Shown here one piece after another: positions 1 to 64,000 of a stretch of 64,000 bases of DNA. Position 1 is the first letter of the stretch. Every line of letters begins with the position of its first letter. The translations under genes and the position numbers were made by a program. This stretch comes from Paracoccaceae bacterium. GTDB taxonomy: Bacteria > Pseudomonadota > Alphaproteobacteria > Rhodobacterales > Rhodobacteraceae. The notes under the pieces were generated by a model that was not told the origin of the DNA, ran no database searches, and saw nothing but the letters and a program-made list of their open reading frames with translations. Location of the stretch: assembly GCA_030066855.1 (NCBI GenBank), contig JASJAU010000007.1:107145-171144 (forward strand), given 5' to 3'.

Positions 1-193
1 TGGCGCCAAACCCCTTTCCGTAGACGATCTCGGCTGGCTGCGCTTTTCCGGCAAGCTCGGGGCCGACGATGTCCGCCCAATGGGTCAAGAGCCGGGAAAC
101 GGCAAATCCCCGGCTTTCACCGGCGCGCCGCACGTTGCTTTGAACAAGCTTGGAGGCGCGCTCGAATCCCTTTTTTCGACGTGCGGCGCTCAA
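1..193 (-). CDS. DUF721 (DciA-like) domain protein, C-terminus cut by window edge
   Basis: Minus-strand reading ...RRKKGFERASKLVQSNVRRAGESRGFAVSRLLTHWADIVGPELAGKAQPAEIVYGKGFGA; divergent from mutY as in related genomes. Start codon (TTG at 193) uncertain. Confidence 0.65.
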   Translation of the reverse strand, partial: MSAARRKKGFERASKLVQSNVRRAGESRGFAVSRLLTHWADIVGPELAGKAQPAEIVYGKGFGA

Positions 194-276
194 TGCCTTG
201 CCTTCACTGCTTCGGCCTCCATTGTAGTGAACCGGTCCGCCTGGGCCAGCGGAAAGGTCCGTTCGGGGAATAAACA

Positions 277-1371
277 ATGCGTGACGCCAGCAGCGCGGAC
301 ACCCTTCTAGATTGGTATGACGCGCACGCGCGCGTGCTGCCCTGGCGGGTCGGCCCCTCGGATCGGCGTGTGGGCGTGTCGCCTGACCCCTATCGTGTAT
401 GGCTGTCCGAGATCATGCTGCAGCAGACGACCGTCGCCGCGGTCAAGTCCTACTACCTGCGGTTCATCGAGCTTTGGCCGACCGTTCAAAGGCTTGCGGC
501 GGCGGAGGATGCAGCGGTCATGGCCGAGTGGGCGGGCCTTGGATACTACGCCCGCGCCCGAAACCTTCTGAAATGCGCCCGCGTCTTGACGCACGACTTC
601 AATGGGCGCTTCCCGGAGGACTATGCAGCTCTCTTGGATCTGCCGGGCATCGGGCCGTACACCGCCGCCGCGATCTCTGCCATCGCCTTTGACAGACCGG
701 TGACCGTGGTGGACGGCAACGTTGAGCGGGTCGTTGCAAGGCTTTTCGCGGTGGAAGACCCGGTTCCCGCGTCCAAATCCGCGCTCGCGGCGCACGCCGA
801 AACGCTAACGCCCAGGCTTCGACCGGGCGATCACGCGCAGGCGATGATGGACCTCGGCGCGACAATCTGCACGCCAAGGAACCCGACCTGCGGGATTTGT
901 CCGTTGATGGACGGCTGCGAGGCGCGCGCGAGGGGGATCGCCGCCGACTTGCCCAGGAAGCTGCCCAAAAAGGCGAAACCCACAAGGCTCGGAACCGTCT
1001 ATGTCGCCCGGCGAGAGGACGGCGCGTTTCTTGTAGAAACCCGTGCGGAGAAGGGCCTTCTCGGCGGGATGCTCGGCTGGCCCGGCACCGAATGGTCAGA
1101 TCACGCGTCGGAAGACGCTCCCCCGGTTGACGCGGCATGGACGCCGCTTGGCGAAGAAGTGCGTCACACGTTCACGCATTTTCATCTGAAACTGTCCGTT
1201 CAGACAGCAGTCCTCGGCAATGACGCGGTCCCGCTTCGCGGCCGTTTCATCGCAAGGCGCGAGTTCAGACCAAGCGACATGCCGACCGTCATGCGGAAGG
1301 CCTACGACCTGGCGTCGGAGACACTCGCGGCGCAGGCTGAGCAGGAAGAGGCCGCCGGCAGCCCGGACTGA
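277..1371 (+). CDS. mutY: A/G-specific adenine glycosylase
   Basis: HhH-GPD (LPGIGPYTAAAI), Fe-S cluster cysteines CTPRNPTCGICPLMDGCEA, NUDIX-like C-terminal domain. Confidence 0.95.
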   Translation: MRDASSADTLLDWYDAHARVLPWRVGPSDRRVGVSPDPYRVWLSEIMLQQTTVAAVKSYYLRFIELWPTVQRLAAAEDAAVMAEWAGLGYYARARNLLKCARVLTHDFNGRFPEDYAALLDLPGIGPYTAAAISAIAFDRPVTVVDGNVERVVARLFAVEDPVPASKSALAAHAETLTPRLRPGDHAQAMMDLGATICTPRNPTCGICPLMDGCEARARGIAADLPRKLPKKAKPTRLGTVYVARREDGAFLVETRAEKGLLGGMLGWPGTEWSDHASEDAPPVDAAWTPLGEEVRHTFTHFHLKLSVQTAVLGNDAVPLRGRFIARREFRPSDMPTVMRKAYDLASETLAAQAEQEEAAGSPD

Positions 1372-1377
1372 CGCCCC

Positions 1378-3879
1378 TCACCCATCCGCGCGGATCGTCT
1401 CGTTCTTCGGGTCGTACGGGCTGTCTTCCGTGATCACGGCGTCCCACAGCCGGTTCTGCATTTTCACGCGGAGCTTCGCCCCCGGTTTCGCCAGCTCAGG
1501 GGTCACATAGCCCATCCCGATCGACTTGCCGAACGCGACCGAGTAGCCGCCGGAGGTCAGGCGACCGACGCGCGTGTCGCCGTCATAAAGCGCCTCGCGC
1601 CCCCATGGGTCGGCATCGTCCGGCCCGTCGATCAAAAGCGTCACGCACATGAAGCGGACTCCGGTCTCGACCATCCGCTCCTTGCCGAAATAGTCCTTTT
1701 CGAGGTCGACGAAGCGGTCGAGACCCGCTTCCAGCGGCGTCGCGTCCCGGCCAAGCTCCGTCCCGAAAGCCCTGTAGCTTTTCTCCTGACGGAGCCAGTT
1801 CTGCGCCCGAGCGCCGACAAGTTTCAGCCCATGCGTCTCGCCAGCTTCCAGAAGCTGATCCCAAAGGTAATTTTGCATCTCGATCGGATGGTGCAACTCC
1901 CAGCCCAGCTCGCCCGTATAGGCTACGCGGACCGCAGTGACCGGGCACATGCTCAACTCGATGTTCCGCGCGCTCAGCCAGGGGAACCGCTTGTTCGACA
2001 ACGCGGTCTCCGGCTCGGCGTCCCGGATCAGCTCCGCCATCACGTCGCGGGATTTCGGCCCGGCGATCGCGAACACCCCGTACTGGCTGGTCACATCGGA
2101 GATCATGACCGGCTGACTGGTCCGCGCGTAGAAATCCTCGGCGGCCTTGATGAGGTAATCCTGGTCATAGGCGGTCCAGGCCCCGGCGGAGACGAGGTAG
2201 TAGCTGTTCTCGGCCATGCGCACGATCGTGTACTCGGTCCGGGTCGTGCCGTGTGAGGTCAGGGCGTAAGTCAGGTTGATCCGGCCCACGCGGGGCAGCC
2301 TATTACAGGTGAACCAATCCAGGAACGCCGTCGCCCCCGCGCCAGTCACCGAGTGCTTGGTGAAGGCCGTGGCGTCGATCAGGCCGACGCCCTCCCGCAC
2401 AGCTTTGGCCTCCTCGACCGCGTACTGCCACCAGCCGCCGCGCCGGAAGCTCCGCGCGTCGTGATCGAAGCTGTCGGGCGCGCCCGTCGGGCCGTAGTAG
2501 TTCGGACGTTCCCAGCCGTTCACCTGCCCGAACTGGGCGCCCAGCGCCTTTTGCCGGTCGTAGGCCGGGGCGGTGCGGAGCGGACGGCAGGCCTCTCGCT
2601 CCTCATCGGGATGGTGGAGGATGTAGACGTGGGAATAGCACTCCTCGTTCTTCCGCTCCGCATATTCCGTCGTCATCCAGCTGCCGTAGCGTTTGGGGTC
2701 GAGCGAGGCCATGTCGATCTCGGCCTCGCCGTCGACCATAAGCTGAGCGAGGTAATGGCCAGTGCCGCCCGCCGCCGTGATCCCGAACGAGAACCCCTCG
2801 GCGAGCCACATGTTCCTCAGCCCCGGCGCGGGACCAAGAAGCGGATTCCCATCCGGCGTGTAGCAGATCGGTCCGTTGTAATCGTCCTTCAGACCCACTG
2901 TCTCGGACGACGGGATGCGGTGAATCATCGACATGTACTCCTCCTCGATCCGCTCCAGATCGAGCGGGAAGAGGTCGGCCCGGAAGCTGTCCGGTACGTT
3001 GTAGCTGAACCGCGCCGGCGCACCCTGCTCGTAGGGCCCGAGGATCCAGCCTCCGCGCTCCTCTCGGACGTACCACTTCGCGTCCGCGTCGCGTAGGACC
3101 GGATGCTCTGGATTGGTCTTGCGCCACTCCACGAGCGCCGGATCGGGTTCAGTCACGATGTATTGATGCTCGACCGGAATTGCGGGGATCTTGATCCCGA
3201 GGAGTCGCGCCGTCCGCTGTGAGTGGTTCCCGGTGGCCGTCACGACATGCTCGGCGTGGATCGTCATCTGCTCGTCGGACGGCACGAGGTTGCCCCCCTG
3301 CTCCACCATCTTCGTGACGGTGACGTCCCAATGATCGCCGGTCCAGTGATAGCCATCGACCTGCCACTTCCGCTCGATCGTCACGCCGTGCTGCCGCGCG
3401 CCCTTGGCCATCGCCTGGGTGACATCTGCCGGATTAATGTAGCCGTCGGTCGGGTGATAGATCGCGCCCTTCAGGTCCTCGGTCCGCACCAGCGGATACC
3501 GCTCCTTGATCTGCGCGGGGGTCAGCCATTCGTAGGGAACTCCGACCGTCTCCGCCGTCGAGGCGTAGAGCATGTACTCGTCCATGCGATCCTGCGTCTG
3601 CGCCATGCGCAGGTTGCCGACGACGTAGAACCCAGGGTTCAGGCCGGTCTCTTCCTCAAGCGTCTTGTAGTATTTGATCGAGTAGTCATGGATGTGGGTC
3701 GTCGCGTAGGACATGTTGAAGTAGGGAAGAAGACCAGCGGCGTGCCAGGTCGACCCGCTGGTCAGCTCGTCCCGCTCCAATAACATAACGTCCGACCAGC
3801 CCGCCTTTGCGAGGTGATAGGCGATGGATGTCCCGACCGCGCCTCCGCCGACGACCAATGCCTGAACCTGCGTTTTCAT
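1378..3879 (-). CDS. FAD-dependent oxidoreductase with C-terminal GcvT domains (dimethylglycine/sarcosine dehydrogenase-like)
   Basis: N-terminal GGGAVGTSIAYHLAKAG Rossmann motif, DAO domain, GcvT-like C-terminus; 833 aa. Confidence 0.88.
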   Translation of the reverse strand: MKTQVQALVVGGGAVGTSIAYHLAKAGWSDVMLLERDELTSGSTWHAAGLLPYFNMSYATTHIHDYSIKYYKTLEEETGLNPGFYVVGNLRMAQTQDRMDEYMLYASTAETVGVPYEWLTPAQIKERYPLVRTEDLKGAIYHPTDGYINPADVTQAMAKGARQHGVTIERKWQVDGYHWTGDHWDVTVTKMVEQGGNLVPSDEQMTIHAEHVVTATGNHSQRTARLLGIKIPAIPVEHQYIVTEPDPALVEWRKTNPEHPVLRDADAKWYVREERGGWILGPYEQGAPARFSYNVPDSFRADLFPLDLERIEEEYMSMIHRIPSSETVGLKDDYNGPICYTPDGNPLLGPAPGLRNMWLAEGFSFGITAAGGTGHYLAQLMVDGEAEIDMASLDPKRYGSWMTTEYAERKNEECYSHVYILHHPDEEREACRPLRTAPAYDRQKALGAQFGQVNGWERPNYYGPTGAPDSFDHDARSFRRGGWWQYAVEEAKAVREGVGLIDATAFTKHSVTGAGATAFLDWFTCNRLPRVGRINLTYALTSHGTTRTEYTIVRMAENSYYLVSAGAWTAYDQDYLIKAAEDFYARTSQPVMISDVTSQYGVFAIAGPKSRDVMAELIRDAEPETALSNKRFPWLSARNIELSMCPVTAVRVAYTGELGWELHHPIEMQNYLWDQLLEAGETHGLKLVGARAQNWLRQEKSYRAFGTELGRDATPLEAGLDRFVDLEKDYFGKERMVETGVRFMCVTLLIDGPDDADPWGREALYDGDTRVGRLTSGGYSVAFGKSIGMGYVTPELAKPGAKLRVKMQNRLWDAVITEDSPYDPKNETIRADG

Positions 3880-4091
3880 GGACTCGATTCCTTCCCTTGT
3901 CGCGCGGGATTAAACCTCAGAAATCCGCAATGCGTCAGGTCCATCCGACCAGAGAACGCCCGAATACGACGCACGCGCGACGCGGCTGCGGGTTTGTCCG
4001 CGAACGCGCGAAGCCGACGCAAGCCACTGTCCCTTCGGGGCGGAACCCTGTATCCAGATCAGGTCTCAGTTCCTGTGGGGGTCGTACGGCT

Positions 4092-5891
4092 GTGAGCCGC
4101 AAGTTTTTGTCCCATGTCCTGGCCGCCTCGGCCGCCGTCTTTCTGACCGCGACCGGCCCCGCAGCCGCAACCGACCTGAGGTTCGAGTTCGCCGCTCCCG
4201 AAGACGTGCGAGACGCTCTGTTCGGGTCGTCCCTTCTGGCAAGCGCCGACCGGGAAGGCGTCACGGACACTCAGGAGCTCCTGGCCGCCGCCAACGCGGA
4301 CTATGCGCGGCTGATCGGGGTTCTCTACGATCGGGGCTACTACGGCGCCGTGATCTCGATCCGCGTCGACGGGCGCGAGGCGGCGGAGATACCTCCGCTC
4401 TCAGCACCTGAGACGGTCAATGACATCTCGACCAGAGTCACCGCAGGCCCGCGCTACCTTTTTGGCCGGGTTCGGGCGGCGCCGCTGGCGCCGGGCACGG
4501 TTATCCCGGAAGGGTTCGCTCGGGGCCAACCGGCCGCCTTGAACACGATCCGCGGCACGGCGGAAGAAGCCGTCGACGCCTGGCGGCGCTCAGGGCACGC
4601 CAAAGCCGATCTGGCGGGCCAGCGGATCGTCGCCCGCCACGGGGAGAGAGAAACCGACGCCGATCTCAGCATCGCGCCCGGCCCCCGGCTGACGTTCGGC
4701 GCGATCACCGTTTCCGGAAATGAGAATGTCCGCACCCGGCGCATCCGTACGATTGCCGGATTGGAAGAGGGGCCGGTCTACGACCCCAAGGAGATCGAAG
4801 GCGCTGAGCGGCGACTGCGAAGAACCGGCAGTTTCCAGTCCGTTGTTGTGGAAGAGGCCGATGAGATCGGACCGGGCGACACGCTTCCCATGAACATCAA
4901 CGTGGTGGAGCAAGTTCCAAGGCGCTTTGGGTTCGGCGGGGAGTTCAGCACCATCGAAGGCGTTCGTCTGAGCGGCTTCTGGCTGCACCGGAACTTTCTG
5001 GGCGGCGCAGAACGGTTCCGCGTGGACGGCGAGATTGCGGGCGTCGGCGGAGGCACGGGCGGAACGGATTATGGCGTCAACGTCCGCTACGAGCGCCCGG
5101 CCACGCCCAGACCCGATGTCGACTTCTTCTCCGAGATCGGGTTCGAACGTCTCGATGAGCCTGATTTCACTTCCACGACCGGCGAGTTCAAGTTGGGCTT
5201 CACCCGCTACGCCACTGAAGAGCTCGTGGTCGATTTCGGGCTCGGCTTCCTCTATTCCGAAGTCGATGACGACTTCGGTCAGGAGATCTATCGCCTCGCG
5301 AATCTGCCGCTTGGCGCCGTCTACGACCGCCGATCCGATCCCCTTAACCCGAAGCAAGGCTACTTCGTCGATCTTGAGATCACGCCCTTCGCGGGTCTTT
5401 CCGGCACGGCGAGCGGCGTCCGAACGGAACTGGACGCCCGGTACTACAAAAGCGTCGGCCCGGAAGAGAAGCTTACATTCGCGGGCAGGCTGCAGCTTGG
5501 CTCCTTGGCCGGTCCCGATCTTCTGGAAAGCCCGCCGACGTATCGCTTCTACTCCGGTGGTGGCGGCACGGTGCGCGGGCAGGATTACCAGTCGCTGGCC
5601 ATTGATCTGGGCGGTGGCGACCGAAGCGGCGGCAAGAGCTTTCTTGGCCTCTCTGCTGAGGCGCGCAGAAGCGTGACAGACACCATCGAAGTCGTCGGTT
5701 TCGCCGACTGGGGCTATGTCGGCGCCGAAGATTTCCCCGATTTCTCGGGCGACAGCCACGCGGGCGCGGGCATCGGCGTGCGGTACAACACCGGCATTGG
5801 CCCGATCCGGCTTGACCTCGCGGTTCCCGTCTCGGGCGACACCGAAGCGTCGGACTACTACATCTACATCGGTATCGGACAGGCCTTCTGA
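4092..5891 (+). CDS. tamA: Autotransporter assembly factor TamA (BamA/Omp85 family)
   Basis: Signal peptide after GTG start, POTRA domains, beta-barrel with GGGGTVRGQDYQSL motif and terminal aromatic; start 3807 in the ORF track is upstream of the signal peptide. Confidence 0.85.
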   Translation: MSRKFLSHVLAASAAVFLTATGPAAATDLRFEFAAPEDVRDALFGSSLLASADREGVTDTQELLAAANADYARLIGVLYDRGYYGAVISIRVDGREAAEIPPLSAPETVNDISTRVTAGPRYLFGRVRAAPLAPGTVIPEGFARGQPAALNTIRGTAEEAVDAWRRSGHAKADLAGQRIVARHGERETDADLSIAPGPRLTFGAITVSGNENVRTRRIRTIAGLEEGPVYDPKEIEGAERRLRRTGSFQSVVVEEADEIGPGDTLPMNINVVEQVPRRFGFGGEFSTIEGVRLSGFWLHRNFLGGAERFRVDGEIAGVGGGTGGTDYGVNVRYERPATPRPDVDFFSEIGFERLDEPDFTSTTGEFKLGFTRYATEELVVDFGLGFLYSEVDDDFGQEIYRLANLPLGAVYDRRSDPLNPKQGYFVDLEITPFAGLSGTASGVRTELDARYYKSVGPEEKLTFAGRLQLGSLAGPDLLESPPTYRFYSGGGGTVRGQDYQSLAIDLGGGDRSGGKSFLGLSAEARRSVTDTIEVVGFADWGYVGAEDFPDFSGDSHAGAGIGVRYNTGIGPIRLDLAVPVSGDTEASDYYIYIGIGQAF

Positions 5892-8800
5892 TGCACCGCC
5901 TCTGGGTCATAGCTTTCCTGATGATCGCCACGCCCTTGCTGGCGCAGGAAGGTGGGGGCGGCCTCCTGCAGCGCCTGTTCGGATCAGATACCGATGCCGA
6001 AACGGACCAGGGCGGATTTCTGGAAAGGACGATCGAAGAGAACCTTTCCGGTGAAGGGCGCAATGTCGAAATAGAGGGTTTCGCCGGCATTCTGGGAGGC
6101 CGCGCGACGCTCGAGTCGCTTGCGATCTCCGATCCCGAGGGCGTTTGGCTTCGCATGTCGGACGTGGTGCTGGATTGGAACCGCGCGGCCCTTCTGCGTG
6201 GTCGGATCGAGGTTGCCGAGCTCTCCGCCGGGACGATCGAACTGCCCCGGCTGCCCACACCGGCAGAAGACGCGCCGCCCGCGCCCGAGGCGTCGGGCTT
6301 CAGCTTGCCGGAACTGCCCGTCAGCATATCGATTGAAACGCTCTCCGCCGAACTCGTGGAAATCGGCGAGCCGGTTTTCGGGGCCGCGACAACCGCAACC
6401 GTCGAAGCCTCGCTTGGACTGTCGGGCGGGGAGGGTGACGCGAAACTGTCTATCGAGCGTCTGAACGATTTCGGGAACTTGGGGCTCGACGCGTCCTACT
6501 CCAACGAAACACGCGTTCTGGCACTCGACATTTCGGTCGCTGAGGGGCCGGATGGGCTGCTGGCCAATCTTCTCGACCTGCCCGGACGGCCGTCGGTGGA
6601 GTTCTCCGCGACCGGCGAGGCACCCGTCGACTCCTTCGCCGCCGACATACTCCTCGCAACCGACAATGCGGAGCGGCTGACGGGCCGTATCGCGACCCTG
6701 CGACCCGAGGACGCGCCGGGCTCCAATATCCGGTTCGAGGCGAATGTCTCGGGCGATATCGCGCCTTTGTTCGCACCCGACATCCGACCCTTCTTCGGGG
6801 ATGACGTCTCGCTGCAGACCCAGCTGACCACGTTCGAAGACGGGAGGATCGTCCTCGACGAACTCGCGCTGAGCGCCGAGACGCTCGATCTCCAGGGGTT
6901 TGCGGCGATCGGGGCGGATCGCTTGCCGCGCGAGATCGACCTGCGCGGGTCGATCTCTTCCGGCGATGGCGGCCCGGTCCGGCTCCCCCTGTCGGGACCG
7001 CCAACGACAGTCCGGCAGGTCGATCTGGAGGTCCAGTTCGACGCGGCAATCAGCGAGGATTGGACCGGGAGGTTCGAGATCTCAAACCTCGACCGACCAG
7101 GATTCAGCGCGCGAAGTCTGGCGCTGGATGTCGACGGATTGATCGCCGCGGGCACGGCGCCTGCCGTCGACGCCAGCATTCGCGTGGAGGCCGAGGCGCT
7201 GGATCTTGGCGACCCGGACGCGCAAGGCGCTTTGGGCGAGCGGGTGACAGGAGCGGCGGAGGTGTCCTGGCGCGGCGGAGACCCTGTCCAACTGGAAGAC
7301 CTGAGGGTGTCCGGGGAAACCTACAGCTTGACCGGAACAGCCGAGCTTATTGGCGGGGAGAACGGTCTCGCGATTGCCGGAGAAGCGCGCGTCGAGGCCC
7401 GCGAGCTTGCGCGTTTCTCGGGCCTTGCCCAAAGACCGCTCTCCGGCGCTGCTGAGGTTGACGCGGACTTCGCAATTGAACCGCTCGCCGGCTTTTTCGA
7501 TGTCACAGTGGGCGGCGAGACGACCAGCCTGACGGTCGGGCAACCCGAGCTGGATCGCGTCCTTTCCGGAACCGCCCGGCTGGAGCTGGCGGCGGCGCGG
7601 GACCTTTCTGGGATGACCGTCGATCTCCAGACGTTGAAGTCGCCGCACGCGCGCATCACCGGTCAGGCGTCCTTGAAAACCGGGAAGTCCAGCCTCGCGC
7701 TTGAAGCGAAGCTAGATGACGTCTCGCTGGTTGTGCCGGAGCTGGCCGGCGGAGCAGCGCTCGGCTTCCAGGCGGCGTCGGACGATGGTCTCTGGAATTG
7801 GACACTGGAGAGCGTACTCGCGGGTTCCGAAGTTGCTGCCGAAGGCGTCGCGGAAAATGTCTTCGAGATTCCGGAAGTCTCCGGCGTAGGACGATTAACG
7901 ACCCCCGATCTCGGCGCGTTCTCGGAACTCGCAGGTCGGACCCTGAGCGGCGGAGCCGACTTGGCGTTTTCGGGGGACGTCATCGGCGATCTGAGCCGCG
8001 CCAGTCTGTCGCTTGAAGGCATGGCGAACAATCTGCGGATTGGCCAGCCGGAGGCCGACGCGCTCATGGAAGGCGCCGTTTCGATCAGCGTTGACGCGGG
8101 CCTGTCCGACAACGTCTACTCGGTCTCGCGGTCCTCGATCGAAGGACCCCAAATCTCGGTTCGAGGAGAGGGATCCTACGGGCCGTCAGAAGGCGGGGCG
8201 TCGGTCACCGGTCGCATCTCCGATCTGTCGCGTTTGCTTGAAGGCGCGCCTTCGGCCCCTCTACCGTTCTCGTTCCAGACCAACCGTAAGGGTCGCGATT
8301 GGTCCTTCGATCTGACAGCGTCCACGACCGGCGTATCGCTTTCCTCCAATGGCGTGGCCCTGGATGTCCTCGGCGACTCGCCGGCTGTGGACGGCGAACT
8401 GAAGGCAACCGTTGACGATGCGTCCGTCCTCTCGGAATTCGCCGGCCGACCTTTGAAAGGACGTATCTCGGTGGACGCGGCCGGATCGGTCGCATTCGAT
8501 CTGTCCGATTTCGATATTCGCGCGGCCGTGGACGCCGAAGATGCGAGGATTGGCGAGCCGAATGCTGACCGACTGCTAGCGGGGCCGGTTTCGCTTCGCG
8601 CCGATGCGCGGAAGTCGGGAGAGGCGATCAGAATCAGCGAGTTCACCTTCGAGTCCGACTTTTTACGGGCCTCGGCGGACGGCGCTCTCGGCGACAAAGG
8701 CGAGGCGATCGAATTGAAGGCCGATCTGCGGGACATTGCGCCCTTCGCCCCGGGGTTCAGCGGCCCGGTCAGCGCCACAGGCACATTGCGTCCCACGGCC

Positions 8801-10180
8801 GACGGCGCAATCGAACTGGACCTTGAGGCCCAAGGTCCGGGCGGATCGCGTGTGGCGGTCGCCGGGACGGCGGAGCGAGACGTATCCTCCGTGGGGCTCG
8901 GCGCGCGCGGAACCCTCCCCCTTGGATTGATGGACCGTTTCGTCGCGCCAAGATCGCTGTCAGGCAGCGCCGGCTTCGATCTGCGGATCGATGGCGCGCC
9001 GGCGGTCGGCAACGTAACCGGACTGGTGGCCATCTCAAGCGCCCGGTTCGTCGCGCCGGACGTGGGCGTCAACCTGAACAGCATCTCCGGCAATATCGAG
9101 CTGGCCGGCGGCGCGGCCAGCCTTGCTGCGACGGGGGCGCTGGAAACCGGCGGCCAGGTGTCTCTCGAAGGCGGCGCTGGTCTCTCGGCGCCCTTCACGG
9201 GCGACATCGTCGTCAAGCTTTCGAACGCCGTTCTCACCGACCCGCGCCTCTACGAGACGGTACTGAACGGTGAGATCAGGATTGCCGGGCCTTTGGCCGG
9301 CGGCGCCCGGATCAGCGGCGGGATCGACGTGGGTACGACAACCGTCCGCATCCCCTCCTCCGGCCTCGGCGGCGCGGGCGCAGTGCCGGACATCATCCAT
9401 ATAGATGAGCCGCCTCCGGTGCGCGGTACCCGCCGCAGAGCGGGATTGCTGGACGGGGAGGCGAACGGCGGAGGAGGCGGACCCGAATACGGCCTCGACA
9501 TCTCCGTGACCGCCCCCAACCGGGTCTTTGTCCGCGGCAGGGGGCTGGATGCTGAGTTTGGCGGCGCGGTCAAACTCGCCGGCACGACGCGCGCCGTGGT
9601 CCCGTCAGGCGCCTTCAACCTGATCCGCGGACGCCTGGACATTCTCGGCCAGCGGCTTGTCATCGATGAGGCGACCATCACGCTCGAAGGCTCGCTCACA
9701 CCGGTCGTTCGCATACGCGCGACGGCGGACGCTGACGAATACCGGATAAGCGTTCTGGTCACGGGCCCGGTGACCGAGCCGGATATCGAATTCACGTCCC
9801 AACCGGAACTTCCTGAGGAGGAGGTGATCTCCCGGCTCCTGTTCGGGCGAGGTCTGGACACGCTCTCCCCCATTCAGGCCGCACGTCTGGCTCTGGCCGT
9901 CCGCACGCTCGCCGGGCGCGGCGGTGAAGGCGTGGTGGGCAATATCCGGCAGGGCGCAGGGCTTGCCGACCTGGATGTGACCACCGACGAGGAAGGCAAC
10001 ACACAGTTCCGCGCGGGCGCGTATCTGAGCGACAACCTCTACACCGATGTCACGGTCGGCGGCGGTGGCGAGACGATCCTCAACCTCAACCTCGATGTCT
10101 CACGCTCAGTCACGGTCAAGGGCTCGGTGTCGAATGACGGAGACACAAGTATCGGGGTTTTCTTTGAACGCGACTACTAG
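5891..10180 (+). CDS. tamB: Translocation/assembly module protein TamB (DUF490)
   Basis: Very long repetitive beta-rich protein, C-terminal DUF490 features (PDIEFTSQPELPEEEVISRLLFGRG); overlaps the tamA stop. Confidence 0.9.
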   Translation: MHRLWVIAFLMIATPLLAQEGGGGLLQRLFGSDTDAETDQGGFLERTIEENLSGEGRNVEIEGFAGILGGRATLESLAISDPEGVWLRMSDVVLDWNRAALLRGRIEVAELSAGTIELPRLPTPAEDAPPAPEASGFSLPELPVSISIETLSAELVEIGEPVFGAATTATVEASLGLSGGEGDAKLSIERLNDFGNLGLDASYSNETRVLALDISVAEGPDGLLANLLDLPGRPSVEFSATGEAPVDSFAADILLATDNAERLTGRIATLRPEDAPGSNIRFEANVSGDIAPLFAPDIRPFFGDDVSLQTQLTTFEDGRIVLDELALSAETLDLQGFAAIGADRLPREIDLRGSISSGDGGPVRLPLSGPPTTVRQVDLEVQFDAAISEDWTGRFEISNLDRPGFSARSLALDVDGLIAAGTAPAVDASIRVEAEALDLGDPDAQGALGERVTGAAEVSWRGGDPVQLEDLRVSGETYSLTGTAELIGGENGLAIAGEARVEARELARFSGLAQRPLSGAAEVDADFAIEPLAGFFDVTVGGETTSLTVGQPELDRVLSGTARLELAAARDLSGMTVDLQTLKSPHARITGQASLKTGKSSLALEAKLDDVSLVVPELAGGAALGFQAASDDGLWNWTLESVLAGSEVAAEGVAENVFEIPEVSGVGRLTTPDLGAFSELAGRTLSGGADLAFSGDVIGDLSRASLSLEGMANNLRIGQPEADALMEGAVSISVDAGLSDNVYSVSRSSIEGPQISVRGEGSYGPSEGGASVTGRISDLSRLLEGAPSAPLPFSFQTNRKGRDWSFDLTASTTGVSLSSNGVALDVLGDSPAVDGELKATVDDASVLSEFAGRPLKGRISVDAAGSVAFDLSDFDIRAAVDAEDARIGEPNADRLLAGPVSLRADARKSGEAIRISEFTFESDFLRASADGALGDKGEAIELKADLRDIAPFAPGFSGPVSATGTLRPTADGAIELDLEAQGPGGSRVAVAGTAERDVSSVGLGARGTLPLGLMDRFVAPRSLSGSAGFDLRIDGAPAVGNVTGLVAISSARFVAPDVGVNLNSISGNIELAGGAASLAATGALETGGQVSLEGGAGLSAPFTGDIVVKLSNAVLTDPRLYETVLNGEIRIAGPLAGGARISGGIDVGTTTVRIPSSGLGGAGAVPDIIHIDEPPPVRGTRRRAGLLDGEANGGGGGPEYGLDISVTAPNRVFVRGRGLDAEFGGAVKLAGTTRAVVPSGAFNLIRGRLDILGQRLVIDEATITLEGSLTPVVRIRATADADEYRISVLVTGPVTEPDIEFTSQPELPEEEVISRLLFGRGLDTLSPIQAARLALAVRTLAGRGGEGVVGNIRQGAGLADLDVTTDEEGNTQFRAGAYLSDNLYTDVTVGGGGETILNLNLDVSRSVTVKGSVSNDGDTSIGVFFERDY

Positions 10181-10336
10181 GGAAAGCGTGTTCTTGGAAT
10201 TGCCATATTGCGATGCTAAGTTGAGGTTAAGCCCAGCGCCGGGTTGGAGAAAAGGCGCGCTGAAAAGGAGGACAATGTCCTGTCTTACCTCCGCGACGCG
10301 GTCCGTGATCAGACCGCAGGGACTTTCGGCCAGGCC

Positions 10337-10702
10337 ATGACCGAGCATGCCCCCCTGACGAGCGAGGAACTGCTCGAAAACATCCTGACATCACTGGAAG
10401 ACGACAAGGCCGAGGACGTTGTGAAGATCGACCTTCGCGGCAAGTCCGAGATGGCAGATTACATGGTCATCGCGTCGGGCCGCTCGACGCGCCAGGTCGC
10501 CGCGATTTCCGAGCATCTCGTCGAGAAGCTCAAACAGGAGCATGGGCGCCTGTCCAAAGTCGAAGGCAAGGATGCCGGCGATTGGGTTCTGATCGACGCC
10601 GGAGACGTGATTGTGCATGTCTTCCGGCCGGAGGTCCGCGAGTTCTATCAGCTCGAGAAGATGTGGCTCGCGCCCTCAACCGCCGCCAAGACGGGTCTCT
10701 GA
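10337..10702 (+). CDS. rsfS: Ribosome silencing factor RsfS
   Basis: [30 protein letters not shown]...WVLIDAGDVIVHVFRPEVREFYQLEKMW. Confidence 0.93.
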   Translation: MTEHAPLTSEELLENILTSLEDDKAEDVVKIDLRGKSEMADYMVIASGRSTRQVAAISEHLVEKLKQEHGRLSKVEGKDAGDWVLIDAGDVIVHVFRPEVREFYQLEKMWLAPSTAAKTGL

Positions 10703-10711
10703 GCCTCTGAC

Positions 10712-11179
10712 ATGAAGGTCCGCATCGCCGCAGTCGGCCGGATACGCTCCGGCCCCGAGGCGGATTTGGTCGCGGACTATCTGCAACGCTTTGACAAAAC
10801 GGGCCGATCGCAAGGTCTCGGCCCCGCCACGCTTCGGGAGGTCGAGGCGAAGAAAGGCGGCATGGCGGAAGAAGCGCTGCTTCTGGAGAAAGCCATCTCC
10901 GGGACCGACCGCCTGTGCGTTCTGGATGAGCGCGGCAAATGCCTGTCTTCCGTGGAATTCGCTAAGGCGCTCGGAGCGTGGCGCGATCAAGGTGCATCGG
11001 AAGCCGCCTTTGCGATTGGGGGCGCGGACGGCGTCGATCCGAAATTGAGAGCGCAGGCGGATCTGACGCTGAGCCTCGGCGCCATGGTCTGGCCCCACAA
11101 ACTCGCGCGCGCGATGCTGGCCGAACAGCTCTATCGTGCGGCCTCTATTCTCGCCGGAACGCCCTACCACCGGAAGTAA
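10712..11179 (+). CDS. rlmH: 23S rRNA (pseudouridine1915-N3)-methyltransferase RlmH
   Basis: SPOUT family; FAIGGADGVDP...LSLGAMVWPHKLARAMLAEQLYRAASILAGTPYHR; follows rsfS. Confidence 0.94.
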   Translation: MKVRIAAVGRIRSGPEADLVADYLQRFDKTGRSQGLGPATLREVEAKKGGMAEEALLLEKAISGTDRLCVLDERGKCLSSVEFAKALGAWRDQGASEAAFAIGGADGVDPKLRAQADLTLSLGAMVWPHKLARAMLAEQLYRAASILAGTPYHRK

Positions 11180-11185
11180 TGCGGT

Positions 11186-14909
<3,724 letters not shown>

Positions 14910-14913
<4 letters not shown>

Positions 14914-16334
14914 GACGCGCCCGAAACCGAATCGTAAAGCGCGGCGTATTCCAGAGCGGAGGCATGCCATCCGACGCGCTGCCGCATCGCATTGGCCTGC
15001 AACTCAGCCCAGATGTCGGGCTCGGCGTAAAGCGCCATGAGCTGTTTCAGGGCCGCCGCCAGACCGGCGGCGTCGACGGGTGAGAACTGGAGCCCCGTCG
15101 CGACGCCTGACCGGAGCGCCATCGGACTGGCGTGGATCACCGTGTCAGCCAGGCCGCCGGTCATCGCGACAACCGGGATCGTCCCATAGCGCAGACCGTA
15201 GAGCTGGGTCAGGCCGCAAGGCTCGAACCGGCTCGGAACCAGAATGGCGTCGCCACCCGCCATCATCCGATGCGATAGGCCTTCGTCATATCCAATGCGA
15301 ACTGCGACGTTTGGATGCTCGGCCGCGCGGGCGAAGGCGGCCTCCAGTGCTTTCTCGCCCGCGCCCAGAACAGCGACCTGCCCGCCCCCGTCCAGAAAAG
15401 CCGGAATCGCGTCGAGAAGGATGTCGAGACCCTTTTGATGAGTCAGACGGGAGATAACGATGGCCAGCGGTCCGTCCGTCTTTGTCAGCCCGAGCTCCTT
15501 CACGATCTGCCGCTTCGCCCGGCTCTTCCCGCGCGCGGTCTTGAAGGTGGCAATCTCCGCGTCGCTCGCCGGGTTCCAGACCTCTTCGTCGATCCCGTTC
15601 AGAATGCCCGAGACGACGCTCTGGCGCTGGCGGAGAATGCCGTCCATCCCCATACCGAATTCCGGCGTCATCAGCTCCAGCGCGTATCTCGGGCTGACCG
15701 TCGTGATGCGGTCGGCAAAGACGAGCCCGGCCTTCAGCGTGCTGATCTGGCCCCAGTACTCGAACCCTTCCGGCGAGAAGTCCACGGGGTCTAGTCTGAG
15801 CGAATGAAGGCGATCCAAAGCGGCGATGCCCTGAAACGCCACATTGTGGATTGTCAAAATGGAAGGCGCCGGACTCCCACGCTTGGCCAGGTAGTAGGGC
15901 GTCAGCGCCGCCTGCCAATCGTGGCAGTGGACCATCTTCGGCTTCCAGCCGCCGATACCATGCTCCGCGATCTCGGCCGCGACCCAGGAAAGCGCGGCGA
16001 ACCGTTCCGGGTTATCGGCGTAGTCCTGGCCCTGATCATCGAGATAGGGCGTGCCGTTCCGGTCATAGAGATGCGGTGCGTCGAGGATCAGCATATCCAG
16101 TCCAGAGACCTTGCCGCCCAGCACCCGCGCGTCGCCGCCAAAAAGGTTGGGGAAACCCGCAAGCTCCTTCGCCCGCTTTGCCGCCTCGAGCACCCTTGGA
16201 TAGCCCGGCAGCAATGTCCTCATCCGCCATCCGCAGGGCTTCAGGGCATCCGGCAGCGCTCCCGCGACATCGGCCAGTCCGCCCGTCTTCACGAGCGGAA
16301 CGCACTCCGATGTCACCGACAGGACGGGTTTCAT
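14910..16334 (-). CDS. glgA: Glycogen synthase GlgA
   Basis: GT5; [20 protein letters not shown] and [22 protein letters not shown] motifs. Confidence 0.95.
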
Positions 16335-17596
16335 GCCTCGGCGGCCATCCGATCAAGCATCTTCTGCGTTATCAGCGTCACACCGTTTTCGGTAACGCGA
16401 AACCACTTGGCGTCTTCTTCCGGGTCTTCCCCGACAACCAGACCCTCCGGGATGTTCACCCGGCGATCGACAACACAGTTCTTGAGGCGCGCCGATCGCG
16501 CGACGTTCGCGTAAGGAAGCGCGACGACATGGTCGAGAACGGCGTAGCTATTGGTTTGAACCTGCGTGAACAGAAGGGAGTTCCGAATGACGGTGCCCGA
16601 AACTACGCAGCCGCCAGCGACAAGAGACGAGACCGCGCTGCCGCGCCGGTCATCCTCGTCGTGGATGAACTTTGCCGGAGGGACGGACTCGGAGTAGGTC
16701 CAGATCGGCCAGTTTCTGTCCCAAAGGTCGAGCTCAGGGTCGAAATCCGTTAGGTCGATATTCGCCTTCCAGAACGCATCGACCGTGCCAACATCGCGCC
16801 AATAGGCCTCCGCATCGCTTCGATGGCGGACGCAGCTGTTGTTGAAACGGTGCGCCTGCGCTTTGCCGTTGGCGACGATATGCGGAATGATGTCGCCGCC
16901 GAAATCATGGCTCGACTCCGGATCCTCGGAATCCATGATCAGAAGCTCGCGCAGATAGGACCATTTGAAGACGTAGATGCCCATCGATGCGAGCGCGTGT
17001 CCCTCGTCACCCGGAATGCCCGGAGGATCGGCCGGTTTCTCCAGAAACTGGGTGATCCGGTCCTGATCGTCGACCTGCATGACCCCGAAAGCCGTCGCCT
17101 CCATCCGGGGTACGGTCAGGCATCCCACGGTCACGTCGGCGTTGGTGTCGACATGCTCGCGCAGCATGACTTCGTAATCCATCTTGTAGATGTGGTCGCC
17201 CGCCAGGATGAGAATGTAGTCGATGTCATAGCTGTCGACGATGTCGATGTTCTGGGTCACCGCATCCGCAGTCCCGACGTACCAGCGGTTCTCATCGACG
17301 CGCTGCGACGCCGGCAGGATATCGAGGTATTCGTTCCGCTCGGCGCGAAAGAAATTCCAACCCCGCTGACAGTGCCGGATCAGGCTGTGAGCCTTGTACT
17401 GCGTGGCGATCGCCATCTTCCGGATGCCGGAGTTCAGCGCGTTCGACAGCGCGAAGTCGATGATCCGCGTTTTGCCGCCGAAGTACACCGCCGGTTTCAC
17501 CCGCGTGTCGGTCAGCTCCTTCAGACGCGATCCGCGGCCCCCGGCCAGAACGAAGGCCATGGACCGGTTGGTCAAGCGGCTCATTGATGGTGACAT
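16331..17596 (-). CDS. glgC: Glucose-1-phosphate adenylyltransferase
   Basis: [45 protein letters not shown]; left-handed beta-helix C-terminus. Confidence 0.95.
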
Positions 17597-17618
17597 GGTC
17601 TCCCCCCTTATTGCCGGC

Positions 17619-19832
17619 CTAGTCCGACCCTTCATAGGCCAGCATGACGGCGCTTAATGGCGGAAGCGTAACACGCGCGGAAGCAGGTTGTCCGCGCCAT
17701 TCTTGTTCTTTTGCAATCACATGGCCCATGTTTCCGCGATTGCCCCCGCCATAACGTTCCGCGTCCGAGTTGAGCGCCTCGCGCCAGCGCCCCGCCAGCG
17801 GAAGGCCACAGGTCCAATCGCTCCGCTCAAGCGGCGTGAAGTTGCAGATGACGGCGATCGGGCGATCGCCTTCGGCGCCCCATCGCGCCCAGGCATAGAC
17901 CGATTCCTCAGCCGCGTTTGGCTCGATCCACTGGAACCCCGCAGGCTCGCAGTCTTTCCGGTGGAGCGCAGGCTCCGACCGGTAGAGCGCGTTCAGATCG
18001 GCGACGTAGTTCCGAAGCCCTGCATGGCTGTGATCGTGCAGAGCGCCCCAGTCCAGCTCAGCATTATGGTTCCACTCGGCAAGCTGGCCGAACTCCTGCC
18101 CCATGAACAAGAGCTTCTTGCCGGGATGCCCCCACATGAAACCGTAATAGGCCCTGAGGTTGGCGAACCGCTCCCAGGCGTCGCCCGGCATCTTGCTCAG
18201 CATCGATCCCTTGCCGTGCACCACCTCGTCATGGCTGATCGGCAGAATGAAGTTTTCGCTGAAGGCGTAGTGCAGGCCGAAGGTCATCTGATGGTGATGG
18301 TGTCGGCGGTAAATGGGGTCTTTCTGGATGTATTCGAGCGTGTCGTTCATCCACCCCATGTTCCATTTGAACCCGAAGCCCAGCCCGCCCGCGTCCACGG
18401 GCTTGGAAACGCCTGGAAAAGCAGTGGATTCCTCCGCGATCGTCATGATGCCGCCGACCTTGCCGTAGGTGGTCACGTTCATGCGCTTAAGCATCTCGAT
18501 CGCCTCGTAATTCTCCCGTCCGCCGTCCTTGTTCGGGACCCATTCGCCGCTTTTGCGCGAGTAGTCGCGGTAGAGCATCGAGGCCACCGCATCCACGCGC
18601 AGACCGTCGATGTGGTATTCCTCGAGCCAGTAAAGCGCGTTCGAGATCAGGTAGTTGGCAACCTCGGTCCGGCCAAAGTTGTAGATGTAGGTGTTCCAAT
18701 CCTGGTGGAATCCTTCGCGCGGATCGGCATGCTCGTAAAGCGCCGTTCCGTCGAAACGTCCAAGACCATGCGCGTCGGTCGGAAAATGCCCCGGCACCCA
18801 GTCGAGGATAACGCCGACGCCCTGCTGGTGGGCGGCGTCGATCAGGTCGCGGAACTCGTGTGGAGGCCCGAACCGGATCGTCGGGGCGAACATGCCGACC
18901 GGCTGGTAGCCCCAGGACCCCTCGAACGGAAACTCGCTGACGGGGAGAAGCTCGATATGGGTGAACCCCATCTCGACCACGTACTCGACCAGCTGCCGCG
19001 CCATTTCCTTGTAGGAGAGCGAACGCCCGCCCTCGCCGAAGACCCTGCGCCAGGATCCAAGGTGCACCTCGAAGATCGAGATCGGCGCCTCGCGGCTGTG
19101 GCGACCGCCGCGCTCGGCCATCCATGCGCCATCATGCCAGCCGTATCCGCCGATATCACGAACGACGCTCGCGTTCTCTGGCGCGTGCTGCGACCCGAAG
19201 CCGACCGGATCAGCTTTCAAGGGCAGGGTCGCCCCGTCAATCCCGAGGATCTCGTACTTATAGACGGCGCCTTCTCCCAGCCCCGGCAGGAAGATCTCCC
19301 ACACCCCGGTCGCGCCTCTACGGCGCATCGGGTTCCGGCGCCCGTCCCATTGATTGAAATCGCCGACGACAGAGACGCGCCGCGCGTTCGGCGCCCAGAC
19401 GGCGAAACGCGTGCCGCTGCTGCCTTCGTGCTCCATCGGATGGGCGCCCAGCACTTTCCAGACTCGCTCGTGTGTGCCTTCGGAAAGCAGGTACTCATCG
19501 ATTTCGCCCGCCACCGGTCCGAAGCGGTAAGGGTCTTCAAGCTCCCAGGCGCGGCCGGACGCGTCGCTGAACCTGAGGCGGTACGGCGCGTCACCTGGAA
19601 CGGGCCCCGAAAAAACGCCCGACGCTTCGGCGACAGGATCGAGAGTATGGGCGTCGTCGCTGACGAGCGCCCAGGCCTCAGAGGCGCCCGGATCAAAGGC
19701 GGTTACGTGCCGGGACTTGCCGGAACCGCGCGGTCCAAGGACAAAAAACGGGTCATCGTGATTGCCCAGCGAAATGCGCCGCGCGTCGGACGCGCTGACC
19801 GTCTGAGACCTATCTTTTGATTTCGACGGCAT
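17619..19832 (-). CDS. glgB: 1,4-alpha-glucan branching enzyme
   Basis: GH13 branching enzyme; VDGGGR-like region, [26 protein letters not shown]. Confidence 0.95.
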
Positions 19833-19862
19833 CTCTTGCGGTCGCCCCCTGGCAGATCACGC

Positions 19863-22253
19863 CTACTCCGCCGCAATCGACCGGAGCGGTCGCGGAGGCA
19901 GAGCATCCCATATCTCAGAAGCATAGCCCCGAATGGTGCGGTCTGACGAGAACCAACCGCTGCGCGCCGTGTTGAACGCCGCCATCCGCGCCCAGCGGCC
20001 AGGGTTGCGGAACGCCTCGTCCACCTCGCGGCTAACGCGCCAGTAGTCAGTGAAATCGGACGCGACCACGAAATAGTCATGACCCGAAACGTTGTCGGCG
20101 ATGCCCCGGAAGCGGTCGTGATCACCCCGCGCGAAGGTGCCGTTCCTGAGCGAGTCGATTGCGCGGGCAAGGCGCGGATCTTTGGAGATCGCGTCCCAGG
20201 CGTGGCCCTCGACGTGCCGACGGGCCACGACCTCGTCGGCGTTCATACCGAACAGGAAGAAGTTTTCCGCTCCGACACGCTCCCGGATCTCCACGTTGGC
20301 GCCGTCGAGCGTTCCGATGGTCAAGGCGCCATTCAGAGCGAATTTCATGTTCCCGGTGCCCGAGGCCTCCTTGCCTGCGGTCGATATTTGTTCGGAAAGG
20401 TCAGACGCGGGAATGAGCCGTTCGGCGAGCGTGACGTTGTAATTCGCGGGGTAGACCACTTTCAGAAGGTCTTTGGTTACCGGATCGCTGTTGATGACGC
20501 TCGCGACCGAGTTGATGAGATGGACGATCTCCTTTGCGAAATGGTATCCGGGTGCCGCCTTGCCACCGAAGATCTTCACGCGAGGCGTCCAGTCCCCGTT
20601 CGGGTTGTCATGCATCTCCTGCCAGAGCGCGATCGTCTCGAGGATGTTCAGATGCTGGCGCTTGTATTCGTGAATGCGCTTCACTTGCACGTCGAACATG
20701 GCGTTGGGATCGACCTGGATGCCCATCGTCTCGCCGATCCAGTTCGACAGCTCCGCCTTGTTCTCGCGCTTGGCCGAGATGTACCTGTCCAGGAATCCGC
20801 TGTTGTCGATATGATGCTCGAGCTCACTCAAAAGCTCAGCGTCGCCGATCCAGTCCTCGCCGATGGTGTCGATTATGAGGTCGGACAGCCGCTTGTTGCA
20901 GGTCCGAAGCCAGCGCCGGGGGGTGACCCCATTCGTCTGGTTCACGATCCGGTTGGGGTGGTCTTCGTGCAGATGCTGGAAGACCGTCTTCTTCATCAGC
21001 TCGGAGTGCAGGGCAGAGACGCCATTCACCCGGTGCGCCATAACGAAAGACAGTTCGCCCATCTTCACCTCGCCATGCTCGATTATCGAGGTGCCGGGGT
21101 ATTGTGCGCGATGCGAATCGTCGATGCGCTCGATCAGCTGAAGGTGCCGCGGCAGCAGGTACCCCATCAGGCCTTCCGACCAGCGCTCCAACGCCTCGGG
21201 AAGAAGCGTGTGGTTGGTGTAGCTGAGGCAGGCGCGTGCGATCTCGACGCTTTCGTCGAAGGGAATCCCGCGCTCGTCGAACAGAAGCCGAACGAGCTCC
21301 GGCCCAGCGATGGCCGGGTGCGTGTCGTTGAGCTGAATGGCGACTTTCCCCGGCAGATCGCGCAGGTTTCGCCCCTCGCCCTCGAACCGGCGCAAGAGGT
21401 CGCGGAGCGATGCTGCGGTGAAGAAGTACTCCTGCTTCAGGCGAAGCGCTTTGCCGCCGTCAGTCGTGTCGTCCGGATAGAGAACGCGGCTAATGGTCCG
21501 GGCCAGCGCCTCGGGCTCGGCGGCGGCGGCATAGTCGCCTGCGTTGAACCGCGCCAGATCAAGAAGCGTCGTCGGCAACGCGCCCCAGAGGCGCAGCGTA
21601 TTGGCCCACTCGCCCTTCCAGCCGATGATCGGCGTGTCAAAGGCCTGCGCGACAACCGCTTCGTTCGGACGCCAAATGGCGCGCCCTCCGCGCTCATGCA
21701 CATGGCCGCCGAAACCGATTTCAAACGAGGCCTCGGGGCGCTCGAACTCCCAGACATGGGCCTGCGTGAGCCAGTCCTCCGGCTCTTCGATCTGCCGGCC
21801 GCCCTCGAACCGCTGCCGGAACAGTCCGTGCTCGTACCGGATGCCGTAGCCCATGGCCGGGATGCCGAGCGTCGAAAGGCTCTCCAAAAAACAGGCCGCG
21901 AGACGGCCGAGTCCGCCATTGCCCAATGCGGCGTCGGGCTCGTCATGCAGGATGGCGTCAAAGGACACCCCGGCATCATCGAAGAATGCCTTGGCGTCGT
22001 CATAGACCCCGGTGTTGACCATGGCGTCCTCGATGAGGCGCCCGATCAGAAACTCCATCGACAGGTAGTAAACGCGTTTGGCATCCGTCCGATAGGTCGC
22101 TTTGGTCGATTCGAACCACGGGTCGACGATCCGGTCCCGCACCGCCAGCGAAAGCGCGACACGCCAGTCGTAGACGGTCGCATGGTCCTCGTCCTTGCCG
22201 ATCGAGTACTTCAAATGCGCGTGAATCCGGTCTTTGAAACCATTACTGCTCAT
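19863..22253 (-). CDS. glgP: Glycogen/starch/alpha-glucan phosphorylase
   Basis: GT35; PLP-lysine region EASGTGNMKFALNGALTIGTLDGANVEI. Confidence 0.95.
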   Translation of the reverse strand: MSSNGFKDRIHAHLKYSIGKDEDHATVYDWRVALSLAVRDRIVDPWFESTKATYRTDAKRVYYLSMEFLIGRLIEDAMVNTGVYDDAKAFFDDAGVSFDAILHDEPDAALGNGGLGRLAACFLESLSTLGIPAMGYGIRYEHGLFRQRFEGGRQIEEPEDWLTQAHVWEFERPEASFEIGFGGHVHERGGRAIWRPNEAVVAQAFDTPIIGWKGEWANTLRLWGALPTTLLDLARFNAGDYAAAAEPEALARTISRVLYPDDTTDGGKALRLKQEYFFTAASLRDLLRRFEGEGRNLRDLPGKVAIQLNDTHPAIAGPELVRLLFDERGIPFDESVEIARACLSYTNHTLLPEALERWSEGLMGYLLPRHLQLIERIDDSHRAQYPGTSIIEHGEVKMGELSFVMAHRVNGVSALHSELMKKTVFQHLHEDHPNRIVNQTNGVTPRRWLRTCNKRLSDLIIDTIGEDWIGDAELLSELEHHIDNSGFLDRYISAKRENKAELSNWIGETMGIQVDPNAMFDVQVKRIHEYKRQHLNILETIALWQEMHDNPNGDWTPRVKIFGGKAAPGYHFAKEIVHLINSVASVINSDPVTKDLLKVVYPANYNVTLAERLIPASDLSEQISTAGKEASGTGNMKFALNGALTIGTLDGANVEIRERVGAENFFLFGMNADEVVARRHVEGHAWDAISKDPRLARAIDSLRNGTFARGDHDRFRGIADNVSGHDYFVVASDFTDYWRVSREVDEAFRNPGRWARMAAFNTARSGWFSSDRTIRGYASEIWDALPPRPLRSIAAE

Positions 22254-22271
22254 GCCGGCGTCCTAGGTTCT

Positions 22272-22300
22272 TGTAAGGGCTTACAGCCGTTAGCGTTAAC
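22272..22300. promoter_or_regulatory. Two adjacent palindromic operator-like sites upstream of glgP: TGTAAG-GG-CTTACA (22272-22285) and GTTAGCGTTAAC (22289-22300)
   Basis: Perfect 6+6 inverted repeat followed 3 nt later by a near-palindrome with LacI-family-like appearance, 19 nt upstream of the glgP start. Confidence 0.5.
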
Positions 22301-22348
22301 GATTCCGTTTATTTAGCGCAGAGGGCCTATTTGCAAGTCAATCCGCCA

Positions 22349-23833
22349 TCAGACCGCAATTGTCGCCGCGACCGCCTTTTTCCAGCGCGTGTACCGCAAA
22401 GAGCGCTCGTCTTCAGGCATATCGGGCTCGAACCGACGCTCCAACTGCCAGCTCTTCGTGAATTCTTCTTGGTTCGGATAGACTTCCACCTGCATGCCCG
22501 CCAGCCAAGCGGCGCCCAGAGCGGTTGTTTCCTTTACGACGGGGCGGTCAACAGGGGCGCCGATGATGTTGCTTAAAAACTGCATCGTCCAATCGCTCAC
22601 CGACATGCCGCCGTCGACGCGCAAGACACCGCCGGTGCCGTCCGGCGCGTCCGCGCGCATAGCTTCCAAAAGGTCCAGCGTTTGATAGCCGACGCTTTCG
22701 AGCGCGGCCCTGGCCAGCTCTTCAGGCCCAGAATTGCGCGTGAGGCCGAACACGGCGCCCCGGCACTCAGGCTCCCAATAGGGCGCGCCAAGTCCGGTGA
22801 ATGCAGGAACAAGAACGACCGATTGGGTGGTGTCGGCCGCTTCGGCCATCGGCTGGGTCTCGGCCGCCTCACGAATGATCTTCAGCCCGTCGCGGAGCCA
22901 CTGAACCACAGCGCCCGCGATGAAGATCGAGCCTTCCAGTGCATAGGTCGGCTCTCCGTTCAACTGATAGGCAACGGTGGTTAGAAGCCGGTTTTGAGAT
23001 CTCTTAGGAGTACCGCCCGTGTTCAACAACGCGAAGCAGCCGGTTCCATAGGTCGATTTCATCATCCCCGGCTTGAAACACGCCTGCCCGACCGTTGCCG
23101 CCTGCTGATCGCCCGCGACGCCCAGGATCGGCACCTCGCGCCCCAGAAGATCCACGCGGGTCTTGCCGAAATCCCCCGCCGAATCCCGGACCTCGGGCAG
23201 CATCTCCATTGGGATGTCGAGAAGGTCGCAGATCGTCGAAGACCACCGGCCCCTGGAAATGTCGTAGAGCATCGTGCGGCAGGCGTTTGTCGCGTCCGTC
23301 GCGTGAACCGCGCCGCCTGTCAGGCGCCAAATGATATAGCTGTCGACCGTCCCGAACAGAAGCTCGCCGCGCTTCGCCCGCGCCCTCGCATCCTCGTGCT
23401 GATCCAGTATCCACTTGAGCTTGGTGGCGGAGAAGTAAGGGTCGAAGAGCAGACCCGTCTTTTCGATGATGGTCTCTTCATGCCCCGCATCGCGCATCTC
23501 TGCGCAGAAGTCGGCCGTACGCCTGTCTTGCCAAACAATCGCGTTGTGCAGGGGTTTCCCGGTCGACTTGTCCCAAACCAGCGTCGTCTCCCGCTGGTTG
23601 GTGATCCCGACAGCCGCGATTTCATCCGCTGCAATGCCCGCCTTCTCGATGACGGCCCGGCAGGTCGCAGCCACCGTCGACCAGAGATCGGACGGCTCGT
23701 GCTCCACCCAGCCAGAAGCTGGGTAGTGCTGCGGAAACTCCTCCTGCGCGATGGCGGCGATGCGCATGTCCTTGTCGAATAGGATCGCCCTGCTCGACGT
23801 GGTTCCCTGGTCGATCGCCATTACAAAAGACAT
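22349..23833 (-). CDS. glpK: Glycerol kinase
   Basis: FGGY kinase; [21 protein letters not shown] and GCFALLNTG motifs. Confidence 0.95.
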
Positions 23834-23856
23834 GACGCCTCCTCCACCTTCCGTTT

Positions 23857-25440
23857 CTACTCAGCCGCGCTCTCGCGCGCTTCACGCTTCGCGGACATCC
23901 AATCGCCGATGCCACTGATCTCTTCAGGCGACAGCCGCAATCCGAGCTTGCTTCGGCGCCAGACCACATCGTCAGCCGTTCGGGCGTATTCCTTGTCCAT
24001 CAGCCATGCGACTTCGGCCTCAGTCAGGGTGGCGCCGAATGAGGCGCCAAGATCGTCCACCCGCGCCGCCTCACCCAAAACCGCCCTGGCTTCGGTTCCA
24101 TAGGCCCTGACCAGACGCTTAGCCCAAAACTCGTCAAGGAACCGAAAAGAGTCCCGCAATTTGCCAACTTCGGCGTCAAAGCCCCGAACCGGGAAGTCCC
24201 CTCCGGGCAAGGGAACGCCCGCCGTCCAATTCCCCCGCGCCTCCGTGAAGAAGGGCTTGAGCTTCTCAAACACCCCTTCCGCGAGCTTCCGATAGGTCGT
24301 GATCTTGCCGCCGAAAACGCTGAGGATCGGCGGGCCTGCATCATCGAGGGACAGCACGTAATCGCGGGTTGCCGCCGCCGCCGATTTCGCGCCGTCGTCG
24401 TAGAGCGGCCTGACGCCCGAGTAAGTCCAGACGACGTCCTCCCGCGACACCGTCTCCTTAAAGTACTGATTCGCGAATTCGAGCAGATAGGCGGCTTCGT
24501 CGTCCGAACAGGCCGCGTTCGAAGGATCGCCCTCGTACTCTTTGTCGGTCGTGCCGATCAGGGTGAAGTCGGTCTCGTAGGGAATGGCGAATATGATCCG
24601 CCCGTCAGTCCCCTGAAAGAAGTAGCACTTGCCGTGGTCGAAGAGCTTGCGGGTCACGATGTGACTGCCCTGAACCAGCCGGATACCCTCTCCCGAGTTG
24701 AGGCGTGCTTTGGTGCGGATCACATCCTCGACCCAGGGGCCGCCGGCGTTCACCAACGCCTTGGCGAGATGGGTGGAAACGCTTCCCGTCTCAACATCCT
24801 CAACCGTGACGGCCCAGACGCCATCGATGCGTTCAGCGGACGTCACCTTTGACCGCACCAGAATGCGGGCGCCCCGCTCTTCAGCGTCTCGGGCGTTAAG
24901 GACCACGAGACGCGAGTCCTCCACCCAGCAATCCGAGTATTCGTAGGCCATGCGGAACTTGTCGTCCAATGGACCGCCAGCAGGGTCGCGCCGAAGATCG
25001 AGCGTCTTCGTTCCCGGCAGAATCTTCCGTCCGCCCAGATGGTCGTACATGAACAGGCCCAGCCGGATCATCCAAGCGGGACGCCGGCCTTTCATCCAGG
25101 GCATTAGCAGGCCCAAAAGACGCGATGCGGGCGTCGATGTCTCGAACCGCATGTCCTTGTGGTAGGGCAGTACGAACCGCATGGGCCAGGAGATGTGCGG
25201 CATGGCGCGAAGCAACGTCTCGCGCTCCACCAGAGCTTTTCGCACAAGGTCGATCTCGAAATACTCGAGATACCTCAATCCGCCGTGGAAGAGCTTGGTC
25301 GAGGCCGAGGACGTCGCCGACGCGAGATCGTTCATTTCCGCAAGCGTCACCGAAAGGCCCCGGCCCTGAAGGTCGCGGGCGATCCCGGTTCCGTTGATGC
25401 CGCCTCCGATCACGAAGACATCGCGGATCTCTTCCGTCAT
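23857..25440 (-). CDS. glpD: Glycerol-3-phosphate dehydrogenase
   Basis: [53 protein letters not shown]. Confidence 0.95.
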
Positions 25441-25564
25441 ACAGGCTCCCGAAGCGCGGTGAATGCTACTTCTCTCGTGTCGCAAGTCTGCTGGCAATGC
25501 AAGTTCAGTCGAATTGCCGAGACTGATCCTGAGGCTAGGTCATTCTCAAATGGAGCGCATTTCG

Positions 25565-26389
25565 ATGTTGAGAGTTCTTCTAACACTTTTGGTCCTGGCG
25601 ACCCCGGTAGCTGCGCAGGATCGTCGGCCTAGCCATTGCATCGCAGTTGCGGACGCCGTGCCGGGACTGGAGTACCTCCACAAAGCAAGCTGGCGGGCGC
25701 CGGTTGAGGATGAGTTCGCTGTCCGGATCAGCTTCGTTGATCATTCGATGTATCTGCTGCAAACCCACGGCGGGCTGAGCGCGGTGACGGATTTCGCAGG
25801 TTTCATCGGCGCGGTCGACTTCGTGCCCGACATCGTCACGATGAACAACGCCCACTCGAGCCACTGGACTCCGTTTCCGAACCCCGACATCGACCATGTC
25901 CTCGAAGGCTGGCGGCAAGCCGGGGAGCCGGCGGATCATTACCTCGATCTCGGCGAAATGCTCGTGCGCAATGTCACCACTGACATTCGCGGCGGGTTTG
26001 AAACCGGCCGCATCAACGACGGGAACTCAATCTTCGTCTTCGAAGTCGCTGGGCTTTGCATTGGGCACCTGGGCCACCTGCACCATGAGCCAACGGACGC
26101 GCAATACGCCGCACTCGGTCGGCTCGACGTGGTCATGGCCGCTGTTGACGGAGGGCTGACGGTCGATCACCCAACGATGATCCGGATCGTGAACCGCCTG
26201 AAATCTTCGATCGTTCTGCCGATGCATTGGTTCACTCGTTCGTCGCTTGAGCGCTTCCTTGACGGCGTGTCCGGCGAATTCGCCATCGAACGAACGGACA
26301 GATCGTCGATTGAGGTCTCCCTCAGAACGCTGCCCAGCCGGCCGACCGTGATGGTGCTGGAGCCCCGGTTCCTCAATATGGAAGATTGA
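25565..26389 (+). CDS. MBL-fold metallo-hydrolase-like secreted protein
   Basis: Signal peptide MLRVLLTLLVLATPVAAQ; MNNAHSSHWT and LGHLHH metal-binding-like segments; UlaG-like beta-lactamase fold inferred. Confidence 0.6.
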   Translation: MLRVLLTLLVLATPVAAQDRRPSHCIAVADAVPGLEYLHKASWRAPVEDEFAVRISFVDHSMYLLQTHGGLSAVTDFAGFIGAVDFVPDIVTMNNAHSSHWTPFPNPDIDHVLEGWRQAGEPADHYLDLGEMLVRNVTTDIRGGFETGRINDGNSIFVFEVAGLCIGHLGHLHHEPTDAQYAALGRLDVVMAAVDGGLTVDHPTMIRIVNRLKSSIVLPMHWFTRSSLERFLDGVSGEFAIERTDRSSIEVSLRTLPSRPTVMVLEPRFLNMED

Positions 26390-26421
26390 CTTCGACCGGC
26401 CCGACCCCAAAACGTCCTTCC

Positions 26422-27831
26422 ATGCTGAACCCTTGCGACCAAGACTTCGCCGGACGTCTGGCGGCGGAGATACCCGGGCTTTCGATCAAACCCGCCGAAC
26501 CCCGCTATCTTGAAGAACCGCGCGGTAAATTCATTGGCCTGCCCACCTGGGTGGCCGCGCCGTCATCGACCGAAATGGTCGCGCGGGTGGTGCGATTGGC
26601 CAGCGACGCCAGCGTCGGAATACAGCCCTATGGCGGGGGGACCGGCCTCGTTGGCGGGCAGATCGTAACAGAGGGGCCGGAACCGCTCATTCTTTCGATG
26701 GAGAAGATGCGGGCGATCCGCGCGGTCTATCCCGCCGAGAACACACTGATTGTGGAGGCGGGCGCCACTTTAGCGGAAATACATGACGCCGCGGACGATG
26801 CGAACCGCCTGTTCCCGCTGAGCTACGCAAGCCAGGGCACCGCGCAGATCGGGTCCGGCCTTGCCGTGAATTCGGGCGGTCTGAACGTGTTGCGGTACGG
26901 GATGGCGCGGGACCTTTGTCTGGGCGTCGAAGCCGTCCTTGCGAATGGGACCGTCTTTAACGGGCTGAAACGGCTGCGGAAGGACAATACCGGCTACGAT
27001 ATCCGGCATCTTCTGATCGGGTCGGAAGGCACGCTGGGCATAATCACGGCGGCGGCCCTATCGCTCGCGCCGAAGCCCGCCCGACACGGCACGGCCTTCC
27101 TCGAGGTCGCGGGTCCGAAAGAGGCGCTGGAGCTCCTGAATGCGATCCGCGAGAGCGCGGGCGATGTCGTTTCAGCCTTCGAGCTGATGTCTGGAACAGG
27201 TCTAGACTTCCTAGCGGAGGTCTTTCCGGACGTCCGGCGTCCCTTTCGGCACAACCCGGAATGGACCGTGCTCGTCGAGATCGGGACATCCGAGGCGGTC
27301 GATCCGGAGGAGATCCTCTCGGACACTTTCGAAAGCGCGCTTGAGACGGGCTGGGTGACGGACGGGTTGATCGCGACCAGCGGCGCCCAGCGGGAAGCCT
27401 TCTGGGCCGTGCGCGAGACCATTCCGCAGGCGAACCGCGCGATCGGCGCCGTCGCATCGCATGACATCTCGCTGCCCTTGTCCGAACTGCCCGAATTCCT
27501 TGAAAGCATGCCTACCCGAATCGCGGGCATTGCCGATGTTCGCGTCAACGCCTTCGGGCATCTGGGCGACGGCAACTTGCACTATAACGTCTTCCCCCCG
27601 GCGGGCCGCTCGGCGGCGGAGTTCAAGAGCGCCGCGCCGGACCTCAGCACGCTGATTCACGACGAAGTCGTCCGGCTTGGTGGCAGCTTCAGCGCAGAGC
27701 ATGGGATCGGACGCCTGAAGACGGGAGAGCTCGCGCGCTACGGCGACCCGGCGAAACTGTCCGTCATGAAAGCGATCAAGACCGCGCTGGACCCTCATGG
27801 CATCCTGAACCCGGGCGTTGTGCTCGACTGA
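26422..27831 (+). CDS. FAD-binding oxidoreductase (GlcD/D-2-hydroxyacid dehydrogenase type)
   Basis: PYGGGTGLVGGQ FAD-binding motif; FGHLGDGNLHYNV; SAEHGIGRLK C-terminal motif. Confidence 0.9.
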   Translation: MLNPCDQDFAGRLAAEIPGLSIKPAEPRYLEEPRGKFIGLPTWVAAPSSTEMVARVVRLASDASVGIQPYGGGTGLVGGQIVTEGPEPLILSMEKMRAIRAVYPAENTLIVEAGATLAEIHDAADDANRLFPLSYASQGTAQIGSGLAVNSGGLNVLRYGMARDLCLGVEAVLANGTVFNGLKRLRKDNTGYDIRHLLIGSEGTLGIITAAALSLAPKPARHGTAFLEVAGPKEALELLNAIRESAGDVVSAFELMSGTGLDFLAEVFPDVRRPFRHNPEWTVLVEIGTSEAVDPEEILSDTFESALETGWVTDGLIATSGAQREAFWAVRETIPQANRAIGAVASHDISLPLSELPEFLESMPTRIAGIADVRVNAFGHLGDGNLHYNVFPPAGRSAAEFKSAAPDLSTLIHDEVVRLGGSFSAEHGIGRLKTGELARYGDPAKLSVMKAIKTALDPHGILNPGVVLD

Positions 27832-27838
27832 AAAGGAT

Positions 27839-27865
27839 CGCCCCCCTGACAGAGTCAGAGGGGCG
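27839..27865. terminator. Hairpin between convergent 26422-27831 and apt: CGCCCCCCTGAC-AGA-GTCAGAGGGGCG
   Basis: 12-bp stem with one mismatch, 3-nt loop, located between two converging 3' ends; T-run on the minus strand a few nt later. Confidence 0.55.
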
Positions 27866-27946
27866 AAAACTGGTTAGGGAACTGGATCCTCAAGGACCGG
27901 TATCCACTCACTACCCATGAATCCTTAAGATCGGGTTTACCACCGC

Positions 27947-28489
27947 TCACGCGCCCTCAAACTCGCAAAGCGTGTGCACATCCATTCCCAGGTCCTCGAT
28001 CTTCTTGCGCCCGCCAAGTTCCGGCAGATCGACAATGAAAGCGCATCCGATGATGTCGCCGCCCAGCCGCTCGATCAGCTTGATCCCGGCGGCGGCCGTT
28101 CCGCCGGTCGCCAGAAGGTCGTCAACGATCAGGATCTTCTCGCCGGCGGATATCGCGTCGTCATGGATCTCCATGATCGCCTCGCCGTACTCGAGCGCGT
28201 ACTCCTCGCTGATCGTCGCGCCCGGAAGCTTGCCCTTCTTGCGCACGGGGACAAAGCCCACGGAAAGCTGATGCGCGATCGCGCCGCCAACGATGAACCC
28301 CCGCGCCTCCAGCCCGACGACCTTGTCGATCCGCTCGCCGGCGAAGGGATGGAGAAGCTGGTCGACGCAAATGCGCAACCCGCGCGGGTCCGCGAATAGA
28401 GTCGTCACATCCCGGAACATGATCCCTTCATGCGGGAAGTCGACGATCGTCCGGATGTAGTCTTTGACGTCTTTCTTCTGATTGTTCAT
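27947..28489 (-). CDS. apt: Adenine phosphoribosyltransferase
   Basis: [52 protein letters not shown] loop. Confidence 0.95.
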
Positions 28490-28552
28490 CGGCAGCCCTA
28501 TCTGGAATGTCGGGATGCATCACACCGGCAGGAGAAAAGGATAGCAAGCGGA

Positions 28553-29295
28553 ATGAGCGGCAGACGGGACATCCTGATCGGCGCTGCCGCAATTCTCACC
28601 GTTGGCGGCGGCTGGCAGCTTTGGATCCGCCGGCCGAAGCCCTTCGCGTTCGAGGACATGGTCGGATTGCCGGGGTGGCGCCGGATCGAGTTCACGGGCG
28701 TCACGATCGCAGCCTGTCGGATGCCGCGTTGATCGGTCTGGATGACAGCGAAGCAGTAAGCAGCGCCCCCCTCACGGCTGCCGCGCTCTGCGACGCGCTC
28801 TATCCGGGCCGGACGACGCGCCGAACCCCTGTCGCCGTCTTTTCCGATTTCTTCTGCCCGTTCTGCCGGCGGCTCATCCAGATGTTGCATGATCGTCAGG
28901 ATTCCGGAGCGGACGATATCGAGGTCTTCTGGCACGAGTTGCCGCTTCTAGGTCGGTCTTCCGAGATGGCGGCGCTTGGGGCGATCGCGGCGGGCCTGCA
29001 GGGCCGCTATGCGACGTATCAGAAGATGCTGGCCGCGACGCAGTTCCGCCCAACCGAGCGATTCCTCGTCGAGACGGCCGACATGCTCGGTCTCGACACG
29101 GAGCGGTTCACGCGAGACCTGTCTCGCGGCGAGGTCGAGACGGCTCTCGACACGTCAAGGCGGGCCGCCGGCGCGCTCGGAGTCTACGGGACGCCCGCGA
29201 TGACCATCGGCAAGACGATCGTGATGGGCGAGGTCTCTGAGGCGGAGTTCGACCGCCTCATCGCGTTGGAAACCGACCGCGAAACGGGCTGCTAG
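28553..29295 (+). pseudogene. DsbA-family thiol:disulfide oxidoreductase with internal frameshift near 28690-28715
   Basis: N-terminal part MSGRRDILIGAAAILTVGG...GLPGWRRIEFTGVT reads in the frame of 28553; the remainder SLSDAALIGLDDSEA...FSDFFCPFCRRL...GVYGTPAMTIG reads in the -1/+2 frame. Confidence 0.7.
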
Positions 29296-30173
29296 CCAAG
29301 CAACCGCCCTGCCACCGCGTCGAGCTTCGCGACCATGGCCGGGTCCCGTGCGTCTGGTGCCGTGAGCACGGCGAATTCCAACGCCCGGTCGCACCCGTCC
29401 CGGCAGGGTGGCCGGGTCGGGTCGGCGCCCTTGACGAGGGCGGAGACCATGGCCCGCGCCTTTTCGGCGTTGCCCTGAAGCGTGGCGATGATCTCCGCTA
29501 CATCCACCTCGCCATGGTCGGGGTGCCAGCTGTCGTAGTCGGTGATCATCGCGACGGACGCGTAACAAAGCTCTGCCTCGCGCGCGAGCTTGGCCTCCGG
29601 CATATTCGTCATCCCGATGACGTCGCAGCCCCAAGCTTCCCGGTACATCTTGGATTCCGCCAGGCTCGAGAACTGCGGACCCTCCATCGCCAGATAGGTG
29701 CCGCCACGATGCGCCGTGATGCCTGTCTCCCGCGCGGCCTCCTCGCAGGCGTCGCCCAATCGGGAGCACGTCGGATGCGCCATGCTGACATGAGCGACGA
29801 ACCCGCTTCCGAAAAACGTCTTGTCGCGGCCCACCGTGCGGTCGATGAACTGGTCGACGATGACAAAGTCGCCCGGCGCCATCTCCTCACGAAAAGACCC
29901 GCAGGCGGACACGCTGATGACATCGGTGACGCCCAGGCGCTTCAGCGCGTCGATATTGGCGCGATAGGGAACTGTCGTCGGCGAATGGACATGCCCGCGA
30001 CCGTGGCGGGGCAGAAAGGCCATCGGGATGCCGTGAAGCCGGCCCGTCAGGATCTGATCCGAGGGGCGGCCCCAGGGGCTCTCCACATCGACCCACTTCG
30101 CGTCCCCAAGGCCCTCGATGTCGTAAACGCCGCTGCCACCGATGACGCCGATCATCACTGGGGTTTCGCTCAT
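29292..30173 (-). CDS. mtnP: S-methyl-5'-thioadenosine phosphorylase
   Basis: MIGVIGGSGVYDIEGL; PRHGRGHVHSPTTVPYRANIDALKRLGV; MEGPQFSSLAES. Confidence 0.94.
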   Translation of the reverse strand: MSETPVMIGVIGGSGVYDIEGLGDAKWVDVESPWGRPSDQILTGRLHGIPMAFLPRHGRGHVHSPTTVPYRANIDALKRLGVTDVISVSACGSFREEMAPGDFVIVDQFIDRTVGRDKTFFGSGFVAHVSMAHPTCSRLGDACEEAARETGITAHRGGTYLAMEGPQFSSLAESKMYREAWGCDVIGMTNMPEAKLAREAELCYASVAMITDYDSWHPDHGEVDVAEIIATLQGNAEKARAMVSALVKGADPTRPPCRDGCDRALEFAVLTAPDARDPAMVAKLDAVAGRLLG

Positions 30174-30255
30174 GCCCGCACTCCGTCGCAAATCTCGCGG
30201 CGACGGTAGCGAGCCAGCCCGGTTTTGCAACTTGCGGTTTTGCCTCTCCCGAACG

Positions 30256-30361
30256 GAAAGGCCCTCGCTTCTCAGCGAGGGCCTCATCCCGCGAAAGGTC
30301 CCCGATGCCGCAGGCTGGGTGGGGGCTGTTGATCCACGGCACCGGGGATAGCGTCTTTCGC
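30256..30361 (-). ncRNA. Candidate structured RNA (stand-alone sRNA or mtnP leader) ending in the terminator
   Basis: Nested stem GCGAAAG/CTTTCGC (30291-30297 with 30355-30361) and CCCCGGTGCCG/CGGCATCGGGG (30300-30310 with 30337-30347), ~26-nt apical region, then an 11-bp terminator; the G.U pair favours the minus strand. Confidence 0.5.
30259..30284 (-). terminator. Intrinsic terminator hairpin AGGCCCTCGCT-GAGA-AGCGAGGGCCT followed by TT
   Basis: Perfect 11-bp stem with tetraloop; U-rich 3' end on the minus strand. Confidence 0.75.
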
Positions 30362-30487
30362 TACATCTTTTGAGTGCCCGCGAACTTGGGCGAGATCAGG
30401 GGCCGGAATCGCCTAAGACGGGGTAATTTCATGGCAAAGTTGCGGCGAGGGTTGATTTGCGCAGATTGGAAAGGCAGTTTCCCACTC

Positions 30488-30835
30488 ATGACGGTTCAGA
30501 CGCCGACCCCGTTTCCAAATCCGAAACCGATCGTTGATCAGGTCTCCTTCGACCGAAGGGAGCTTTCGGTGATTCTCGGCGTCTACGGACGCATGGTCGC
30601 GGCTGGGGAATGGCGCGATTACGGGATGTCGTTCCTCAAGGATGTCGCCGTCTTCTCGATCTTCAGACGGTCGGCCGAACACCCGATTTACCGGATCGAG
30701 AAACGGCCTCGGCTCAGGAACCGCCAGGGCATGTATACTGTCATCGGAATGGACGGGCAGATCCTCAAACGCGGTCAGGACCTGAAGGTCGTTCTCCGCG
30801 TGCTCGAAAGAAAGCTGATCCGGGCCGTCGACTAG
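30488..30835 (+). CDS. DUF2794 domain-containing protein
   Basis: VSFDRRELSVILGVYGRMVAAGEWRDYGMSFLKDVAVFSIFRRSAEHPIYRIEK, characteristic of this alphaproteobacterial family. Confidence 0.85.
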   Translation: MTVQTPTPFPNPKPIVDQVSFDRRELSVILGVYGRMVAAGEWRDYGMSFLKDVAVFSIFRRSAEHPIYRIEKRPRLRNRQGMYTVIGMDGQILKRGQDLKVVLRVLERKLIRAVD

Positions 30836-31692
30836 GTCGGTCTCTTCATTGAGGTTATGGCGCCGGTCTCTGTCGCCGCGATCCGCGCGACCGCTTCTTC
30901 CATTGGCTCCTCGACAACCATCATGTGATGGGCGTTCGCGTGAATGATCCATCCGGGCGACGACACGATTGCGACGTGGCCCTTCCAGAACAAAAGGTCC
31001 CCGCGGGAAAGCGCCCCTCTGCCCACGTCTTGCCAATGCATCGCCTCTTGCAGGTCGCTGTCGCCGGGGCAGCTGACGCCGCAGGCGAGGAACGCGGCCT
31101 GGACAAGTCCCGAACAATCGATCCCCCGTCCGGAATTGCCGCCCCAAAGGTACGGCACGCCGAGAAACTTGCGAGCGACCGCGACTGGGTCGTCCTCCAG
31201 ATCCCCTAAGCGCTTCAAATGGCCGGAGGGCAGAAAGGCGCTCCCCGGTTCCGGCGCCTGCCGGATTTCCGACCAGTCACCGGTCGTTCCAACCACCTCT
31301 ACCCGGCTCCCAAAGAAGAGCGGTGCGCAAGGCTCCCATGCCGTCAAATCAGGCGTCGCCTTGAAGTACGTCTCGCGGACAGCCACCCGATGCGTCGCCC
31401 CGTCCCCCTCAGCCAGATGCGCGGCCCGCACGTAGCCGCAATAGCCGTCACGCCGAGCAAAGCCGTAGGCAGCTCCGGCCCCGGGATTCTTCGGCATCTC
31501 CAGAACCTCGAACACGTCACCGAACAGAAACTCGCGGTCGCGCGGACCCTCCGGCGCTCGCAGAATCGGCGTCACCGACCGCGTTATCCGATGCGGGATC
31601 GCCTCGGCAAAGCTGTCGGCCTCCACGACGCCTTTCAACGAGACATGCGCGACAGTTCCGTTGCTGGCCGTGGTTCGGGGGTCGAAACTCAC
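30832..31692 (-). CDS. NlpC/P60 family peptidoglycan hydrolase with SH3-like N-terminus
   Basis: WGGNSGRGIDCSGLVQAAFLACG...GDLLFWKGHVAIV C40 catalytic motifs. Confidence 0.88.
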   Translation of the reverse strand: MSFDPRTTASNGTVAHVSLKGVVEADSFAEAIPHRITRSVTPILRAPEGPRDREFLFGDVFEVLEMPKNPGAGAAYGFARRDGYCGYVRAAHLAEGDGATHRVAVRETYFKATPDLTAWEPCAPLFFGSRVEVVGTTGDWSEIRQAPEPGSAFLPSGHLKRLGDLEDDPVAVARKFLGVPYLWGGNSGRGIDCSGLVQAAFLACGVSCPGDSDLQEAMHWQDVGRGALSRGDLLFWKGHVAIVSSPGWIIHANAHHMMVVEEPMEEAVARIAATETGAITSMKRPT

Positions 31693-33074
31693 CGCGCCAG
31701 ACCCGGCAGCGCGTCAAACAAGGCGCGAATGCCCTGGCCCGCGCCGCCTTTCGGGCGCCCCGGCTCGGACGCCGGCGTCCAACCGAAGATGTCGAAGTGC
31801 AGATAGCGCGGACACCCGGTCACGAACCGGCGTAGGAACAGCGCGGCGGTGATCGACCCCGCGAACCCGCCCTTCGGCGCGTTGTCGAGGTCCGCGATCC
31901 CGGGCTCGATCATCTTCTCGTAAGGATCCCAGAAAGGCATCCGCCAGACCGGGTCCCGCACCCGCCGCGCGGCGGACTCGAGCGCCGCCGCATCCTTGTC
32001 ATCGGTGGCGTAGTAGGGCGCGAGGTCCGGCCCGACCGCGACCCGCGCGGCGCCCGTCAAAGTCGCCATCGAAACGATCAGATCGGGCGAATCCTCGTCC
32101 GCAAGCGTGAGCGCGTCTGCCAGGACCAGCCGCCCCTCCGCATCCGTGTTGTTGATCTCCACCGTTAACCCCTTGCGGGAGGTCAGGATGTCCCCGGGCC
32201 GGAACGACGAACCAGCGACGGCGTTCTCGACCGCCGGGATCAACACCCGCAACTGAATCGCCGCCCCCGATCCCATGAGCATATGCGCGAGGCCAAGCAC
32301 ATTTGCCGCACCACCCATGTCTTTCTTCATCAGCCCCATGGACGCCCCGGGCTTGAGGTTCAGCCCGCCGGTATCAAAGCAAACGCCTTTACCGACCAAG
32401 GTGATCTTAGGCCCGGCGCCGCCCCATCTGAGGTCAATGAGTCGAGGCGCTTCGGTCGCCGCACGCCCGACCGTATGGATCATCGGGAAGTTCTCCGAGA
32501 GCAGCGCCTCACCACTGATTACAGCGATCGCGGCACCAAACTCGGCGGCCAGATCCCGGGCGCTCGCCTCCAGCGCCTCTGGCCCCATATCGCTCGCCGG
32601 CGTGTTGATGAGATCGCGCGTCCGCGCCTCGCCTGCAGCGATCAGCTCGATCCGCTCCGCGTCGATCCCCTCGGGCGCGACAAGACCTGCGGCGGGCGCG
32701 GAGTCGGATTTGTACTTGCCGAAAACATATCCCGAGAGAAGCCAGCCGAGGGCGAACTCTTCGAGCGCGTCGCCTTCGAGGTTCGACACCAGCGTCCACG
32801 CGCTCTCGGGCAGCGCCTTCCGGATGCTGGCAGAAATAAACCGCGACCGACGGACTGTCTGGTCATCGCCGAGCCCAGCAGCGGCGGCTGCGACCGACCC
32901 GTCGGGGCCCGGGAAGACGACCACCGCGCCGGCCGACCCCGTGAAGCCGTTCGCCTCCACCCAGGTCCTCCGCGCGTCGTCCAGCGATTGGAGCCAGTCG
33001 TCGAATGCGCCTTTTGAGACAAGCGTCAGTGGACGCGCGGCCGTGGCGGAAGAGGCGAAGCTCAAAAAGGACAT
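31689..33074 (-). CDS. Leucyl aminopeptidase family protein (M17)
   Basis: LVGKGVCFDTGGLNLKP and NTDAEGRLVLADAL M17 motifs. Confidence 0.92.
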   Translation of the reverse strand: MSFLSFASSATAARPLTLVSKGAFDDWLQSLDDARRTWVEANGFTGSAGAVVVFPGPDGSVAAAAAGLGDDQTVRRSRFISASIRKALPESAWTLVSNLEGDALEEFALGWLLSGYVFGKYKSDSAPAAGLVAPEGIDAERIELIAAGEARTRDLINTPASDMGPEALEASARDLAAEFGAAIAVISGEALLSENFPMIHTVGRAATEAPRLIDLRWGGAGPKITLVGKGVCFDTGGLNLKPGASMGLMKKDMGGAANVLGLAHMLMGSGAAIQLRVLIPAVENAVAGSSFRPGDILTSRKGLTVEINNTDAEGRLVLADALTLADEDSPDLIVSMATLTGAARVAVGPDLAPYYATDDKDAAALESAARRVRDPVWRMPFWDPYEKMIEPGIADLDNAPKGGFAGSITAALFLRRFVTGCPRYLHFDIFGWTPASEPGRPKGGAGQGIRALFDALPGLAR

Positions 33075-33134
33075 GAATGGGCTCCAGCGTAGTTTCGCTG
33101 GCAGCCTATCCGCAGATATTCCGGCGGCAAGTGG

Positions 33135-33512
33135 TCAAAGTCGGAGGCCGCCAACATGCCAAATGATCGCAAGAGAGCTTTCGCCCACGCGGATCGTCCG
33201 GGCGACAAGCGCCGAGAGCGCGACGCTGTCGTTCGATCGCCCCACCTCGCCCGCGCGTTCGGCAACATCGGACAGCGTCAGAAATCCGACGGCGTCGGCC
33301 TTGGACTTCAGTGATGAAGCGATCGCCGAAAGACGGCTGATCTCGCCCGCCTGCCAGGCCGCCTCAAGTCCGCAAAGCAGCTCGACGATCTCTTCGAGCG
33401 CGCGGTCCCGCTCCAAAAGTACAAGCCCTGAACCGCGCTCGACAACGGCGTCCGCTGCCCTGTCGATCTCAATCCGAACCACTTCGCCAATCGGCAAACT
33501 CGTCACTTCCAT
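33135..33512 (-). CDS. Hypothetical protein, helical, HPT-like length
   Basis: 125-aa ORF upstream of the aminopeptidase on the same strand with coding-like composition. Confidence 0.6.
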   Translation of the reverse strand: MEVTSLPIGEVVRIEIDRAADAVVERGSGLVLLERDRALEEIVELLCGLEAAWQAGEISRLSAIASSLKSKADAVGFLTLSDVAERAGEVGRSNDSVALSALVARTIRVGESSLAIIWHVGGLRL

Positions 33513-33644
33513 CTTCGCATCTCATCCCTCGGCCCCAAGGCCCGAGCAGTATTTGCCCCGGGAAAAGAAATCGTTGATAAGGATGGGAAAACGCGGCGCA
33601 TTTGCTTCTAATGCGTTCGAGCGCCGCATCAGGGGAAAAAACGC

Positions 33645-34289
33645 ATGAACCACGCCCGCCCGCTGCCAAGCTTTCTGGTTCAGCGCTACAAGGGTTGGCG
33701 AGCGACCGGGTATGAAGAGAACCAGGCATGGTATCGCCGGCTCGCGGACGAAGGGCAGCGGCCCAGCGCCATGATTATCGCCTGCTGCGACAGCCGCGTC
33801 GCCGTGACCTCGATCTTCGGGGCGAACCCCGGCGACTTTTTCATCCACCGGAACATCGCGAGCCTCGTGCCGCCCTATGAGCCGGACGGCGACAGGCACG
33901 GCACCTCCGCGGCGATCGAGTACGCAGTGACGGCGCTCAAGGTCGCACATCTGATCGTTCTGGGTCACTCGAAATGCGGGGGCGTGGCCGGATGCCACGC
34001 GATGTGCTCGGGGCATGCGCCGGAGCTCGAGAAGCAATCCAGTTTCGTGGGGCGTTGGATGGATATCCTGCGCCCGGGGTATGAACGCGTGCGGGGTCAT
34101 GCCGACGACGAGATTCACTCCCTCGAACTTCAGGCCGTGATCGTCAGTCTCGAAAACCTGATGACCTTTCCATTCGTCAAAAGCGCCGTTGAGAACGGCG
34201 CTTTGTCGCTGCATGGCTTGTGGACGGATATTCGAGAGGGCGGCCTGCTTCAGCTGGATGCCGAGACGCAGGCCTTCGAGCCGGTTTAG
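33645..34289 (+). CDS. Beta-carbonic anhydrase
   Basis: ACCDSRV, HRNIASLVPPYE, LGHSKCGGVAG zinc-binding motifs. Confidence 0.94.
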   Translation: MNHARPLPSFLVQRYKGWRATGYEENQAWYRRLADEGQRPSAMIIACCDSRVAVTSIFGANPGDFFIHRNIASLVPPYEPDGDRHGTSAAIEYAVTALKVAHLIVLGHSKCGGVAGCHAMCSGHAPELEKQSSFVGRWMDILRPGYERVRGHADDEIHSLELQAVIVSLENLMTFPFVKSAVENGALSLHGLWTDIREGGLLQLDAETQAFEPV

Positions 34290-34290
34290 G

Positions 34291-34458
34291 TCACGCCGCC
34301 GACTGCTTTGCCTGCGCGCGGACGGACCGGAAGACCGGCGCGTCGGTCGTGTTGCTCGCTTCGCGGCGGCCGAGCGCCTTGACGCTTTCGTCCGATTTTT
34401 TCTTCAGGAATTCGGCCAGACGGCTTGGGCGGGAGGTTTCACTTAGGGTAAGGGACAT
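34291..34458 (-). CDS. Small hypothetical protein (55 aa), absent from the supplied ORF track
   Basis: MSLTLSETSRPSRLAEFLKKKSDESVKALGRREASNTTDAPVFRSVRAQAKQSAA*; GGAG ribosome-binding site 11 nt upstream; same strand as 34489-34794. Confidence 0.55.
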   Translation of the reverse strand: MSLTLSETSRPSRLAEFLKKKSDESVKALGRREASNTTDAPVFRSVRAQAKQSAA

Positions 34459-34488
34459 CGAATTCGTACTCCGTAGATGCTCGGCAGG

Positions 34489-34794
34489 TCAGGATCGCGT
34501 GCTGTCTTCAGCAGCTGACGCGGAATAAAAGAACATTCCGCGCGAGGTCAGCCTGCGCCGCGCCGCCGCGCGATAGGACGACAAAGGTACGACGTCCTGG
34601 CCGCCGACGGCTTCATGCGCGGGCTCAGCCCGCATTCCGGCGAATGAAAGGACACGGGCGGTCATGCTTCCGCCCGACTTCGACAGCGTGTCCGTTTCGG
34701 TCGCGAGCGCCTTCAGAGACTCTTTCTCGCGTTCCTCCAGACCCTGAAGCAGATTCTGAACTTGGTCTTCCGTGACGGGTTTCATCAACCACAT
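34489..34794 (-). CDS. Hypothetical protein (~101 aa)
   Basis: MWLMKPVTEDQVQNLLQGLEEREKESLKALATETDTLSKSGGSMTARVLSF...; alternative start at 34785. Confidence 0.55.
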   Translation of the reverse strand: MWLMKPVTEDQVQNLLQGLEEREKESLKALATETDTLSKSGGSMTARVLSFAGMRAEPAHEAVGGQDVVPLSSYRAAARRRLTSRGMFFYSASAAEDSTRS

Positions 34795-35063
34795 ATCCCC
34801 TAGGTGCAGCGCAGTCGCCCCCGAGGCTCCGCATGAAGTGTGACGGGAATTGAGCACGAATGTGTCGGAAATGAGGCGGATGCCCGCGTGCGACTCTTCC
34901 GGGGAGAACGAAAAGGGGAACTGGCGCCAGAACACACAACAAACAAAGGCTCGATCGCCCGACCGTTACCGATTTGCACCCATGCCACATTTCCGCACCG
35001 GCGTTTTCCCGCACAGCAACAATGCGCGGCCGTGAGTGAGCGGGTTCCGGCAGAAGAAACAAT

Positions 35064-35089
35064 AAAGGCGCCCGCAACGGGGCGCCTTT
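35064..35089. terminator. Rho-independent terminator AAAGGCGCCC-gcaacg-GGGCGCCTTT downstream of asd
   Basis: Perfect 10-bp stem; T-run on both strands. Confidence 0.85.
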
Positions 35090-35115
35090 TCGGAATCAGG
35101 CTGTTTTGCGGCGAC

Positions 35116-36150
35116 TCAGCCCTTTTTCAGGACCCGATTCCCCAGAAGTTCCGCGATCTGCACCGCATTGAGCGCCGCGCCCTTCCTCAGGTTGTCGCTG
35201 ACGCACCAGAGATTGAGACCATTCTCGATCGTGCTGTCCTGCCGGATCCGGCTGACAAAGGTGGCGAAATCGCCGACGCATTCGATCGGCGTGGTGTAGC
35301 CGCCATCTTCCCGCTTATCCACAACCATGACGCCGGGGCTCTCGCGCAGAATGTCCCGCGCCTCGTCCTCGTCGAGAAAATCCTCAGTTTCGATATTAAC
35401 GGCCTCGGAATGCCCCACGAAGACCGGCACGCGCACGCAGGTCGCCGTGACCTTGATCGAGGTGTCGATGATCTTCTTCGTTTCAGCGACCATCTTCCAC
35501 TCTTCCTTTGTCGAGCCGTCTTCCATGAATACGTCGATCTGCGGAATGACGTTGAAGGCTATCTGGCGCTGGAACTTCGAAGGCTCAACTTCGGTCGTCG
35601 GATTGTAGACCGCTTTGGTCTGCTCCCAAAGCTCGTCCATGCCGTCTTTACCGGCACCCGACACCGACTGATAGGTCGACACGACAACGCGCTTGATCTT
35701 TGCGCGATCATGCAGCGGCTTCAGCGCGACGACCATCTGAGCGGTCGAGCAGTTCGGGTTCGCAATGATGTTTTTCTTTGAAACACCACTGATCGCTTCC
35801 GGGTTTACCTCCGGAACAATCAACGGGATCTCTGGATCATAGCGATACAGCGATGAGTTATCGATGACGACACAACCTGCCTTTGCCGCGCGCGGCGCAT
35901 AGGTCTTGGTTGCTTCCGAGCCAATCGCGAACAGCGCGATGTCGTAGCCCGTGAAATCGAACGTATCGAGGTCTTTCGTCGTGAGTGTTTTGTCCCCAAA
36001 GCTGACTTCAGTGCCGAGCGAACGGCGCGACGCAAGAGCGACGACCTCATCGGCAGGGAACTGGCGCTCGGCCAGGATGTTCAGCATTTCGCGGCCCACG
36101 TTACCGGTGGCGCCGACGACAGCGACGCGATAGCCCACTTTGACCTCCAT
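35116..36150 (-). CDS. asd: Aspartate-semialdehyde dehydrogenase
   Basis: VAVVGATGNVGREMLNIL; IANPNCSTAQMVVALKPLHD; VVSTYQSVSGAGKDGMDEL. Confidence 0.95.
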   Translation of the reverse strand: MEVKVGYRVAVVGATGNVGREMLNILAERQFPADEVVALASRRSLGTEVSFGDKTLTTKDLDTFDFTGYDIALFAIGSEATKTYAPRAAKAGCVVIDNSSLYRYDPEIPLIVPEVNPEAISGVSKKNIIANPNCSTAQMVVALKPLHDRAKIKRVVVSTYQSVSGAGKDGMDELWEQTKAVYNPTTEVEPSKFQRQIAFNVIPQIDVFMEDGSTKEEWKMVAETKKIIDTSIKVTATCVRVPVFVGHSEAVNIETEDFLDEDEARDILRESPGVMVVDKREDGGYTTPIECVGDFATFVSRIRQDSTIENGLNLWCVSDNLRKGAALNAVQIAELLGNRVLKKG

Positions 36151-36313
36151 TGGATTGGGACGCGCGGCCTATAGCGGCTGGTGCCACGCGGGAAAAGGGG
36201 CTTTACGGTCGAAAGCGGGCGCGGGTGCATGATTTCTCTTGATGCGTGGCATGACGGTTGCTGCGAAGGCGACCCGGCTTGAAATGCGCCTGTGTGTTTG
36301 CGAGAGCTTGACC

Positions 36314-36790
36314 ATGAAGAACGACCTTCCCTACCGGCCCTGCGTTGGCGTTGTGCTCGCCAATGCCGAGGGACTGGTCTTCGTCGGCGAGCGCATCGAC
36401 ACGCCCGGCGCCTGGCAGATGCCGCAGGGCGGAATCGACAAGGGCGAGATGCCGGTCGACGCGGCCTTGCGCGAGCTTGAGGAGGAGACGGGCGTCCCGG
36501 CGGCAATGGTCACTGTGGAGGCAGAGCACCCAGACTGGGTCCTCTACGATCTGCCCGATCATCTGGTGGGTAAGATGTGGAAGGGAAAGTACCGCGGACA
36601 GACGCAGAAGTGGTTTCTGCTGCGGTTCAAAGGCGCTGACGATGACATCGACATCACAAGCCATGATGAAGAATTCTCGCGCTGGCGCTGGGCCGCGCCC
36701 GCCGAGGTGCTGCGCGACATCGTGACTTTCAAAAGGGACGTCTACCACCAGGTGATGGGCGCGTTCCGCAACAGACTGTCCGGCGGATGA
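36314..36790 (+). CDS. rppH: RNA pyrophosphohydrolase (NUDIX)
   Basis: YRPCVGVVLANAEGLVFVGERID; NUDIX box GGIDKGEMPVDAALRELEEETG. Confidence 0.92.
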   Translation: MKNDLPYRPCVGVVLANAEGLVFVGERIDTPGAWQMPQGGIDKGEMPVDAALRELEEETGVPAAMVTVEAEHPDWVLYDLPDHLVGKMWKGKYRGQTQKWFLLRFKGADDDIDITSHDEEFSRWRWAAPAEVLRDIVTFKRDVYHQVMGAFRNRLSGG

Positions 36791-37275
36791 AGATCGCGGC
36801 AGTCCTCCTGGCCGTGTTGCTCGGCGCCGGCCCCGCCCTTGCCCTGTCATGCCTGCAGCCCGACGCCGTCCGGCTCTACGAGGCCGCCCGCGACTCCGAG
36901 AGCGACTACTGGATCGCCGTGGGACGCATCCGAGCCATGGAGGAGGTGAACGTGCCGGAATCCGGGTTGCGGCCGCCGCAAGACGAAGAGAGTCACGCCG
37001 ACACCAAAGTGCAGTTCCTTGGCCGCGTTCTCGTGGGCGATCGGATCTTCCACCCCTTCGCCCGACGCGTCACGCTGCGGCTGACATGTGTCTCAGCATG
37101 GTGTGCCGGGGACCCGGGCGACGCGCAAGTCATCGCGGCGATCGAGGTCGCGGAAAGGGGCTTGGTTCTGTCGATTGGCCCCTGCAGCGAGACGGCAGTC
37201 CCCTACACCGAGGACGGGATGGAGCGCCTTCTGGCCTGCCACGCCGACGGGGAGTGCGTCCATGCCCTCCCCTAG
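36787..37275 (+). CDS. Secreted hypothetical protein
   Basis: Signal peptide MKIAAVLLAVLLGAGPALA; overlaps the rppH stop. Confidence 0.65.
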   Translation: MKIAAVLLAVLLGAGPALALSCLQPDAVRLYEAARDSESDYWIAVGRIRAMEEVNVPESGLRPPQDEESHADTKVQFLGRVLVGDRIFHPFARRVTLRLTCVSAWCAGDPGDAQVIAAIEVAERGLVLSIGPCSETAVPYTEDGMERLLACHADGECVHALP

Positions 37276-37934
37276 ACCGATCTTGCCAGAACCTGGCTGA
37301 TCTCGGTGAGCGAGCGCCCCGATTGCTTCCGCCATTCACTGACCGCGTCCTGAACCGCTCGCATCGCTGATTTCGAGGTCGGCGGCTTGTCGATCAAGCC
37401 CTCGGCTATCAGCCGCGCGACGACATCCGCAGACAGGATCAGGCTGTCGGCGCCCGAAAATCGCAGGAAGTACTGGCCGCTCGATCCGCCAAGCCGGCTT
37501 CCGCGCCTTTTCAGCATGTCCAGAAGCCCGATGTAGTCCTCGGCGGGCCAACCGCCGATTACTGACCCGATGCCGCCTTCGGATCGAAGCTCCTGAACGA
37601 AAACCGCGTTGTCACGAACCGACTGGATCTTCGCGCCGTTCCGGACGATCCGCGCGTCCTTGAGCAGCGCGTCGAACCAGTCGTCATCCATCATGGCGCA
37701 GCGGTCCGCGTCGAATCCATGGAACGCCTCCTCGAACCCATCCCACTTCGCTTCGATGACCTTCCAGTTGAAACCCGCGCTGAAGACGCGCTGCGTCATG
37801 CCGGAGAGCCAGCGATCTTCGGGGATCGCGGCAAGGGTTTGAGCGTCCTTTGGCCTGGAGAGCTTCGCCTCCAGCGCCACGGCTCCGCCGTGACGTTCGG
37901 CGGCGATGGCGTAGATCTCGTCAAATGCGCGCAT
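37272..37934 (-). CDS. DNA-3-methyladenine glycosylase I family protein
   Basis: WLSGMTQRVFSAGFNWKVIEAKWDGFEEAFHGFD...ARIVRNGAKIQSVRDNA; divergent from dnaE2. Confidence 0.8.
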   Translation of the reverse strand: MRAFDEIYAIAAERHGGAVALEAKLSRPKDAQTLAAIPEDRWLSGMTQRVFSAGFNWKVIEAKWDGFEEAFHGFDADRCAMMDDDWFDALLKDARIVRNGAKIQSVRDNAVFVQELRSEGGIGSVIGGWPAEDYIGLLDMLKRRGSRLGGSSGQYFLRFSGADSLILSADVVARLIAEGLIDKPPTSKSAMRAVQDAVSEWRKQSGRSLTEISQVLARSV

Positions 37935-38020
37935 GATGTCCTCCCTCGCTGGGACTATGACGTTTGTTTTGCTCTACTTTCGACAGCCCTCACAGCCTTG
38001 TGAGAGTTGGCTGGAAATGA

Positions 38021-38035
38021 GAACAAAACGTGAAT
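38021..38035. promoter_or_regulatory. LexA (SOS) box-like site GAAC-aaaacgt-GAAt
   Basis: One mismatch to the alphaproteobacterial GAACN7GAAC direct-repeat box; upstream of dnaE2. Confidence 0.45.
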
Positions 38036-38113
38036 ATCATGTATGAATCCGAGTCGCCAGCTGGGGCCAGCCTCCGTGCGCCCTGGAGTATTTGGACTAA
38101 GAGGAAAACCCGT

Positions 38114-41100
38114 TTGAGCTTTGCCGAGCTTGATATCACCTCGAACTTCACCTTCCTGACCGGCGCGTCGCATCCCGAGGAATATGTCGATCGGGCCGCG
38201 CTTCTGGGGCTTTCGGCGCTCGCGATCACGGATGAGAACTCGGTCGCGGGGATCGTTCGCGCCTATGCCCGGGTGCGGGAGATCGCGCGTCAGGTGAAGG
38301 AGCGGCGCGAAGGCGACCTCATCGGCCCGCCCGCGCCAGTCGCCGCCTGGGAGGTGAAACCAAAAGTCGTCGAGAGCTATCCCGGCACCCGCGAGCGGCA
38401 AAAGAACGGGACGCTGGCGCCCGAGGAGACCCAGGACTTTCTGGACGGTCCGAAGGCGGGGTTCGAGACCCGAGTCGCGCCGCCGCCGCTCGACGCCTCC
38501 GCCGCGATCCTGAACGTCCCCCGCCTGATCCCCGGCGCGCGGATCGTTCTGGAGGACGGGTTCAGGGTGACGGTTCTGCCCAAGAACCGCGCGGGCTGGG
38601 GCAGGCTTTGCCGGTTGATTTCGCGGGGGCGGCTTCGGGCGGAGAAGGGCTCCTGCCAGCTCAAGATCGATGATCTGATCGAGTTCGCCGCCGATCAGGC
38701 GCTTCTGATCCATGCCCGCGACGGCCTGCCTAAGACGCTTTGGCGGGGCCATGCGAGCCGGCTGGTCAAGCGGTTTCGCAAAGACTGCCACCTGCTGATC
38801 GCACCCCGCTATGACGGGCAGGACCCTGAACGTATCGCGCATCTGACAGAGCTGGCCGCGAAACTCGGCATTCCCGCCATCGCCTCCGCCTCGCCCCGAA
38901 TGCACCACGGCGGGCGACGCAAGCTGGCAGATGTGCTGACTGCCATCCGCGAGGGCGTGAAGGTCGATGAGCTCGGCCGCGCGGCGCTTGCCAATGCGGA
39001 GCAGCGCCTGCGGCCAGAAGACGAGATGCGGCGGCTCTTCGGCCCGCATGCCGGCGCGGTGGATCGCGCGGCGGACCTTGCAGAGAGCCTCACCTTCGCA
39101 TTGGACGAACTGCGCTACGAGTACCCCTCGGAAGTGGCGGAAGGGGAATCCGCCTCCGAACGGCTTCGGAGGCTGGCCTACGAGGGGCTCGCATGGCGCT
39201 ATCCGGCGGGCGCGCCCGATAAGGTCCGCAAGCTTCTGGAGCATGAGCTGACCCTGATCGCCAAGCTAAATTACGAACCCTATTTCCTGACCGTTCGCGA
39301 TGTGGTCGCCTTCGCCCGGTCCCGCGACATCCTCTGCCAGGGGCGCGGCTCGGCGGCCAATTCGGTGGTTTGCTACCTCCTTGGCGTCACCTCGGTCTCG
39401 CCCGAAATCGGCACGATGGTTTTCGAGCGCTTCGTCTCGGAAGCCCGCGACGAGCCCCCCGACATCGACGTCGATTTCGAGCATGAGCGGCGCGAGGAGG
39501 TAATCCAATGGATCTACCAGCGCTACGGCCGGGACCGCGCGGGGCTTTGCGCCACCGTAGTCCATTACCGCGGCAAGCGGGCAATCCGAGAGGTCGGCAA
39601 GGTTATGGGTCTGACCGAAGACACGATCTCCGCCGTCTCCTCCCAGCTCTGGGGTTTCTTCGACACCTCCGGCATGGCCGATCAGCAATTGCGCGAGATC
39701 GGGCTCGATCCGACCGACAGCCGCCTCGCGCAGACGATGGAGCTGATCTTCGAGATTCAGGGCTTCCCCCGCCACCTCTCTCAGCATGTCGGCGGCTTCG
39801 TCATCACCGAAGGGCGGCTTGACGAGCTTGTCCCGGTCGAGAACGCCACGATGGAGGACCGGACGGTCATCTGCTGGGACAAGGACGACATCGACGCGCT
39901 CGGCATCCTCAAGGTCGATGTCTTGGCGCTCGGCATGCTGAGCTGCATCCGCAAGGCCTTCGACCTGATCCGTACCCACCATCAGACCGACTACAGCCTC
40001 GCCACGCTCCCCCCGGAAGACCCGGCCGTCTACGACATGCTCTGTGAGGCGGACAGTCTGGGCGTTTTCCAGGTTGAAAGCCGGGCGCAGATGAACTTCC
40101 TGCCCAGAATGAAACCCCGCACCTTTTATGACCTCGTCATCGAGACCGCGATCATCCGGCCCGGCCCCATTCAGGGCGACATGGTCCACCCGTACCTCCG
40201 CCGCAGGAACGGGGAGGAGAAGGTCGTCTTCCCCTCCGACGAGCTGGGCAAGGTGCTGGGCAAGACGCTGGGCGTGCCGCTCTTTCAGGAGCAGGCGATG
40301 CAGATCGCCATCGTCGGCGCGGGCTTCACGCCAGAGGAGGCCGACCGGCTCCGCCGCGCGCTCGCCACCTTCAAGAAGCAGGGGAACATCAGCGAGTTCC
40401 GCAATCGGTTCCTGCGCGGCATGCGCGAGAACGGCTATGACGACGATTTCGCCCTGCGCTGCTTCAGCCAGATCGAAGGCTTCGGCTCCTATGGTTTTCC
40501 CGAAAGCCACGCGGCGAGCTTCGCGCTTCTCGTCTACGCCTCCGCATGGCTCAAAAAGCATCACCCCGGCATCTTCGCCTGTTCGCTTCTGAACGCCCAG
40601 CCGATGGGCTTTTACGCCCCCGCCCAGATCGTCCGCGACGCGCGCGAGCACGGGGTCGAGATCCGCCCGCCCGACATCAACCGCTCCACCTGGGACAACA
40701 CCATGGAACCCGACGGCCATGGCGGCCTGGCACTCCGGCTCGGGTTCCGGCAGATCAAGTCGATGCGCGAGGAGGAGGCGGCCTGGATCGCAGCCGCCCG
40801 CGGCAATGGTTACCGCACCGTCGAGGATGTCTGGCGGCGGGCCGGGGTCGAGCCGCGGCTTCTGCGCGTGTTGGCCGAGGCGGATGTCTTCGCCTCGCTC
40901 AACCTCTCCCGCCGCGACGCGCTCTGGGGGGCGGCCGCCATTGGCTCGGACAAGCCCCTGCCTCTCTTTGCAAGCGATATGGACGGCGAGGGGATCGACG
41001 AGCCGCCCGCCCATTTGCCGGACATGACGCTGGGCGAACAGGTGGTTGAGGATTACGTCGCCATGCGGCTGACGCTCCGCGCCCACCCGATGGCCTTCCT

Positions 41101-41260
41101 GCGCCACAAGCTCACGCCCGGAAGCCCCAAAATCACCGAAACCGATCCGAACGCGCCGGTCGCCGGGAAACGGATCGCCGAGGCCAAGGGACTCATGCGC
41201 ACCGATGTCTGGGGCAGCGTTGGCGCGGAGAGAACCCGACGGGAAAGCGGGTGGGGCTAA
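38114..41260 (+). CDS. dnaE2: Error-prone DNA polymerase DnaE2, C-terminally short
   Basis: PHP start FAELDITSNFTFLTGASHPEEY; PPDIDVDFEHERREEVIQWIYQRYGRDRAGLCATVVHYRGKRAIREVGK. True start uncertain (ATG 38030/38039 or TTG 38114). Confidence 0.9.
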   Translation: MSFAELDITSNFTFLTGASHPEEYVDRAALLGLSALAITDENSVAGIVRAYARVREIARQVKERREGDLIGPPAPVAAWEVKPKVVESYPGTRERQKNGTLAPEETQDFLDGPKAGFETRVAPPPLDASAAILNVPRLIPGARIVLEDGFRVTVLPKNRAGWGRLCRLISRGRLRAEKGSCQLKIDDLIEFAADQALLIHARDGLPKTLWRGHASRLVKRFRKDCHLLIAPRYDGQDPERIAHLTELAAKLGIPAIASASPRMHHGGRRKLADVLTAIREGVKVDELGRAALANAEQRLRPEDEMRRLFGPHAGAVDRAADLAESLTFALDELRYEYPSEVAEGESASERLRRLAYEGLAWRYPAGAPDKVRKLLEHELTLIAKLNYEPYFLTVRDVVAFARSRDILCQGRGSAANSVVCYLLGVTSVSPEIGTMVFERFVSEARDEPPDIDVDFEHERREEVIQWIYQRYGRDRAGLCATVVHYRGKRAIREVGKVMGLTEDTISAVSSQLWGFFDTSGMADQQLREIGLDPTDSRLAQTMELIFEIQGFPRHLSQHVGGFVITEGRLDELVPVENATMEDRTVICWDKDDIDALGILKVDVLALGMLSCIRKAFDLIRTHHQTDYSLATLPPEDPAVYDMLCEADSLGVFQVESRAQMNFLPRMKPRTFYDLVIETAIIRPGPIQGDMVHPYLRRRNGEEKVVFPSDELGKVLGKTLGVPLFQEQAMQIAIVGAGFTPEEADRLRRALATFKKQGNISEFRNRFLRGMRENGYDDDFALRCFSQIEGFGSYGFPESHAASFALLVYASAWLKKHHPGIFACSLLNAQPMGFYAPAQIVRDAREHGVEIRPPDINRSTWDNTMEPDGHGGLALRLGFRQIKSMREEEAAWIAAARGNGYRTVEDVWRRAGVEPRLLRVLAEADVFASLNLSRRDALWGAAAIGSDKPLPLFASDMDGEGIDEPPAHLPDMTLGEQVVEDYVAMRLTLRAHPMAFLRHKLTPGSPKITETDPNAPVAGKRIAEAKGLMRTDVWGSVGAERTRRESGWG

Positions 41261-41961
41261 ACCGACCGGGTCAAACCGCCGTCCAATCGCAAGTTCTGAC
41301 CCGTCATGTATCCGCCTTCGTCAGACGCCAGCCAAGAGATCAGAGAAGACACCTCCTCGGCTCTTCCATAGCGGCCCAAAGGAATTCGAGCGCGACGCTC
41401 CTCGCTTTCCGGAAGGCTGTCTATGAACCCCGGCAGGATATTGTTCATTCTGACGTTGTCTGTGGCGTACTTGTCCGCGTGAAGCTTGGCGAATCCGGCA
41501 AGCCCGGCGCGAAACACCGCCGACGTCGGGAAAAGAGGATCGGGCTCAAACGCGGCGAAAGTGGAAATATTGATGATCGATCCGCCGCCCTGCGCCTGCA
41601 TAATCGGGGTTATGAGGCGAACTGGCCGGATCACGTTCAGAAGATAGACCTCCATGCCCCGATGCCAGTCCTCGTCGCTAATCTCCAGGACATCGCCTTT
41701 CGGTCCATGGCCTGCGGAGTTCACAAGAACATCAACCCGGCCCCAGCGGGACATGGCGCCGTCTGCCAGTCTCTGAAGATCCGGCGTGGACAGATTGGAC
41801 CCGGTGACGCCAAAACCGCCCAGTTCTTCCCCCAGTGCCTCTCCCTTGCCCGAGGACGAAAGAACCCCGACCTTGAACCCGTCAGATGCCAATCTCCGCG
41901 CAGCGGCCGCACCCATGCCGCTTCCGCCAGCTGTCACCAAGGCTGTTTTGCTCTCGGTCAT
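41257..41961 (-). CDS. SDR family oxidoreductase
   Basis: TALVTAGGSGMGAAAARRLASDG; NSAG; YGRAEEVSSLISWLASDEGGYMTGQNLRLDGG. Confidence 0.9.
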   Translation of the reverse strand: MTESKTALVTAGGSGMGAAAARRLASDGFKVGVLSSSGKGEALGEELGGFGVTGSNLSTPDLQRLADGAMSRWGRVDVLVNSAGHGPKGDVLEISDEDWHRGMEVYLLNVIRPVRLITPIMQAQGGGSIINISTFAAFEPDPLFPTSAVFRAGLAGFAKLHADKYATDNVRMNNILPGFIDSLPESEERRARIPLGRYGRAEEVSSLISWLASDEGGYMTGQNLRLDGGLTRSV

Positions 41962-42171
41962 CGTTTCGGTCCCCTCATGCATGACGTTATCGGTCCGAGC
42001 GCAAATGCCCCGTCCGCGTCCATCCCGCCAGTTGATTACCTTTGTTCGCCGGCGCTTCGCAACGCGCTTGCCATCGAACACAACGGACCAAGGCGGCATG
42101 TTGACATGGAGCAAAGCCATTGCAGCCGAAAGGCCGATATGGTTTCCCTCAGGAAAACCGCGAGGCGCGCC

Positions 42172-42486
42172 ATGCTTGACATCTCAACCGGCAAAATCGT
42201 GCGTGTCATCTTTCTGACCCGCGAATACGGCCCCGACAGCCCGCATCTTTCGGACTATATCTCGGGCCTGAACGTGGACGAGCAGGTCAGCCTCGTCGCG
42301 CTCATGTGGATTGGGCGCGAGAGCTTCGACGCAGGAGAGCTCGCCGAGGCCAAAGAAATGGCCAGGGTCGAAGCCACCGCCCCGACGGAGCAATACCTGT
42401 CGGGCATTCCTGGCCTTGCGGAGTATCTCGAAGACGGGATGGAGGCGCTCGGCATCGACGTGGCAGACGCCGAAGATCACATGTAG
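42172..42486 (+). CDS. DUF3775 domain-containing protein
   Basis: GKIVRVIFLTREY...DYISGLNVDEQVSLVALMWIGR; downstream alternative start chosen. Confidence 0.75.
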   Translation: MLDISTGKIVRVIFLTREYGPDSPHLSDYISGLNVDEQVSLVALMWIGRESFDAGELAEAKEMARVEATAPTEQYLSGIPGLAEYLEDGMEALGIDVADAEDHM

Positions 42487-42551
42487 CCAGCTGACAGAGG
42501 GTGTCAGTTGGATCGCGTGACGACCGGGCCCAAGCCGACTAGTCTCCTGCC

Positions 42552-43115
42552 ATGATCGACGACAAGCCGCGCTGCTTCGGCTCCCACTCCGAACTCTACG
42601 CGCATTATCATGACACCGAATGGGGCGTTCCTGTCCGGGACGACCGGTTGCTTTTTGAGATGCTCATTCTTGAAGGCGCCCATGCGGGGCTGTCTTGGGA
42701 GACCATCCTGAAAAAGCGGGAGGGCTACAGAGCGGTCTATCACGGCTTCGATGTGGCGCGGGTCGCGGCTATGTCGGACGCGGAGCTCGACCGGGCACTG
42801 CAGAACCCTCAGATCGTACGCCACCGCCAGAAGGTTCCGGCGGCGCGGAAGAACGCTCAGGTCTATCTGGAGATGCAGAAGGAATTCGGCAGTTTTTCGG
42901 ACTGGTTATGGGACCATGTCGGGAACCAGCCGATCAAAGGCGATTGGGAAAGCATGACCGACGCGCCCGCCTCCACGCCTCTGTCGGACGATATCTCGAA
43001 AGATCTCAAGAAACGCGGGATGAGCTTCGTCGGAACGACCATCATCTACGCCTACCTGCAGGCGGTCGGCCTTGTGAACGATCACTACAAGGGCTGCTGG
43101 CGACACGGCACCTAA
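42552..43115 (+). CDS. tag: DNA-3-methyladenine glycosylase I
   Basis: YAHYHDTEWGVPVRDDRLLFEMLILEGAHAGLSWETILKKREGYRAVYHGFD; KRGMSFVGTTIIYAYLQAVGLVNDH. Confidence 0.95.
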   Translation: MIDDKPRCFGSHSELYAHYHDTEWGVPVRDDRLLFEMLILEGAHAGLSWETILKKREGYRAVYHGFDVARVAAMSDAELDRALQNPQIVRHRQKVPAARKNAQVYLEMQKEFGSFSDWLWDHVGNQPIKGDWESMTDAPASTPLSDDISKDLKKRGMSFVGTTIIYAYLQAVGLVNDHYKGCWRHGT

Positions 43116-44368
43116 CGCAGCCGCTTCAAGATGTCGAAGCTCGCATAGCCATCCGGGATCAGTCCGAGCGACGATTGAAAACGCCGGATCGCTGCGATGG
43201 TGTTCGGACCAATGATTCCGTCCACGCCATCGGTGTCGAAGCCGCGCTTGGTCAGGAGCTGCTGCATCTCCTTCTTCTCAGCGAACCGAAGATTGCGATC
43301 GTCTCGCGGCCACCCGGCTCGGATGGGCCCGGCGCCCGCGATCCGGTCGGACAGGTGCCCGACACCGATTACATAGGCGTCGGCGGTGTTGTAGCGCTCG
43401 ATAACGTGGAAATTGTCGAAGATCATGAATGCCGCGCCCTGTGCCCCGGCTGGCAGCAAGATGGAGGCTCGCCCGTGATTGGGCACGATGCGACCCGACG
43501 TGTCTCGCACGCCCATCGCGGCCCAATCCCTCGGGCTCTTCTTTATCCGCTCGCCAGTCAGTCCGAAGTCGAAGCCGCGCGGCAGGCGCACTTCCACCCC
43601 CCAGGGCTGCCCCTTGGTCCAGCCGAAGCGCGCGAGATAGGCGGCGGTAGAGGCGAGCGCGTCGGCCGGATTGTCCGACCAGATGTCGCGCTTGCCGTCG
43701 CCGGTGAAATCGACGGCGTACTCCAGATAGGACGTCGGGATGAACTGCGTGTGGCCCATCGCCCCGGCCCAGCTGCCTTGCATATCCCGGGGGCGGACGT
43801 CGCCGGACTGGATGATCTTCAGTGCGGCGATAAGTTGCGCCTCGAAAAACCGTCCGCGCCTGCCATCGAACGCCAGGGTCGCCAGCGCCTCAATGATCGG
43901 GGTCGTACCACGGTACGCTCCGTAGGCGCTTTCAAGGCCCCAGACCGCCACAACAACCTCGGCCTCCACCTCGTACCGAGCCTCGATGCGCTCCAGAAGC
44001 CTGCGGTTCTCGTTTAGGGCGGCCTTGCCGTTCCGGACTCTCGTTTGCGAAGCGGCACTGTCGAGGTAATCCCAGATTTGCTTGGTGAACTCGGACTGGT
44101 TCCGGTCCCGCGTAATCACGTCTGTATTGTAGCGCACGCCGCGAAACGCCTGATCGAGCACACTCTCCCGGATTCCGGCGGCTCGCGCCCGCTGCCGGAA
44201 CCGGTCGATCCAGCGGGCGAATGCGATGTTGGACGTCTGCGACTGCGTCAGCACAAGGGCCACTCCGTCAGGTCGTGGTTTCGGTGCGATGGAGATATCC
44301 GGGGCGGGACTCGCCGCCGCGCCGCCCGCAAGGGCGATGACAAGAAAAGAGACCGCCAATGACCGCAT
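43112..44368 (-). CDS. Lytic murein transglycosylase (MltB-like) with peptidoglycan-binding domain
   Basis: WGLESAYGAYRGTTPIIEALATLAFDGRRG; GAMGHTQFIPTSY; C-terminal PGB repeat GVDGIIGPNTIAAIRRFQ. Confidence 0.92.
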   Translation of the reverse strand: MRSLAVSFLVIALAGGAAASPAPDISIAPKPRPDGVALVLTQSQTSNIAFARWIDRFRQRARAAGIRESVLDQAFRGVRYNTDVITRDRNQSEFTKQIWDYLDSAASQTRVRNGKAALNENRRLLERIEARYEVEAEVVVAVWGLESAYGAYRGTTPIIEALATLAFDGRRGRFFEAQLIAALKIIQSGDVRPRDMQGSWAGAMGHTQFIPTSYLEYAVDFTGDGKRDIWSDNPADALASTAAYLARFGWTKGQPWGVEVRLPRGFDFGLTGERIKKSPRDWAAMGVRDTSGRIVPNHGRASILLPAGAQGAAFMIFDNFHVIERYNTADAYVIGVGHLSDRIAGAGPIRAGWPRDDRNLRFAEKKEMQQLLTKRGFDTDGVDGIIGPNTIAAIRRFQSSLGLIPDGYASFDILKRLR

Positions 44369-44467
44369 CTCAATGAACCTGTTTCGATTTCTGCTCGCCC
44401 TCAGAATACGCGAAAAGGGACGATGCCGGAAGGGTCCCCTGGCAACCCAGCGGCCCGCCGCCGCCGG

Positions 44468-46717
44468 TCACTTTCGCGCCTTGCGCACAACCTTTCGTTT
44501 CGCTTTGGCGGCCTTCCGCCCGCGCCGTTTCACAGGCCTGCGCCGCGATCTGCCGCGCCCGGACGATGCGACGCGCTCGCCCTCAAGCTCCAGTAGTTCC
44601 AACATCAAACCGCCGGTCACCGGAGTTGCCTCGGTCAAACGCACCAGTACCCGCTGTCCGACCTCGATCGTCGTGCCCGATTCAGCGCCCATCAGGGTGT
44701 GGGCCGCGCGGTCGAAATGGAAAAACTCGTCACTGATGGAGCGCACCGGAATCAATCCGTCCGCCCCGGTCTCGTCCAGACGGACAAAGGCTCCGAACCG
44801 CTGAACACCGGAAATCCGGCCCTGCATCTCCGTCCCCACGCGCTCCGAGAGATAGGCGGCCAGGTATCGGTCGGTCGTATCTCTCTCGGCGGTCATCGAC
44901 CGGCGCTCGGTGTTCGAGATGTGCTCGCCCGTCGCCCGGAGATCGTCGGCCTGCTCCATCGGCAATTCGTCGCGCACCCATCCATGCGCGGCGATGAGCG
45001 CGCGGTGAACCACGAGGTCCGCGTAGCGGCGGATAGGCGAGGTGAAATGCGCGTAGGCCCTGAGCGCCAGTCCGAAGTGCCCGAGGTTCTCTGGCGTGTA
45101 ATAGGCCTGGGTCATCGACCGAAGCGTCGCCATATTGATCATGGCGTCGAAATCCGTGCCGTCCGCCTGGGACAAGAGACGATTAAGATGAGCAGGCCGC
45201 AGAACCTGACCTTTCGCCAGCACCAGACCGGCAGATTGGGCCGTCTCGCGCAGCGCTTCCAGCTTCTCCGACTCAGGCTCCTCATGCACCCGGAAGAGCT
45301 GCGGCTGGCGCCGGTCGATCAAGGTTTCCGCAGCGGCGACGTTGGCCAGAACCATGAACTCCTCGATCAGCCGATGCGCGTCCAACCGCTCCTTGAAGGC
45401 CACGGAGAGCACTTCTCCCGCCTCGCTTAGAATGATCCGCCGTTCGGGCAGATCGAGATCCAACGGCTGCCGGCGTTGTCGCGCGCGCTCAAGTGCGGCA
45501 TGGGCGGCGGTCAACGGCCCGACGACGTGCTCCGTCAGATCCGACATGCGCTCGCTCGGGTCGCCGTCCGCCGCCGCCTGGAACTCCTGATAGGTTAGCG
45601 AAGCGCGGGACCGGATCACCGCGCGATGGAATGTCTGACCGATCTTCTCACCCGTGGCGTCAATCCGCATCCGAACGGCGACGACTGCCCTCGGCACATC
45701 CTCGTGTAGCGAGCACAGATCGCCAGACAGCCGGTCCGGCAGCATAGGAACGACACGGTCGGGAAAGTAAGTCGAGTTGCCACGCCGCCGCGCCTCTCGA
45801 TCGAGGGCGGTGCCGGGGCGGGCGAAGGCCGCGACGTCGGCAATCGCGACCCAGACGACAAAGCCGCCTTCGTTCGCGGGATATTCGTCAGGGATTGCGA
45901 GCACTGCGTCGTCCCTGTCCCGCGCGTCCGCAGGATCGATGGTGACGAAGGGCAGATCGGTCAGATCCTCGCGCCCCTCATCCGAGACCGGCTCAACCGC
46001 CTCGGCCTCGGCCAGAACCTCCGCCGGAAAGGCGTCAGGAATACCATGCTGATGGATTGCGATAAGGGACACGGCCTTAGGCGCGCCGGGGTCGCCCAGC
46101 CGCGCCACCACCCGCGCTTTGGGAAGGCCCATTCGGTCTTTTGGCCCCGCTTGTTCGGCCTCGACCAGCTCGCCGTCCCGCGCCTCCCGCGCCATGTCGG
46201 CGGGCACGCGCCACTCCCGATCCACGCCCTTATCGATCGGAACGATCCGGCCGCCCTCCGACGAGCCGCGGTAGACCCCGAGAATCTTCTTCGGGCTGGC
46301 CGCGATGCGCCGGATGACGCGGCCTTCGTAGTCGTGATCCTCCCCGCGGACCGCTGCGAGGCGGGCGAGGACTCGGTCGCCCGCCCCCAAAGCGGGGTCC
46401 GAGGCGCGCGTCACAAGCAGGATCTTTGGCTCGTCCCCCTCGCCCTTCCACTCCATCGGACGGGCAAGCAATTCACCATCCGGGGTGGTCGCACTGACCT
46501 CAATCACGCTCACCGGCGGGAGTTGATCCGGATCGCGATAGGTCCGGCGGCGCTTGGCGAGCTGGCCGTCCGCCTCCAGCTCCTTGAGCAGCCGCTTCAG
46601 GTCGATCCGGTCCGAACCCTTGATGCCGAAGGCGCGGGCGATATCCCGTTTCCCGGTCTTCGCCGGGTTCTCGGAAATCCACTCGAGGATCTCCTCCTTT
46701 GTCGGAATGCGGGCCAT
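44468..46717 (-). CDS. rnr: Ribonuclease R
   Basis: RNB catalytic motif TIDPADARDRDDAVLA; S1 domain; basic C-terminal tail. Confidence 0.94.
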   Translation of the reverse strand: MARIPTKEEILEWISENPAKTGKRDIARAFGIKGSDRIDLKRLLKELEADGQLAKRRRTYRDPDQLPPVSVIEVSATTPDGELLARPMEWKGEGDEPKILLVTRASDPALGAGDRVLARLAAVRGEDHDYEGRVIRRIAASPKKILGVYRGSSEGGRIVPIDKGVDREWRVPADMAREARDGELVEAEQAGPKDRMGLPKARVVARLGDPGAPKAVSLIAIHQHGIPDAFPAEVLAEAEAVEPVSDEGREDLTDLPFVTIDPADARDRDDAVLAIPDEYPANEGGFVVWVAIADVAAFARPGTALDREARRRGNSTYFPDRVVPMLPDRLSGDLCSLHEDVPRAVVAVRMRIDATGEKIGQTFHRAVIRSRASLTYQEFQAAADGDPSERMSDLTEHVVGPLTAAHAALERARQRRQPLDLDLPERRIILSEAGEVLSVAFKERLDAHRLIEEFMVLANVAAAETLIDRRQPQLFRVHEEPESEKLEALRETAQSAGLVLAKGQVLRPAHLNRLLSQADGTDFDAMINMATLRSMTQAYYTPENLGHFGLALRAYAHFTSPIRRYADLVVHRALIAAHGWVRDELPMEQADDLRATGEHISNTERRSMTAERDTTDRYLAAYLSERVGTEMQGRISGVQRFGAFVRLDETGADGLIPVRSISDEFFHFDRAAHTLMGAESGTTIEVGQRVLVRLTEATPVTGGLMLELLELEGERVASSGRGRSRRRPVKRRGRKAAKAKRKVVRKARK

Positions 46718-46737
46718 GCGGGCCGCGTATCACGCTG

Positions 46738-47343
46738 TCATGGGAGCGTCACGGGCTTTCCAGCGGCCAGGTATCGGGTCAGGTCAGCGGCGGTGTCAAT
46801 GTCGTCCAATGTGTCGGCTAAGGCGACGGGTCCCGGCAGCCTCGGACGCGTCGCCGAAAGCGTCTCCCCATGCGACCAGGGCACGCCCTCTAGAGCCTGG
46901 GCCTTCACGCGCCTCGGGTGTCTCAACCCAATCAGCCAGTACCCGCCGTCTGAAGATGGCCCCAAAACCGCCGGCGCCGCGCCGAGAAGACGAAAGGCCC
47001 CGGCGATGTGCGGTCTGGAGACCCCGGGAATATCACTGCCGATCAGAACCGCTGGTCCGGGCGCCTGCCGAAGCGAACCGATCATACGCGCGCCCAGATC
47101 TCCCCGACCCTGCCCGATCCGCGCGACATCGAAGGGCCAGTCCCGAGACCGCAAGGCGCCCGGATCGGGATCGACCGCCAAAACTAGCCGCCATCGCGGG
47201 TCGCGCAAACGCCGAAGGAGCGAACGGACCTGATGCCGGTACCACCACGTTGCATCGACCGCGCCGATATCCCGCGCGAGCCGGGTTTTGACCCGCCCGG
47301 GCCTCGGCTCTTTCACCATAACGAAGAGCGTGGGCCCGCTCAA
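46738..47343 (-). CDS. TIGR04282-type glycosyltransferase
   Basis: LFVMVKEPRPGRVKTRLARDIGAVDATWWYR; IGSDIPGVSRPHIAGAFRLL; SSDGGYWLIGLR. Confidence 0.85.
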   Translation of the reverse strand: MSGPTLFVMVKEPRPGRVKTRLARDIGAVDATWWYRHQVRSLLRRLRDPRWRLVLAVDPDPGALRSRDWPFDVARIGQGRGDLGARMIGSLRQAPGPAVLIGSDIPGVSRPHIAGAFRLLGAAPAVLGPSSDGGYWLIGLRHPRRVKAQALEGVPWSHGETLSATRPRLPGPVALADTLDDIDTAADLTRYLAAGKPVTLP

Positions 47344-47762
47344 AACTGGACGACCATCTCGCGGTGAGGGATGCCGGCGTCCATGAACTCGGGCCCGACC
47401 GCCTCAAAGCCTAGCGCCTCATAGAACCCGATCGCATGGGTCTGCGCGCCCAGCTTGGCCGACTTGCAGCCCTTCGCCGCGATCTCTTCCAAGGCAAAAA
47501 GTATCAGCGCCTTGCCAAGACCGGTGCCGCGATGAGACGGAAGAACGGCGACCCGACCGATCTTGCCGGCATCCGCCGCAAACAGAATCCGCGCCGTGCC
47601 GACGGCGACGCCTCCCGCGCTTGCCAGAAGATGAAGCGCCTCCTCATCCCGACCATCGATGTCGTCCTCGACGCTGACGCCCTGCTCCAGCGTGAAGACC
47701 TCATAGCGGATCTTCTGGCAGGCGGCGATATCGACTGAAGTGGTGATGACGGCATCGGTCAC
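47340..47762 (-). CDS. GNAT family N-acetyltransferase
   Basis: [30 protein letters not shown]...[22 protein letters not shown] start overlapping the dapE stop. Confidence 0.88.
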
Positions 47763-48901
47763 GCGAACCAATCCTCCAGAATTCGCCGATAGACGCCTTT
47801 CAGCTGAACAATCTGATCGACCGGAACGCATTCATCAACCTGATGCATCGTCTTGCCCACCAGTCCGAACTCGACGACAGGGCAATGTGCGCGGATGAAC
47901 CTCGCGTCCGACGTGCCGCCACTGGTCGAGAGCTCCGGCTCGAGGCCGGTTTCGGCCTCGACAGCCCTGCGCACCAGATCCGAGAACGCGCCGGGAGGTG
48001 TCAGGAAGCTCTCACCCGACACCCGCGTGGTCATCTCAAAGGCAACGCCGGTCTCTTCCGTGATCAGCTCCGCCTCGGAGCGGAGCCAGTCGATCAGACC
48101 TGAGGAAGAATGCAGATCGTTGAACCGGATATTTACGGTCGCCCGGCACATCGCGGGGATAACGTTGCTCGCAGAGTTGCCGGTATCGATAGACGTCACC
48201 GCCAGGGTGGAGGGATCGAAATGCTCGGTCCCCTCATCGAGCCTCGACGCGTCAAGCCGCGCCATCAGCCGCGCTAACGCCGGAACCGGGTTCTTGGCCC
48301 GGTGCGGATAAGCCGTGTGGCCCTGAACGCCCGACGCGGCGAAGCGCGCGGTCATCGACCCCCGGCGGCCGATCTTGATCATGTCGCCCAGGCGTTCCGG
48401 GCAGGTCGGCTCGCCCACCAGACAGGCCGCCATGGCCTCGCCGTTCGCCTCCATCCAATCCAGGATCGCTGTCGTTCCGTCCACTGCGTCGCCTTCCTCA
48501 TCGCCGGTCACGGTGATCAGGATCGCGCCATCCGGCGGCGCCGACGAGACGAGATCGATCGCCGCTCCGACAAACGCCGCCACACCCGATTTCATATCGG
48601 TCGCGCCTCGTCCGTGCAGAACGCCGTCGCGCGCCGCGCCCGAGAACGGATCGAAGCGCCAATCCGAGGGATCGCCGACCGGCACCACATCCGTATGCCC
48701 GTTGAACCCGAATGTCCGCTCGTGGCCTTTCGGACCCCAACGCGCGATCAGGTTCGCGACGCCGCCCCGATCGGCGCGGAACGTGGCGAACCCGGCCGCC
48801 GCCAACTCCGCCTGAAGCAGCGGGATCGCGCCCGCGTCCTCTGGCGTGATCGATGGGCACTGGATGAGCCGCTGTGTAAGGGTGACGACATCGTAAGCCA
48901 T
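47759..48901 (-). CDS. dapE: Succinyl-diaminopimelate desuccinylase
   Basis: [54 protein letters not shown]. Confidence 0.95.
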
Positions 48902-48940
48902 GGCGCCTTGCTATCGCGCAGCACTGGCGGCTTCAACGCT

Positions 48941-49279
48941 TCAAGCTTCTGCCTCGCCCTCGTCGAAAAAGGGCGTCATCTGCGCGACGATCACCGCGTT
49001 CTCGCGGGCGGCTCGCGCCATCAAAGCCCGCTCCTCACCGCCGATTTTTTGACCGGCGGCCTCGCGCTCCTCCACCGTGCCATAGCCCTGCACGTCGAGC
49101 GGCGCGAGGTCGGCCTGCTTCAGGACGGCGACCGTCTCGCGGACCGCCTCGGCCTCATCGACACCCGTGGCGAAGCAGAGAAGCGCCGCCCCGGTCGCGC
49201 CATCGGGCAACCCGTCGTCCTTTTTACGGCCGACCTGAACGAGCAGCGTGAAAACCGGATGCGAGCTTGTCTTCGCCAT
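48941..49279 (-). CDS. Conserved hypothetical protein between dapD and dapE
   Basis: MAKTSSHPVFTLLVQVGRKKDDGLPDGATGAALLCFATGVDEAEAVRETVAVLKQADLAPLDVQGYG; co-oriented with the dap genes. Confidence 0.7.
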   Translation of the reverse strand: MAKTSSHPVFTLLVQVGRKKDDGLPDGATGAALLCFATGVDEAEAVRETVAVLKQADLAPLDVQGYGTVEEREAAGQKIGGEERALMARAARENAVIVAQMTPFFDEGEAEA

Positions 49280-49471
49280 GCTCCGCTGTTGCATTGGCCG
49301 CTCAGGAACGCAAGGTCACACCGGGACCAAAGGGGTGAGCGGCGCGTTGTCGCGTTCCGGCGCGATCGACTGCGGACGCTCGAAAAGAAATCGAAATTCG
49401 AACGTCTCCGCCGCCATCGAAGACGCGGAGGCGGCGTTGAACTAGGCGGAAAATGCGGCGGGCGCTGCCGA

Positions 49472-50299
49472 TCAATCCCGCAAAAGTTCGTTGATGCCGG
49501 TCTTCGAGCGCGTCCGCTCATCGACCCGCTTTACGATGACCGCGCAATAGAGGCTGACGTTGTTCTTTGACGGCATCGACCCCGCCACGACGACCGAGTA
49601 CGGCGGAACCTCGCCATAGAAGACCTCTCCGCTCTCGCGATCGACGATTTTCGTCGACTGGCCGATGAAAACGCCCATGCCCAGGACCGAGCCCTCACGG
49701 ACGATCACCCCCTCCACAACCTCGGACCGCGCCCCGATGAAGCAGTTGTCCTCGATAATCGTCGGCCCCGCCTGCATCGGCTCGAGCACCCCGCCGATCC
49801 CGACACCGCCCGAAAGATGCACGTTCTTGCCAATTTGGGCGCACGACCCCACGGTCGCCCAGGTATCGACCATCGTGCCCGAATCCACGTATGCGCCGAG
49901 GTTCACAAAGGACGGCATGAGCACGACGCCCGGCGCGATAAAGGCCGACTTGCGCACCACACAGTTCGGAACGGCCCGGAAACCGGCCGCCTTCCACTGG
50001 TTGTCGCCCCAGTCCTTCCACTTGCTGTCGACCTTGTCCCACCAGGACCCGCCTTGCGCGCTGCCGGTCTGCTGCTCCATGTCCTTCAGGCGGAAGCCCA
50101 GAAGTACCGCTTTCTTCGCCCATTGGTTCACATGCCAGCTTCCGTCCTCTTGCCGCTCGGCCACGCGCAGAGCGCCGCCGTCGAGCGCGTTCAACGTGTC
50201 TTCAATCGCCTCGCGCGTCTCTCCTCCGGTCGCGGGCGTGATCTCGTCCCGCGCGTCCCATGCGGATTCGATGGCGGTTTCCAATGCGGCGTTTGACAT
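49472..50299 (-). CDS. dapD: 2,3,4,5-tetrahydropyridine-2,6-dicarboxylate N-succinyltransferase
   Basis: Hexapeptide repeats; [40 protein letters not shown]. Confidence 0.95.
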
Positions 50300-50388
50300 C
50301 TGGCGGTCTCCAAAACGTGGCTGGCATCAGGCTGGGCAGGCCTATAAGCCTTTCGGCAAGGCCACGCAATCAGGCAGGAGGATTGCAC

Positions 50389-51234
50389 GTGAAGGACGAT
50401 CGAAGCCGCATTTTTCGAGATGCCCAGGAAGACCGGGAATCGAGCCACACGACGCCGGACACTCCGCAAACCAGTGCAAGCGCGTACCGGCTGGCCTTCG
50501 ACGACCTCGAGTTCCTTTTGCGGGACGAACTTCGGCCAGTGCGGCTTCAACTCGAGCTTCTGAAGCCAGAGTTGCTGATGAGCGAATACGGGGTCGAAAG
50601 CACGATTGTCCTCTTTGGCGGCGCGCGGATACCTGAGCCCGCCAACAAGGACTCCGCAAAGACCGAAACGCTCGCGGACCTGTCGAAGTACTACGATGAA
50701 GCGCGGGAATTCGCCCGCCTTGTCACGCTCCGGTCCAAAACCAACGACCATCTGGAAGACGTGATTGTCACCGGTGGCGGGCCGGGAGTCATGGAGGCGG
50801 GCAATCGCGGCGCCCAGGACGCCGGGGGCGTCTCCATCGGTCTCAACATCGTTCTGCCGCACGAGCAGGCGCCGAACACCTATGTCACGCCCGAGCTCTG
50901 CTTCAATTTCCACTACTTCGGCATCCGCAAGATGCACTTCCTGATGCGGGCCCGCGCCGTCGCCGTCTTCCCCGGCGGATTCGGAACGCTGGACGAGCTG
51001 TTCGAAAGCCTGACCCTCATTCAGACCGGACGCATGGAGCGCGTGCCGATCCTGCTTTTCGGAGCTGAGTTCTGGAACCGCATCGTCAACTGGGACGCGC
51101 TCGCGGACGCCGGAACGATCTCGCGCGACGATCTCGAGCTTTTTCGGTTCGTCGAGACGGCGGAAGAGGCGATAAGTGAGATCGATGCCTGGCCGCATCC
51201 CCGGACCAAACGCGGGGCGATCCCGGGCCGGTAA
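50389..51234 (+). CDS. LOG/TIGR00730-family Rossmann-fold protein
   Basis: VTGGGPGVMEAGNRGA and PGGFGTLDELFE motifs. Confidence 0.9.
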   Translation: MKDDRSRIFRDAQEDRESSHTTPDTPQTSASAYRLAFDDLEFLLRDELRPVRLQLELLKPELLMSEYGVESTIVLFGGARIPEPANKDSAKTETLADLSKYYDEAREFARLVTLRSKTNDHLEDVIVTGGGPGVMEAGNRGAQDAGGVSIGLNIVLPHEQAPNTYVTPELCFNFHYFGIRKMHFLMRARAVAVFPGGFGTLDELFESLTLIQTGRMERVPILLFGAEFWNRIVNWDALADAGTISRDDLELFRFVETAEEAISEIDAWPHPRTKRGAIPGR

Positions 51235-51246
51235 GGGAGGGAACCC

Positions 51247-51483
51247 ATGGACCTGATCGCATTTCTGATTATCGGCGCGCTTGCGGGCTGGCTGGCGTCC
51301 AAGTTCATGAACAAAAGCCAAGGACTGCTCATGAACATGGTCGTCGGTATCGCCGGCGCATATATCGGCGGTTTTCTGGCAGGCGCTATCGGGCTGGCCG
51401 CAACTGGCTTTGTGGGCGAGATCATCGTCGCGACAATCGGTGCGGTGATTTTGCTCTGGACGCTCGGCAAGCTCCGCACCTAG
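51247..51483 (+). CDS. GlsB/YeaQ/YmgE family stress-response membrane protein
   Basis: IIGALAGWLASKFM...GLLMNMVVGIAGAYIGGFL. Confidence 0.9.
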   Translation: MDLIAFLIIGALAGWLASKFMNKSQGLLMNMVVGIAGAYIGGFLAGAIGLAATGFVGEIIVATIGAVILLWTLGKLRT

Positions 51484-51490
51484 GCCGCCT

Positions 51491-52693
<1,203 letters not shown>

Positions 52694-52753
52694 CCGTTTG
52701 CGACAGGCCGCTCATATAGGCGGTTTGCCGGGTTTTGCCAAATCAGATCGGGT

Positions 52754-53284
52754 TCAGCTCGCGCAGCGGGATTCCGCGTCTTCGATCATGGCCGTCGCGC
52801 CCAGAAGCGAAAAGGTATCCTTGGTCTGCGTCCCGCGCGAAGATCGCGCCGTCAACACGGCGTTCGCGCCCCGCTTGATGGCCGTCACGATTTTCAGATC
52901 GTCGGCGGGCGTTGCGGGCCAGGCGTATTCGCCCTCTGTGAAGAGCTCGAAGGCAGTGCCGCCGATGTCCATCTGCACGGTCGAGCCCTCGGCAAACGGA
53001 TAGCCGCCGGTGAAGCTCACCTCGCCCGCGATGCTCTGCTCGGGCCGCCAGGTGACGAACAGCAAGATGTCCCCGCGGCGCACGCTTACGGTGCGGCCGT
53101 CGCGCGTATTGACGGTCTCCTTGGGCGCGGTCACGGCCCAGCATTCCTTGGGATCGCTCACCTCGAACACCGCCCAATCCGTATCCGCCGCCACACGGTT
53201 GCTGACGTCTTGCGCCGAGGCAGGCCCAGCCGCCAGCACCGCCCCTGCCATCGCCAAAACGAAAGCCCTTGATCTCATGGTCAT
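52754..53284 (-). CDS. Invasion-associated locus B family protein
   Basis: Signal peptide; WAVFEVSDPKECWAVTAP...; DLKIVTAIKRGANAVLTARSSRGTQTKDTFSL. Confidence 0.88.
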   Translation of the reverse strand: MTMRSRAFVLAMAGAVLAAGPASAQDVSNRVAADTDWAVFEVSDPKECWAVTAPKETVNTRDGRTVSVRRGDILLFVTWRPEQSIAGEVSFTGGYPFAEGSTVQMDIGGTAFELFTEGEYAWPATPADDLKIVTAIKRGANAVLTARSSRGTQTKDTFSLLGATAMIEDAESRCAS

Positions 53285-53439
53285 TCAACTGCCTTTGCGT
53301 CAGGTCGCGCCGCCTTTTGTGCCAAGGCCGTCCGCACCGTTTTTGCCCCTTACGATGTATCGATGAATAGCGTATGTCCGCGCCTCAGTGGAAGCCCCTG
53401 CGGCGGAAAATCGCCGCACGAATTCTTGAGGTTCAATCC

Positions 53440-54432
53440 ATGCGCGGCGCAGTGCCATTCGTCGATGTTTTTCGCGGCGATTTTCTCGAATCCGTCCATG
53501 CCGGATACGCCGTCATCGCTAAGTCCGATGGAGAGATCGTGGAGAGCTGGGGCGATCCGGATCAGATCATCCTCCCACGGTCGTCGGCGAAGATGATCCA
53601 GGCCCTGCCATTGATGGAAAGCGGCGCGGGCGACGCGCTCTCAGACGAAAGAGTGGCGCTGGCCTGCGCGTCCCACAATGCAGAGCCCCGGCATATCAGC
53701 TTTGTCTCTCAATGGCTGGACGAGCTCGGGTTGGATCCATCCGCGCTCCGGTGCGGTCCTCAGCCGCCAACTGACCAGGCTGCCGCCGAAGGCCTGATTA
53801 GGCGGCGCGAGGCGCCGGGCCGCATCCACAACAACTGCTCCGGAAAACACACCGGTTTCCTGATGCTGTCGGCCCGCCTTGGCGGCGGACCTGAGTATAT
53901 TGACCCGGAACACCCCGTTCAGAAGGCGGTCCGCGCGACGTTCGAGGAAGTGACGGGCGCCAAGTCTCCAGGCCATGCAATCGACGGCTGCTCGGCCCCG
54001 AATTTTGCGACAACCATACGCGCCTTCGCGACCGCGATGGCAAGATTCGCTGAGGCCGAGGCGGGCAGTGACGTCCGCCAAACCGCAATGGTCCGCATCC
54101 GCAACGCAATGATGGCGCATCCCGGCCTTGTCTCTGGCCGGGACCACGCGTGCAATCACCTTATGTCCGCGGCAGCCGGCAAGGCGGCGATCAAGAACGG
54201 GGCTGAGGGCGTATACGCGGCCATTCTACCGGGATTGAAGCTCGGGGTCGCTGTCAAGATCGCGGACGGCGCCTCTCGCGCGGCGGAAGCTGCAATCGCC
54301 GCCGTCCTGGCTCAGCTTGGGGTCGTTGACGCAGCCGATCCAGGGGTCGCGGTTCACTTGAATGCCGAAGTCAGAAACTGGGACGGCCTGCTGACCGGCT
54401 ATGTGCGGCCCGGCGCGGCGCTCATGGCGTGA
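53440..54432 (+). CDS. Asparaginase (thermolabile type II/AnsA family)
   Basis: VFRGDFLESVHAGYAVI; HNNCSGKHTGFLM; IDGCSAPNFA. Upstream alternative start 53374. Confidence 0.9.
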   Translation: MRGAVPFVDVFRGDFLESVHAGYAVIAKSDGEIVESWGDPDQIILPRSSAKMIQALPLMESGAGDALSDERVALACASHNAEPRHISFVSQWLDELGLDPSALRCGPQPPTDQAAAEGLIRRREAPGRIHNNCSGKHTGFLMLSARLGGGPEYIDPEHPVQKAVRATFEEVTGAKSPGHAIDGCSAPNFATTIRAFATAMARFAEAEAGSDVRQTAMVRIRNAMMAHPGLVSGRDHACNHLMSAAAGKAAIKNGAEGVYAAILPGLKLGVAVKIADGASRAAEAAIAAVLAQLGVVDAADPGVAVHLNAEVRNWDGLLTGYVRPGAALMA

Positions 54433-55294
54433 CGAATTCGCTCGCCGCGTAGCCCTGAAGGAACAGGAGCGCCGTCAGGTCGCCATGGTCGATCCGGCAG
54501 GGCGCCGCTTCTGCCACTTTCGGCTTTGCGTGAAGAGCGACGCCCATGCCCGCCACGCCGATCATGGCCAGATCGTTGGCCCCGTCGCCCACGGCGATCG
54601 CGTCGTCGACCAAGATCCCGAGCTCTTTTGTGATCTCACGCAAAGCCGCGACCTTGGCGTCCTGACCAAGGATCGGCCTACCCACCTCGCCCGAAAGCTC
54701 ATCTCCGGACGTCAGCAGTGTATTCGCGCGATGGGTGTCAAACCCGAGCTCCGACGCGATCTTTGACGTGAACTGCACGAAACCGCCCGAAACCAAGGCC
54801 GCGTAAGCCCCGCTCGACTTCATCGTCGCGACCAGCACGGCACCGCCCGCCGCGTGGCGGATGCGGGTCTCCAACACCTTGTCGATCACGGAAACCGGAA
54901 GCCCTTTCAGCAACCCGACCCGTTCGGTCAAAGCCTCCTCGAAATCCAGCTCTCCCTGCATCGCGCGCGACGTGATGTCTGCCACCCGCGGCCCGACCCC
55001 GGCCTCATCGGCAAGCTCGTCGATGCATTCCTGCCCGATCATGGTCGAATCCATGTCCGCGATCAGGAGCCGCTTCTTCCGGTTTTCCGCATCGACGCAA
55101 TTCACATCCACCCGCATGGGCGCGACGTCCTCCCGAACCGACCGCAGGTTGGAGGGCTCAGCTTCGACCGGGAACTCCGCCGCCTCGTCAGGCGACAGCC
55201 AGACCGCCTCGCCGCCGCCCCAGGCGGACTGCAGGCTGGACACTAGCGCTGGCTCCAGCGCCCCTTTCGCCCCGATCAGCGATACGACTTTCAT
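54422..55294 (-). CDS. serB: Phosphoserine phosphatase
   Basis: LIADMDSTMIGQECIDELADEAG; GDGANDLAMIGVAGMGVA. Confidence 0.95.
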   Translation of the reverse strand: MKVVSLIGAKGALEPALVSSLQSAWGGGEAVWLSPDEAAEFPVEAEPSNLRSVREDVAPMRVDVNCVDAENRKKRLLIADMDSTMIGQECIDELADEAGVGPRVADITSRAMQGELDFEEALTERVGLLKGLPVSVIDKVLETRIRHAAGGAVLVATMKSSGAYAALVSGGFVQFTSKIASELGFDTHRANTLLTSGDELSGEVGRPILGQDAKVAALREITKELGILVDDAIAVGDGANDLAMIGVAGMGVALHAKPKVAEAAPCRIDHGDLTALLFLQGYAASEFVTP

Positions 55295-55350
55295 GCGGCG
55301 GTCTCTCCCCGGCTTCGCATCCTCCCCCGCCCCTAGCGACAATTCCGCGC

Positions 55351-55379
55351 TTGCGAAACCCCGGGCCGGCCTCTATCAG
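55351..55379 (+). promoter_or_regulatory. Promoter-like element TTGCGA-17 nt-TATCAG facing away from serB
   Basis: 17-nt spacing; 7 nt upstream of the 23-bp repeat. Confidence 0.45.
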
Positions 55380-55386
55380 CACCGGC

Positions 55387-55409
55387 GGGACACCCTTCCA
55401 CAACGACGG
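55387..55409. repeat. Left imperfect direct repeat GGGACACCCTTCCACAACGACGG (attL-like)
   Basis: 20/23 identical to 60971-60993. Confidence 0.6.
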
Positions 55410-55416
55410 TCATCAC

Positions 55417-55671
55417 TCATCTGAAATCCTCGCTTCCGTTCAAGGTACTTAATGAAATAGCTGCCTTGCCGTGTGTGAGATTTGTGTCAGTACGCGCCTC
55501 AATCAGGGTGTCGTCGTCCGACGCATGCTCGTGAAGCTTGAGAACGATAACCGCATCCTTCCAACCACCGAGCCGAGAAACGGTTTTGACGTCAATTCGC
55601 TTGCGAAGCATCTCGGTTGCGAACCCATGGCGACAACAACGAGGTGTCAGCGCCTCAAGCCCGGCGCGCAT
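55417..55671 (-). pseudogene. Tyrosine recombinase (phage integrase) C-terminal remnant
   Basis: LTPRCCRHGFATEMLRKRIDVKTVSRLGGWKDAVIVLKLHEHA resembles the catalytic R-H-R/W-Y domain; no N-terminal part; His where the TYxHA tyrosine is expected. Confidence 0.75.
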
Positions 55672-55987
55672 GCAAACCTTGCCTCAGACCTTTTAGACAC
55701 TGCACCAGCTTGAGTAACCAAACACCGGATTGTCGCGATTGCGGCTGGTTGGGATGAAGACACAGCCCGGTTACTCAATCACAGATAAGCAGAGCGAACT
55801 GTTCTGTGTGTTGACGGCAACATAGAGAAAGCAGCGTGAGCGCGCCCGAAAAAACCGCTGGAACGAGGCGACCTTCACAAGTCCATCGAGGATGTTTAGT
55901 CACCGGAGTCAGGCTCGTCGCTCTGCTGCGCGATAGTAAGGCCGGATCAAGTACGAATCCAAGAGCTGGGTCAGAGGAGCGACCGAG

Positions 55988-57082
55988 ATGGAAGAGGTGA
56001 TACTGCACATCGGCACCCACAAGACGGGAAGCACCTCGATTCAGAATACGCTTGCTGGATACGATGACGGCGAGACGATCTATTCAAGGCTTCACACGAA
56101 CGGATCGCACCTTCGGCAGATTTCCACAATCTTCGCCAAGGACTATCAGAAACTGAATTTCCGAAGGAGAGTCGGAGTATCGAGATCCGATACGGAAAGA
56201 TACAGGGAAAGGTACACATCGATCCTCGATAGGGAAATATCCAACCCTAACAGAAAAAGACTTATTCTATCTTCAGAAGCAATTTGGAACGCGCCGAAAA
56301 GAACTAAAGAGAACCTTCTGACATACATCCAAGGAAAGAACATTAATGTCACTGTGGTCTGTTATGTGCGAAACACGCTCGATTTCGCCTCTTCCTGGGC
56401 TCAGCAACGGATACGCACCGGAGAAAGTAAAGTTCGCATAATAGATACGGATCTTAGAAACCGGCTGGAATTCTTCAGGGATCGCGTAGGTTCGGATCGT
56501 GTTGTCGTCAGGCATTTTTCAAAAGAACGTCTTCATAACGAATGTGTGGTTCAAGATTTTTGTCACCTATTCGGTTTGGAGCCAAAACGAATTATCCGCC
56601 TGAATGACGGGATCTCTGCGACAGCCACCAAACTGGTGTTTCATTTCAATAGTTCTTGCCCGGTGTCGTTTGGCAAAAAAAAGTTGCTTAACGCGCGCCG
56701 CGACATGATCAAGCAGATTTCGAAAGCGTATCCGGGGAAAAAGCTCGAAGGACGGTATTTTCAATCAGTAACGCCAAGCCTTTTCGATGATCGCGAATAC
56801 GTCAGAGAGGAATTCGGAATCGAGTTCCCGGAGCCACCCGGCGGCACCGGCGAGCCTGCGGACATTGAAGCAATGCTGCAGGACCTTTCCGATATCGACC
56901 TGCAACCATTGGACGACCTGCTCGTCGCCGCTGACTTTGAGCCAGAGTTCTTTCCATCACCGTCAATAAAACTGGTAGCACTTTACTACGCGCAACTCAT
57001 GAGGAAATGGCCGGACAGACCTGATGATGCGCGGCGGTTTCTTGCAAGTGCCGTGGATACTCTCAAGTTCTGGCGGACATGA
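55988..57082 (+). CDS. Sulfotransferase-like protein
   Basis: 5'-PSB motif LHIGTHKTGSTSIQNTLAGY; 3'-PB-like VVCYVRNTLDFASSWAQQ; AT-richer codons. Confidence 0.78.
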   Translation: MEEVILHIGTHKTGSTSIQNTLAGYDDGETIYSRLHTNGSHLRQISTIFAKDYQKLNFRRRVGVSRSDTERYRERYTSILDREISNPNRKRLILSSEAIWNAPKRTKENLLTYIQGKNINVTVVCYVRNTLDFASSWAQQRIRTGESKVRIIDTDLRNRLEFFRDRVGSDRVVVRHFSKERLHNECVVQDFCHLFGLEPKRIIRLNDGISATATKLVFHFNSSCPVSFGKKKLLNARRDMIKQISKAYPGKKLEGRYFQSVTPSLFDDREYVREEFGIEFPEPPGGTGEPADIEAMLQDLSDIDLQPLDDLLVAADFEPEFFPSPSIKLVALYYAQLMRKWPDRPDDARRFLASAVDTLKFWRT

Positions 57083-58043
57083 CAGGCCCCTTCGCATGCG
57101 CAGCGATTGCCCGGCTGGCCAGCCGCTCGCCGGAGCGCAGACCGCGAGCCAGCATGAAACGGTCGAGGAAAGTGACTCGCCGCTGGTTTTTCCGCGACTT
57201 CGCGCTACCGACGACAGTGTCCAGGAGGCGCGCGTCGATCGAGGTTTCAAGGTAGTTCTCGATCGTGCTGACTTCGACGCGCCTTCCGACCAGATCATCA
57301 TATTCGATCAGCAAACCGCCGGTTTCCGTCACGGCTGTCTCGAACTCGCGGCTTAGCCGGCCCCAGTGCCGGCCGAAGGCGAAAGGAGTGAATACCGGCC
57401 GATCGGGCCATCTGTCGTACCAGTTTCTTTGTTTCGAGAAGCGGGTGTAGGATTCGAGCGCGGCAACTGGATCCCGGCGGATGAAGAGAAACCTTGCGTG
57501 CGGGAACAGTCCTTGAAGCAAAAGGGCTTCGGCGAGCCCAAACCGCACTTCTTTGAAGCCCCAATGGGTGGCGCCCAGGCGCTTGGCGGGATCGGCGAGG
57601 AGCGCGCTCAACGCCAAACGATATGAATCGCGCAAGGCGCTGATAGGCGGGTACGCTGTCGCGATCCACTTTTCACTCACAGTTTCCGGGTCGGGTTCGT
57701 CGGTGAATGCCGGCCAAGGCCATTTGCCGTCGAACGGCGCCAAGCTGTCCGCCATGCGTTGGACGATCGCGGAGCGGTCATAGGCTTCCCCCCAGATCAT
57801 CCAACCTTCGGACGACGAAACCAGTCGTTGCAGCAGGGTCGAACCTGAGCGCCAGCCGGCAGACAGAATGAAAACTGGCGGAGTGCCCTCGGGTTCGGCC
57901 GGACCGACCGCCTCAAAGAACTGCCGAACACCCCTGGCCGGTAGTGCGGCAAGCTTTCTATGCGCCCGTCCGGCCCGTCGTGGGCGCGCCGCGCCAATCA
58001 GGCTTGCCAGCGTGTCTTCGGCCGTTGAGATGGCTGCCTTCAT
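57063..58043 (-). CDS. Sulfotransferase family protein
   Basis: FILSAGWRSGSTLLQRLVSSSEG (5'-PSB) and FLFIRRDPVAALESYTRFSKQ (3'-PB). Confidence 0.82.
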   Translation of the reverse strand: MKAAISTAEDTLASLIGAARPRRAGRAHRKLAALPARGVRQFFEAVGPAEPEGTPPVFILSAGWRSGSTLLQRLVSSSEGWMIWGEAYDRSAIVQRMADSLAPFDGKWPWPAFTDEPDPETVSEKWIATAYPPISALRDSYRLALSALLADPAKRLGATHWGFKEVRFGLAEALLLQGLFPHARFLFIRRDPVAALESYTRFSKQRNWYDRWPDRPVFTPFAFGRHWGRLSREFETAVTETGGLLIEYDDLVGRRVEVSTIENYLETSIDARLLDTVVGSAKSRKNQRRVTFLDRFMLARGLRSGERLASRAIAAHAKGPVMSART

Positions 58044-58201
58044 TGAACCTGCCTACACCGATCCGTAGCTCTCATGAAAGGCCTCGCAACGTGCAGCCAG
58101 ATTTGAACCCCCATGACGCGAGGTGGGTCCCGATAGACCACCAACCGCATCCGCGACACGGATCTCGGGCGACTGTCCTGCCGATATTCGGTCGCCGCCG
58201 A

Positions 58202-59854
58202 CTATGCCGAACGCTCCCGCCGATCCGCGCTGCCCTTTGACAGATTGCGAACGAGGTTTTGGAACTCGTTTGAATCGCGAAACACGTCACAATCCTGCTG
58301 AAAGAGGATCTGAGCGTCCGTGATTTTCCAGGCATGCTCGCTTTTGTCGGCGGCGCGGATCCCGACGAAATTAAAGGGATCGACATAATGCGCCTTGAAG
58401 CCGGCGGCCTGGCTGTCGGAAAGAAACCAGGTGTCCTCGCCAGCCGGCATATCCCTGAAACGCGTCTTCTCGAAAACGCCGCGACGAAACATAAAGGTCG
58501 CTCCGCTGCCAGCATTGCGAAGCATGGCCGGTTCGAAGGATGGCCCTGCAGTGTTGAGCGTGATGGATTCCAGCGCCTTGAGATACCGAAACTGGGTCGC
58601 CTTTACGACGACGTCGGCTTCTGCCTGCTCCAGGCAGCAGATCATATTCGCCACGTAGTCGGGATAGTACCAGCAATCCGCATCCATACGGCAAATGTAC
58701 TCGCCCTGAGACGCGTCGATGGCCTCGTTCAGCATGCCGCCAAGCTCAGGATGTTCCGCGTTCTCCACCAGAACGAGCCCGATGTCGCTTGAGTGATCCC
58801 AAGCCTCCTGAATGTGCCGCTTGGTGACCCGGCCATTTGGGTAGAACACCGCCTCGGCATTGCGCCAGCTCTGCTGCGACACTTGCCGGACGATGTTCTC
58901 GACATCCTGCGTTCGGTGGACGGGACAAATGATTGAAACGAGAGCGGACTGCGTAGCGATGAGATCTCTCGACCGTCGCGTAGACTTGATCTCGTCCAGC
59001 TTTAAATTTAGTTCACTGATCTTTTTCCGCGACGCATCGGAGAGCGGCTTCGCGTAGACTTCCTCCCCCCAAGCTTCGTACTTATTGGCGTTTTGGGTGT
59101 CTTCGTCAGTATCGCGCGCGCGATGTGCCCGTGCGAGAATATGAAGTGCAGGGGCCAGTCGACGGTCCGCCGCCTTCAGCCGAGCCGACCTTGAAATCAG
59201 CGTTCCCGCCTGCGCCAGGTCGTCGGACTCCATGGCAAGCAGCGCCGAGACCATGGTGCGCTCGTACTCGAACTCCGGACGTCCCTCCAGCTGCGAGAGG
59301 AGCGATTGGGCCCTGCCTCTTTCGTCGCTGCGCAACAGGTGAAACACAGTATTGAACACCGGACGCACCCGCGTTCCGGGGCGGCACTCAACCGAAAGCG
59401 CGATCTTTCTGGCTGCTTCATGCTGACCGCCTCGGGTAAGCTCCTGGTACCGATAGTTCAGGGCGAGCGCGGATTTGGGGTCGACCGCGAGAACCAGATC
59501 GGTCCACTTTGTGACTGTTTCGCGTCCCGCATAACCATTGGCGATGTCCAGTCCGAGCTCGAGCAGCTCCGGCGTCGCGCCCTGTTCCGCATGGTATTCG
59601 TCGATCAGTCGCAGCGCGCCCCGGAATTGATCCGGATCCTTCATCGCAAGTGCGATCTGCGCGACGATGTCGGGGCTACGAGGAAACGTCTTGAGAATCC
59701 GCTCTCCAATCGCCCGGGCCCCGGCGGCGTTCCCGTTCTTGCGGGCCAGGTACATTCGAACGACCGCGATTCGGCGAGGATCGGGAGTGACGCCGCAAAT
59801 CAGGCCGAGAAAGGCGTCAATGACCTGGAAGAACGTCCTTGAGACGACGGTCAT
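58202..59854 (-). CDS. Family 2 glycosyltransferase with TPR-like N-terminal region
   Basis: VSIICPVHRTQDVENIVRQVSQQSW; ASQGEYICRMDADCWYYPDYVANM (DxD); GATFMFRRGVFEKTRFRDMPAGEDTWFL; helical N-terminal repeat region. Confidence 0.82.
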   Translation of the reverse strand: MTVVSRTFFQVIDAFLGLICGVTPDPRRIAVVRMYLARKNGNAAGARAIGERILKTFPRSPDIVAQIALAMKDPDQFRGALRLIDEYHAEQGATPELLELGLDIANGYAGRETVTKWTDLVLAVDPKSALALNYRYQELTRGGQHEAARKIALSVECRPGTRVRPVFNTVFHLLRSDERGRAQSLLSQLEGRPEFEYERTMVSALLAMESDDLAQAGTLISRSARLKAADRRLAPALHILARAHRARDTDEDTQNANKYEAWGEEVYAKPLSDASRKKISELNLKLDEIKSTRRSRDLIATQSALVSIICPVHRTQDVENIVRQVSQQSWRNAEAVFYPNGRVTKRHIQEAWDHSSDIGLVLVENAEHPELGGMLNEAIDASQGEYICRMDADCWYYPDYVANMICCLEQAEADVVVKATQFRYLKALESITLNTAGPSFEPAMLRNAGSGATFMFRRGVFEKTRFRDMPAGEDTWFLSDSQAAGFKAHYVDPFNFVGIRAADKSEHAWKITDAQILFQQDCDVFRDSNEFQNLVRNLSKGSADRRERSA

Positions 59855-60934
59855 AGGCAATTCACGCCTCGAATATGCTAGCCGGATGCACGGTGCCGGC
59901 CAACAGATCACCGGAAACATGACGCGGCTTTGGCCGAATTAAATATCCCGAACCCATCACCGCCTCGATACTGCTCATGCTGCTTGGCTTGCCCCGACTA
60001 GAGGTCCCGTTCCTAGCGCAAAAGAAGCGCCGTATCGAGAGCGATCTTAGGCGACGGAAAGGCGCCATTCCGCCGCGCCGCCGGAGCAGGTTCCGGAACT
60101 CTGCGAAACGCGGAAACATGCTCCCTTGTCCTGGGTGGCCGCATTGATTTCAACGACATGATCCCGCAACCGCCCAAGCCGGGTGAACTCATGAAAATGT
60201 CTGCCCATAATCGCGTCGATGCAGATCGTATTCATTCCCTTTTCGGCAAGCGCTCCTGTGGGATGTAAAAAAGGTAACGGTGATGTCAGAGGAAACCGAG
60301 CTTGAGCCGGGTAGGGGGCGTGCCTGGAAGTGGATGCTCTCATGCTCGAGCAAACCGCTTTCGAGACCAAAAGCCACGCCGCTGCCCGATATGGGGGGCC
60401 AGCCGCTTCTACCTTGGCTTTTCACCAGTCCGAGACAGTTCCTCGATCTCGCGCGACTAGCTGCGTATGTCGGCGGGTTTCGTTGGCGCGTTTCTCATTA
60501 TGTCCAAAAGGATCCGGATCCTGATCCGGCCGGGTGAGTTCCCCGGAGCGTATCCGTTCTTGGCATTGGAGAGCGGCAAACGGTGGCGCGTCGTTTGTTG
60601 TTACCTAGCTCGCTGCGGATGGAGACGACACGCATAAACGCACCCGCACTCGTCCCGGCCCTTGCTGTCGCGTCGACGCGGGAATTGTATCTTGAGAGCC
60701 TTGAAGTGGCGAAAAGGACTGCAGATGGCAGCCAAACGGCAAGCTGACCTGAAGTAGTAGCCGTGTGACCATCGAAGGCGCTGCAGTCGGTTTCAGACAT
60801 GGTGTGATGCGGGCCGACAAGAAGCGGAGCAGGACAAGGACGTGCAGTGCCAGATATTTGCCACACTCGATCGCATGTTCCCTTCTCGTTCTGCGACAAG
60901 TCGCACAGAACATGATTGGAGGATCTTTTGGCTG

Positions 60935-60963
60935 TTGCTTTTTTTCCGGGGCTTGCGTAGGCG
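60935..60963 (+). promoter_or_regulatory. Promoter-like element TTGCTT-17 nt-TAGGCG upstream of the serC leader
   Basis: Same spacing to the 23-bp repeat as the element at 55351-55379. Confidence 0.3.
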
Positions 60964-60970
60964 CGTCCGT

Positions 60971-60993
60971 GGGACACCCCTCCCCAACGAGGG
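60971..60993. repeat. Right direct repeat GGGACACCCCTCCCCAACGAGGG (attR-like)
   Basis: 20/23 identical to 55387-55409; overlaps the serC leader hairpin. Confidence 0.6.
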
Positions 60994-61018
60994 GCGCATA
61001 TCTGGAAGGATAGCAGCA
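60971..61018 (+). promoter_or_regulatory. Putative serC leader RNA
   Basis: Hairpin CCCCTC-CCCAAC-GAGGGG (60977-60994), then TATC-TGGAAG-GATA covering the Shine-Dalgarno, directly upstream of serC; agrees with the known alphaproteobacterial serC leader whose last stem covers the RBS. Confidence 0.6.
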
Positions 61019-62173
61019 ATGGTAACCGATACCCCGGCCGCGCGGCCGGTTAATCCGCGTTTTTCTTCAGGCCCCTGCGCCAAACCCCCCGCATTTTCAT
61101 TCGATGGTCTCAAGGAAGCGTGGCTTGGCCGCTCGCACCGCGCCGCCGAGGTCAAAGCAAAGCTCAAGGACGCGATCGAGCGGACGCGCGCCATCCTTGG
61201 CGTTCCGGAAGACTATCTTATCGGGATCGTGCCCGCCTCCGACACCGGCGCGGTCGAGATGGCGATGTGGAACCTCCTCGGCGCCCGCCAGGTCGAGATG
61301 CTGGCCTGGGAGAGCTTTGGCGCCGGCTGGGTCACGGATGTGGTCAAGCAGTTGAAGCTGGACGCGAAGGTCACAACTGCCGACTACGGTCAGATTGTGG
61401 ATTTGACTGCTGTCGACTGGAATGCGGACGTAGTGTTCACCTGGAACGGCACGACCTCAGGCGTCCGCGTGCCCAACGGTTTCGATATCCCAGCCGAGCG
61501 TGAAGGTCTGACCATTTGCGACGCCACTTCGGCGGCATTCGCCCAGCGCTTGCCGTGGAACCGGCTCGATGCCGTCACCTATTCCTGGCAAAAAGTACTG
61601 GGCGGGGAGGCGGCGCACGGGATGCTCATCCTCAGCCCGCGTGCGGTGCAGCGCCTTGAAACCTACACGCCTTCCTGGCCCTTGCCCAAGATCTTCCGGC
61701 TCAGCAAAGGCGGCAAGCTAATCTCGGGCATCTTCGAAGGCGCGACGATCAACACGCCATCAATGCTCTGCGTCGAGGACTACCTGCAGGCCCTCAACTG
61801 GACCGAGAGCGTCGGCGGGCTGGACGGCCTGATCGCGCGAGCCGACAGGAATGCTAAAGTGCTTTGGGACTTCTGCGAGAGCCGCGACTGGATCGCGAAT
61901 TTGGCCGAAGATCCAATGACTTGGTCGAACACGAGCGTCTGTCTGAAGTTCACTGACAGCCGGATCGCAGACGGCGCAGCCTTCGCAAAGGCCGTCGCGA
62001 AACGGCTTGAGGCCGAGGGCGCCGCCTATGACATCGGGGCCTATCGCGACGCGCCTCCAGGCCTTCGGATCTGGTGCGGCGCAACGGTGGAGACCTCAGA
62101 TCTCGACGCGCTTCTCCCGTGGCTCGACTGGGCCTTCGCAACCGAAATCGCGGCGCTGGACCAGGCCGCCTGA
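61019..62173 (+). CDS. serC: Phosphoserine aminotransferase
   Basis: [61 protein letters not shown] lysine. Confidence 0.95.
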
Positions 62174-62184
62174 CCCCGAATTCC

Positions 62185-62220
62185 GCGCATCGATATCACG
62201 TCGGTATCACGTCGATGCGC
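62185..62220. repeat. Inverted repeat GCGCATCGA...TCGATGCGC in the serC-serA spacer, loop with duplicated TATCACGTCG
   Basis: Perfect 9-bp arms, 18-nt loop. Confidence 0.6.
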
Positions 62221-62240
62221 CCGCACGCAGGAGTGCAGAC

Positions 62241-63842
62241 ATGAGCAAAACCCCGAAAGTCCTCGTCAGCGACAAGCTGAGCGAAACCGCCGTCCAGATC
62301 TTCCGCGACCGGGGGATCGACGTGACCTTCGATCCCTCCATCGGCAAGGACAAGGAGCGGCTCCTGGAGGTTATCGGCGACTACGACGGTCTCGCCATCC
62401 GCTCCGCCACCAAGGTCAGCGACAAGGTTCTGAACCACGCGCCGAACCTCAAGGTGATCGGGCGCGCCGGGATCGGCGTCGACAACGTCGATATTCCCGC
62501 CGCCTCCAAGAAAGGCGTGATCGTCATGAACACGCCCTTCGGCAACTCGATTACGACCGCCGAACATGCCATCGCGATGATGTTCGCTGTCGCGCGGCAG
62601 ATTCCGGACGCGAACGCCTCGACCCATGCGGGTAAATGGGAGAAATCCCGTTTCATGGGCGTCGAGCTCCACGGCAAGACGCTCGGCGTCATCGGGGCGG
62701 GGAACATCGGCGGCATCGTCTGCGAACGAGCGGTGGCGCTGAAGATGAAGGTCATCGCATACGACCCCTTCCTGACCGAAGACCGGGCGGACCTATTGGG
62801 CGTCACCAAGGTCGAGCTCGACGAGCTTTTCGCCAAGTCCGACTTCATCACCTTCCATGTGCCGCTGACCGACAAGACACGGAACATCCTGTCGCGCGAG
62901 GCGATCGCCGGCCTGAAGCCAGGCGTCCGCATCATCAACTGCGCGCGGGGCGGACTGGTGGATGAGGAGGCGTTGGCCGACGCGCTTAAGGACGGCCGTG
63001 TTGCCGGAGCCGCCTTTGATGTCTTTGCCGTCGAACCCGCCAACGAAAGCCCGCTCTTCGGTCTACCGAACGTGGTCGTCACCCCGCATCTTGGCGCCTC
63101 GACCACCGAGGCGCAGGAGAACGTGGCGCTGCATGTGGCCGAACAGATGTCGGACTACCTGCTGACCGGCGCCGTTTCGAACGCGCTCAACATGCCATCC
63201 GTCACTGCGGAGGAGGCCAAAGTAATGGGTCCCTGGGTCAAGCTGGCCGGGCACCTCGGCGCCTTTGTCGGTCAGCTAACGGACGAGCCCATCGAAGCGA
63301 TCAACATCCTCTACAACGGCCACGTATCGTCGATGAACACCGCGGCGCTCAACGCCGCCGCCGTTGCGGGGATCATGAAAGCCACCAATCCGGAGGTGAA
63401 CATGGTCTCGGCGCCGGTGATCGCGAAGGACAGGGGCGTCGATGTCTCGACGACCACGCAAAGCAAGACCGGCGTTTTCGATTCCTACATCAAGCTGACG
63501 GTCAAGACCGACGCGCGAGAGCGTTCAATCGCCGGGACGGTCTTTTCCGACGGCAAACCACGCTTCATCCAGATCAAGGGCATCAACATCGATGCGGAGA
63601 TCGGCGAGCATATGCTGTACACCACGAATGAGGATGTGCCGGGCATCATCGGGACGCTGGGCCACACCATGGGGACGAACGGCGTGAACATCGCGAACTT
63701 CACCTTGGGCAGGTCGGACAAGGGCCAGGACGCCATCGCTCTCTTGTATGTCGACGAGCCGGTCCCGGCTGATGTCATCGGCAAGCTGAAGGCCACCGGC
63801 CTGTTCCAGCAAGTGCGCCCGCTGGTCTTTGACCTGATCTGA
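62241..63842 (+). CDS. serA: D-3-phosphoglycerate dehydrogenase
   Basis: GRAGIGVDNVDIPAASKKGVIVMNTPFGNSITTAEHAIAMMFAVAR; GVIGAGNIGGIV; C-terminal ACT domain. Confidence 0.96.
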   Translation: MSKTPKVLVSDKLSETAVQIFRDRGIDVTFDPSIGKDKERLLEVIGDYDGLAIRSATKVSDKVLNHAPNLKVIGRAGIGVDNVDIPAASKKGVIVMNTPFGNSITTAEHAIAMMFAVARQIPDANASTHAGKWEKSRFMGVELHGKTLGVIGAGNIGGIVCERAVALKMKVIAYDPFLTEDRADLLGVTKVELDELFAKSDFITFHVPLTDKTRNILSREAIAGLKPGVRIINCARGGLVDEEALADALKDGRVAGAAFDVFAVEPANESPLFGLPNVVVTPHLGASTTEAQENVALHVAEQMSDYLLTGAVSNALNMPSVTAEEAKVMGPWVKLAGHLGAFVGQLTDEPIEAINILYNGHVSSMNTAALNAAAVAGIMKATNPEVNMVSAPVIAKDRGVDVSTTTQSKTGVFDSYIKLTVKTDARERSIAGTVFSDGKPRFIQIKGINIDAEIGEHMLYTTNEDVPGIIGTLGHTMGTNGVNIANFTLGRSDKGQDAIALLYVDEPVPADVIGKLKATGLFQQVRPLVFDLI

Positions 63843-63855
63843 GAAAGGTCGGCGC

Positions 63856-64000
63856 ATGCGCGTCTATGCGATCGGAGACGTCCACGGCTATCTCGATGAG
63901 CTCAAGCGCGTTCACGCGCTTATCGAGAAGGACCTTGAGGAGACCGGCGACGCCTATGCGACGGTCGTGCACCTGGGCGATCTGAACGACCGGGGGCCGG
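63856..64000 (+). CDS. Metallophosphoesterase (serine/threonine phosphatase-like), truncated by window end
   Basis: MRVYAIGDVHGYLDELKRVHALIEKD...VVHLGDLNDRGP. Confidence 0.85.
   Translation, partial: MRVYAIGDVHGYLDELKRVHALIEKDLEETGDAYATVVHLGDLNDRGP

Follow-up and report, generated by a model that had tools for sequence, protein, structure and literature searches.

The window analysed here (64,000 nucleotides of contig JASJAU010000007.1 from a Paracoccaceae bacterium, assembly GCA_030066855.1) holds, between serB and the serC-serA pair, an islet of about 5.6 kb bracketed by direct repeats. The features of this region are listed below by position within the window, with serB, serC, and serA identified through NCBIfam equivalog models.

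54422-55294, minus strand: serB, left neighbour of the insertion (TIGR00338 serB equivalog, E=1.2e-60)
55351-55379, plus strand: stranded native serC promoter, TTGCGA (55351-55356), 17 bp, TATCAG (55374-55379)
55387-55409, plus strand: attL, a decayed 5' half (first hairpin) of the serC leader, with mutations that break the stem
55417-55671, minus strand: C-terminal remnant of the serC-leader integrase (PF00589, E=1.3e-6; alignment with intact relatives)
55988-57082, plus strand: cargo ORF of 364 aa, sulfotransferase-like (N-terminal HIGTHKTGST motif, by eye)
57063-58043, minus strand: cargo sulfotransferase family protein (PF13469, E=6.5e-11)
58202-59920, minus strand: cargo family-2 glycosyltransferase with a TPR-like N-terminus (PF00535, E=6.2e-11)
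60935-60963, plus strand: element-borne replacement promoter, TTGCTT (60935-60940), 17 bp, TAGGCG (60958-60963)
60967-61018, plus strand: rebuilt serC leader RNA (RF00517, 71.9 bits, E=6.5e-14, full model), with the attR core at 60971-60993
61019-62173, plus strand: serC, the leader-controlled gene (TIGR01365 serC_2 equivalog, E=2.2e-185)
62241-63842, plus strand: serA, downstream of serC (TIGR01327 equivalog, E=8.1e-199)

The cargo comprises one sulfotransferase, one glycosyltransferase, and one sulfotransferase-like ORF, the 364-aa frame at 55988-57082, for which the family search returned no match above the cut-off. As originally predicted, about 1 kb at the right end of the islet is devoid of convincing genes, with none found between 59921 and 60966. 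Positions 60279-60325 contain a 40-48 bp repeat (GATGTCAGAGGAAACCGAGCTTGAGCCGGG...) of which about ten more copies occur in the genome at 85-98% identity. The cargo had also been described as lower in GC than its surroundings, which holds for the first cargo gene, where the minimum lies, and not for the islet throughout: GC ranges from 0.45 to 0.64, against ~0.63 outside, so that the islet is low in GC only in part.

The imperfect 23-bp repeats proposed as the ends of the islet are present at 55387-55409 and 60971-60993 and are identical at 20 of 23 positions, whereas 100 shuffles of the right copy reached at most 17/23 within the same 11 kb. The right copy is indeed the first hairpin of the serC leader: the sequence at 60967-61018 matches RF00517 over its full length, well above the bit-score cut-off of 35, and its predicted fold shows both stems. 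In the left half-leader, the fold of the first hairpin is lost in prediction. The suspected tyrosine-recombinase remnant was recovered just inside the left repeat, beginning 8 bp from it.

We then compared this arrangement with that of relatives. Many genomes that lack the islet have serB and serC next to each other in divergent orientation, as is typical of Rhodobacteraceae, with a short spacer between them that contains the promoter and the leader. These genomes display a single contiguous serB-promoter-leader-serC sequence with one copy of the repeat, the outcome that the original prediction had named as supporting an insertion. Neither of the two results that it had named as refuting was obtained, these being gene order and both repeats conserved in distant relatives with no empty site, and repeats no more similar than shuffled controls. 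Litoreibacter roseus carries a 15.2-kb element at the serC leader, the left end of which corresponds to the native promoter of its congeners while its right end differs from that promoter. Among the 14 other Litoreibacter-genus genomes read, 13 showed the contiguous empty site, and the fourteenth (G293) combined an element-type promoter at serC with a decayed half-leader adjoining serB. Comparison between genomes thus establishes both the insertion site and its empty state and, with direct-repeat ends and an adjoining integrase, the locus displays the hallmarks of an integrative element.

In the sister genome (G001), serC is preceded by an element-type promoter and serB lies ~11.5 kb away, with no half-leader remaining in the serC-serB region. 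This gap (L039:2086-13587) contains a neuB-like gene and, by eye, aminotransferase and cytidylyltransferase-like genes. Element-type promoters at serC with no integrase there were found in G001, G027, G050, G007, and G049, and since none of these genomes had a stranded half-leader beside serB, an old insertion is only possible in them.

The integrase family points to the same target. With the integrase remnant as the only query, a search of 199 family genomes yielded six strong matches, including the window itself, and a half serC leader adjoined all six and none of the weaker matches. When a collection of species genomes was scanned with an alignment of the strong matches, 51 alphaproteobacterial loci were obtained at ≥42% identity. 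For every one of the 49 loci with ≥51% identity, the integrase stop was followed, on the other strand, by a half-leader (≤3 edits) and often then by serB, and the two Bradyrhizobium loci (42-45% identity) had no such half-leader. At least two leader matches were detected in 34 of 50 carrier genomes; leader pairs located on one contig (n = 22) spanned 0.75 to 27 kb, most commonly 10-11 kb. In a tree of 139 integrases, leader-associated members fell mainly in one clade of 60 (SH-aLRT 97), leader association being scored by edit counts; a loose pattern had given scattered false positives among distant integrases on the tree and had missed L134. The serC-leader target may predate this main clade. 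Overall, related integrases are located at the serC leader in many other Rhodobacterales, and this target specificity, established by comparison across loci, together with the empty sites supports the proposal that a regulatory RNA leader served as the integration site and was rebuilt at attR.

To place the exchange, we aligned 40 attL-attR pairs. Identity was 0.95-1.0 at positions 1-14 of the core (GGGACACCCYTCCC) and ~0.6-0.7 at many positions shortly after it, and stood at 0.42 upstream and 0.26 downstream. This profile would place the exchange in a region, rather than at exact bases, that includes the first bases of the leader and the 5' arm and loop of its first hairpin. In many attL cores (L093-L106 and related loci), a C run is shorter by one base (CCCTCCCAACGAGGG) than in the attR from that genome, a difference that provides a natural marker with which the exchange point could be mapped.

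The 60 bp upstream of the leader are of a different type at uninvaded sites and at element-serC junctions. The junction promoter reads approximately TTGCTG-N17-TATGTC and the native one TTGTGC-N17-TATCTG, with equal spacing, and the 60-bp junction sequences are conserved across genera. In a cross-validated promoter score, for which the sites come from related genomes and are thus not independent draws, 35 of 35 native sites were negative, 41 of 42 element-serC junctions were positive, and 41 of 48 attL sites were negative. The other seven attL promoters scored as element-type, and some of these have no serB and look like second insertions at an occupied site. Half-leaders with an element-type promoter and with serB not directly adjacent were seen at L120:4704, L113:11056, and L085:19834, as would result from integration of a second element into the attR left by a previous one. 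In the window, the 60 bp upstream of the half-leader scored −48.1 (native type) and those upstream of the leader +34.5 (element type), the two promoters having the same spacing to the leader start. This indicates that a sigma-70-like promoter arrived with the element, and comparison of invaded with uninvaded sites identifies the change as a promoter replacement. The promoter supplied by the element is presumably active at serC. That the right-hand promoter is of element type and not native had escaped the original prediction, as had the constant association of the integrase family with the serC leader and the capsid-encoding, satellite-like nature of its intact members.

These intact relatives are mostly ~10-11 kb long, encode capsids, and resemble phage satellites. 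Genes common within the family include the integrase, terminase, head protease, major capsid protein, portal, connectors, and an HNH endonuclease; these shared genes, along with replication genes, were confirmed by PHROGs in several elements. None of the elements examined contained a full tail set, and one (L107) has a tape-measure gene. Within the L. roseus element, L083:5242-8265 matches both components (A and B) of PD-Lambda-5, which is a candidate system for defence against phages. The intact relatives are probably mobile; no excised circle or attP was read among the sequences, in which the end of a viral contig often coincides with the integrase stop. In the window copy, 84 residues of the integrase remain (49% identity to L060), and alignment with intact relatives shows His in place of the catalytic Tyr and Arg in place of the His of HxxR; this copy contains no element gene beyond the remnant. 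By all appearances, the islet is an immobile relic. An element in Tateyamaria sp. Alg231-49 (L138:9569-10309) is reduced to ~0.75 kb between a half-leader and a full leader and is a late decay stage.

Taken together, we consider it very likely that the islet is the relic of a serC-leader integrative element that carried its own promoter. In the proposed mechanism, a tyrosine recombinase would recognize the DNA that encodes the first serC-leader hairpin (core GGGACACCCYTCCC), and the element, once integrated, would separate the rest of the leader from the native serC promoter. On the attL side, this promoter and the 5' half-leader would stay by serB and run into the end of the integrase. At attR, a sigma-70-type promoter of the element, with equal spacing between −35, −10, and start, would be joined to the complete leader and serC, so that the predicted serC transcript start would be unchanged and the host gene could stay on; serine synthesis might be affected. 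The window copy would later have shed nearly all element genes and most of its integrase while retaining the cargo.

Several other readings were weighed against this one. The left repeat could be a chance or duplicated fragment, with serB and serC split by ordinary rearrangement and the integrase unrelated. Such a history would fit the imperfect left copy (20/23), the shortness of the integrase fragment, and the several lineages in which serB lies far from serC with no half-leader adjoining it. However, the same integrase has a half-leader beside it in 49/49 relatives, a second leader occurs in 34/50 genomes, congeners display empty sites, and a native-type promoter stands to the left of the window islet, which makes this explanation very improbable. 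The right-hand promoter might instead be the serC promoter proper to this lineage, resembling that of the elements by convergence, as could be argued from the element-type serC promoters found where no integrase is known, including in the sister genome. This too seems very unlikely, if slightly less so, given the second, native-type promoter on the left of the islet (−48.1), the match of only the left end of the L. roseus element to the native promoter of its congeners, and the conservation of the 60-bp junction sequences across genera.

An account that accepts the insertion and differs on the cargo deserves more weight. A different island of surface-sugar genes, equipped with the same type of integrase, may have entered the leader, the cargo never having been satellite-borne. 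The window cargo consists of sulfotransferase and glycosyltransferase genes with no satellite gene remaining, the sister genome has a region with a neuB-like gene between serB and serC, and cargo varies among the elements of the family. Yet besides the integrase, the commonest genes shared by the family are those for terminase, protease, capsid, and portal, and stages as heavily eroded as the 0.75-kb Tateyamaria remnant exist, so that secondary replacement of cargo would be easy. We thus regard a separate island as a genuine possibility that we nonetheless doubt, and retain the relic of a promoter-carrying serC-leader element as the preferred reading. A broader and more speculative extension, which we think rather unlikely as a whole, would be a dedicated satellite lineage that uses a cis-regulatory RNA hairpin as its att site and brings the serine pathway under an element promoter, with serC expression following the state of the element and repeated insertions leaving promoter footprints after element loss.

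Islands at tRNA and tmRNA genes use mature RNA genes and usually enter them at the 3' part. The serC-leader elements are like these in that the site is a structured RNA gene rebuilt at one end, and unlike them in that entry takes place at the 5' hairpin of an mRNA leader, whose promoter is thereby exchanged. The closest parallel is provided by dusA islands, which exchange the start of that gene (its 5' end) for new sequence and have putative promoters before and after the insertion (PMC4482086); the island supplies new 5' sequence in both cases. Here, however, the insertion lies in the serC leader and not in the 5' end of dusA: the target belongs to another gene and consists of a cis-regulatory RNA leader, located where the transcript begins, rather than of coding sequence, and the part supplied is a promoter and a hairpin arm. 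In their size (mostly 10-11 kb) and their integrase, replication, terminase, portal, protease, and capsid genes, the intact elements resemble cf-PICI and other phage satellites. The cf-PICI gene set without tail genes is largely present in L087, L114, L109, and L085; L107 departs from it by its tape-measure gene, and the window copy has none of the cf-PICI genes. The intact elements therefore look like phage satellites, with capsid-forming PICI as a candidate class. As for the target itself, the available part of the original description of the serC RNA motif (RF00517) presents it as a regulator for which no ligand was found, with near-consensus promoters directly preceding all examples (PMC1273637). 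The leader described here agrees with that account in its two stems and in the promoter and putative start directly upstream, and the element satisfies the rule of a near-consensus promoter before every serC motif with a promoter of its own. That part of the description makes no mention of the motif as an insertion site. We found no report in the open-access literature of the serC leader, or of any cis-regulatory RNA leader, as an attachment site, and neither a Rhodobacteraceae prophage survey nor a Paracoccus virome paper mentions serC or serB.

With these elements, the cis-regulatory leader of an mRNA joins the RNA genes that serve as integration sites. They also illustrate how a replacement promoter of matching geometry could allow entry right at a transcription start without severing the gene. 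The many genomes in which different promoters precede one unchanged serC leader offer a comparison for studying what this leader responds to. The leader also marks a place where satellites, defence genes, and surface-sugar genes can be predicted to insert across Rhodobacterales and some Hyphomicrobiales.

In phage and plasmid collections, no integrase exceeded 60% identity, and the best match, at 57%, was on a Pseudorhodobacter replicon. Viral contigs (L241:10822, L245:10945, L246:11067, and L259:11053) additionally encode more distantly related integrases (46-49%), which terminate at a variant site resembling the serC leader, with the sequence GGGACACTCCTCCCCAACGAGGG or a similar one.
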